Below, piece after piece: positions 1 to 38,288 of a stretch of 38,288 nucleotides of DNA. The first letter of the stretch is position 1. Each line of letters begins with the position of its first letter. Under the pieces are notes generated by a model. That model worked only from the letters and a program-made list of their open reading frames with translations, made no database searches and was not told the origin of the DNA. Source of the stretch: Chloroflexota bacterium (lineage in GTDB: Bacteria > Chloroflexota > Chloroflexia > QHBQ01); assembly GCA_025355955.1 (NCBI GenBank), contig JANXYP010000375.1, forward strand, positions 1 to 38,288. The letters run 5' to 3'. A program made the translations under genes and the position numbers.

Positions 1-130
1 GGGGGTTCAGCCCCCAGCGGCTCAAGCGCATCAATGCCCATCGTATGCCACCCGCTGGCGGCGCGGTCAGGCCAGGGCTAAAGCTAACCCGTCGCACTAT
101 ATCATTGCAGCAGCTGGGGGCTGAACCCCC
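1..130. repeat. Truncated inverted-repeat (MITE-like) element at the window edge
   Basis: Bases 1-17 are the exact reverse complement of bases 114-130, and each arm is itself a hairpin (five G, five-base loop, five C). The arms enclose about 95 bases with no open gene. The outer end of the left arm lies outside the window. A related pair of arms, with TTA in place of TGA in the core, lies at 30601-30750, so this looks like a small non-coding repeat family. No transposase is seen, and mobility is an inference. Confidence 0.5.
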
Positions 131-158
131 AGACCCCCAAGCTCATCCCCTACTTATA
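91..158. repeat. 68-bp direct repeat, copy 1
   Basis: These 68 bases recur at 255-322, offset by 164 bases. The repeat contains the CTGGGGG-CTGAA-CCCCCAG hairpin at 114-132. The stretch from 1 to about 359 holds no convincing gene. An open frame at 164-385 only reads through repeat sequence. Confidence 0.8.
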
Positions 159-191
159 CCAATTTGCCGAAGCGATGCTATAGTTTAGTAG

Positions 192-211
192 GGGCGAACC
201 GTTGTTCGCCC
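192..211. repeat. GGGCGAAC-CGTT-GTTCGCCC stem-loop repeat
   Basis: A perfect 8-bp stem with a 4-base loop. It is the archetype of the commonest dispersed repeat in the window. Further copies are at 7944-7963, 11890-11909, six in 13517-13757, three in 15134-15314, and 17926-17945, with decayed ones near 24915 and 36903. Confidence 0.85.
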
Positions 212-254
212 TGGTTGGGGAATGCTATAGCGTGTCGCGCACCCGCCATCCTCG

Positions 255-322
255 GTCGCACTATATCATTGCAGCAGCTGGGGGCTGAACCCCCAGACCC
301 CCAAGCTCATCCCCTACTTATA
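255..322. repeat. 68-bp direct repeat, copy 2
   Basis: This is the second copy of the 91-158 repeat, with the same internal hairpin. The two copies bracket a copy of the GGGCGAAC stem-loop repeat at 192-211, so the left edge is a nest of short repeats. Confidence 0.8.
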
Positions 323-359
323 TCAATAACTCGTAATCCACCCACCATCTTCTCTTCAC

Positions 360-388
360 TTGCATCCGCAGCTCCATTCTGCTAAAAT
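360..388 (+). promoter_or_regulatory. Candidate promoter of the Asp-box/SLH gene
   Basis: TTGCAT at 360-365, a 17-base spacer, then TAAAAT at 383-388 preceded by TGC (extended -10 form). It would start transcription about 40 bases before the chosen start codon at 436. The -35 match is weak (TTG only). Confidence 0.4.
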
Positions 389-435
389 GCCCAGCAGCAG
401 GCACAATGAGCAATAACAAGCAGAAGGGGTATCAC

Positions 436-2604
436 ATGAGAAAGCCAGTCCCGTTTGTCGTCATCGCAATACTGCTCGGACTATTGATCAGCGGGTTCGG
501 TCAGCGCCTGGCGGCAGCGCAGCCGCACGCGCTTGCCCCGCTGCTGGACACACCCAACTCGCCCGCCGCCTTCACCAACTACCGCGCCGTTACCGACGAC
601 AACAGCGCCTGCAATCTCACCCATAGCAATTGCTCACAACAACAGCCTTCTACGGCGGTCAACCCCGCCAATCCGCTCAATGTCGTGATCGCAGGCAAGG
701 ACTGGCGGCCCGCCGATGGCAACCAGCGCTATGTCTGGCTCTACACCACCACCGACAGCGGCGCGAGCTGGGCCAACCAGCCAATCACCTACCCCGCAGG
801 CACCACCGTGTTCAACTCCACCGATGGCGTAGTGCAGTGGGATGGCAGCGGCAACGTTTACGCCAACGTGATTGCCTACAACACCGCACCTTCGATCAAG
901 GAGGGCAACTATGTTACCCACAGCAGCGACGGTGGCCGCACCTGGAGTACCGCTGTGCAGGTAGACGCAGTCGGACATGAGGACCGCGCCTGGCTGGCGA
1001 TTGACAAACAGCCGTCCAGTCCCTACTTTGGTCGCCTCTACGTCTGCTGGTATGATTATGTTGCACATAATGATTACTGCGCCCACTCCGCCGATCAAGG
1101 CGCTAGTTGGTCTGCACCAGGGCTGGGGATACCAACTCCTCGTGGCTACATCAACCCGGTGGTGCAGCCCGACGGTACGCTCAACGTCTTTTACAACAAC
1201 GAGGATACATTGAATCTGGTGCGCTCGACCGATGGTGGCAATACCTTCGCCGCACCGATTATCGCCGCCACAATTACTGGCGTATACAATAACCGTAGCG
1301 GACGCGGCTGGAACGTCAATTCCATCCCCGCTGCCGCAGTCGGGCCGGAAGGCAACCTCTATCTCACCTGGCTCGACGACCGCAACGAGGCCACTAGCGG
1401 CTGGGACATCTATTTCACCCACTCGACCGACAATGGCGCGAGCTGGGCCGCGCCGCTGAAGGTGAATGATGATAGCGGCAACCACGACCAGTTCGAGCCA
1501 GCGATCGCAGTTGCCCCCAACGGGCGCATCGATGTGGTGTTCATGGATATGCGTAACGACCCCGCCAATATTCTCGCCGACCTTTACTACACCTCCAGCG
1601 CCGATGACGGCCAGAGCTTCGCCACCAATCAGCGGGTCACTGATGTCAATTTCAACCTGAGCGATGGCATCCCCAGCGACTCCTATGGTGACGCAGGCGA
1701 TTACCTGGGCGTGAGTGCGACCAACAGCGACGTGTGGGCGGCGTGGACTGATACCCGCAACAGCGATGGACACGGCAGCCACGCCGAGGACGTGTACGCC
1801 GGGCATTTGCACATTAGCACCCCCACCGTCACGCCAGTGCCAGCTACCAATACGCCCGCGCCCAGCAATACTCCCGGCGGTCCTACTAATACGCCAATAC
1901 CCACCAATACGCCTGCACCTCCCACCAATACGCCCGCGCCGAGCAACACGCCGGGCGGCCCGACCAGTACCGCCCTGCCGCCAACGGCCACGCCCGCCGA
2001 CTGCAGCAATCCTTTCATCGACCTGCAGGGCAATATCTTCTACGCCGCTATCCACACCCTGAACTGCCGCGGCGTAGTCAACGGCACCGATGCGACCCAC
2101 TACTCGCCCGCCGCAAGCAGCACGCGGGGGCAGTTCGCCAGGGTCATCGTCCTCGCCGTCGCCGTGCCATTCTTCACCCCCACCAATGGGCCAACCTTCA
2201 GCGATGTATCGCCCACCTACTTCGCCTACCTATACATAGAGAGCGGCTACCAGGCCGCCATCCTCAGCGGCTTCGATCAGGCTGGTTGCCAGGCAGCGGG
2301 CGCGACTTACCCTTGCTACCTGCCCAACCGCGCGATTACCCGCGCCCAGCTTACCAAGCTGGTCGTCAACGCGACGCATTACCCGCTGGTCACGCCAGGG
2401 ACGCAAACCTTCAGCGACGTGCCGTCCAGCAACGTCTTCTACATCGCAGTGGAAACCGCGCACGCCCACCACGTAATCAACGGCTTTCCCGACCACAACT
2501 TCCGCCCCAACCAGAGCATTCGCCGCGATGAAATGGCTCAGATCGTGTACGCCGCAGCCATAAATCCCTTATTCGGCAAATCGGTAAAAAAAGGTTATGT
2601 GTGA
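436..2604 (+). CDS. Exported Asp-box (BNR, sialidase-like) protein with C-terminal SLH repeats
   Basis: Secreted surface protein of 722 residues. An in-frame ATG exists at 406, but the ATG at 436 has AAGGGG six bases upstream and opens directly into a signal peptide (MRKP, then a long hydrophobic stretch ending near AAAQ). At least six Asp-box motifs are visible (TTDSGASW, SSDGGRTW, SADQGASW, STDGGNTF, STDNGASW, SADDGQSF) between residues 105 and 395, which predicts a beta-propeller. A Thr/Pro linker follows (about 462-521; repeated TNTPAP and GGPT units). The last 190 residues hold three SLH-type repeats with TRGQFARV, TRAQLTKLV and RRDEMAQIV motifs, the usual anchor to secondary cell-wall polymer. 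Asp boxes occur in sialidases and many other propellers, so enzyme activity is not shown. The gene stands just upstream of the ABC transporter genes but has its own promoter candidate. Confidence 0.85.
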   Translation: MRKPVPFVVIAILLGLLISGFGQRLAAAQPHALAPLLDTPNSPAAFTNYRAVTDDNSACNLTHSNCSQQQPSTAVNPANPLNVVIAGKDWRPADGNQRYVWLYTTTDSGASWANQPITYPAGTTVFNSTDGVVQWDGSGNVYANVIAYNTAPSIKEGNYVTHSSDGGRTWSTAVQVDAVGHEDRAWLAIDKQPSSPYFGRLYVCWYDYVAHNDYCAHSADQGASWSAPGLGIPTPRGYINPVVQPDGTLNVFYNNEDTLNLVRSTDGGNTFAAPIIAATITGVYNNRSGRGWNVNSIPAAAVGPEGNLYLTWLDDRNEATSGWDIYFTHSTDNGASWAAPLKVNDDSGNHDQFEPAIAVAPNGRIDVVFMDMRNDPANILADLYYTSSADDGQSFATNQRVTDVNFNLSDGIPSDSYGDAGDYLGVSATNSDVWAAWTDTRNSDGHGSHAEDVYAGHLHISTPTVTPVPATNTPAPSNTPGGPTNTPIPTNTPAPPTNTPAPSNTPGGPTSTALPPTATPADCSNPFIDLQGNIFYAAIHTLNCRGVVNGTDATHYSPAASSTRGQFARVIVLAVAVPFFTPTNGPTFSDVSPTYFAYLYIESGYQAAILSGFDQAGCQAAGATYPCYLPNRAITRAQLTKLVVNATHYPLVTPGTQTFSDVPSSNVFYIAVETAHAHHVINGFPDHNFRPNQSIRRDEMAQIVYAAAINPLFGKSVKKGYV

Positions 2605-2722
2605 TTGAACCGCCAGCGGGCAATCGCGGTATATCGTGTAAGCAAAACACATCCAGTCGCTGCGCCGCATCGAGGTTCGCCACGGATTGACCAGGCAATC
2701 CGCTATTCCCGCTGCAGCGTAT
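2605..2722. other. Intergenic spacer after the SLH gene
   Basis: No gene, clear terminator hairpin or recognised repeat is seen. The transporter promoter candidate and leader follow directly. Confidence 0.4.
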
Positions 2723-2751
2723 TTGACAATATAATGTGTCTCTGCTAAACT
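2723..2751 (+). promoter_or_regulatory. Promoter of the ABC permease genes
   Basis: A perfect TTGACA at 2723-2728, a 17-base spacer and TAAACT at 2746-2751. The leader to the start codon at 2855 would be about 95 bases. Confidence 0.6.
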
Positions 2752-2854
2752 GGCAACACGCACAAACCCTGATTGCCAAAGCCAGACCATATATTAGCCA
2801 AGCAAGACCAATCGTGCAACCACAGCGCGACCTACCTCAAGGAGGAGATGCAGG

Positions 2855-4165
2855 ATGACTACTTATTTGATTCGCCGGAGTCTTCAGGGCGTACTCGTCC
2901 TGATCTTCACCTCGGCGTTGATTTACGGCCTATTGAATCTGACCCCGGGTGGGCCAATCGGCGATGTGCTGCAGAAGCCCTATCGCACCACCGCCGAGCG
3001 CAACGCCGCGGTGCGGGCGGCTACTATCCGCTACGGCCTCGACAAGGACATTGTTACCCGCTACCTCTTCTGGCTATACAACTGGGACCCGACCGATAAC
3101 AACAACCCCGTATACCTGCAAAACACCTATGATGCCGCCGTCCAAGAGATGACAGGCACCACCGATCCAGCGCGGAAGGGGAGTCTGCAGAATATTATCA
3201 GCACCTATCCACCGCTGATCGCTTCGGCAAACAAGGCGCTGGCGACCTGCAGCAACCTGTTCGACTTCAGCAGCCTGGGTTCCTGCCTGGGCATCCCCCG
3301 CAACGGTGGCATTATAACCGGCAACTGGGGTACGTCCTGGAAGGTAGCAACCGGCACGCCGGTGCTCAACCTTATCTTTGGGCGCGGCGCTTACACCGAC
3401 AATTCCTCTGGCGTAGCCGTACCTCACCCCTCGGAGCGCTGGCGCAGCCCGCTCGCCAATACCCTTGTGCTGATGAGCCTGTCGGTGTTGATCTCGCTGC
3501 TGATTGCCTTCCCCATCGGGGTCTACTCCGCGGTCAAGCAATACTCAGCCACCGACTACGCGCTTACCCTGTTCAGCTTCTTCGGTATCTCGATGCCCAC
3601 CTTCTGGTTCGGCCTGATCCTGTACCTGCTACTCGGTATCCAATTTAAAACCTGGCACGATCAAGGTGCATCCTGGCTGCCCTACCTGCCCACCGGCGGG
3701 GTGGTCGATGATGTCTCCAGCACCGCCCAGTATAGCGATATCGGCATCCGTATTCGTCACCTAATCATGCCGGTAGTGGTGCTATCGCTGTCCTCGGTGG
3801 CAGGATGGAGTCGCTTCCTCCGCGCCAGTATGCTGGAGGTGCTGCGCCAGGACTACGTACGCACCGCCTGGGCCAAGGGGCTGAAGCAGCGCACCGTCAT
3901 TCTCAAGCACGCGCTACGCAACGCGCTCATCCCCCAGGTTACACTGATCGCCCTGGCAATCCCAGTGCTGTTTGGAGGCGCGATCATCACCGAACGTATC
4001 TTCAACTATGGAGGGATGGGAACGCTCTACTTCAATGCGGTCGGCCAGAATGATTGGCCGTTGATGATGTCGATCCTGATTATCTCCTCCTTCCTGGTGG
4101 TGATCAGCAACATAATTGCCGACATTGCCTACGCAATCGTTGACCCGCGCATCAGATATAGCTAA
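2855..4165 (+). CDS. ABC transporter permease, DppB/OppB family
   Basis: Inner permease subunit of a peptide/nickel/opine-type (DppB/OppB/GsiC) importer, 436 residues. The start has a strong AGGAGG (2840-2845) nine bases upstream. It has the family N-terminus (transmembrane helix about 9-29, then LTPGGP) and the C-terminal EAA loop around residues 324-358 with YVRTAWAKGL, followed by LRNALIPQVT and the ending VDPRIRYS. It is longer than the usual 300-340 residues because the segment after helix 1 (about residues 35-195) is expanded; this would lie outside the membrane. It heads the permease pair with the gene at 4263. The substrate class cannot be fixed from sequence, and no binding protein is next to it. 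Confidence 0.92.
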   Translation: MTTYLIRRSLQGVLVLIFTSALIYGLLNLTPGGPIGDVLQKPYRTTAERNAAVRAATIRYGLDKDIVTRYLFWLYNWDPTDNNNPVYLQNTYDAAVQEMTGTTDPARKGSLQNIISTYPPLIASANKALATCSNLFDFSSLGSCLGIPRNGGIITGNWGTSWKVATGTPVLNLIFGRGAYTDNSSGVAVPHPSERWRSPLANTLVLMSLSVLISLLIAFPIGVYSAVKQYSATDYALTLFSFFGISMPTFWFGLILYLLLGIQFKTWHDQGASWLPYLPTGGVVDDVSSTAQYSDIGIRIRHLIMPVVVLSLSSVAGWSRFLRASMLEVLRQDYVRTAWAKGLKQRTVILKHALRNALIPQVTLIALAIPVLFGGAIITERIFNYGGMGTLYFNAVGQNDWPLMMSILIISSFLVVISNIIADIAYAIVDPRIRYS

Positions 4166-4185
4166 GAGATTAGAGATTAGAGATT
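4165..4185. repeat. Heptamer array AGAGATT x3
   Basis: Three perfect 7-bp units directly after the permease stop codon, followed by a degenerate fourth. It is complementary, allowing G-U pairs, to the heptamer array at 4215-4242. Confidence 0.85.
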
Positions 4186-4237
4186 AAAGAAGATAGTAGC
4201 TGACGTTCAAATCATCTTTAATCTTTAATCTTTAGTC
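4168..4237 (+). other. Long intergenic RNA hairpin between the two permease genes
   Basis: Bases 4168-4190 can pair with 4215-4237 over 23 consecutive positions in RNA: 20 Watson-Crick and 3 G-U pairs, with a 24-base loop. The arms are the two heptamer arrays. There is no U tract, and a ribosome-binding site follows at 4251, so an mRNA stability or translation element within the operon is more likely than a terminator. The pairing is seen; the role is inferred. Confidence 0.6.
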
Positions 4238-4242
4238 TTTAA
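4215..4242. repeat. Heptamer array TCTTTAA x4
   Basis: Four 7-bp units, the third ending in AG rather than AA. It forms the descending arm of the 4168-4237 hairpin. Confidence 0.8.
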
Positions 4243-4262
4243 CCTGAAAGAGGAGGTTTGAG

Positions 4263-5183
4263 ATGGCTGTTGCAACGACGCTAGACCGCGAACAAATCGC
4301 ATCCGCAAAGGAAGAAAGCCAGAGGTCGGTAATCTGGCGGCGCTTCCGCAAGCACAAGCTGGCGGTGGTGGGGCTGGGCATCATCGGCACGTTGACCCTA
4401 CTGTCGCTGACCGCGCAGCTGTGGACTCCTTACGACCCCACCGTACCAGGCTTCAACTCAGGGGTGCAGGCGTTCGCCAACCCTGGCTACTCCAACCCCA
4501 GCAATGGCGATATCTATATCATGGGTACTGACAACATTGGCCGCGATGTCCTCAGCCGCCTGGCCTACGGCGGCCAGATCTCGCTGTCGGTCGGCCTGCT
4601 CTGCACCTTGCTAGTGGCGATCATCGGCACCATCGTCGGCGCAATCTCCGGCTTCTTCGGTGGCTTCGTCGACACCGTGTTGATGCGGATCGTCGACCTG
4701 GTGCTGTCACTACCATTCCTGCCCATGCTGCTGGCCTTGAGCATCGTACTAGGACCAGGGTACTGGACGATTGTGATTATCTTGACCGCCTTCGGCTGGC
4801 CGGGAACCAGCCGCCTGGTGCGTGGCTCCGTGCTGTCGCTGCGTAACCTCGACTTCGTGGAGGCGACGCGGGCGCTGGGGGCAAGCAACACGCGCATCAT
4901 CACCCGCCACCTGCTGCCCAACTCGCTGGCCCCGATCATCGTGGATGCCACGCTCAACGTCGGCGGCTTCATCGTCGCCGAGTCGTCGGTCAGCTTCCTG
5001 GGTTTCGGCATCAGCGAACCAGCCTCCAGTTGGGGCAATATCCTCGCGGGCCTCGAAGACGTAGCCCGCCAGGCGCCCTTGCAGCTAATCTGGCCGGGGC
5101 TGCTCATCTTCCTAACCGTGCTTTCGATTAACTTCATCGGCGACGCGCTGCGCGACGCGCTCGATCCCCGCCTCAAGCTCTAA
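4263..5183 (+). CDS. ABC transporter permease, DppC/OppC family
   Basis: Second membrane subunit of the same importer, 306 residues, the normal family length. AGGAGG at 4251-4256 lies six bases before the ATG. A cytoplasmic N-terminus (SVIWRRFRKHKLAVVGLGII) leads into helix 1, and the extracytoplasmic segment has the family signature YIMGTDNIGRDVLSRLAYGG. The EAA loop around residues 186-225 contains EATRALGASNTRII, followed by LLPNSLAPIIV, and the C-terminus is GDALRDALDPRLKL. It should heterodimerise with the 2855 permease and dock on the two ATPases. It follows the first permease by 97 bases that hold a large RNA hairpin. Confidence 0.93.
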   Translation: MAVATTLDREQIASAKEESQRSVIWRRFRKHKLAVVGLGIIGTLTLLSLTAQLWTPYDPTVPGFNSGVQAFANPGYSNPSNGDIYIMGTDNIGRDVLSRLAYGGQISLSVGLLCTLLVAIIGTIVGAISGFFGGFVDTVLMRIVDLVLSLPFLPMLLALSIVLGPGYWTIVIILTAFGWPGTSRLVRGSVLSLRNLDFVEATRALGASNTRIITRHLLPNSLAPIIVDATLNVGGFIVAESSVSFLGFGISEPASSWGNILAGLEDVARQAPLQLIWPGLLIFLTVLSINFIGDALRDALDPRLKL

Positions 5184-5255
5184 CTCCGCCCCAGACACGC
5201 AGAAACTCAACCAACGGGGCGCACGGTGCGGTGCGCTCCAACAGCAACAAGGCAA

Positions 5256-5276
5256 GGGCGCACTGACGGTGCGCCC
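5256..5276. repeat. GGGCGCAC / GTGCGCCC stem-loop
   Basis: A perfect 8-bp stem with a five-base loop in the 272-base spacer between permease and ATPase genes. It resembles the GGGCGAAC repeat but has a different stem sequence. It has no T tract, so it is not an obvious terminator. A promoter follows at 5326. Confidence 0.55.
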
Positions 5277-5325
5277 CTGCTGAATACGCGATCAAGAACC
5301 CGGCGCACCAATTCACCCCAGGCTG

Positions 5326-5354
5326 TTGACGAAGTGGGGATAGCACGTTATAAT
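5326..5354 (+). promoter_or_regulatory. Promoter of the ABC ATPase genes
   Basis: TTGACG at 5326-5331, 17 bases, then a perfect TATAAT at 5349-5354. This is one of the best promoter matches in the window and suggests that the ATPase genes can be transcribed separately from the permeases. Confidence 0.75.
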
Positions 5355-5455
5355 GTAGGCTATCCACCTGTAACAAAGCATCACCATATTGGCACATTCT
5401 GGTGGTAAGGTGAGCGCAAGCGCCCACTGAGGAAAGGAGCAAACATCTGGACAGG

Positions 5456-6625
5456 ATGCAGAATACCAACGATAGCGCAACCAGCATGAAGCCCGACCTA
5501 GCCAATGATGGCGCAGCAGGATCGGTGAAGGCCGACCCGACCAGTGGGGGCGCGGGCGCATCCAACGATGACCTGCTCAGGGTAGAGGGCCTCAAAACCT
5601 ATTTCTATACCGAAGATGGCATCGTTAAGGCAGTAGATGGCATTGATTTTTCGCTGAAGCGTGGCGAGGTACTAGGCATTGCGGGCGAAAGCGGCTGCGG
5701 CAAGAGCGTCACCTCACTCACCATCATGCGGCTGATTAGCCAGCCCGGCAAGATCGTCGCTGGTCATATCTGGTTCGACGGCAAGGATCTGGCTACCGCC
5801 ACGGAAGACGAGATGACCAAGATCCGCGGCAACCGCATCTCCATGATCTTCCAGCAACCAACCAGTTGCCTCAACCCCGTATTCAAGGTGGGCGACCAAA
5901 TCGTGGAGGTGCTGAAGGTTCATAAGCGAATGAGCGATCGGGCGGCCAAGGATCGGGCGGTCGAGCTACTGACCATGGTCGGTATCCCTTCGGCCAAGAA
6001 GCGGTACGATAGCTACCCGCATGAGATGTCGGGCGGGATGTGCCAGCGCGTGATGATCGCAATGGGTCTGGCGAACGAGCCGGAGTTGCTGATCGCCGAT
6101 GAGCCGACCACTGCCCTGGATGTGACCATCCAGGCGCAGATCCTGGAACTGATGAAGGCGCTGAAGAAGGACATTAACACGGCGATTATCCTTATTACTC
6201 ATGATCTAGGGGTGATGGCGGAGATGGCCGAGCGCATGGTGATCATGTACGCCGGTAAGGTGGTGGAGCAGACCGACACCAACAGCCTGTTCGAGAGTCC
6301 CAAGCACCCCTACACCCAGGGGCTACTTGCATCCATCCCGGTATTGGGTCAGGTGCGTGACCGGCTGGAGGTTATCCCTGGCACGGTGCCAAGCCTGCGT
6401 AACTTGCCGCCAGGCTGCCGCTTCGCCGCCCGTTGCCCCCGCCAGATGCCGATTTGCGTTGACGAGGAACCAGATCTGCTCAAGGTGCATGGCCGCTCGG
6501 TGCGTTGCTGGCTCTACCACCCTGCAATTGACCCCGACCCTACTGCTTGCGCCGACCAGACTTTGGACAAGCTAAACACCTATCGTCAGACTCAGCAGGA
6601 GCCACCGGCCGCTGCCGCCAAGTAA
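5456..6625 (+). CDS. ABC transporter ATP-binding protein, DppD/OppD family
   Basis: First ATPase subunit of the importer, 389 residues. Walker A GESGCGKS 77-84, Q-loop around 133, signature MSGGM 191-195, Walker B LLIADEP 211-217 and the H-loop histidine 249 are all present. The C-terminal oligopeptide/dipeptide extension has PYTQGLL and cysteines 321, 327, 334 and 351 in the GCRFAARC...C...C pattern; in solved DppD/OppD relatives such cysteines hold a [4Fe-4S] cluster. The first 40 residues are a polar, low-complexity extension. The start is uncertain: an AAAGGAG at 5433-5439 is 16 bases from this ATG, and an in-frame ATG follows at 5486. It pairs with the product of the 6652 gene. Confidence 0.93.
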
Positions 6626-6651
6626 CTTAACGCCGAGAGTTAGGAGCAGAT

Positions 6652-7830
6652 ATGGCAACAAATGCGAACAATGTCAATGAGCTGGACAACCGCGAACCGG
6701 CGGACGCGATAAAACCGAGCGAGAACGGCGCTAACACGCCAGTGCAGCACATCACTGGCGTGGGCGGCGGCGTAACCGGCGACAGCACCGACTACATCAT
6801 GCGAGTGCAGAACCTGAAGAAATACTTCCCCGTGCGCGGTGGCGTGCTGCAGCGCGTGGTCGGTCAGGTCAAGGCGGTCGATGGAGTCAACTTCGACGTG
6901 CGTCGCGGCGAAACCCTGGGACTGGTGGGCGAGAGCGGTTGCGGTAAGACCACAGTCGGTCGTACCGTGCTGCGCCTGCTCAACCCTACCGGCGGCAACG
7001 TGCTGTTCGAGGGGCGGGATCTCACGACGCTCAATGCGGGCGAGATGAAGAAGACCCGCCGTAATATGCAGATTATCTTCCAGGATCCCTATAGCTCACT
7101 CGACCCCCGCGTGCCAATCGGCCAGAGCGTAGGCGAAGGGCTGCTCATCCACGGGTTCAGCCGAGAAGAACGCGAACAGACGGTGCGCGATATGCTCAAG
7201 CGCGTCGGCCTGCATCCCGAACACGCCCGCCGCTATCCCCACGAGTTCAGTGGCGGCCAGCGCCAGCGCATCGGCATCGCCCGCGCTCTAACCATGCACC
7301 CCAGCTTCATCGTCGCCGATGAGCCAGTCTCAGCGCTCGATGTGTCGATCCAGAGCCAGGTGCTGAATATCCTCAAGGACTTGCAGCAGGAGTTCAAGCT
7401 AACCTACCTGTTCATCGCCCACAACCTCAGCGTAGTCGAACATATCAGCGACCGCGTTGGCGTGATGTACCTGGGCAAGATGGCCGAGCTGGCCGACCGC
7501 GACGAACTGTTCAACAACCCGCGCCACCCTTACACCCAGGCGCTGCTCTCCGCCATCCCCATCCCCGACCCGCGCATCCGCCGCGACCGCATCATCCTGA
7601 AGGGCGATGTACCCAGCCCACTCAACCCGCCCAGCGGCTGCCGCTTCCACACTCGCTGTTGGCTAGCCCAGCAGATCTGCTCCGACCAGGAACCTGAGTG
7701 GCGCGATATCGGCAGCGAAAACGCCACCGCCCACCCCCACCTGGTCGCCTGCCACTTCGCCGAGCAAACCAAGGTCAAGGGTCTCGCCAACGAAATCAAG
7801 GAGCAGCTAGGCACCGACACGAAGGTTTGA
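6652..7830 (+). CDS. ABC transporter ATP-binding protein, DppF/OppF family
   Basis: Second ATPase of the importer, 392 residues. AGGAG at 6642-6646 precedes the ATG by five bases. Walker A GESGCGKT 93-100, Q-loop at 144, canonical signature FSGGQ 199-203, Walker B FIVADEP 219-225, H-loop histidine 257. The C-terminal domain has [13 protein letters not shown] and cysteines 330, 336, 343 and 367, again the cluster-type pattern. The N-terminal 45 residues are a polar extension like that of the partner ATPase. It is 26 bases downstream of the DppD-like gene and last in the operon, with a terminator 26 bases after the stop. Confidence 0.94.
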
Positions 7831-7856
7831 TTGCTGAGTTTTGAGGCATTACGTGG

Positions 7857-7887
7857 AGGCTCCGCATCAATGCGGAGCCTTTGCTTT
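7857..7887 (+). terminator. Rho-independent terminator of the ABC operon
   Basis: An 11-bp perfect stem (AGGCTCCGCAT / ATGCGGAGCCT) with a two-base loop, followed by TTGCTTT. Confidence 0.8.
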
Positions 7888-7906
7888 GCGAAAGGTGGTT
7901 CGCCTA

Positions 7907-8000
7907 ATACCAATTTGCCAAGCAGGTGGTATAAATTGGGCCAGGGCGAACAACGGTTCGCCCCTACAGAAATTATAGAGTCACCAAGACTAATTGGTAT
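7907..8000. repeat. Small element with ATACCAATT / AATTGGTAT ends
   Basis: ATACCAATT at 7907-7915 is the exact reverse complement of 7992-8000. The 76 bases between include an inverted-orientation copy of the GGGCGAAC stem-loop (7944-7963). Similar ataccaa-ttgccgaa motifs flank repeat copies near 156-175 and 27132-27215. It is MITE-like in form, with no coding capacity. The last codons and stop of the glycosyltransferase frame (7973) lie inside it. Confidence 0.5.
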
Positions 8001-9331
8001 AACAAAAAGAGCGCCCCATCTTTCGCAGGGGCGCTCTCGTATACATTACTAGACACTAATCTCATTGCTTCCGCCAATTCATCCACCATCCGCCGCTGGG
8101 CCAGCATCTCGCGCACCGTAATCGGCGGGCGAAACCAACCCGCCAGTTCCGCATCGCTGATGATGCGGGTACGCTGGATGGCGCGGCGGCTGGCGAGGAT
8201 GGGGCTGAGGCCGCGCAGCGCGTCGCGCCGCCCGCGAAGCAGCGCAGGGTCGCGCTTGAGCAGGCCATAGGCCACCGCCATCGCCTCGTAGCGCAGGATG
8301 TAGGGCAGCCATTGGCGCAACAGGCTGGTGGGCAGGTTCTTGGCAATAGTCCAGATGCGGTTGCGAGCCAGGTGATAGCTCTTGAATGGCGAACCCTGCA
8401 CCCCAGTCGCTGAATAGTGGTGCAGCACGGCCGCGGCTGGCGCATATAGGCAGCGCCAGCCTTGCAACCGCGCCCGCCAGGCCAGATCCACATCCTCCAG
8501 GTAGGCAAAGTAGCGGGCATCGAAGCCGCCCAGTTCTGTCAGCAGCCGCCGCGAGTAGAGCGCCGCGCCCGCAGTCGGGCCAAATATCTCGTATGGCGCA
8601 ATGCCTGGTCGGTAGGGCCGCCCTGCCAGCCGCTCCAGCGCCAGCCCGTCGCGGCGCAACTCCAGCCCAGCGGCGGCAATCGTATCCGGTCGGCTGGTGA
8701 ACAACAGCGTGGCGGCAACCATACCGACTTCTCCGAGTGCTGAGTGCTGAGTGCTGAGTGCTGAGTTAAGGTTTGAGCGGGGCTGCGCGTCATCCCCTCC
8801 CCCACCGGGGGAGGCTGGGAGAGGGTGCGAGTCGCGCAGCCCCAACCCTCCCCCAGCCCCTCCCACCGGGAGGGGAGAGTCGCGCAGCCCCAACCCCCCC
8901 CCAGCCCCTCCCACTGGGAGGGGAGAGTCGCGCAGCCCAGACCCACCCCCAGCCCCTCCCGGTGGGAGGGGAGAATGAGCAAGCGCCGCCACCATCTGGG
9001 CCAGCCAGTCGGGATTGGCGATGGTGTCGTTGTTGATGGTGGCGATGTAGTTGCCGTTAGCTTCAGCGAAGGCCAGATTGTTGCCGCCGCTAAAGCCGAG
9101 GTTGGTGGGGCTGGGTAGCACCCGCACCTGGCCGGGCGCGAAGCCGAGGCGGGCGAACTGCGTCGGGTCGGTTAGATAATCCACCGAACCATCGGTCGAG
9201 CCGTTCTCCACAATCAGTAGCTCGAAGTTGCGATAAGTCTGCGCCCCAAGCGCGGCGAGGCAGGCGGGCAGATAGGCTAGCCCGTTCCAGTTCAGGGTGA
9301 CAATGCTGACGCTGGGGCTAGCGGATGGCAT
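7973..9331 (-). CDS. Family 2 glycosyltransferase with an in-frame repeat insertion
   Basis: GT-A fold glycosyltransferase of the rhamnosyltransferase-like GT2 group, likely adding a sugar to a surface polymer. The start at 9331 (MPSASPSVSIVTLNWNGL) overlaps the kinase stop by 14 bases and has GGGAAGGGA just upstream. Visible motifs are VSIVTLNWNG 7-16, ENGSTDGS 42-49, LGFSGGNN 78-85, TINNDT 98-103 (metal-binding position) and FAYLEDVDLAWRARLQG 275-291. Residues about 119-200 are a foreign-looking insert: three 16-residue units (SPLPVGGAGGGLGLRD type) and a heptamer-encoded NSALSTQHSAL, placed between the acceptor-loop region and EVGMVAATLLF. The C-terminal 23 residues are encoded by the terminator hairpin and a repeat, so the native 3' end is probably altered. 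Activity with such an insert is unproven. Confidence 0.85.
   Translation of the reverse strand: MPSASPSVSIVTLNWNGLAYLPACLAALGAQTYRNFELLIVENGSTDGSVDYLTDPTQFARLGFAPGQVRVLPSPTNLGFSGGNNLAFAEANGNYIATINNDTIANPDWLAQMVAALAHSPLPPGGAGGGSGLRDSPLPVGGAGGGLGLRDSPLPVGGAGGGLGLRDSHPLPASPGGGGDDAQPRSNLNSALSTQHSALGEVGMVAATLLFTSRPDTIAAAGLELRRDGLALERLAGRPYRPGIAPYEIFGPTAGAALYSRRLLTELGGFDARYFAYLEDVDLAWRARLQGWRCLYAPAAAVLHHYSATGVQGSPFKSYHLARNRIWTIAKNLPTSLLRQWLPYILRYEAMAVAYGLLKRDPALLRGRRDALRGLSPILASRRAIQRTRIISDAELAGWFRPPITVREMLAQRRMVDELAEAMRLVSSNVYESAPAKDGALFLLYQLVLVTL
8004..8037 (-). terminator. Rho-independent terminator of the glycosyltransferase gene
   Basis: On the - strand, AGAGCGCCCC (8037-8028), a 10-base loop, then GGGGCGCTCT (8017-8008) and a run of T (8008-8004). 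The coding frame above it has no stop codon before this hairpin and runs through it to 7973. Confidence 0.8.
8736..8763. repeat. Heptamer array GAGTGCT x4 inside the glycosyltransferase gene
   Basis: Four perfect units plus a partial. Read on the coding (-) strand it gives the cyclic peptide STQHSAL with no stops in any frame; the other strand contains TGA. One unit gained or lost would shift the frame downstream. Confidence 0.9.
8831..8974. repeat. 48-bp tandem repeat x3 inside the glycosyltransferase gene
   Basis: Units start at 8831, 8879 and 8927. Each carries a CCCCTCCC...GGGAGGGG hairpin and encodes 16 residues (SPLPVGGAGGGLGLRD type) on the - strand. The period is a multiple of three, so the frame is kept. 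A related, more diverged unit lies at about 8795-8825. Confidence 0.9.
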
Positions 9332-11831
9332 GGAGTCCCTTCCCACCGAAGTAATAGAGTATGCTATTAGCGGATACTGGCCCATCAAGGGGAATATCAT
9401 TCAATTCTATTCCTTTAGTTGCCACCCCGTTTCGCTGATTCAAGACCAACAATGATGTGCCGTGCCCTTCCCCCCCGTTCGATACCACATATAGATTGTT
9501 CCCCACTAGCAGCGGGTCGCCAACCAAGTTATCGTTAGCCGCGTAGGTCCAACGTTCAAACCCGCTCGCGCCATCGCGTGCGGTTACGCCATCCATTCTG
9601 CTATCGAGAGTAATGAACAGGGTACTTTGGCTGAAAGCCAGCCCGCCTGCGCTCCCCCCTATCGCAGCCTGCCATATCAAGCTGCCATCGCTGGAGTTGT
9701 AGGCATAGGCATACTCCCCTTGCCATGAGGCCAAGTAGACCGTGTCAGATACAGCAAGCAACAGGCAGGGTGGACTGATGGTAGTAGGGAGTGCTTCGCT
9801 CTGCCATTTCACCGCGCCGTCGGCGGGGTTGAGCGCAGTCAATTTGCCGCCCAGCACAATATAGAGACTGGCAGCATCGGGACTAAGCAGCAAACGGCTC
9901 TGCACCGTACTGCTTATCTGCCACATTTGCTTGCCGATCGCCGCATCGAGCGCGGTGAGCGTCAACGGCGTGGTGGCGTATAGCACACCATTGGCGATTA
10001 CCGGCGCGTAGGGGCTGGGGCTACCCAGATTGTAACGCCAGGTGGCGCGGCCCTGGGCGGCAGGGTCGCTAGCATATAGCTGGCCGCCGCCGTCTTGCAG
10101 GTAGAGGAAGGTAGCCTTGTCCGATTTCGCGTAAGCGAGGTGATTCATCGCCACTGCCCCGGCGGGCAGATCGAACGACCAGGACGGTTGGCCGCTGGCA
10201 TCGAGATGGAGGACTCTGCTGCCCCCTCCTTGCGCGTTCTGACCGGGTGCGATCAGATAGTAGCCCTCGTTGGCGATGATCAGGTTGCTGGGCGCATAAT
10301 TAGGCGCATTGATCGAGTACGGGTAGCTCCACAGCGGGCTGCCCGCAATGGCAAGGTCATTTTCGTGGCTGAAGTTAGTACCGCCCCAATCGTAGCCGCT
10401 CATCCACCACTGCCCGCGCGGGCTGCGCGAGTTGAGCGCAGCATCGGTCACGCCTGGCGGCGCGGCGACGGTAGCGGGATATAGCGTATCCGGCGGGGTT
10501 GCGTGGCTAGCTGTGCCGATAAACGGTAGGCTGAATGGCAGCAATCCAAAGTACGAGCCGCCCACGATCAGCCCGACCAGCAGAAGCGCAAGGACGATTG
10601 TTACAAGTTTTGAGTTTTGAGTTTTGAGTTTTGAGTTACTGGCTGGCAGAGCATTGGCTGGACGTGGCGAACTCGCTGGAGGGGCGGGGTTGGTAGGCGC
10701 GACGCTCACCTTGCGCTCGGTGGGCAGCGGCGCTGGGGTAGCTAGGTAACGCTCATCCAGTCCGGGGATGGCGCGGGTCGGCTGCGGCGTAGTTACTCCC
10801 CTCCCGCCGGGAGGGGCTGGGGGCGGGTCGGCGGTGCGCGACGCAGTCTCCCTCCCCGCCTCCCCCTTTGGCGGAGGGGTTTGCTGCGGGGTGGGTTGCG
10901 CTTGGCTACTCCCCCTCCCCGCCTCCCCCTTTGGCGGAGGGGTTTGGGCGGGTTGTTGCCCAGCGAGAACGCGCAAAGTCTGCGGCGGGGTAGGGTGAGC
11001 GGGTTTGGGGTAGAGCTTCGCCAGGTCGCTACGCACTGCCACCATGGTCTGGTAACGGGCTGCAGGCTCGAGCAGGGTCATGCGTGCCAGCATCGCTGCC
11101 AGTGGGGGCGGGATGGCGGGGTTGAGGGTCAGCGCGGGCGGCAGGTTGAAGATATGCTCGTCGGGGTTGATATTGGTGAGCAGTTCGTAGATAGTCACGC
11201 CCAGGCTGTAAATATCGCTGCGCTCATCGGTCTGGCTGCGGCCATACTGCTCCGGCGGCGCGTAGCCAGGAGTGCCGAGCGCACGAGTGTCGGCGGCGCT
11301 ATCCTGCTTGAAGAAGCGGGCGATGCCGAAGTCAATCAGCTTGACGATGCCCGCCTGTCGCGTGACCATCACGTTGCCGGGCTTGAGGTCACGGAAGATG
11401 ATCGGTGGTTCCAAGCCGTGCAGGTAGACTAGCACATCGCACAATTGCCAGAACCAATCCAGCACGCTGCTGACCGGCAGCGGCCCGTCGGCATCATCCA
11501 ACGCCTTCAGCAAAGTCTTGCCATCCACGAAGTCCATCACCAGGTAGTAGTTGTCACCCTCGGCGAAGAAGTTAACCACCTGGGTGAGATAGGGATGATT
11601 GAGCGACATCAGCAACCGCACCTCGCTGCGGAAGGCGGCGGCGTTCTCCTCGCGGTCTAGCGGGTCGGCAAGGCCGGAGACGCTGATCTCCTTGACCGCC
11701 AGCGTAACCGGCATCCCTGGCACGGCGCGGTTATCCTGCACCTTGTAGACGCTACCTGCCCCACCCTGCCCCAGCTTGGCTAGTAGGGTGTAACGGTTGC
11801 CATCCAGTTGTTGTCCCAGTGTCAGTGGCAT
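9318..11831 (-). CDS. Membrane receptor Ser/Thr protein kinase with extracellular beta-propeller (PQQ-like) domain
   Basis: Hanks-type kinase, 837 residues. Glycine loop GQGGAGSV 21-28, ATP lysine in LAVKEI (K47), catalytic loop FRDLKPGN 146-153 (Phe replaces the usual His; D148 and K150 kept), DFG 167-169, and GTPGYAPPEQYG 186-197 in the activation segment. A low-complexity juxtamembrane region (about 280-410) contains two TPPPKGEAGR repeats and a heptamer-encoded NSKLKTQNSKL. One transmembrane helix lies at about 411-429. The outer part has repeated WxY/WxxxL strands (LWSYPY, SWSFDLP, ATWRYNLG, MWQISS, VKWQSE, LIWQAAIGG, ERWTYAAND), a PQQ-like propeller that probably senses an extracellular cue. 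No good ribosome-binding site is visible. It overlaps the glycosyltransferase gene by 14 bases. The FHA protein encoded upstream is a plausible phosphothreonine reader. Confidence 0.9.
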   Translation of the reverse strand: MPLTLGQQLDGNRYTLLAKLGQGGAGSVYKVQDNRAVPGMPVTLAVKEISVSGLADPLDREENAAAFRSEVRLLMSLNHPYLTQVVNFFAEGDNYYLVMDFVDGKTLLKALDDADGPLPVSSVLDWFWQLCDVLVYLHGLEPPIIFRDLKPGNVMVTRQAGIVKLIDFGIARFFKQDSAADTRALGTPGYAPPEQYGRSQTDERSDIYSLGVTIYELLTNINPDEHIFNLPPALTLNPAIPPPLAAMLARMTLLEPAARYQTMVAVRSDLAKLYPKPAHPTPPQTLRVLAGQQPAQTPPPKGEAGRGSSQAQPTPQQTPPPKGEAGRETASRTADPPPAPPGGRGVTTPQPTRAIPGLDERYLATPAPLPTERKVSVAPTNPAPPASSPRPANALPASNSKLKTQNSKLVTIVLALLLVGLIVGGSYFGLLPFSLPFIGTASHATPPDTLYPATVAAPPGVTDAALNSRSPRGQWWMSGYDWGGTNFSHENDLAIAGSPLWSYPYSINAPNYAPSNLIIANEGYYLIAPGQNAQGGGSRVLHLDASGQPSWSFDLPAGAVAMNHLAYAKSDKATFLYLQDGGGQLYASDPAAQGRATWRYNLGSPSPYAPVIANGVLYATTPLTLTALDAAIGKQMWQISSTVQSRLLLSPDAASLYIVLGGKLTALNPADGAVKWQSEALPTTISPPCLLLAVSDTVYLASWQGEYAYAYNSSDGSLIWQAAIGGSAGGLAFSQSTLFITLDSRMDGVTARDGASGFERWTYAANDNLVGDPLLVGNNLYVVSNGGEGHGTSLLVLNQRNGVATKGIELNDIPLDGPVSANSILYYFGGKGLHAIR
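10612..10632. repeat. Heptamer array GAGTTTT x3 inside the kinase gene
   Basis: Three perfect units with partial units on both sides (10605-10637). On the coding strand it reads as NSKLKTQ-type peptide just before the transmembrane helix. Confidence 0.9.
10852..10945. repeat. C-rich hairpin repeat pair inside the kinase gene
   Basis: Two near-identical units beginning CTCCCCGCC start at 10852 and 10915, 63 bases (21 codons) apart. Each contains a CCTCC...GGAGG hairpin and encodes TPPPKGEAGR on the - strand. A related CCCCTCCC-type hairpin precedes them at about 10798-10816. Confidence 0.85.
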
Positions 11832-11889
11832 TTGAATCGTGGCCCTCGCCCTAACCTTCTCCCTCGCCGGGGAGAGGGTATCTGTGTTG

Positions 11890-11944
11890 GGGCGAACCGT
11901 TGTACGCCCTCAGCGTGCCTGTAGTGGCAAACCGTTGTTCGCCC
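11890..11944. repeat. Two degraded GGGCGAAC stem-loop copies
   Basis: One copy at 11890-11909 has a single arm mismatch (GTACGCCC) and one at about 11926-11944 has a damaged left arm. Together they fill much of the 113-base spacer between the kinase and the GT-C-like gene. No promoter was recognised there. Confidence 0.65.
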
Positions 11945-14900
11945 TCAGCGCACCAGTTGATACAAATAAACATCGTCGGCGGCGGCGTGCCAGGCAATGT
12001 CGGGGCGCACATCGAACAGCCCCACATCGCCATCCCAGAGCGAATGCTGGCGGAAAATCTGGATGAACTTCAGGCGCGGATTGGCAGCTAGCGCGTCGCG
12101 AGTTTCCGGCCAGCTCCGCCCGTAGCACCACTTGTCTACCGGCGAACCCACCTGACACGAACTGACTGCGATGTACTGGACGTGCCAGCCCTTCAACACA
12201 GCGAGCGCGGCATCCTGGGGAAAGAGGTTTTGCAGCGTATCCTCGTTGAGTTGGTAGTCGTTGGGCATGAAGGTCTCATAACCATAGGCAATCGGCTTGC
12301 CATGGTAGACGCTGGCCCACATCGCGGGGCCATCGCGGGTGGCACGGTCGAACGGCATCATTGCCACCACTGGCTGGCCGGGCAATGCGGCGAGGTAGGC
12401 ATCGAGCGGCTGCTGCTCCACGCGAGTGAAACCCCAGCTATAGGGCGTGGCCCAGAAGTCGGCCAGCACCAGCACGACCAGCGCCACAACGATAGTATAA
12501 CGATAGGGAGCAAGACGCGGGCGGGCCAGCATCCAGGCCAGACCCAGCGCGGCGATAACGTAGAATGCGAAGATGACGATTAGCCCGAACCGCGCCCATG
12601 CCCGAATCGAGCTGAACAGCGGCACGAACTTGTATAGCAGCAGCCCCGGCAGCGGCACCTGCCAGCCTGCACTCCGCAGCGCCGGATCGAAGCGGGCCAG
12701 TTCGCCCGATAGGTCGTACTCCAGCCCGAACGACAGCACCACTGCCAGCAATGCCATGCCCAGGTATAGGCTGAAGGGGAAGCCAGCCCGCTTGCCGCGC
12801 AACTTCCAACCCGCCCATATCCCCAGCCCAATCAGCAGGTACATCGCCGCGCCCGGCCACAGGTTGTACTCGGTCAGGTTCAGGTTGGCGGTGTGTGCCG
12901 TCTTGAAGGCATCGCCCCAGATAGGGTGCAACTGGCTGGGGATAAAGTAGTCGCTCAATAGCGCGCTGCTGCCGTTCGCCGCCTTGATGCTATACGCCAG
13001 GCTGTTGCCACTCCGCAGCGCCAAATAGGGTATGGCGAAGGGGGCAACCAGTGCGGCGGTGACGACGACAAAGGCGGCCAGAGTTTTGAGTTTTGAGTTT
13101 TGAGTTTTGAGTTGGAGGTTGCTAGTCTTAGGGGTGGGCGGTGGCCCGCCCTGCTGCCCTTCAACCTGGCTCGATGCGGGCATGAGCGGCACACCTTGCG
13201 GCACATTGCCACGCAGTTGCCACCAGCGCACCACGATGTAGAGGGCGACGAACAGGCCGATAATCGCGGCGTAGTACCAGGCTTCCCAGCAGCAGAGTGC
13301 GAAGAACAACCCCGCCAAGGCACCGTCCTGCCAGCGCCGCCCGCGCAGCATTTTTTCGAGGAAAAGGAAGGTGAGTGGCAGCCACTGCGTTCCCATCATC
13401 TGCAAATGGCCGAGCATATGGTTGAGGCGATATGGCACAAAGGCGAAGGCAAGGCCAATGAGCAGGGCGATGATGGTCAAGTTTTGAGTTTTGAGTTTTG
13501 AGTTTTGAATTACTATGTCTGTAGGGGCGAACCGTTGTTCGCCCTGCCCCGCCTCGTCTGTAGGGGCGAACCGCTGTTCGCCCTGCTGCCCACCCTCGTC
13601 CGTAGGGGCGAACCGTTGTTCGCCCTGCCCCGCCTCGTCTGTAGGGGCGAACCGTTGTTCACCCTGCCCCGCCTCGTCTGTAGCGGCGAACCGTTGTTCG
13701 CCCTGCTGCCCACCCTCGTCTGTAGGGGCGAACCGCTGTTCGCCCTGCTGCCCTGCCTGACCCCTCCCATATGGGGGGAGGGCAGGGGTGAGGGGAGGCT
13801 CTAGCAAGTATTTCACCAGCAGATACATCCCCCAGCCAGAGAGGACGAAGGAGAGGAAGACGAGAAAGTTGTAGCTGACGATGGGGCCGAGCGTGGCGGT
13901 GATGGGGATGGTAAGCAGGGTGTTGGCGGGGGTGAACTCTCCCTGACCCAGGTTGAAGCCGATTGGATAGTAGACGTTGGGGTTGAAGACCAGCGAGGAG
14001 CCGGGTGGCGGGTTGCCGAAGATGGCGTGGCTGACCCACCAGATCTTGTACATGAAGTTGAAATTGTCCATCGGCCAGCCGGGCAGGCGGCTGCCGAAGC
14101 TGAGGACGTAGGGCCAGGTGAAGATAATCGTGGCTAGCAGGTAGAAGCATGGCACCGCTAGCACGCGGGCAGCCGGACTCTGCCACAACCGCCGCGCCTT
14201 CAGCCAGCCTGCCGCCCGCCCCAGCATTGCTTCGACACTACGGCGGTTGAGCAACACTGCGACTGGCAGCAGCACAACCAATCCCCCCGCCAGCCAGGGC
14301 AGCAGGGCAGCGGGCGAGGCAATGAAGAAGAATACACTGACTAGAATGAGAGCGACGAGAGGCAGGACTAGGGCCAGTAGCTTGGCGACGGCCCTCTCCC
14401 GGCCTCCCCCGGTGGGGGAGAAGTCTTGCTCCCCTCCCGGCGGGAGGGGCTGGGGGTGGGGCGTTATCTCCCCTCCCACTGGGAGGGGCTGGGGGTGGGG
14501 TGTTATCTCCCCTCCCACTGGGAGGGGCTGGGGGTGGGTAATAGCCCAGCCTACTGCGTACAGACAAATCGCCACCAACAGCCAAAGCAGCGCAATCAGC
14601 AGCGACGGCCAGCGCAGCCCCAACGGGCCAGGGGCTGACGCGACCTTCATGCCATAGAAGATGACCCCCAGTTCGCGGTAATCCTTGTCCGAGGGGTAGA
14701 AGGTTTGCTGGGTGACGAGTTCAAGGCTGAGGTCGGGCAGGATGCTGGCATCGTGGTAGGCGAAAGTGTAGGTAAGCGGCCCGTTCGTCGCGGTGATGGT
14801 GGCGGCGGGCTGGCCGTCGATGATGACCGCGATGGGGCTAGGTTTGAAGCTGGCGGGGCGGCTACCGTCGAGGTAGAGGGTGATTTGCTCGTCATCGCTA

Positions 14901-15139
14901 AGGCGGGTGGTGTTGATGCGCGATACTGCTTTGCTCCAGCGATAATCGCGGCTGGGGTTATGCTCCGGGGGGTAGAAGTTGCCCAGCGCGGTTTCCTGCT
15001 TGCCCGCGCTTACGTTGAGCGTGGCTGGCGCTTGCAGCACGGCAACCAACAAGGCGAGCGCGACGATGAGATAAAAGATGAAAGATGAAAGATGAAAGAT
15101 GAAAGAGGCAGGCTTTGAGTTTTGCAATGTACTCTCCAT
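11945..15139 (-). CDS. Large multi-pass membrane protein, GT-C glycosyltransferase-like, with three repeat-derived loops
   Basis: A 1064-residue integral membrane protein with an N-terminal helix (about 15-35), an extracytoplasmic beta-rich segment (40-170), many further helices and a soluble C-terminus (about 890-1064). The core has WPMDNFNFMYKIWW (355-368), NPNVYYPIGFNLGQGEFTPANTL and HMLGHLQMMGTQWLPLTF, resembling large GT-C-type (lipid-linked sugar donor) transferases; the exact reaction is unknown. Three linkers between helices derive from repeats: residues 201-245 (ITPHPQPLPVGGE units), 448-553 (six GEQRFAPTDE units plus NSKLKTQ) and 655-686 (NSKLKTQ). Residues 12-21 in the first helix are also heptamer-encoded. 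The ATG at 15139 lies inside the first unit of a 60-bp tandem repeat and has no clear ribosome-binding site, so the start is uncertain. It probably works with the glycosyltransferase and kinase encoded downstream. Confidence 0.75.
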   Translation of the reverse strand: MESTLQNSKPASFIFHLSSFIFYLIVALALLVAVLQAPATLNVSAGKQETALGNFYPPEHNPSRDYRWSKAVSRINTTRLSDDEQITLYLDGSRPASFKPSPIAVIIDGQPAATITATNGPLTYTFAYHDASILPDLSLELVTQQTFYPSDKDYRELGVIFYGMKVASAPGPLGLRWPSLLIALLWLLVAICLYAVGWAITHPQPLPVGGEITPHPQPLPVGGEITPHPQPLPPGGEQDFSPTGGGRERAVAKLLALVLPLVALILVSVFFFIASPAALLPWLAGGLVVLLPVAVLLNRRSVEAMLGRAAGWLKARRLWQSPAARVLAVPCFYLLATIIFTWPYVLSFGSRLPGWPMDNFNFMYKIWWVSHAIFGNPPPGSSLVFNPNVYYPIGFNLGQGEFTPANTLLTIPITATLGPIVSYNFLVFLSFVLSGWGMYLLVKYLLEPPLTPALPPYGRGQAGQQGEQRFAPTDEGGQQGEQRFAATDEAGQGEQRFAPTDEAGQGEQRFAPTDEGGQQGEQRFAPTDEAGQGEQRFAPTDIVIQNSKLKTQNLTIIALLIGLAFAFVPYRLNHMLGHLQMMGTQWLPLTFLFLEKMLRGRRWQDGALAGLFFALCCWEAWYYAAIIGLFVALYIVVRWWQLRGNVPQGVPLMPASSQVEGQQGGPPPTPKTSNLQLKTQNSKLKTLAAFVVVTAALVAPFAIPYLALRSGNSLAYSIKAANGSSALLSDYFIPSQLHPIWGDAFKTAHTANLNLTEYNLWPGAAMYLLIGLGIWAGWKLRGKRAGFPFSLYLGMALLAVVLSFGLEYDLSGELARFDPALRSAGWQVPLPGLLLYKFVPLFSSIRAWARFGLIVIFAFYVIAALGLAWMLARPRLAPYRYTIVVALVVLVLADFWATPYSWGFTRVEQQPLDAYLAALPGQPVVAMMPFDRATRDGPAMWASVYHGKPIAYGYETFMPNDYQLNEDTLQNLFPQDAALAVLKGWHVQYIAVSSCQVGSPVDKWCYGRSWPETRDALAANPRLKFIQIFRQHSLWDGDVGLFDVRPDIAWHAAADDVYLYQLVR
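13081..13108. repeat. Heptamer array GAGTTTT x4 inside the GT-C-like gene
   Basis: Four perfect units plus a partial. On the coding strand it reads LKTQNSKLKT (residues about 677-686). Confidence 0.9.
13486..13506. repeat. Heptamer array GAGTTTT x3 inside the GT-C-like gene
   Basis: Three perfect units with degenerate flanks (13479-13509). It directly abuts the six-copy stem-loop array at 13517 and encodes IQNSKLKTQN. Confidence 0.9.
13517..13757. repeat. Six tandem GGGCGAAC stem-loop units inside the GT-C-like gene
   Basis: Units start at 13517, 13556, 13598, 13637, 13676 and 13718, with periods of 39, 42, 39, 39 and 42 bp. Each is a copy of the dispersed stem-loop and encodes GEQRFA(P/A)TDE on the - strand, so a hairpin repeat has expanded as a translated, frame-preserving array. 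Two units have a point change in the stem. Confidence 0.95.
14429..14538. repeat. 39-bp tandem repeat x3 inside the GT-C-like gene
   Basis: Units start at 14429, 14468 and 14507. Each holds a CCCCTCCC...GGGAGGGG hairpin and encodes the 13-residue ITPHPQPLPVGGE on the - strand. The period keeps the frame. Confidence 0.92.
15077..15104. repeat. Heptamer array GATGAAA x4 at the 5' end of the GT-C-like gene
   Basis: Four perfect units. On the coding strand they give FIFHLSSF-type hydrophobic residues that form part of the first membrane helix. The opposite strand contains TGA. Confidence 0.9.
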
Positions 15140-15330
15140 CTTTAATCTCGGTAGTCAGTAGGGGCGAACCGTTGTTCGCCCTGCGAATAGCTTCTCCATC
15201 TTTTATCTCGGTAGTTAGTAGGGGCGAACCGTTGTTCGCCCTGCGAATAGCTTCTCCATCTTTAATCTCGGTTGTCAGTAGGGGCGAACCGCTTGTTCGC
15301 CCCGCGAACAGCTTCTCCATCTTTTATCTT
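15134..15330. repeat. 60-bp tandem repeat x3 spanning the GT-C-like start codon
   Basis: Units start at 15134, 15194 and 15254 (60, 60 and 61 bp), with a partial fourth from 15315. Each contains the GGGCGAAC stem-loop and, on the - strand, AAGATGGAG; the unit nearest the gene supplies its ATG at 15139. The rest of the 374-base spacer (to 15513) holds decayed copies (near 15350 and 15443) and no gene. An open frame over 14958-15320 reads only repeat sequence. Confidence 0.9.
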
Positions 15331-15513
15331 TAGCTTGGTAACTGGGAGGCAGGGCGTATGCGATTCGCCCCTACACCAATCTGGCGCAAATATGCCAACT
15401 GAGGCTGTAATATTAGCGCTTATCCGAATAGCCAGTGGTTGTCAGTAGGGGCGGGTCGCCCGCTCTCTTTGCGGATAAACTCTTTAATCCTTAATCTTTA
15501 GACCGCTGTACGT

Positions 15514-16290
15514 TCACTTGCCACTGAAGTAGTTGACGATACCGCGATAGTAGGCATCGGCCATTACGTCATAGCCGCCGGGGGCGGTCTCCAGAGCGTA
15601 GGCGTAATCGTTGGTCAGGAACAGCGGTTCGACCAGCACGCCTGGCATCTGGCTGGGGCGGGTGATGCGCCAGTTGTGGGGACCGAGCAGGTAGAGGTGG
15701 CCGCTAGGCTTGCCCAGGGTTTTGTCGGGAACAATGCCACGCGAGGGTATCTGCCAGCCATACAGTGTATAGGTGTCATGCAGCGCGTCGCTGATGCTCT
15801 GACCCAGGCGCATCGAGTCGGCAACGTGGGCGCACTCGGCGCAGTAATAAACTGTGGCATCATTATAAGCAGTGTCGTAGGTGCGTGAGTCGTGGTGCAA
15901 GCTGACCAGAATATCGGCGTGGGCGGCGTTGGCGATGTCCACTCGCGCTTGCAGGTCATCGTCGGTATCAACCACCCCATTACCGTTGCGGTCGGTGGCA
16001 GGAACATTCACCTGGCTATCGCTAGCGCGGGTTAGGATAACCACGTAACCAACCACCCTTAGCTTGGCGGCCAGCAACCGGGCGACATTCAGGTTGGCAG
16101 TCTTCTCGTAGAGGTCGACGTTGCCCGCCTTGTCGTAGTGCGCCCCACCGTACTCGCTACCACCGTGTCCCGCATCAATTGCCACCACTGGCGGCGGCTC
16201 GGCCTGGGCCGCCACCCGCACCTGGGGCAGCGACAGCAGCGCAGCGAAGGCAGCAAACAGGGTTAGAATCGAGAGTAGCTTGTGCTTCAA
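15514..16290 (-). CDS. Exported N-acetylmuramoyl-L-alanine amidase (Amidase_3 family)
   Basis: Zinc-dependent peptidoglycan amidase that cleaves the bond between N-acetylmuramic acid and L-alanine, 258 residues. The start is TTG at 16290 with AAGG about seven bases upstream. Signal peptide residues 1-29 end at VAAQA. Metal and catalytic positions are visible: H42 in VAIDAGHGG, E62 in LYEKTANL, H132 in SLHHDS and E221 in VLVEPLFLTN. An unusual stretch at 99-112 (DRNGNGVVDTDDD) resembles a calcium-binding EF-hand/dockerin loop placed before the ARVDIANAAHADILVSLH helix. It has no separate wall-binding domain. It lies within the - strand envelope block and fits a role in wall turnover. Confidence 0.9.
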   Translation of the reverse strand: MKHKLLSILTLFAAFAALLSLPQVRVAAQAEPPPVVAIDAGHGGSEYGGAHYDKAGNVDLYEKTANLNVARLLAAKLRVVGYVVILTRASDSQVNVPATDRNGNGVVDTDDDLQARVDIANAAHADILVSLHHDSRTYDTAYNDATVYYCAECAHVADSMRLGQSISDALHDTYTLYGWQIPSRGIVPDKTLGKPSGHLYLLGPHNWRITRPSQMPGVLVEPLFLTNDYAYALETAPGGYDVMADAYYRGIVNYFSGK

Positions 16291-16317
16291 ATGTATGCCT
16301 TGCTATCAGGAGTGTGA

Positions 16318-16398
16318 CTCCCCTCCCACCGGGAGGGTTTGGGGGTGGGTCCGTGCAGCGCAACTCGCACCCTCCCCTACCCCTCCCGATGGGAGGGG
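16318..16398. repeat. CCCCTCCC...GGGAGGGG hairpin repeats between amidase and FHA genes
   Basis: Two hairpins of the C/G-rich repeat family, the same units that occur in frame in the glycosyltransferase, kinase and GT-C-like genes. There is no T tract on either side, so terminator function is doubtful. Confidence 0.75.
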
Positions 16399-16413
16399 AA
16401 AACATCTGAACAC

Positions 16414-17133
16414 TTATACCTCAAAGCGTAGCCCCAGGCGGCCAAGATTGATGGTGTCGCTGGGCAGCAGGTTGCGCTTCTCGTTGGCGTTGAGCCGGTC
16501 GCGGTTGATGTAGCTGCCGTTGACCGAGCCGAGGTCTTCGAGGATGTACGCACCGTTGGCCTCGTGGTGGATGGCGGCGTGGCGGCGGGATACGCCCTTG
16601 TCCATCCCCCCGAAAGGGGTGGTATCAATGTCGGGGAACGAGTTGCTGACCGCATCCTCGCGCCCGATGTAGACTACATCGCGGGGCGGTAGCGGAATCT
16701 CCGCGCCACCTTCGACCACAATCAGGCGGGGGTGCGGTGGCATCGTCATCGGGATAGGTTGGGGCGTGGATACCAGCGCGGGGGTGACGACCACTGGCGG
16801 CGGGGCAGCCTGCGTTACGGGAGCGGGCGTGACATTGATCGGCTGGGGAGTGGCGACCCCGGCGCTCACCGGCGTAGGTGGAGTACCGACCAGCGAAGCG
16901 CCACAGTTCTCGCAGAACACTTCGCCGGGGATGTTGGCCGCGCCGCACACCGGGCAGATGAGGCCACCACCGGGGCCAGACTGGGCCATCGGCGCAGCGA
17001 CCGCCGCAGATGCAGCGACAGCAGGGGCAGCATCAGTAGCAACAGCGGGTTGCGATTGGCCGAGCGGCGTGCCGCACTGGTCGCAGAAGCGTGCGCCAGC
17101 CGGTTGCTGGCTACCACAGGTTGGGCAGGTCAT
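16414..17133 (-). CDS. FHA-domain protein with two N-terminal zinc ribbons
   Basis: Cytoplasmic phosphothreonine-binding adaptor, 239 residues. A start with AAGGAGGG nine bases upstream. Zinc ribbon 1 uses C3, C6, C17 and C20; ribbon 2 uses C60, C63, C74 and C77. A Pro/Val/Ala-rich linker (82-134) leads to a C-terminal FHA domain (about 137-239) with VYIGRED (R158), VSRRHA (S182, R183, H185) and LGSVNGSYIN (N205), all the usual phosphopeptide-binding positions. Its best candidate partner in the window is the receptor Ser/Thr kinase encoded downstream on the same strand. It has its own strong promoter at 17191-17219. Confidence 0.92.
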   Translation of the reverse strand: MTCPTCGSQQPAGARFCDQCGTPLGQSQPAVATDAAPAVAASAAVAAPMAQSGPGGGLICPVCGAANIPGEVFCENCGASLVGTPPTPVSAGVATPQPINVTPAPVTQAAPPPVVVTPALVSTPQPIPMTMPPHPRLIVVEGGAEIPLPPRDVVYIGREDAVSNSFPDIDTTPFGGMDKGVSRRHAAIHHEANGAYILEDLGSVNGSYINRDRLNANEKRNLLPSDTINLGRLGLRFEV

Positions 17134-17190
17134 GGGCGATTACCCTCCTTAGCAATACTCTGGGTGAGTGTCTCTATCCTTCGCTGCCAC

Positions 17191-17219
17191 ATTATAACCG
17201 CTGGGGGAGGTTGCGTCAA
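17191..17219 (-). promoter_or_regulatory. Promoter of the FHA gene
   Basis: On the - strand, TTGACG (17219-17214), a 17-base spacer and a perfect TATAAT (17196-17191). The leader to the ATG at 17133 is about 50 bases. Confidence 0.75.
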
Positions 17220-17227
17220 ACAAGCCC

Positions 17228-17803
17228 TTAGGAGAAAATAACAAAGGCCACAATGGTGCCAAAAACCACAAGTAGGTTAAGAACCAAAGAGAGTCGGACA
17301 ACAATACGTGTATCAAATGCTCGATCTTGCCGCAACGCAACGATACTTGAAATAAATCCGACGAATGCAATTGCCAACAGCAGTGCGAGTAGCCAGTAAG
17401 GAGTAGCCTGCATCGTCCGCCCGTTCTCGTTCACCAGTTGAATGCCGAACCACGCGCCGAATACAGCGCAGACTGCGCCAATTAGTTCCACAGGGCCTTG
17501 CTGCTTTATGAAAATTTCAGCCTGAGCAGCCAAGGTATCGGCTTGGTGCGGCAACCGCGTTGGAGGCAAGGCTTCAGGCAACGTAGGTACGATCTTAGCA
17601 TCTGACGGCGTAGCTGGTGGCAATGGCTGGATAGTGCCGAGATATGGTTCGACCTTCACCCGCTCTGGGGCGCTAGCATAGTAGTCGGAGGTGCAGAGTA
17701 CCCGAGCGCCATCCTGCTTGATGCAGACGGCGCATAGTGGGCGGTGGCACACCTGGCAGGTTGCCAATGCCCTTGTATCTGGGTGATTGATGCAGCTAGT
17801 CAT
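17228..17803 (-). CDS. B-box-like zinc-finger protein with three membrane helices
   Basis: 191 residues from the ATG at 17803. The open frame extends to 17956, but the added part would translate a repeat, so 17803 is preferred. N-terminal Cys/His cluster: C4, H7, C16, C19, C24, C27 and C37 (CINHPDTRALATCQVCHRPLCAVC), the pattern of short bacterial B-box-type zinc fingers. After a Pro-rich linker come three hydrophobic helices in the C-terminal 95 residues (VELIGAVCAVFGAWFGIQLV; PYWLLALLLAIAFVGFI; LVLNLLVVFGTIVAFVIF). Function is unknown; similar proteins are usually membrane-bound adaptors. The TATAAT at 17810-17815 is only six bases from the ATG, so the mRNA may be leaderless. Confidence 0.75.
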   Translation of the reverse strand: MTSCINHPDTRALATCQVCHRPLCAVCIKQDGARVLCTSDYYASAPERVKVEPYLGTIQPLPPATPSDAKIVPTLPEALPPTRLPHQADTLAAQAEIFIKQQGPVELIGAVCAVFGAWFGIQLVNENGRTMQATPYWLLALLLAIAFVGFISSIVALRQDRAFDTRIVVRLSLVLNLLVVFGTIVAFVIFS

Positions 17804-17809
17804 ATGCTG

Positions 17810-17818
17810 ATTATACCA
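17810..17818 (-). promoter_or_regulatory. Extended -10 promoter for a possibly leaderless mRNA
   Basis: On the - strand, TGGTATAAT with six bases to the ATG at 17803, so the transcript start would fall at about the start codon. No good -35 box is seen. The upstream TAAAGTGGTA is nearly repeated, inverted, at the facing mutL promoter. Confidence 0.5.
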
Positions 17819-17855
17819 CTTTAGACAGTTTCTGGCGTTAGCGAGTTTATGCACC

Positions 17856-17884
17856 TTGACATTTGTGCCTAAAAGTGGTACATT
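17856..17884 (+). promoter_or_regulatory. Promoter of mutL
   Basis: A perfect TTGACA at 17856-17861, a 17-base spacer ending in TAAAAGTGG, and TACATT at 17879-17884 with an extended TGG. The leader of about 110 bases contains a GGGCGAAC stem-loop copy at 17926-17945. Confidence 0.65.
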
Positions 17885-17925
17885 TGTGCTAAGAAAGTGT
17901 CTGAAAATCACCCGATCGTCTGTAG

Positions 17926-17945
17926 GGGCGAACCATTGTTCGCCC
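17926..17945. repeat. GGGCGAAC stem-loop repeat in the mutL leader
   Basis: A perfect 8-bp stem with loop CATT. It lies between the divergent genes, inside the predicted mutL 5' untranslated region. Confidence 0.85.
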
Positions 17946-18003
17946 TTTCCAGGCACTCCCTAACCAGAAGCTAAATGAACCTGCCTACAGACCAGAAAAG
18001 AGA

Positions 18004-20085
18004 GTGAAAAGAGTGCCGATCAAGATATTGCCTTCCGACATTGCGATCAAGATTGCCGCAGGCGAGGTGGTGGAGCGGCCATCAGCGGTGGTCAAGGAGT
18101 TGCTCGACAACGCGGTTGACGCGGGCGCGCACAACGTCCGCGTGGAGGTGCGCGGCGGCGGGCAGCAGCAGATCAGGGTGATGGATGATGGCAGCGGCAT
18201 CCCCGCCGACGAACTGGAAACCGCCTTCCAGCGCCACGCCACCTCCAAAATTGGCGAACTGGCCGACCTGTTCAAGATTAACACGCTCGGCTTTCGCGGC
18301 GAGGCGCTGCCTTCGATTGCCAGCGTAAGCAAGACCAGCATGGTAAGCCGCACCGCTGCCGATACGAATGGCACCGAGGTCATGTTCGAGGGCGGCGTGC
18401 TGCGTAAGCGCGAACCGCGTGGTACACCGCGCGGCACCATCGTCACGGTCAGCGACCTGTTCTACAACGTGCCAGCGCGACAGAAGTTCCTCAAGTCGGT
18501 GGCGGCGGAGAGCGGGCAGATCAGCAGCATTGTCAGCCAGTATGCCCTCGCCTACCCTGCGGTTCGCTTCAGCCTCACCCTCGATGGGCGCACTGCGTTT
18601 CAGTCCAGCGGCAGCGGCGACTTGCTCGATGCCATCACCCAGGTGTATGGCGCGGACATAAGCAAGGCGATGCTGCCGGTGGGCAAGCTGCGCCTAGCGC
18701 AGGCCGACAGCGCGGAGCAGCCCACCAGCGAGGCCGATGCCGAGACCGGCGAGATGGCGATCAGCGAAGATGACCTGTGGCAGATCGGCGAGAATGGCGT
18801 TGCCGAGCGTCGCGCCCGCTACAGCGTGGATAAGAAGAGCGTCCCGATGCCCAAAGTGTGGGGCTATGTCAGTCAGCCGAGCTTGACGCGGGCCAACCGC
18901 CAGTATATCAACCTCTTCGTCAACCGCCGCACTGTGCAGAGCCGCACCCTCGGCTACGCGGTGGATGAGGCGTATCACACTCTGCTGATGAGCGGGCGGC
19001 ACCCGGTTGCGGTGCTAAACATCGAACTCGACCCCGCCAACGTGGATGCCAACGTTCATCCCCAGAAGGTAGAGGTGAAGTTCGCCGACGAGCGCGGCGC
19101 GTTCATCGCGGTGCAGCGGGCGGTGCGCGAGGCGCTGGCCGCTTACACCACCGTGCCGAACATGAACCCAGCCAAACGCGAGGCCGAGCAGGATGGCGCG
19201 GATCAGGGTGAGCTACGCTACGGCCCCACCTTCGAGGCGCGGCCTATGCCGCTGCCGCCCACCGCTGAAGGCGACTCTCTACCCGCCCGCCCTCCGATCA
19301 ACCTGGAAGCGGCAGCGGCAACCTTGCGCGACGGTGAGAGCGACACGGCGGGCGCGGAGATCGACTACAGCAACATGACCCCCGATCAGATCTTCGACCT
19401 GCTGGGCAGCAGCAGCGCAGGGCGGCAACCAGCGGTGCCGCAAATGGCCCGCATCGAGGAGGACAAGACGGTTGCCAGCCGCCGCAACCTGCCACCGCTG
19501 CGGGTAGTCGGGCAAATCAGCGAAACCTACGTCATCGCCGAGGGGCCGGACGGGATGTACATGGTAGACCAGCACGCCGCCCACGAGCGGGTGATGTACG
19601 AGCGCATCCTCGCCGAGTTGACCCAGCCGAACGGCAAGCGGGCGGAGGTTGCCACCCAACTGCTGCTCACCCCGCTACCGCTGGAGCTTACCCTCCGCCA
19701 GCGGGCCGAGGTCGAGTCGCGGCTAGACGTGCTGGCCGAACTTGGCTTCGAGATGGCGGCAGAAGGCGAACGCACCTTGCTGGTCAAGTCTGTACCCGCA
19801 ATGTTCAAGCAGCGTCACGAGTCCGGCATGGGTGGTGCGCTGGTGGAGATGATCGACGACCTGCTCAACCAACGGCGGATAGACCTCTGGCGCGACACCC
19901 TCGCGATCACCCTGGCTTGCCACAGTGCCATCCGCGCTGGGCAGAGCCTGCCGTTGGAAGAGATGCGGCGGCTGATCGAGCAGCTAGAGCAGTGTCGGAT
20001 GCCTCGCGCCTGCGCCCACGGTCGCCCCACTATGCTGCTGCTCAGTCAGAGCCAGCTAGAGCGTGAGTTCAAGCGCACGGTATAG
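18004..20085 (+). CDS. mutL: DNA mismatch repair protein MutL (endonuclease type)
   Basis: Mismatch-repair matchmaker, 693 residues, starting at GTG 18004; a second GTG at 18013 is possible. The N-terminal GHKL ATPase motifs are intact: AAGEVVERPSAVVKELLDNAVDAGA (catalytic E32, N36), DDGSGIP from 61, and NTLGFRGEAL 93-102. A long acidic linker (about 225-260 and 385-480) leads to the C-terminal dimerisation/endonuclease domain with DQHAAHERVMYE 522-533 (the DQHA-x2-E-x4-E metal motif), ACHSAIRAG 638-646 and CAHGRP 670-675, all marks of nicking-competent MutL as found where MutH is absent. No mutS is in the window. It is transcribed alone, divergent from the zinc-finger gene. Confidence 0.97.
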   Translation: MKRVPIKILPSDIAIKIAAGEVVERPSAVVKELLDNAVDAGAHNVRVEVRGGGQQQIRVMDDGSGIPADELETAFQRHATSKIGELADLFKINTLGFRGEALPSIASVSKTSMVSRTAADTNGTEVMFEGGVLRKREPRGTPRGTIVTVSDLFYNVPARQKFLKSVAAESGQISSIVSQYALAYPAVRFSLTLDGRTAFQSSGSGDLLDAITQVYGADISKAMLPVGKLRLAQADSAEQPTSEADAETGEMAISEDDLWQIGENGVAERRARYSVDKKSVPMPKVWGYVSQPSLTRANRQYINLFVNRRTVQSRTLGYAVDEAYHTLLMSGRHPVAVLNIELDPANVDANVHPQKVEVKFADERGAFIAVQRAVREALAAYTTVPNMNPAKREAEQDGADQGELRYGPTFEARPMPLPPTAEGDSLPARPPINLEAAAATLRDGESDTAGAEIDYSNMTPDQIFDLLGSSSAGRQPAVPQMARIEEDKTVASRRNLPPLRVVGQISETYVIAEGPDGMYMVDQHAAHERVMYERILAELTQPNGKRAEVATQLLLTPLPLELTLRQRAEVESRLDVLAELGFEMAAEGERTLLVKSVPAMFKQRHESGMGGALVEMIDDLLNQRRIDLWRDTLAITLACHSAIRAGQSLPLEEMRRLIEQLEQCRMPRACAHGRPTMLLLSQSQLEREFKRTV

Positions 20086-20544
20086 CAAAAAGCATAGCAA
20101 AAAGCCTCTCCCCGGGGGGGAGAGGTTTGGTGAGGGGAGAAGCTCACCCTACACCAACGCTGGGGTTGGCTAGAGGCAAAAAGCCCCCAGCGGGGGTTTA
20201 GGGGAGAAGCTCACCCTACACCGATGCTGGGGTTGGCTAGAGGCAAAAAGCCCCCAGCGGGGGTTGGGGGGAGAAAGCTCGCCTTGCACTAATGCTGCGG
20301 GTGGCAGGCTAACGAACTTACCGCAGCATTATAGCGCTTCACGATTTCTCCCCAACCCCCGCTGGGGGCTTAGTTAATCAACATGGGGGAGAAATTCTTG
20401 CCTTGCACCAATGCTAGGGTTGGCTAGAGGCAAAAAGCCCCCAGCGGGGGTTGGGGGAGAAATCTCGCCCTACACCAACGCTGGGGGCTTAGTTGACCAA
20501 CCTGGGTAATGACTCCAGCTTTGCCGTTTTCGGCTACGTCCAGC
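20086..20544. repeat. Cluster of GCCCCCAGCGGGGG hairpin repeats between convergent genes
   Basis: No gene. Four copies of a unit with GGCTAGAGGCAAAAAG or related sequence and the CCCCC-AGC-GGGGG hairpin are seen at about 20174-20200, 20237-20265, 20347-20372 (inverted) and 20423-20450, joined by repeated CTCACCCTACACCAACGCTGGGG segments. It separates convergent mutL and the 20545 gene and could stop transcription from both sides, but there are few T runs. Confidence 0.75.
20105..20128 (+). terminator. Possible terminator of mutL
   Basis: A 9-bp perfect stem CCTCTCCCC / GGGGAGAGG with a GGG loop, followed by only TTT. It starts 20 bases after the mutL stop. It may equally be a member of the C/G-rich repeat family. 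Confidence 0.45.
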
Positions 20545-21951
20545 TTACGGGCTGGCAAGGCAGATGGCCGCAGCGTTCAACTGCCGCGTCGCGCTGGTCA
20601 GGTTGAAGGCGGAAACCTGCCAACTGTTGCCATCAGGGGCGCTGCCATAAACGTTCACGCCGGTCACCGTGTCGAAACCGCCGCCGCTGACCAGGGTGCC
20701 GCCGCCGCAGTCCACCGTGGTGCTAGCGGTGCCTCCACCGTTCACTGATCCAGTAGCGTTCACCTGGCTAACATTGAGGTTGCTGCCTTGCAGACAGATG
20801 AGGTAGGCAGTCAGCTTCTGGCTCACCGCCTTGTTGTTAGCCCCGGCAACTAGCCAGCCATCACGCGCTGATTCGGCGGCGGTGAGGTTGATGCCGAGAT
20901 CCTTGCTGAAGCCGCCGCCGGTCAGCACCCCACTGCTACAGCGACTGAAGATGCGGTTGGTCGCACCGCCCGCGAGGGTGATAGTGGCGCTCTCCTGTAC
21001 AGTGCTGCCACTAGCCCCGCTCATGCAAAGCGCGTAGCTGCTCAACTTCTGCGTCTTGCTGCCCAGGTTGCTGGCGGCAACCATCCAGCCGTTGTTGCTG
21101 ATCGAGCTATTGTAAATGTCGAGTGAGGTGTCACCACCCCAGCCGCCACCCACTACGATGCTACCAGCCGGGCAACTGACTGCGGTCGAGGCGTTGCCGC
21201 CCGCGCTGACCGAAACCTGGCTGTTGATCTGGCTGACCTGCAGCGCCCCTGGGGTGGGGGTTGGTGGCGCAGGGGTTGGTGGCACTGGGGTCGGGTTAGG
21301 CTGCTTGCTCTGGTAGATCTCGTTGCCCAGCAGGCCCAGCAGCACGCGGTACTGAGGGTTCTGCTGTTCGGGGTGGTATTCAAAGCGCGCACGTTCGAAG
21401 TATTGGGTAATGTACGCCTGGCCGTCGGCCTGGTTGATCTCGTAGAACGCCTCAGTCAAGGGATAGCCCTGCTGGGCCAGGCTGCCATGCGTCTGCCAGT
21501 AGCTGAGGAACAAGCCGGTGACGGTGTGACCGGTCTGCGGGAAGGTGAAGCTGCCACCGCCCGGCACGATTTGCGGGCTGATTACCGGCAGGCCATTTGG
21601 GTAGCGCGCCGCTAGCACCTCGCGGCCCAGCAGGCCGAGCAATACCTGGAATTGCGGGTCGTTTTGCTCAGGGTGGAACTCGAAGCGCGCCCGCTCGAAA
21701 TACTGGGTGGTATAGGTTTTACCGTCCACTGAGTTCACTTCGGGATACTCGTCGGTAATAGGATAGCCCTGCTGCGCCAGACCGCCGTGCGCCTGCCAGT
21801 ACGCGAGGAAGCCGCCACGTAGGGTGTGGCCGGTCTGTGGGAATGAGACACCCCCAGTTTGGGCATAGCTGGTGCCGCTGAAGGCGAACATCAGGGTCAG
21901 CATACTGATCACTGCCAGCAGGCCACCCCACTTGAGATAACCGTATTTCAT
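20545..21951 (-). CDS. Secreted protein with two FPQTGHT repeats and three C-terminal GGG/Cys repeats
   Basis: 468 residues from the ATG at 21951, which has GGAGG six bases upstream; an in-frame start at 21999 lacks this. Signal peptide 1-31 ends at SYAQ. Two repeats of about 85 residues follow, each with F-P-Q-T-G-H-T, YWQxHGxLAQQGYP, QYFERARFE(F/Y)HPEQ and VLLGLLG. This repeat is common in exported Chloroflexota proteins and has no known biochemical role. After a Pro/Thr linker come three repeats of about 75 residues, each with a Cys before an xxVxGGG(W/F) turn and a second Cys near the end (LCM, ICL, ICL), suggesting one disulfide per domain. No catalytic motif is recognised. A surface-binding or coat role is inferred. 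Confidence 0.8.
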   Translation of the reverse strand: MKYGYLKWGGLLAVISMLTLMFAFSGTSYAQTGGVSFPQTGHTLRGGFLAYWQAHGGLAQQGYPITDEYPEVNSVDGKTYTTQYFERARFEFHPEQNDPQFQVLLGLLGREVLAARYPNGLPVISPQIVPGGGSFTFPQTGHTVTGLFLSYWQTHGSLAQQGYPLTEAFYEINQADGQAYITQYFERARFEYHPEQQNPQYRVLLGLLGNEIYQSKQPNPTPVPPTPAPPTPTPGALQVSQINSQVSVSAGGNASTAVSCPAGSIVVGGGWGGDTSLDIYNSSISNNGWMVAASNLGSKTQKLSSYALCMSGASGSTVQESATITLAGGATNRIFSRCSSGVLTGGGFSKDLGINLTAAESARDGWLVAGANNKAVSQKLTAYLICLQGSNLNVSQVNATGSVNGGGTASTTVDCGGGTLVSGGGFDTVTGVNVYGSAPDGNSWQVSAFNLTSATRQLNAAAICLASP

Positions 21952-22039
21952 CGCAATCCTCCATTCAGGTAACTTGATCACCTCGTTCAATACTCTCACA
22001 CTCTATTCTTGCCAGGGTGGGTGACAAACGCCCTGTATC

Positions 22040-22070
22040 ATTATAAACGAATAGCATCGAATATGGTTCC
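22040..22070 (-). promoter_or_regulatory. Possible promoter of the FPQTGHT-repeat gene
   Basis: On the - strand, GGAAC then 16 bases then CGTT, a spacing reminiscent of extracytoplasmic-function sigma promoters, running directly into TATAAT (22045-22040). No TTGACA-like box fits the TATAAT. Which holoenzyme would use it is unclear. Confidence 0.3.
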
Positions 22071-22121
22071 ACTCAACGCTGGCAGTAACAAATAGGCAAA
22101 TAGCGTGCCAGATTTCAGCAC

Positions 22122-22151
22122 AAAACAGCGGGCTGGTGAGCTAGCCCGCTG
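22122..22151 (-). terminator. Rho-independent terminator of the VIT-VWA gene
   Basis: On the - strand, CAGCGGGCT / AGCCCGCTG, a 9-bp perfect stem with an 8-base loop followed by TTTTG. It lies 27 bases after the stop codon. Confidence 0.8.
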
Positions 22152-22178
22152 AATGTGAGCGCCTACTATGCCGATATT

Positions 22179-24704
22179 CTAATGATGGCGGCGCACTCCC
22201 AGCACCACCACGCTGAGGAGCAGCGCGGCAGCGAAGGTGGAGGCAACCAGGATCATCGCGGTGTACGGGTCGCTTCTGCTGGTAGGGTGGCTAGGCGGGG
22301 TGGTGGGTGGCACGGTAGCGGCGATAGGTGTCGGCGGGGTGGTAGGGTTGGCAACTGGCGTGGTAGCGACAGTGGGGTTGGCCGCCGGGGTAAGCGCGGG
22401 CAGCGGCTTGCCGTCGTCGGTGATGGCATAGGCATGGCCGCCGAGGATGACAATGAGGCGGCTGCCAGCGGCGAGGTAATGCGCGTTGCGCGGGTCAGCC
22501 GCCAGCAGTTTGTTGTATTCGTCGCTGCCGAAAGTAATGTTGGTCAAGGTCATGGTTTCGACATAGGTAGTGTCAATCAGCACCCCATTGCGGAGCAGGA
22601 AGGTCTTGTCGGCAGCATACTGGATGGGCGCGGCAGATGCCTGCGTATTGTTGGCGCTATAGCCAGGCTGACCGGCCACCGTCGCGGTCATCGCCATCGC
22701 CATTGGCGCGCTCTGTGCGCTACGCAAGCTGTTGTTGGCCTGACTCTGAGCCACGCCAGCCGCGCCGTAGGCTGGCGCGTTCTGTATCTGGTTGCTAAAC
22801 TGGTTAGTGGCATCAGTCTTACCCTGCTGGTTGAAAACATCGCTATCGTTGCGTACCAGGAAGCTGGTGTAGGGGGTGAGGATGCCGTAGCGGGTGGAGA
22901 GGTCGACCACTTCACTGACCAACTCCTGGCTTTCACCGTTCTGGCGGATCTGGCTAAGGAGATAGCCGACCTTGCGGGTGGCCCATAGACGCGGGCTATA
23001 GACGGCGGCAGGGTTGAAGCCAGTCGAGTTGGGGCCAGCGAAGTCGAGGTTGGCGAACTTGTAACTCTGCTGCTGGCCGTTGACCACGCCGGAGACGGTC
23101 ACGGTGGCCGCGCCGGGGTTGTTGTAGCGGCCAGTAAGCACTACCTGGCTGCCGATGAACAGGTCGGGCAGCGGCTGGGGGTAGAGTTCGCTGACGTTGG
23201 TTTGACCCCAATCAATGCTGACATTGGTAAGCAGCGGCTGGCTGACCTTGGTGTAGAAGCTACTGACCGCCGCCTCGACATCCTCGCCGGGGCGAATGTA
23301 GGCGGATGCGCCGCCGTTGTCGTTGGCGAGCCTATCGAGCAGCACTGCGTTGACATCATCGCCGACCCCGAAGGTGAAGATGCGCGTGTGGGTCGCCGCT
23401 GCCTTCTGCTTGACGTTGGCGCTAATCTGGTTCAGGTCGGTGACACCGCTGGTTGGTTGCCCATCGGTGAGGAAGATGACCATTTGTGGGCGTGACTGGT
23501 CGGTGTTCTGCGCGGCAATGTCGAGGGCGTTGCCCAACGCTTGGTTGATGTCGGTGCCACCGCGCGATTGTAGGTTGCCGACCCATGCCTGGGCATCCGC
23601 CGCTTTGCTGGCGGGGAGCAGGCCGCTACTGTAGGGGTCTAGCTGGTCGTCGAAGGCCAGCACGGCGAAGCGATCGCCCTGGTTCAGCTTGCCCAGCACC
23701 TGCTGCAAGGCCGAGCGGGCCTGGGCGATCTTCTCGCCCGCCATGCTGCCACTGATGTCAATTACCAGGATCACATCCTTGTTTACTACCTTGTCGCTGG
23801 CAGCGGTGGTGGGCGGGGTGAGCAGCAGCACGAAGTAGCCATTGCTGCCGCTGGAGTCGCTGGCATCGAGGTAACTGATCAGGTTGGCGCTGAGGGGCGC
23901 GCTGCTGACCGAATAATCCAGCACGAAGTCGGTGTCCTCCGCCGCGCTGCCAGTCTGGAAACTGACGGTTGCGCCATGCTCGTCGCGCTGGCTGATGCCT
24001 ACCTGGTGGCTGGGCGAGTAGATGGCGCGCAGCGGATCCTTGCTGCTGATCTTGACGGTGACTGAAGCGTTGGCAGGCATGGCGTTGCTGAGGCGTGACG
24101 CGCCCAAGGGGTAGGTGTATTGCACCAGGCCGTTCGCCTGCTGCGGCAGGGCCATGGTGTACTCAAGCTCGATAATGCGCTGGCCGTGCGCGGGGATGGG
24201 GTAGAGGTTGGCCTGGAAAGCGTCACCGCCGGTGTACTGCAATAGGGCGGGGTCACGATGCTGGTTGACGTAGGTCTGGTATATGTTCTTCGCATCACTG
24301 GCAGCGAGGATCTGCGCGGCCAGCTTCTGACCGTCCACGGTCATAGTGAAGCCGCTAATCGCCTGCTTGCTGCCGAGCGGCAGGGGGAAGTAGTAGCTGC
24401 CTTCCACCGCCCGATCGCTGTTGTTGAGGTAGGTTTGCTTCAGGTGGGTGGTGGCGATCTGGTCGGTGATGGTCACATCGACGCGATGGTCGGTGAGCTG
24501 CAGCGCGTATGTGGGCTGCGGCGGCGGGTTGGGACAATCGGGCGCGGGGCAAAGCTGATTAGACTGGCACGGTGGCGGGCAGGGAACTTGCTGGGCGAAG
24601 GCCCTGCCGATGAACGGCTGGGCCAGGGTCAGGCCGATAACCATGAAGGTGACGAGCAGAGCGACAAGCGGTCGCGGGCGGCTAAAGTTGAATTGGCGAG
24701 ACAT
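22179..24704 (-). CDS. Exported VIT and VWA domain protein with C-terminal membrane anchor
   Basis: 841 residues. ATG 24704 is chosen because AAAGGA lies eight bases upstream and a signal sequence follows (RPLVALLVTFMVIGLTLAQ ... AFAQQ); the frame is open to 24839. After a Cys/Pro-rich segment (41-62, four Cys) comes a VIT domain (about 66-195) with TTHLKQTYLNNSDRAVEGSYYFPLP and ANLYPIPAHGQRIIELEY. The VWA domain spans about 309-490, with a complete metal-ion-dependent adhesion site: D316, S318 and S320 in DISGS, T384 in RGGTD and D414 in LTDGQP. The VIT plus VWA order is that of inter-alpha-trypsin-inhibitor heavy-chain relatives. A Thr/Pro stalk and a final transmembrane helix with an RRHH tail anchor it facing outward. 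Likely adhesive or matrix-binding; the ligand is unknown. Confidence 0.9.
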   Translation of the reverse strand: MSRQFNFSRPRPLVALLVTFMVIGLTLAQPFIGRAFAQQVPCPPPCQSNQLCPAPDCPNPPPQPTYALQLTDHRVDVTITDQIATTHLKQTYLNNSDRAVEGSYYFPLPLGSKQAISGFTMTVDGQKLAAQILAASDAKNIYQTYVNQHRDPALLQYTGGDAFQANLYPIPAHGQRIIELEYTMALPQQANGLVQYTYPLGASRLSNAMPANASVTVKISSKDPLRAIYSPSHQVGISQRDEHGATVSFQTGSAAEDTDFVLDYSVSSAPLSANLISYLDASDSSGSNGYFVLLLTPPTTAASDKVVNKDVILVIDISGSMAGEKIAQARSALQQVLGKLNQGDRFAVLAFDDQLDPYSSGLLPASKAADAQAWVGNLQSRGGTDINQALGNALDIAAQNTDQSRPQMVIFLTDGQPTSGVTDLNQISANVKQKAAATHTRIFTFGVGDDVNAVLLDRLANDNGGASAYIRPGEDVEAAVSSFYTKVSQPLLTNVSIDWGQTNVSELYPQPLPDLFIGSQVVLTGRYNNPGAATVTVSGVVNGQQQSYKFANLDFAGPNSTGFNPAAVYSPRLWATRKVGYLLSQIRQNGESQELVSEVVDLSTRYGILTPYTSFLVRNDSDVFNQQGKTDATNQFSNQIQNAPAYGAAGVAQSQANNSLRSAQSAPMAMAMTATVAGQPGYSANNTQASAAPIQYAADKTFLLRNGVLIDTTYVETMTLTNITFGSDEYNKLLAADPRNAHYLAAGSRLIVILGGHAYAITDDGKPLPALTPAANPTVATTPVANPTTPPTPIAATVPPTTPPSHPTSRSDPYTAMILVASTFAAALLLSVVVLGVRRHH

Positions 24705-24868
24705 TGCAGTATTCCTTTCGGCAAGCCTGGCTTGATCGCGCAGGCTGATGTTGGCAGGCGGGTGAGATTGGTCGATATTTGCGCGCTGCTTGATAGACGA
24801 AAGGAGCAGGTGGATTGTTCCCGCCAGTTTAACTGCCAATGTTATGTAAAATTGATCGGCCGTAGCTA

Positions 24869-24897
24869 TTGTATAACCGCCGCGATAATGATATAAT
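24869..24897 (+). promoter_or_regulatory. Promoter of the TPR membrane protein gene
   Basis: TTGTAT at 24869-24874, 17 bases, TATAAT at 24892-24897. The -10 is perfect and the -35 weak. A degraded GGGCGAAC-type stem-loop lies in the leader at about 24915-24938. Confidence 0.5.
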
Positions 24898-24957
24898 TAT
24901 GACAAGTTAATGTACGGGCGAACTGCGGTTCACCCGACGCGATGAGGAGGAATGCGG

Positions 24958-26640
24958 GTGGACGAACAGGCCAGAGCCAGTTTGATGCGCGAGGGCATCG
25001 CAGCGGCGCAACAGGGGCAGCGCGAACAAGCCTACCAGTTGTTCAGCCAGTTGACTGCGGACGATAACAACAACGCCAATGCCTGGATCTGGCTGTCGGC
25101 CACCAGCGACGACCCCGACGAAGCGCTGGCCGCCGCCCACCACGCGCTGACCCTGGAGCCGAACAACGAGTTCGCGCAGCAGGCCGAACGATTTGCGCTC
25201 CAGGCTCAGGAGGAACGCAGCCAGAGCGAACCCGCTGCCACCACCCAGCAGGCACAGGCCGAGAACGCCGCTGAGGCGACTGCTGCTGCCACTACGGCGC
25301 TACCAGCGGCAACGCAGACCGACCGCAGCCTGATCCCGCCATTCCTAACCCAGGAGATGGCCGCTCAGAACCCCCCACCCGCAACCGTCACGCCAGTGAC
25401 CACCCGCCCCTCCCGCAGTTTCACCTCGCGGTTGGAGGAGCGCACTGCGGTGAAGGCCGATCAACGTGAGATCGATGCGGCACGGCGCAGGCAAACCCTG
25501 ACGACGCTGGCTATCGTGCTGGCGGCCCTGCTGGTGCTGGCCGCAGTCATCTACCTGGTCTACACCCAGATCGGCAGCCAGGGCAACAATTCGCACACCG
25601 CTCAGGCTGAGGCTACGGCCACGCCGTTGCCCTCGCCGACTAATATCCCCGCAATGCTGCGCGTGACTGCGACAGTGCTGGCTCAGGCGAACGCTACCGC
25701 CACCGCCGCCGCCGATGTCCTCGATGTTACTGCAACTGCCGTGGCGCAGGCGCAGGTGAACGCGCAGCAGACTTTCACTGCCCAGACCTTCCCCACCGCT
25801 GTTCCTGGCCCAGCCCTGCTTGCCTACAACCAGGGGCTGGATGCTTACAACCGCCAGCAGTACCCCCAGGCTGCCGCCGCACTCGAGCAGGCCGTGCAGA
25901 TCGACCGTCACTCCGTCCTTGCCAATTACTATCTGGGCCTGACCGACCTGCAACTGGCCCAGGCTCCGATCGGCCAGAACGCGGCGCTGACACCTACGCT
26001 GGCAACCGCGCTAACCAGCAGCACAACTACACCAATCAGCAGCCCAGCCATCCCCATTAGCGGCACAACCACACCGATCAGTGGCACGACAGCGCCCTCC
26101 GCTGCCGCCTCATCCAGCGCCGACTACTATGCGCGGGCAATAAGCGCCTTCCGCAATGTAACCTCACTGGCTCCTAATTGGGCGGGTGGCTATGCGGGAC
26201 TGGCCGACACCTACCTGCGCCAGGGTCGCTACGCCGACGCGCTGACCTACGCGCAGCAGGCGGTCAACCTCGACAATGGTCGCCCCGAATATTACCTGCT
26301 GCTGGGCAGGATCTATGACGGCCTGGGCCGCCGCGCTGAAGCGAAGGCAGCCTACGATGCCGCCGCTGGTCTGGCCCCACCCATCCCTGGCGCGACTCCA
26401 TTCCCCACCCCGACTAATGCCCCGCCTATCCCTACCACCCCGCCCGTGCCTGCCACTGCCACTCCCGCGTCAGGCGAAGCGAGCGCAACTGCACTCGCCC
26501 CCACGGCACCACCCGCTTCCGCCGACCCGCAGCCGCCGACCGCCACACCGCAATCGGCAGCGCCGCAATTGGCCGTGCCTACTCCTACCTCCGCTGGCAT
26601 GGTGATAACTGTGGTTGTTCCCTTATCTCTAATTTGGTAA
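24958..26640 (+). CDS. Membrane protein with TPR-like repeats on both sides of one helix
   Basis: 560 residues from GTG 24958, which has AGGAGG seven bases upstream. The ATG at 24952 in the same frame is too close to that site. The N-terminal part (about 1-85) is a cytoplasmic TPR-like helical pair (EGIAAAQQGQREQAYQLFSQLTADD; ALAAAHHALTLEPNN). A low-complexity linker and a charged segment lead to one transmembrane helix (about 180-203). Outside are Ala/Thr-rich sequence, further TPRs (YNQGLDAYNRQQYPQAAAALEQAVQIDRH; GYAGLADTYLRQGRYADALTYAQQAVNLD; LLGRIYDGLGRRAEAKAAYDAAAGL), a Thr/Ser insert with ISGTTTP repeats and a Pro-rich tail. Probably a scaffold; the partner is unknown. It is divergent from the VIT-VWA gene. 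Confidence 0.8.
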   Translation: MDEQARASLMREGIAAAQQGQREQAYQLFSQLTADDNNNANAWIWLSATSDDPDEALAAAHHALTLEPNNEFAQQAERFALQAQEERSQSEPAATTQQAQAENAAEATAAATTALPAATQTDRSLIPPFLTQEMAAQNPPPATVTPVTTRPSRSFTSRLEERTAVKADQREIDAARRRQTLTTLAIVLAALLVLAAVIYLVYTQIGSQGNNSHTAQAEATATPLPSPTNIPAMLRVTATVLAQANATATAAADVLDVTATAVAQAQVNAQQTFTAQTFPTAVPGPALLAYNQGLDAYNRQQYPQAAAALEQAVQIDRHSVLANYYLGLTDLQLAQAPIGQNAALTPTLATALTSSTTTPISSPAIPISGTTTPISGTTAPSAAASSSADYYARAISAFRNVTSLAPNWAGGYAGLADTYLRQGRYADALTYAQQAVNLDNGRPEYYLLLGRIYDGLGRRAEAKAAYDAAAGLAPPIPGATPFPTPTNAPPIPTTPPVPATATPASGEASATALAPTAPPASADPQPPTATPQSAAPQLAVPTPTSAGMVITVVVPLSLIW

Positions 26641-26674
26641 GGTGCTGGTAAGGTATTTAGCCTCAGATTGGCCC

Positions 26675-26703
26675 TTGCACCTGGTAGTAAATGGGTGTAT
26701 AAT
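26675..26703 (+). promoter_or_regulatory. Promoter of the small helical protein gene
   Basis: TTGCAC at 26675-26680, a 17-base spacer and a perfect TATAAT at 26698-26703. The predicted leader of about 125 bases contains the hairpin at 26728-26755. Confidence 0.55.
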
Positions 26704-26727
26704 AGGCGCAGAAACATAAAGCGAAAT

Positions 26728-26755
26728 TGGTTGCGTGGCCGCTGCTACGCAACCA
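26728..26755 (+). other. Leader hairpin TGGTTGCGT / ACGCAACCA
   Basis: A 9-bp perfect stem with a 10-base loop, followed by CATTTG. It may be a weak terminator for the TPR gene or a regulatory hairpin in the leader of the next gene; the sequence alone does not decide. Confidence 0.4.
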
Positions 26756-26836
26756 CATTTGTCGCCTACGTATGGTTTAATCAGCGAAAATTGATTCAAA
26801 ATTACAATGATAGAATTGGGAAAGGGAGCCACGACC

Positions 26837-27133
26837 ATGCCATTCAGTGAACCGCTCTATTCAGCTGATCATATCGAAGAAGTACGCAAGATTGGGCGCA
26901 TTGCCACCCTGCTCAACGAGCTACGCGCCGAGTACGAGGCGCGGCGGCGCGGTGAGACGCTCGATCAGATGCTGGAGCGTATCAACGACCTATGCCAGCT
27001 ACGCACCAGCCTCAGCGAGACGCTGGAGCAGGACCGCCGCGAACACGAGCAGAACGGCGGATTAACCCAACATAAGTTGAGAAACAAATGCGCCCTTGTG
27101 GGGCGCATTTGCTTTGCTTGGCAAGGCCAGTAA
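26837..27133 (+). CDS. Small charged, helical hypothetical protein
   Basis: 98 residues from ATG 26837, which has AAGGGAG eight bases upstream (an earlier in-frame ATG at 26807 lacks a site). Not recognised. Residues 8-75 are strongly charged and predicted helical (HIEEVRKIGRIATLLNELRAEYEARRRGETLDQMLERIND), with heptad-like leucines that suggest a short coiled coil. The frame has no stop before the terminator at 27085-27117 and runs through it, so the last 20 residues (containing NKCALVGRICFAWQGQ) look like read-through sequence. A stop at 27063 in the next frame hints at a 3' frameshift. Confidence 0.6.
   Translation: MPFSEPLYSADHIEEVRKIGRIATLLNELRAEYEARRRGETLDQMLERINDLCQLRTSLSETLEQDRREHEQNGGLTQHKLRNKCALVGRICFAWQGQ
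27085..27117 (+). terminator. Rho-independent terminator of the small helical protein gene
   Basis: CAAATGCGCCC / GGGCGCATTTG, an 11-bp perfect stem with a five-base loop, followed by CTTTGCTT. It lies inside the open frame of the preceding gene. Confidence 0.7.
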
Positions 27134-27281
27134 TACCAAATCGCTGAGGAGAGGACGTAACTCATGTAGGGGCGGGTTGCGGCCGCCCTGACCCAATTTA
27201 TATTAATTCGCCGAACAGAGAGTGGGTTATCCGTAGGGGCGCAGATCTATCGCACCCTTCCGCTTTATAGTAGCTGATTGC
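27134..27281. repeat. Repeat-derived spacer
   Basis: Holds a taatacca-type end, a GTAGGGGCGGGTTGCGGCCGCCC variant of the stem-loop at about 27166-27190, an aattcgccgaa end and a further GTAGGGGCG fragment at 27231. No gene is seen. Confidence 0.5.
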
Positions 27282-28118
27282 TTACGGCGCGGTGCCACCG
27301 GAGACATCGAGTAGGGTCGCGCTGATCATGGCACGGTCGGGGGCAGGGTCGGCCAGCAGGTAGAGGATCATACCCAACCCCAGGTGCGCCGCGCTGCTGG
27401 TATCTTCGGGCTTAACCCTGGCGACGGTATTGACCTGAAAGCGAAGGGTGGCGCCAATGCTGTTCTGCATCGTGACGACCTGCCCAGGCCTGGCAGCGGC
27501 GAACAGCGCGGCGTTGGCCTGGCTATACGGGATGCCGACGACATAGGGCAAAGCGGTGGTCGGCAGCCAACTGGCTCTGGCCGGGTCGGGGTTGAACTGC
27601 CACGTGGGGCTGACGGCGGTCGCCGCTTCCACCGTAAAGCTGACCTTGCCCAGCTGTAGGATGCGCGGCGCGGCCACGATCAGGGTGGCGACCGGCGCAG
27701 GGGTCGCAGCGGCATTGCCGCTGGCAGTGGCACTGGCGATAGTGGCGCTGGCAGTAATGGCAACAGTGGGCGAAGCGGTGATCAGCACGGTAGTAACCGC
27801 GTTAGTCGGCGAGATGATTGGCGTGATTACCGACGGTGGGGTGGGCGAGGGATTAAACAGCGCCACCGCCGATGGCTCGGCGGTGGCGGTGACGGTCACA
27901 GTGGTGATGCCAGTCTGAGTGCCGGGCGGCGCTGGTGGGTCGCCCAGGTTGCCACCGCTGGGATAGAAGAGCAGGAAATAGAGCAGCAGCGCGGCAACCA
28001 CCAGGGAGAGGCCGAGTGGCCAGAGGTAGTTGCGCCGAGGCGCGAGCGGGATTGGCTGCGGCTCTACTACTTCCGCTGCGTCAACCGTATTATGGCCGCT
28101 ATGGGCATCATGGCTCAC
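27282..28118 (-). CDS. Membrane-anchored protein with a sortase-like domain lacking catalytic Cys and His
   Basis: 278 residues, GTG start with GGAGGAGGA upstream. A cytoplasmic N-terminus with two prolines before LAPRRN, one transmembrane helix (31-52), a Pro/Thr/Ala-rich stalk (53-150) and a C-terminal beta-rich domain (151-272). The domain order resembles class E/F-type sortases: LQLGKVSFTVEAA, then ASWLP, LPYVVGIPYS (where sortases have GH), RPGQVVTM, LRFQVNTV and LGMILYLLADPAPDRAMISATL (where sortases have TLxTC and a downstream Arg). In this reading the Cys is Ala256 and the His is Ile196, with R262 kept. The match is by pattern only, so it may be an unrelated beta-barrel. It follows the PPC-domain gene on the same strand. 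Confidence 0.6.
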   Translation of the reverse strand: MSHDAHSGHNTVDAAEVVEPQPIPLAPRRNYLWPLGLSLVVAALLLYFLLFYPSGGNLGDPPAPPGTQTGITTVTVTATAEPSAVALFNPSPTPPSVITPIISPTNAVTTVLITASPTVAITASATIASATASGNAAATPAPVATLIVAAPRILQLGKVSFTVEAATAVSPTWQFNPDPARASWLPTTALPYVVGIPYSQANAALFAAARPGQVVTMQNSIGATLRFQVNTVARVKPEDTSSAAHLGLGMILYLLADPAPDRAMISATLLDVSGGTAP

Positions 28119-28164
28119 AAGTTTCCTCCTCCTCCAAAGTTTGTCTCACCTGATTAGCTTAATT

Positions 28165-28260
28165 CCGCACTCCCCCACCCAGCCTCCCTCTTTGGAGAGG
28201 GGTCTCAGGCTTTGACCCTGCCGCACTCCCCCGCCCAGCCTCCCCCTTTGGAGAGGGGTC
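28165..28260. repeat. 40-bp direct repeat x2 between the PPC gene and the sortase-like gene
   Basis: Copies at 28165-28204 and 28221-28260, CCGCACTCCCCC...GGAGAGGGGTC, each with a CTCC...GGAG hairpin related to the repeats in the kinase gene. The second copy touches the stop codon of the upstream gene. Confidence 0.8.
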
Positions 28261-30406
28261 AAGGGATGCGCTGCGGCAGCACCGGCGGCGGCAGGGCGAT
28301 GCGCCATTCCATATTAGTCGCGGGCGCGTTACCTGCGTCATGAACCACGATACCGCTGAACAGGTCACGGACAATCCCCAGGTAAGGGATGCTGATGCGG
28401 TGATAGGCGTAGGGGATGACAATGCCCGCGCTGCTACCGCTGGCATCAGTAGTGACGTTCGCATCGAGCGTGCCATCGTCGGCGATGAAATCAACCTTCA
28501 GGTTGCCGATGCCTTCACCAGCGCTGGAGACCCCGCTGCCACTGCGGTCGACGAAAACGCGCACCGTGATGTCGGCCAGGGCGAGCGTATGGCCGGTGAT
28601 GGGGAAGCCAACCGCAGTTGGTTCGGCCTGGGTTGCGGTCGCGGTCGGACTGGGCTTGCCCGCGCCCGGCGTTAGCGGCACAGTCGCAGTCTCGGTTGGC
28701 AACGCGGTGGGCAGACCAGAGACAGGCGAAGTCGTGGGCAGAGTGGTTAGAATAGGTGCGGCGGTGAAAGTTGGCAAGGCCGAAGGGGTGACACTACCTA
28801 GCGGCTGCGCGGTAAAGGTGGGCAGCACCGTGCCGGTTGGCCCCTGAGTGGGCGCGAAGGTGGCCGGTGCGCCGCCCGGCACAGCCAGCAGGCTGAGGGT
28901 GTAGGTGCAGGCGGCGCAACCGACATTGCCATTATCCTTAATCTGCGCGTAGAACAGCCCATCCGCCACCGGGCTGAAGTCAATCCGCGAGGCAAGTGAG
29001 CCACCGGAGTCGTCATTATAAGCAACCGGCACTTTCAGCGACGAGTCAAACAGGTACATATAGGTATCCACCCCTGGCGCGAGGTTGGAGCTGAAGAGGC
29101 TGTAGGTCTTGCCCGACTTGGCAAAGAACTGCACCCAATCGGCATCGCCCGCAGGGCAGAAGCTGTGCAGCTGGGGGCTGTTGATCAAGATCAGACTGGC
29201 TGCCGCTGGCACGCCATCGTTCTCGTAGGTGTCGAGGCAAGTAGCCATGGTTGGCGCAGCAGTGGGCGATAGGGTAGCCGTCTGGCTGGGGCCAGGGGTA
29301 GTGGTCGGGGCGGCCCCGCCCGTTAGTTGCAGCGTGTAGCTATGGCCCAGCCCGCCGCCACCCGGTCGCGGGTCAAACACGGCTATATAATAAATGCCGG
29401 GAGAGTTGAAGATTTCGTTGGTCAGGCAGGAGGAGAGGTCGCCGGTGCCGGGGCAGTTGTCGTTCTCATCAATCAAGCGACGGCTGGTGTTGAAAAGCTG
29501 GATCTTAGTATCAGTGCCGATGGCAAGGTTCTTGGTGCTGATATTGTAGGCCACATCGGAGTTGGCGCTGAAGTAGACATAGTCAACATCACCGCTGAAA
29601 CTAGGGTCACCGGGATTGCAGAGGATGTGATTCTGCGACTCGCCAACCTGTATCTGCTTGGCGGTATCAAAGTTGTTGTCTGGTTCGTAGACATCGGAGC
29701 AGGCGGGGGTGGCAGTCGGCTGCGGTGAGCCGGTGGCAGTCACGCTGGGGGTGGGAGTAGTGGTGTCAGTGGCAGTGGTGGTAGCAGTGCCGGTGGGGGT
29801 AACCTGGGCGGTCTGCATAGCAGTGATGCTGTAAGCCCAGTCGGGGCCAAAGCCGCCCAGCGAACTCTTGTTTACCGTCAGCACATAGAAAGTGGCAGTA
29901 GTGGTCGGGGTGTAGACAATGCGGCTGGCACGGCCACCGCCGCCATTATCATCGGTAACTAGCGGATTGAGAGTGGCATCGTACAGAGTAATAATGGTAT
30001 CAGCCTGGTTGCCCAGGTTATAGGTATGGATATCGTAGACACCATATGCGAACAGGGTCATACTAACCCAGTCGCGATCGTTGTTGGGGTTATCGGCGCT
30101 CTGACAGAAGGTGTGATCCTGGCTCTGGCCGACGATCAAGAAGCTAGCCTGGGGTGGGGTGTTGTCCGGTTCAAAGAAATCGGTGCAGCCAGTGGGGGTG
30201 CTGGTCGGTGAGGGGGTGTCGGCGGGAGCTTGCGGCTTGCTGCTGACCTTGCTCTGGGCAGCAGGTGGGGCGGCGGGCGGCTGCACCGCAGACTGGCTGG
30301 GGGTAGCGCCTTGCGCGCCAACCACAGCGGCATTGTTGGACAGCACCGCTGTGCCAAGCAGGAGCATGGCACAAAACATCGCTAGCAGTGGGCCGATACG
30401 CTTCAT
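28259..30406 (-). CDS. Secreted protein with three PPC (pre-peptidase C-terminal-type) domains
   Basis: 715 residues from ATG 30406, with GAGGAG 12 bases upstream and a signal sequence (IGPLLAMFCAMLLLGTAVL). Three beta-sandwich domains of the bacterial PPC type, each opening with a Cys and D-x-Y/F-E-x-D: CTDFFEPDN (about 74), CSDVYEPDN (about 236) and CLDTYENDG (about 390), and containing DWV or DYV, DTxIxLY/LF and a DDNGGG or YNDDSGG turn. They are separated by Thr/Pro linkers. The C-terminal 120 residues (VGFPITGHTLALADITVRVFVDRSGSG onward) form a further beta domain. No peptidase domain is present. Likely an envelope or extracellular binding protein; it may be co-transcribed with the sortase-like gene. 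Confidence 0.88.
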   Translation of the reverse strand: MKRIGPLLAMFCAMLLLGTAVLSNNAAVVGAQGATPSQSAVQPPAAPPAAQSKVSSKPQAPADTPSPTSTPTGCTDFFEPDNTPPQASFLIVGQSQDHTFCQSADNPNNDRDWVSMTLFAYGVYDIHTYNLGNQADTIITLYDATLNPLVTDDNGGGGRASRIVYTPTTTATFYVLTVNKSSLGGFGPDWAYSITAMQTAQVTPTGTATTTATDTTTPTPSVTATGSPQPTATPACSDVYEPDNNFDTAKQIQVGESQNHILCNPGDPSFSGDVDYVYFSANSDVAYNISTKNLAIGTDTKIQLFNTSRRLIDENDNCPGTGDLSSCLTNEIFNSPGIYYIAVFDPRPGGGGLGHSYTLQLTGGAAPTTTPGPSQTATLSPTAAPTMATCLDTYENDGVPAAASLILINSPQLHSFCPAGDADWVQFFAKSGKTYSLFSSNLAPGVDTYMYLFDSSLKVPVAYNDDSGGSLASRIDFSPVADGLFYAQIKDNGNVGCAACTYTLSLLAVPGGAPATFAPTQGPTGTVLPTFTAQPLGSVTPSALPTFTAAPILTTLPTTSPVSGLPTALPTETATVPLTPGAGKPSPTATATQAEPTAVGFPITGHTLALADITVRVFVDRSGSGVSSAGEGIGNLKVDFIADDGTLDANVTTDASGSSAGIVIPYAYHRISIPYLGIVRDLFSGIVVHDAGNAPATNMEWRIALPPPVLPQRIP

Positions 30407-30490
30407 GGGCGAAACGGTCTCCTCTCGATCTGATCGGGAACAAAGTTGGAGCGGGCGGGGCAATGGTTATCACCTACTGCCGCGCGGCTT

Positions 30491-30520
30491 ATTATCGCAC
30501 ATCCCTGTCGCTTACGTCAA
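30491..30520 (-). promoter_or_regulatory. Promoter of the PPC-domain gene
   Basis: On the - strand, TTGACG (30520-30515), an 18-base spacer, GATAAT (30496-30491). The leader is about 80 bases. Confidence 0.65.
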
Positions 30521-30600
30521 GTTAGTAAGCGCAGTGATTGAAGTAGGAGCGGGTTGCATCCGTCCATAGGTATCAAAATAAGACGAAAGCCGCGCATGAT

Positions 30601-30750
30601 CCAGGGGGTTTAGGGGTAAGCCCCAGCTGCTCCAACTTATTTATGCTGCTAGTAAGCACCGCCCTGTACCCTGCCGCGCTGCCAAATATGCTGCCCAACC
30701 CCAACGTTACTGCCGGTCAGCAGCTGGGGGCTTACCCCCCAGACCCCCGG
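30601..30750. repeat. Inverted-repeat (MITE-like) element
   Basis: The left arm 30601-30633 and right arm 30718-30750 are imperfect inverted copies (AGCAGCTGGGG(G)CTTACCCC core), enclosing about 84 bases. The arm sequence is related to the left-edge element (114-145). The whole non-coding stretch 30521-30906 has no other supported feature. Short open frames across it are not convincing. Confidence 0.55.
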
Positions 30751-30906
30751 TAGCGCTTCATCGTTTTCGCTTATTTGATGCTTATGGGGTGGATTGTATC
30801 TGCCCTGGTTGGGTATGCAGGATGTGATGCACACCTAACGCCTATATATACAACGCGCCAGCGGGGCAGAAGGGTACAACAAAATCTGCCTGCAGCAGCA
30901 ATTTGC

Positions 30907-32601
30907 CTAAAACAGCCCCACAATGCGGCCATCCTCGTCTATATCGACTTGCTGGCCGCTGGGGTTAGTGCCGTAGCCGGGCATGGTCATCATCGCGCCG
31001 CACAGGGGGTAGACGAAGCCCGCGCCCGCCGATAGCCGCACCTCGCGGATAGGCAGGGTGTAGCCGGTCGGTCGCCCCTTCCAGCTCGGTTCGTGGGAAA
31101 GCGACAGGTGGGTCTTCGCCATGCAAATTGGCAGCCCCCCGTAGCCGGATGCCTCATAGGTGGCCAGCTTCTTGTCGGCATCGGGGCTGTATTCCACCGC
31201 CGCTGCGCCGTAGATGCGGGTGGCAATCGCCTCAATCTTGTCCTTCAGGGGTATGTCGAGTGGGTAGAGGAAGCGGAAATCGCTGGGCTGGTTGGCGGCG
31301 GCGACCACCGCTTCGGCCAACGCTGCTGCGCCCGGCGCGCCGTCGGCGTAGTGCGATGAGGGAACGGCGGCGAACGCGCCTGCCTGCATTGCGATCTGGC
31401 GGATACACTCCACCTCGGCGGGCTTATCCTCGGCGAACAGGTTGATGGCGACCACCACCGGCACCCCGAACTTTAGCACGTTTTCGATGTGCGCTACCAG
31501 ATTGACCGCGCCTTCCTCGACTGCAGCAACGTTTTCAACTAGCAGCGCGGGGTCGAGTGGCTTGCCCGCCACCACCTTGAACCGCCCGCTGTGCATCTTC
31601 AGCGCTCGCACCGTGGCGACCACCACCACCGCGTCGGGGGTGAGGCCGGAGTAGCGACACTTGATGTCAGCGAACTTCTCGAAGCCCATATCGGCGGCGA
31701 AGCCGCTCTCAGTGACCAGATAATCGGCGCAGCGTATGCCGATCAGGTCGGCCAGGATGCTGCTGTTGCCGTGCGCGATGTTGCCGAATGGCCCGGCGTG
31801 AACCAGCGCGGGAGTATTGTCGAGCGTCTGCAAAAGGTTGGGTTTGATCGCGTCGCGCATCACCACCGTCATTGCCCCGGCCACGCGCAGGTCGTCGGCA
31901 GTGATTGGCTTGCCATTCTTATCCAGGGCGACCACAATGCGGCCGATCCGCTCACGCATATCGCGCAGCCCGCTGGTCAATGCCAGGATCGCCATCACCT
32001 CGCTGGCGGCGGCAATGTCGAAGCCCGACTCGCGGGGTACGCCGTTATCCTTGCCGCCCAGCCCGATTACCATCTCGCGCAGGGCGCGGTCGTTGACATC
32101 CAGCACCCGCCGCCAACTGATGGCGTAGGGGTCGATATTCAGCGGGTTGCCGTGCATCAGGCTAGCATCGAGGAAGGCGGCACACAGGTTGTGCGCGGCG
32201 GTAACGGCGTGGGCATCGCCGGTGAGGTGCAGATTGAAGTCTTCCATCGGCACCACCTGGGCGTAACCTCCCCCCGCCGCGCCACCCTTGATGCCGAACA
32301 CCGGGCCGAGCGAGGGTTGGCGGATGGCGATTACCGCCTTCCTGCCGATGTGGTTCAAGCCCATGCCCAGGCCGACGGTGGTGGTGGTCTTGCCCTCGCC
32401 GAGCGGGGTGGGGGTGATCGCGGTTACGTCAATGTACTTGCCACGCGGTCGCTCTGCCAGCCGCGCCAGGGTGGACAGGCTGATCTTCGCCTTGTAGCGG
32501 CCATATAGTTCGATGTCGTCTTCGCCGAGGCCAAGACTGGCAGCCACCGCGCTGATCGGTTGCAGGGTGGCCGCCTGGGCAATCTCAAGGTTGCTGGGCA
32601 A
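30907..32601 (-). CDS. fhs: Formate-tetrahydrofolate ligase
   Basis: Makes 10-formyl-tetrahydrofolate from formate, ATP and tetrahydrofolate. 564 residues from TTG 32601, chosen because AGAGGAG lies five bases upstream and the product then begins PSNLEIAQAATLQPI like its relatives; the frame is open to 32646, overlapping the gene before it. Visible family features: YGRYKAKI, the ATP-binding TPTPLGEGKTTTTVGLG (about 63-79), RQPSLGPVFGIKGGAAGGGYAQVVPMEDFNLHLTGD, NPYAI-type LNIDPYAISWRRVLD, FGNIAHGNSS, TESGFAADMGFEKF, INLFAEDKPAE and the end VDIDEDGRIVGLF. Full length. It starts 11 bases after the stop of the TolB-like gene and belongs to the same run as folD. Confidence 0.97.
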   Translation of the reverse strand: MPSNLEIAQAATLQPISAVAASLGLGEDDIELYGRYKAKISLSTLARLAERPRGKYIDVTAITPTPLGEGKTTTTVGLGMGLNHIGRKAVIAIRQPSLGPVFGIKGGAAGGGYAQVVPMEDFNLHLTGDAHAVTAAHNLCAAFLDASLMHGNPLNIDPYAISWRRVLDVNDRALREMVIGLGGKDNGVPRESGFDIAAASEVMAILALTSGLRDMRERIGRIVVALDKNGKPITADDLRVAGAMTVVMRDAIKPNLLQTLDNTPALVHAGPFGNIAHGNSSILADLIGIRCADYLVTESGFAADMGFEKFADIKCRYSGLTPDAVVVVATVRALKMHSGRFKVVAGKPLDPALLVENVAAVEEGAVNLVAHIENVLKFGVPVVVAINLFAEDKPAEVECIRQIAMQAGAFAAVPSSHYADGAPGAAALAEAVVAAANQPSDFRFLYPLDIPLKDKIEAIATRIYGAAAVEYSPDADKKLATYEASGYGGLPICMAKTHLSLSHEPSWKGRPTGYTLPIREVRLSAGAGFVYPLCGAMMTMPGYGTNPSGQQVDIDEDGRIVGLF

Positions 32602-32611
32602 TTTCGCTCCT

Positions 32612-34519
32612 CTATTGTCCGCCGAGGTGCCAGAAGGCGACCGCATCGCTCATTACCTTCAGCGGCTGCTTACCATCGCTATCGTTGATGTAGATACCCT
32701 GGCCGTCTTGCGTGTCTCCTGCATACATGATGGTATGCTGGTCGCCCATCATCACTACCGGCTGCCAGTTGCCCAGCGTGTCGGTGTTGACCTGGCCTAG
32801 TTTGATGGGGAAGTTGGGAAAGTTGACCTGGGATACCATTATATCACCCATCACCTGTTCCCGAGTAGCGCCGTTTCTGCTTACCACGTAGTAGACATTG
32901 TCTTCATCGAGGAAGCCCGCGGTTTTCACCGCCACACTGCTATCGTTATCGAGGTATGGATAGGTGAAGAAGAACTCGACGCGGTTCTCGCTCATCGCGG
33001 CGAGTGACGTGCGCGGGGGAGATGGATCATCGAGCGGTGGCGCGACCACATCGAGCAACATCCCGCTGCCGCTGTAGCTGAAGCTGATCAGGCTCAACTG
33101 GTCAGTAATAGGAAAGTGGTCATCACGCAGACTCTTGGCTTCGCCGGGCGTGGTCAGGTCAAACAGGTGGGTTTCCACCCCTTTAGCGCGAATACGCAGC
33201 GTGACCAGCATACGCTCACCGTTGGGCGAGACGATAATAGAGGGCTGCAGTGTGCCATAGGGCCGCTCGGCGGCGAGTATCGAGGTCAGCTTACGGGGGG
33301 TGGCCCAGTTGCCGATGTTGGCAGTGTAGAGCGTGACCGTAATGCTGGAGTAGGTGCAATAGAGCAACTGGTTGTTGCTCAGGGGTTGCATATAGTAGAT
33401 ATGCTCATCAGGGGTGAAGGCGAAGCTGGACTGGCCGCCAGCCAGATTGTAGGTGTGCAGGTCGGCGGAGTTGTCGGTATAGTAAACGGTTTTATCGTAA
33501 TAGCCGGGGTAGGCGACGGCATCGACTACGCCGATTGGGTTGACCTGAACCACACTGCCCAGGTGTGCCACGTAAGCCACCGCCGAGGTGGACTTGCCGG
33601 GGTCGTCGTTGCTATAGCTAAAGTAGCCACCGTCAATCACCAGCAGGTTTGCGCCGTCGTCGAGCAGGGCGACGCTAATATCCTGCTGCGGGTAGCGGCC
33701 GGTGCCTTCCAGCCGGGGCAGGTTGATGGTATAGGTATCGTAGCTGCGGGTGTCCTTGACGTAGAGGTGCAGGTTGCCGTCATGCCGATCATCGAAGACT
33801 ATCAACCGACCATCCGGCGAGGTGGCGAGTACGACGCTAGCGACGTTGCTTTCGGGGATCTTCAGGGCCACCCCACCATCAGCCTCCATTACGTAGAGGC
33901 CGTCGCGTGCGCCCTGACCAGCAACGCGGTAGAGGACGCGCCCGTTTTCGCGGCGCAGGCGGACGAGGGTCACGTCAACCGCGTTGTAGCCCGGCTCAAT
34001 CTGGTTGGCGCGGTCGTAATAGTAAGCGGCCAGCACCTTGAAGCCCTGGGCCTCGGCGTGGCTGCCCTTGCCGTACAAGCTATCAAAAGTGTTGGCCTGG
34101 GTTTGCACCTGCTTGAGATGGATGGCGGCATCGAAGTAGGATTTGGCGGAAAGCTGTTGAAAGAGCAAGGCAGCAGTATGCCAGCGATGCTCGGCCTGGG
34201 CCTGCTTCGCACTGCTGTAAAGGTCGCTAACCACCTGCTGGGCGCTAGAGCCGACCCAGTTGCCGATCAGGGCGATGAGGGCGATCAGTATCACCAGGCG
34301 CACCGGCCACGACCAGCGCAGCGGCTTGAGCAGGTGGCTAAGGTCGAAGCTGACCGTCTCCGTCGCGACCCTGGGTGTGGGCGCGGACCGTTCGGCCAGG
34401 CTCTCCTCGTCGAGCGGCGTGCCGCACTCCAGGCAGAAGGTGGCATCGGCGCGGTTTTCAGTTTGGCAGTCGGGGCAGGTCATAGTGCTGAGTGCTGAGT
34501 GCTGAGTGCTGAGTTTCAT
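32612..34519 (-). CDS. Zinc-ribbon membrane protein with TolB-like beta-propeller
   Basis: 635 residues from ATG 34519 (GGAGGAG upstream). Codons 3-12 are a GAGTGCT heptamer array. An in-frame ATG right after it (34483) starts MTCPDC but has no ribosome-binding site. Zinc ribbon C15, C18, C29, C32; one transmembrane helix about 71-91; a helical, TPR-like segment (about 95-160); then propeller blades with repeated DG(R/G)-type turns (LATSPDGRLIVFDDRHDGNLHLYVKD; IVSPNGERMLVTLRI; YAGDTQDGQGIYINDSDGKQPL), like TolB/WD40-type sensors. The role is unknown. It lies between folD and fhs and is probably co-transcribed with fhs, though nothing in it suggests folate chemistry. Confidence 0.8.
   Translation of the reverse strand: MKLSTQHSALSTMTCPDCQTENRADATFCLECGTPLDEESLAERSAPTPRVATETVSFDLSHLLKPLRWSWPVRLVILIALIALIGNWVGSSAQQVVSDLYSSAKQAQAEHRWHTAALLFQQLSAKSYFDAAIHLKQVQTQANTFDSLYGKGSHAEAQGFKVLAAYYYDRANQIEPGYNAVDVTLVRLRRENGRVLYRVAGQGARDGLYVMEADGGVALKIPESNVASVVLATSPDGRLIVFDDRHDGNLHLYVKDTRSYDTYTINLPRLEGTGRYPQQDISVALLDDGANLLVIDGGYFSYSNDDPGKSTSAVAYVAHLGSVVQVNPIGVVDAVAYPGYYDKTVYYTDNSADLHTYNLAGGQSSFAFTPDEHIYYMQPLSNNQLLYCTYSSITVTLYTANIGNWATPRKLTSILAAERPYGTLQPSIIVSPNGERMLVTLRIRAKGVETHLFDLTTPGEAKSLRDDHFPITDQLSLISFSYSGSGMLLDVVAPPLDDPSPPRTSLAAMSENRVEFFFTYPYLDNDSSVAVKTAGFLDEDNVYYVVSRNGATREQVMGDIMVSQVNFPNFPIKLGQVNTDTLGNWQPVVMMGDQHTIMYAGDTQDGQGIYINDSDGKQPLKVMSDAVAFWHLGGQ
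34484..34511. repeat. Heptamer array AGTGCTG x4 just after a start codon
   Basis: Four perfect units between the start codon at 34519 and the zinc-ribbon codons of the TolB-like gene. Coding-strand peptide LSTQHSALST. A change of one unit would put the start out of frame with the rest of the gene. Confidence 0.9.
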
Positions 34520-34596
34520 GGACTCCTCCGCAGCGGAAAGGGAAAGCAGTATCATCTCGGCGGCGCGGCTATCCCTATCCTTATATACGCATAAAC

Positions 34597-34625
34597 AGTG
34601 TACTCGGATTAGAGTGAGCCGTCAA
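34597..34625 (-). promoter_or_regulatory. Promoter of the TolB-like and fhs genes
   Basis: On the - strand, TTGACG (34625-34620), 17 bases, TACACT (34602-34597). It lies in the spacer after folD, so the two downstream genes can be expressed without folD. Confidence 0.6.
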
Positions 34626-34639
34626 GGTCGGAGGCAAGT

Positions 34640-35575
34640 TCATAACTCGTGAGCAGTGCCGTCTAGCACGAAGTCGGCGAGGCCCAGTTGCAGGCGGGCG
34701 GCGGTGAAGGCGTTGCGTAGCAGGGCCATATTGGTGATCGGGCCGGTGCCGCCAGGAACGGGAGTGAGGTAGCCCGCCACCTGCGCCGCACTCTCCGCCT
34801 CGACATCGCCAATGAGGTTGCCCTCGGCGGTCACATTGGTGCCGAAGTCTACCACCGCCGCGCCAGGCTTGATCATCGCGCCCGTAATCAGGCCGGGATG
34901 ACCGGCGGCGGAGACTAGAATATCGGCCTCGCGGGTATACGCGCCGAGGTCAGCCGTGCGCGAGTGGCAGGTAGTCACCGTTGCGTTGGAGGCCAGCAGC
35001 AGCAGCGACATGGGCCGCCCCACTACGTTGCTGCGCCCCACTACCACGGCGTGCTTGCCCGCAATGGCAACGTCATAGCGGCGCAACACCTCGATGCCAC
35101 CGAGGGGCGTAGCGGGACTGATGCAGGGCAGCGCCCAGGCCAGCCGCCCGGCGTTGAGTGGGTGCAGGCCGTCAACATCCTTGTCGGGGCGGAGCAGGGC
35201 AACCGCCTGCGCGGTGTTGATATGCGGCGGCAAGGGGGTCTGCAAGATAATACCGATTACATCGGGCGCAAGGTTCATCTGGCGGATCTCGTGTTCGAGC
35301 TGCTCCTGTGGCGCATCGGCGGGCAGCCAGCGCACTTTGCAACGCAATCCTACGTTGGCGCACGAGCGGGTCAGGATGCGCACGTAGCTGAGGCTGGTGG
35401 GGTTCTCGCCCAGGATGATGACCGCGACGGAGAGCAGAAACTCAACGTCCGCGCCCTGCTTCCACCAGGGATGGCGCGCCCGCCAGGCCTGCTCCAACCC
35501 GCCAATTTCGGCGGCCAGTTCTTCCTTCATCGCCTGGGCCACTTTGCGCCCGTCCATGGGGATTGCGGTGTGCAA
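34640..35575 (-). CDS. folD: FolD-family methylenetetrahydrofolate dehydrogenase, catalytic Lys replaced
   Basis: Member of the bifunctional 5,10-methylene-THF dehydrogenase / 5,10-methenyl-THF cyclohydrolase family; 311 residues from TTG 35575, which has GAGGAG six bases upstream (the frame is open to another TTG at 35593). The Rossmann part is normal: GKHAVVVGRSNVVGRPMSLLL, VDFGTNV and TPVPGGTGPITNMALLRN. In the active site Q112 (ILQTPLPP) and D135 (DKDVDGLHP) are kept, but the Y-V-x-x-K motif reads YVRIL (64-68), so the catalytic lysine (K54 of the E. coli enzyme) is Leu68, and the usual PCTP is PATP. The segment before it (about 24-46) is longer than usual. Dehydrogenase activity is likely; cyclohydrolase activity is doubtful. 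It lies upstream of fhs. Confidence 0.92.
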   Translation of the reverse strand: MHTAIPMDGRKVAQAMKEELAAEIGGLEQAWRARHPWWKQGADVEFLLSVAVIILGENPTSLSYVRILTRSCANVGLRCKVRWLPADAPQEQLEHEIRQMNLAPDVIGIILQTPLPPHINTAQAVALLRPDKDVDGLHPLNAGRLAWALPCISPATPLGGIEVLRRYDVAIAGKHAVVVGRSNVVGRPMSLLLLASNATVTTCHSRTADLGAYTREADILVSAAGHPGLITGAMIKPGAAVVDFGTNVTAEGNLIGDVEAESAAQVAGYLTPVPGGTGPITNMALLRNAFTAARLQLGLADFVLDGTAHEL

Positions 35576-35612
35576 TTCTTGCTCCTCATCCAAATCCCAT
35601 TAGCCCAGTCCT

Positions 35613-36068
35613 CTAACGGTGGCCGACATACTGCTCATTGTTCGCTTGAATACTTATCACCGCGCCATAATCGTGCGTGGCACGGTCATACCTACCCAGC
35701 CTCATCAGCAGGTTCCCACGCTGGTAGAGCAACATTGGGTCGTGAGGTGCGGCAGCGATCTTCCGATCCAAAGCGGCAATCGCGGCTTCGGGATCGTTAT
35801 CCGGCGCTGCCAGTAGGATACTATCTTCTCGCACCCCATCCTCGTCGCCAGTGCAACCTAGCGCTTCACTGGCATCATGGGCGGCTCGTCTGGCCCGCAG
35901 TTTGGCGTTCCAGCGTGACTTTAGTTCGTCATCTATCGGTGCATCATCTTCTGGGCCAAAGGGGATCTGCTCGAAGTCTGCATCAAAGTCTGACAGAACG
36001 GCACTGCCATCACCATTGTGCGGTGTACCATCTTTACCGTTGTCACCATTGGCACGTTGAGCGTTCAT
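35613..36068 (-). CDS. Small acidic protein with a TPR-like C-terminus
   Basis: 151 residues from ATG 36068, whose ATGA overlaps the TGA of the preceding gene; AAAGGA lies eight bases upstream. The frame is open to 36173, but that part is the other gene read out of frame. The N-terminal half is acidic and low in structure (DFDADFEQIPFGPEDDAPIDDELK); the C-terminal 55 residues (DPEAAIAALDRKIAAAPHDPMLLYQRGNLLMRLGRYDRATHDYGAVISI) read as one and a half TPR units. Probably an adaptor or immunity-like partner of the protein encoded just upstream, judging only from coupling. Confidence 0.7.
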   Translation of the reverse strand: MNAQRANGDNGKDGTPHNGDGSAVLSDFDADFEQIPFGPEDDAPIDDELKSRWNAKLRARRAAHDASEALGCTGDEDGVREDSILLAAPDNDPEAAIAALDRKIAAAPHDPMLLYQRGNLLMRLGRYDRATHDYGAVISIQANNEQYVGHR

Positions 36069-36859
36069 AGGACAATTCCTTTCGTGCTGATGTAGCGATG
36101 AAGGATAGCAACGGAGTCCGAGTCGGGGTTTAGGTCGAGCTCGCCCCAAAACTCCTGGTTGTACTTTCGCCACAACTCCGCTCCGCCGATCAAGATAAGA
36201 TCGTTAAGGGTTCTTGCTTCAGCAATTGCCGCTTGCAATTCGGCGCTATATTCGGCATCCTGCACCGCTTCTAGTAGGGTTACGCGCAGGTTGGCATCTA
36301 TATCAGCTAGCCGGGCATTATAGCCGAGCCTAGCCCATGTATATGCACCATTGAAAGCATCGCTGCGGCTGAAAGCGTGTACCTTTACCAGCCTAATCCG
36401 ATACCGTGCATCCACCTTGCTATTATATCGCAAAAGCTGATTAACCGACCTTGCCAGGACTCTGCTGCCAGTATGAGGTGGTGCTTCTTGTTTGTTCACC
36501 ACGAACATCTCATTGTACAATATCAGCCTGCCGCCGCTATCGCGGAAGATAACTCGTAGCTGTGGAGTTTCATAGAACTGATGTCTAACCACGATGTTCA
36601 ACCCATCAACTTTGCTATAACCATAGCGGTTAAGTCTGAGATAGCGAACACCGCAGTTGGCTTTAATCTCTGCATCAGGGTAAGCACCTACTAGATTCGC
36701 TAGCTCTGGGCAGGTAAGTTGCCTGCCGAATAGTTCATCTGACAAAGCAGCACACTCAATTGCCTGCTTCTCATCGTAACAATCCTTTGCTCCTTTACTC
36801 TTGTCATTAGTCTTGTCAGGGCTACTGCCCTCAACCCCCAATCCAGCGTCTTCGGCCAT
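36065..36859 (-). CDS. Unrecognised AT-richer gene coupled to a TPR gene
   Basis: 264 residues, ATG with AGGAA five bases upstream. Not recognised. The N-terminus (1-35) is polar, with two Cys around 27-36. The middle (about 60-150) is beta-rich (CGVRYLRLNRYGYSKVDGLNIVVRHQFY; RVIFRDSGGRLILYNEMFVV), and the rest alpha-rich, with NGAYTWARLGYNARL at about 169-183. There is no signal peptide or membrane helix, so it is probably cytoplasmic. It is visibly less GC-rich than its neighbours (28 G+C in the 60 bases 36421-36480), which hints at recent acquisition. It overlaps the TPR gene by four bases. Confidence 0.7.
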   Translation of the reverse strand: MAEDAGLGVEGSSPDKTNDKSKGAKDCYDEKQAIECAALSDELFGRQLTCPELANLVGAYPDAEIKANCGVRYLRLNRYGYSKVDGLNIVVRHQFYETPQLRVIFRDSGGRLILYNEMFVVNKQEAPPHTGSRVLARSVNQLLRYNSKVDARYRIRLVKVHAFSRSDAFNGAYTWARLGYNARLADIDANLRVTLLEAVQDAEYSAELQAAIAEARTLNDLILIGGAELWRKYNQEFWGELDLNPDSDSVAILHRYISTKGIVL

Positions 36860-36892
36860 GAATGTTCCTCTTTATTCGCTATGGTAATTAAC

Positions 36893-36901
36893 ATTATACC
36901 A
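36893..36901 (-). promoter_or_regulatory. Extended -10 promoter of the unrecognised gene
   Basis: On the - strand, TGGTATAAT, about 33 bases before the ATG. The -35 region falls in a half copy of the GGGCGAAC repeat (about 36903-36916) and has no TTGACA match. The GTGGTATAAT context is the same as at 17810-17819. Confidence 0.5.
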
Positions 36902-36981
36902 CAAACGGTTCGCCCTTCCTGTACCGTTCCGAGCGACGGCAAGACAAATAGCGAACCGCGATTGGGCTTTGGCGGTTTAAT

Positions 36982-37902
36982 TTACCCTTTCACCAACCCG
37001 GTGACGAAGAACAGCAGGTTGGCGGGGCGCTCGGCCAGGCGGCGCATGAAGTAGGGATACCAGTCCACCCCGTAGGGGACGTAGACACGCATATTGTAGC
37101 CGTCGCTGGCAAGCCGCTCCTGCTCGTCGCGACGGATACCGTAGAGCATCTGGAACTCGAAGCGCGAGTGGTCAATCTCGTTTGCGCCCACGTAGTCCAG
37201 CACCGCGCCGATCATCTTCGGGTCGTGGGTGGCAAGCGAGGGATATTCGCCCTTGCTGAGTAGCTGGTGGCTGAGGTGAACGTAATTAGCATCTGAATCA
37301 GGCTTGAACGGGAAGGCGACCCGCGACCCCTCCCGATACGCACCCTTGCACAGCCGCACATGGATGTGGCTGGCGTTGAGCGCCTCGATGTCCGCCTCGC
37401 TGCGGTAGAGGTACGACTGGATAACGGTGCCGACGTTCGTGTAGCCGTACTGTTCACGCAGGCAATGCACGATCTTGATAGTTCGCGCGGTGTACTGCGA
37501 GGCTTCCATGTCTATACGCACGTAGATATTGCCCAGTTCGCGGGCGCGATCTAGCACCTTGCGGATGTTCTCAATGGTTAGCTCGTCGCTAATATCGAGG
37601 CCAAGCTGGGTTAGCTTCACCGAAATGCCGCAGTGCAGCTTATGCGAGGCAATTGCCTCCAGCGCGGCGATGTAGTCGGCGGTCGCCTTCGTGGTCGCCG
37701 CCGCATCGCTGACGTTCTCGCCCAGGTGGTCGAGGCTAGCGGCGATGCCTTTGGCGTTGAGGGCGCGTACCACCTCCACCGCCTCCTCCAGCCGCTCACC
37801 GGCGACAAAGCGCAGCGCCATGCGACGGAACAGCGCCACGCTCATCACGATTTTGTACATGGCCTGGTTATGCGCCAGATACAGCAGGATGCCTCTCAGC
37901 AT
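36982..37902 (-). CDS. Proline dehydrogenase (monofunctional)
   Basis: FAD-dependent first step of proline catabolism, oxidising L-proline to pyrroline-5-carboxylate and passing electrons to the membrane quinone pool. 306 residues from ATG 37902 with AAGGAG ten bases upstream (the frame opens at GTG 37911, too close to that site). Family motifs along the beta/alpha barrel: SLDHLGENV, ISVKLTQLGLDIS, YVRIDMEAS, VGTVIQSYLYRSEADI, VRLCKGAYRE, SLATHD, FEFQMLYGIRRDEQERL and VYVPYGVDWYPYFMRRLAERPAN, the last carrying the substrate arginines. The length fits the short bacterial enzymes that lack a fused P5C dehydrogenase; no P5C dehydrogenase gene is in the window. A heptamer array lies 48 bases upstream. 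Confidence 0.95.
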   Translation of the reverse strand: MLRGILLYLAHNQAMYKIVMSVALFRRMALRFVAGERLEEAVEVVRALNAKGIAASLDHLGENVSDAAATTKATADYIAALEAIASHKLHCGISVKLTQLGLDISDELTIENIRKVLDRARELGNIYVRIDMEASQYTARTIKIVHCLREQYGYTNVGTVIQSYLYRSEADIEALNASHIHVRLCKGAYREGSRVAFPFKPDSDANYVHLSHQLLSKGEYPSLATHDPKMIGAVLDYVGANEIDHSRFEFQMLYGIRRDEQERLASDGYNMRVYVPYGVDWYPYFMRRLAERPANLLFFVTGLVKG

Positions 37903-37949
37903 TACCTTCACTCTCCTTTGAGCAGATACCGCCCCACGCTGGGCGGATT

Positions 37950-37977
37950 GTAGAATGTAGAATGTAGAATGTAGATT
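37950..37977. repeat. Heptamer array GTAGAAT x4 upstream of proline dehydrogenase
   Basis: Three perfect units and one with a substitution. On the - strand the units read ATTCTAC, giving TACATT/TACAAT -10-like boxes every seven bases, so copy number could affect promoter position. A CCGCCC/GGGCGG hairpin lies at 37929-37946. Confidence 0.85.
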
Positions 37978-37994
37978 GTATAAGCGTCTCTTAC

Positions 37995-38288
37995 TCAGTC
38001 CTCAGTCCTCGCGCCGCCGAGCAACGCTTGCAAGCGGGCCAGCTTGTCTATCACCTGGCCTAGCTGGCGGCTGATCGCCGGGCGGGCGATTGGCTCCTGA
38101 GCCAGCGCCCACTCGCGGGCTTCCTCGTCGCTGACATCCAGCCACTTCTTAAGGCTGGACACCCGCAGGCTGACCTTCTGCACCGCATCGCGGGGGCGGC
38201 GGGCCTTCTTTGGCACGGCTTCGGTGTCGGGGTTGGCGGATAGGGCATCGGGCGCGGTGGCGGGGTTCGCCAGGCCCAGTTCCTCGGC
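37995..38288 (-). CDS. Partial hypothetical protein, 5' end outside the window
   Basis: The open frame continues to the window edge, giving 97 visible C-terminal residues; an internal GTG at 38216 could be a start, but the frame before it is open and compositionally similar. Not recognised. The visible part has a Pro/Ala-rich stretch, a basic patch (PKKARRPRDA) and a helical C-terminus (LKKWLDVSDEEAREWALAQ; ISRQLGQVIDKLARLQALL) with possible coiled coil. Two CTCAGTC heptamers (37994-38007) overlap its stop. Confidence 0.55.
   Translation of the reverse strand, partial: AEELGLANPATAPDALSANPDTEAVPKKARRPRDAVQKVSLRVSSLKKWLDVSDEEAREWALAQEPIARPAISRQLGQVIDKLARLQALLGGARTED

Follow-up and report, generated by a model that had tools for sequence, protein, structure and literature searches.

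Tandem arrays of 7 bp units dispersed over the genome are known in cyanobacteria as short tandem heptamer repeats (STRR), and the Rickettsia palindromic elements (RPE) lie in frame within many unrelated proteins, essential ones among them. The GTAG REPs are short, non-autonomous palindromic elements in which a GTAG tag adjoins a stem of 5–13 bp with a loop of 2–20 nt; they are present in many dispersed, mainly intergenic copies, and they flank the genes of RAYT (HUH-tyrosine) transposases, which are believed to mobilize them (Di Nocera et al. 2013, PMC3733652). Some GTAG REPs are translated inside genes, including clusters coding for 43–82 aa, in Thauera and R. conorii, and RPE-4 and RPE-6 have been equated with intragenic REPs (PMC3733652). 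That REPs and RPEs insert into proteins is already established.

We describe here a repeat of this kind in the draft genome (5.15 Mb in 420 contigs, 84% complete) of an uncultured member of the phylum Chloroflexota, with emphasis on a window, i.e. the whole 38,288 bp stretch analysed, in which six copies lie in tandem within one gene. The repeat shares with the GTAG REPs an unpaired GTAG tag, an 8 bp stem and a 4 nt loop, as well as hundreds of mostly intergenic copies, and the genome contains RAYT-like genes that are flanked by sister GTAG REPs; what it has in addition is an oriented heptamer partner, the six-copy in-frame array, and its occurrence in a Chloroflexota lineage. Head-to-tail neighbors dominate (152 of the 189 pairs lying within 120 bp of each other in our sample of this genome), whereas they are absent or rare in most genomes (PMC3733652), and head-to-head or tail-to-tail dimers are usual in the described GTAG families. 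The likeness to RPEs is one of behavior, as the sequences are unrelated, and the present repeat differs from them in its link to heptamer arrays and to GTAG REPs with RAYT genes, and in its tandem amplification. Compared with the cyanobacterial STRRs, those arrays that are near REPs are on the GTAG side with a fixed strand, and 32 of 138 heptamer arrays are inside genes. In-frame amplification, recurrence in essential genes, and the oriented pairing with heptamers look to be new. We found no report for the phylum Chloroflexota of non-coding mobile DNA turned into protein sequence, and here a single genome holds intergenic copies, RAYT genes, and coding copies at several stages of amplification.

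A six-copy hairpin array within a membrane protein gene

The six hairpins, each a GTAG followed by GGGCGAAC-CGYT-GTTCGCCC, are in a single frame of a gene for a 1064-residue protein (Table 1). The tags, or the places corresponding to them, are at 13521, 13560, 13602, 13641, 13680 and 13722, and the start-to-start distances of 39, 42, 39, 39 and 42 bp that the first-pass annotation had given are recovered both by TRF and by the repeat families. The predicted product is likewise as it had been read, with units of GEQRFAPTDE (peptide type GEQRFAPTDEAGQ), five of the six being identical and one having a single proline to alanine change (GEQRFAATDE). The RNA fold of one hairpin copy has a z-score of −4.0, and the core hairpin is free of stop codons in all three frames of the coding strand. 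TRF additionally detects a 120 bp period (1.9 copies, 95% match), and positions 13517–13628 and 13637–13748 are 96% identical, so that the present array corresponds to a trimer occurring twice.

Table 1. Repeats and inserted segments in and around the host gene (positions in the window).
Feature	Position	Strand	Source
Degenerate REPs, two copies, host gene 3′ end	11877..11945	+	Repeat family D1
Host gene for a multi-span membrane protein of 1064 aa with GT-C-like architecture	11945..15139	-	ORF
(GAGTTTT)n heptamer array of second insert, coding LKTQNSKLKT	13081..13113	+	
Sister GTAG-REP subfamily hairpin (GGGCGGTGGCCCGCCC) of second insert, coding GQQGGPPPTPK	13128..13151	+	
Inserted stretch, residues 452-557, missing in five full-length homologues	13469..13786	-	
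Heptamer array (AGTTTTG)n coding QNSKLKTQN, GTAG side of the six REPs	13480..13508	+	
Six tandem GTAG-REP hairpins	13517..13748	hairpin +, coded on -	TRF, repeat family D1
First trimer of the array	13517..13636	+	TRF period 120; family D2, 96%
Second trimer of the array	13637..13756	+	TRF, repeat families
GC-rich hairpin coding EPPLTPALPPYGRG, non-tag side of the array	13757..13802	-	Read from sequence
GC-rich hairpin repeat of 39 bp, three copies, coding HPQPLPVGGEITP (residues about 200-237)	14429..14538	+	
(AAAGATG)n heptamer array, N-terminal FIFHLSSFIF when read from the upstream start	15073..15106	+	
Three 60-bp repeats, one REP each, non-coding, just upstream of the host gene	15133..15329	+	

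Neither the host protein nor one insert-free homologue matched a Pfam family, and the host protein fits no recognized GT-C family profile; it is called GT-C-like from its multi-span architecture. A separate gene call places the gene at 11945–15040, and the start could be downstream of that of the open reading frame, for example at 15040. An Rfam search of the window returned nothing.

Five full-length homologues (L032, L034, L035, L036 and L041) align throughout the protein and have nothing opposite residues 452–557, and homologues from the same class match both flanks of the array with a short loop in between, in BLAST segments of 22–43% identity. These homologues come from genomes related at class level at the closest, and with 27–43% identity they are too distant to reveal an empty site at the level of bases; a search of the genome collection with the C-terminal part of the host protein found no relative. 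Because about 106 residues are missing from the homologues, the loop is an insertion. This is as the first-pass annotation had foreseen, in that it placed the array in a loop between membrane helices and named as support a contiguous helix-loop-helix without the array residues in relatives; the relatives do have this arrangement, with a short loop. A repeat-free orthologue with the same loop, which it held would mark ancestral coding sequence, is not present among the aligned homologues. Its extent for the insert needs adjusting, the stretch being real with boundaries at residues 452–557 rather than 448–553, and the content is broader than the six hairpins that it listed. Three layers make up the insert, which besides the six hairpins comprises the GC-rich hairpin (EPPLTPALPPYGRG) and a (TTTTGAG)n array coding for QNSKLKTQN. 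Two further repeat-made inserts, at residues 200–251 and about 640–690, are also absent from the full-length homologues; the former consists of three 39 bp GC-rich hairpins (THPQPLPVGGEI) and the latter of a hairpin from another subfamily together with a heptamer array (GQQGGPPPTPK...LKTQNSKLKT).

Genomic copies of the hairpin and RAYT genes

Scanning the draft genome with up to two mismatches yields 754 matches, and none with the reversed control pattern, which speaks against a chance origin. Each tag position is retained in about 82–85% of 303 non-coding copies. The REP is carried by one of 158 genomes of the class, namely this one, with seven others having one two-mismatch match each, at chance level. 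The density of GTAG-REP-like hairpins is about 440 per Mb (in about 1.37 Mb of the genome, sampled in stretches). In a 737 kb sample that was blind to coding hits, 116 of 119 copies are not internal to genes; as 73% of this sequence is coding, the three internal copies show that insertions into genes are mostly purged or avoided.

Two RAYT-like Y1 transposase genes are present, and both have tandem arrays on their flanks, of a different sister GTAG-REP subfamily in each case. The flanking REP of the first (L069, ~840–1400) is GTAGGGGCGCATGGCATACGCCC, inverted on the two sides, and that of the second (L068, 1432–1998) is GTAGGGGCGGGCGGTGGCCCGCCC, the same subfamily as the hairpin at 13128–13151 inside the host gene. 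No RAYT gene directly flanked by the GAACCGTTGTTC subfamily was found in the 84% complete genome, and two copies of that subfamily are located about 1 kb downstream of one of the RAYT genes. In structure and distribution the hairpin fits the GTAG class of REPs, and by analogy with the described families it may be moved by a RAYT.

Pairing of REPs with heptamer arrays

Where a heptamer array is located within 150 bp of a GTAG REP, it is on the tag side in all 12 coding cases and in 36 of the 45 that are non-coding. Where a tag-side heptamer is stop-free on one strand only, that strand invariably runs opposite to the REP (12/12 coding, 29/29 non-coding). Among pairs within 400 bp the tag-side counts decay with distance (35, 23, 13, 8 ... 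per 50 bp), and those on the non-tag side do not (4, 3, 6, 3 ... per 50 bp), with the qualification that the counts are not fully independent, some pairs sharing a REP or an array. As the pairing is also seen outside genes it is a property at the DNA level, and it accounts for the heptamer peptide that follows the REP peptide in proteins. In a phylum sample of 301 genomes, a pattern built on one heptamer only found the arrangement in this genome alone.

One reading, which we advance tentatively and to which we give somewhat less than an even chance, is that the REP and the heptamer array belong to a single mobile unit with two oriented parts, (heptamer)n – short spacer – GTAG – hairpin, with interchangeable heptamers (TTTTGAG, TGCTGAG, TTGTAGA, TTGCAGA and others). 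Such a unit would spread as DNA in this Chloroflexota lineage, and the lack of stop codons in both hairpin and heptamer on one and the same strand would have allowed it to enter many proteins, essential ones included. If general, the orientation would offer a clue to how RAYT-mobilized REPs insert or to how heptamer arrays originate. Paired examples include window positions 13480–13544 and 13081–13151, L150 16268–16347 and L195 12981–13063, and at least ten heptamer sequences take part in the pairing. The GC-rich hairpin has no side preference (20 versus 18), and was on this ground rejected as a possible third component.

The same peptides in other proteins

Within 1.37 Mb there are 53 GTAG-REP-like matches internal to 32 called genes, although with so loose a pattern some of these will be chance. 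Clear cases are MnmG (three copies, followed by NSKLKTQNSKL), ArgS, HisH, MobA, a LivM-LivG fusion, an RMKL-like methyltransferase, an S8 protease, and DUF2298 and PMT-like proteins, and independent arrays of two to three copies are present in other genes. ArgS, MnmG and HisH all score above the NCBIfam equivalog cut-offs. The MnmG insert (residues 580–654) maps to one position of E. coli MnmG and faces 3–18 residues in 27 relatives. Judged by MnmG, whose best named relatives are Dehalococcoidia MAGs (61%), the organism belongs to the Chloroflexota. The ArgS insert (~601–645) lies between the catalytic and anticodon-binding domains. Taken together, the ArgS and MnmG inserts have nothing opposite them in solved structures and relatives. 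In ArgS and MnmG, as in the host gene, an in-frame repeat is found that homologues do not have, which is what characterizes an intragenic REP.

The ArgS gene is the sole PF00750 locus found in the draft genome, and the MnmG gene the sole near-full-length GIDA locus. Because the same peptides lie inside these two enzymes, each found once, the repeats are likely to be translated, unless the enzymes are dead or spare copies reside in the missing 16% of the genome. These two inserts make the question of expression and tolerance directly testable.

HisH (L131 13874–14734, plus strand) has a REP/heptamer insert inside the domain and a further REP/heptamer stretch at its N-terminus. At L075 8699–10585 (minus strand), a LivM-like permease and a LivG-like ATPase share a frame, and the linker between them consists of three different REP peptides plus a heptamer array; this gene fusion was possibly created through intergenic repeats. 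Two further genes in the window contain in-frame heptamer arrays (8735–8766, SALSTQHSAL, and 10606–10637, NSKLKTQNSKL), which adjoin GC-rich repeat stretches.

Reading frame and amplification

Both periods of the array are multiples of three, as had been pointed out, and so are 13 of 13 spacings in the coding arrays of eight genes, compared with 44 of 137 elsewhere; several of the coding arrays were found with a same-frame GEQRFAPT query, a partly biased sampling by which the p value of 4e-7 overstates the bias. An open frame alone does not force such spacing, because the core hairpin is stop-free in all three frames of the coding strand. The blind sample, with three internal copies, is by itself too thin to display a frame bias. 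In stop-free open reading frames of at least 400 aa, our count gives nine uses of the GEQRFAPT frame, five of ANNGSPLQ and none of RTTVRPYR. The excess of synonymous changes is weak (7:6 versus 113:326, p = 0.048), and loses significance once the loop site is removed.

The spacers of the window array have no other occurrence in 1.37 Mb of the genome, so that the array probably grew in place and did not arrive ready-made. Its growth was likely by slippage or unequal recombination, and we infer from the sequence structure that a trimer formed first and was then doubled.

Origin of the array

We favor the explanation, with a probability of roughly 0.8, that the array is an in-frame intragenic expansion of a GTAG-type REP with its heptamer partner, tolerated in a GT-C-like protein. 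A REP/heptamer unit would have entered a short loop that connects two membrane helices, presumably on the cytoplasmic side; the insertion itself is shown by the alignment. Since the hairpin is stop-free in three frames, an insertion of suitable length yields a readable hydrophilic peptide. The hairpin would then have multiplied in place by tandem duplication, a duplication of ~120 bp being the last and doubling the trimer, with only the frame-keeping steps surviving. Such peptides would have reached other proteins, among them ArgS, MnmG and HisH, by the same process. Most likely the loop is a tolerated passenger and not an adaptation, and the organism seems to tolerate protein loops built from non-coding repeats. 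The first-pass annotation had spoken of a non-coding repeat being used as a linker and then amplified; insertion and amplification both stand, and 'used' is too strong for what is probably a tolerated insert. It recognized neither the known class to which the array belongs, intragenic GTAG REPs, nor the recurrence in many genes of this genome.

Decay of the host gene would provide another account, with repeats piling up free of selection and the frame left open by chance. The presence of four repeat-made stretches in one gene is in keeping with this, as is the lack of stops in the repeats on the coding strand, but the gene runs for 1064 codons with no stop or frameshift and has a high coding score, and the same inserts are found in ArgS and MnmG, each found once; we regard decay as unlikely. 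Rather less probable is an adaptive loop, in which the usefulness of a longer loop or of a binding repeat drove the amplification of the acidic, hydrophilic GEQRFAPTDE. The same peptide occurs in unrelated proteins at unrelated sites and the synonymous bias is weak, which weigh against it more than the six copies with five identical peptides, or the greater use of the hydrophilic frame in long open reading frames (9, 5, 0), speak for it; the copies are also too young for informative divergence.

It is marginally less probable again that the copy number, or the whole array, is an artefact of assembly. The six-copy count does come from the assembly, a draft in 420 contigs and 84% complete, and 39–42 bp repeats are difficult for short reads. 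However, the copies have private substitutions, both flanks belong to one homologous protein, and independent arrays of two to three copies are present in other genes.

Other repeats in the window

Two further sets of repeats lie elsewhere in the window. A 73 bp direct repeat at 91–163 and 255–327 (99% identity, 164 bp apart) has a related 31 bp copy at 30718, and a 67 bp tandem repeat with the core GCTAGAGGCAAAAAGCCCCCAGCGGGGGT is present at 20131–20305 and 20388–20486, just after a gene that ends at 20085.
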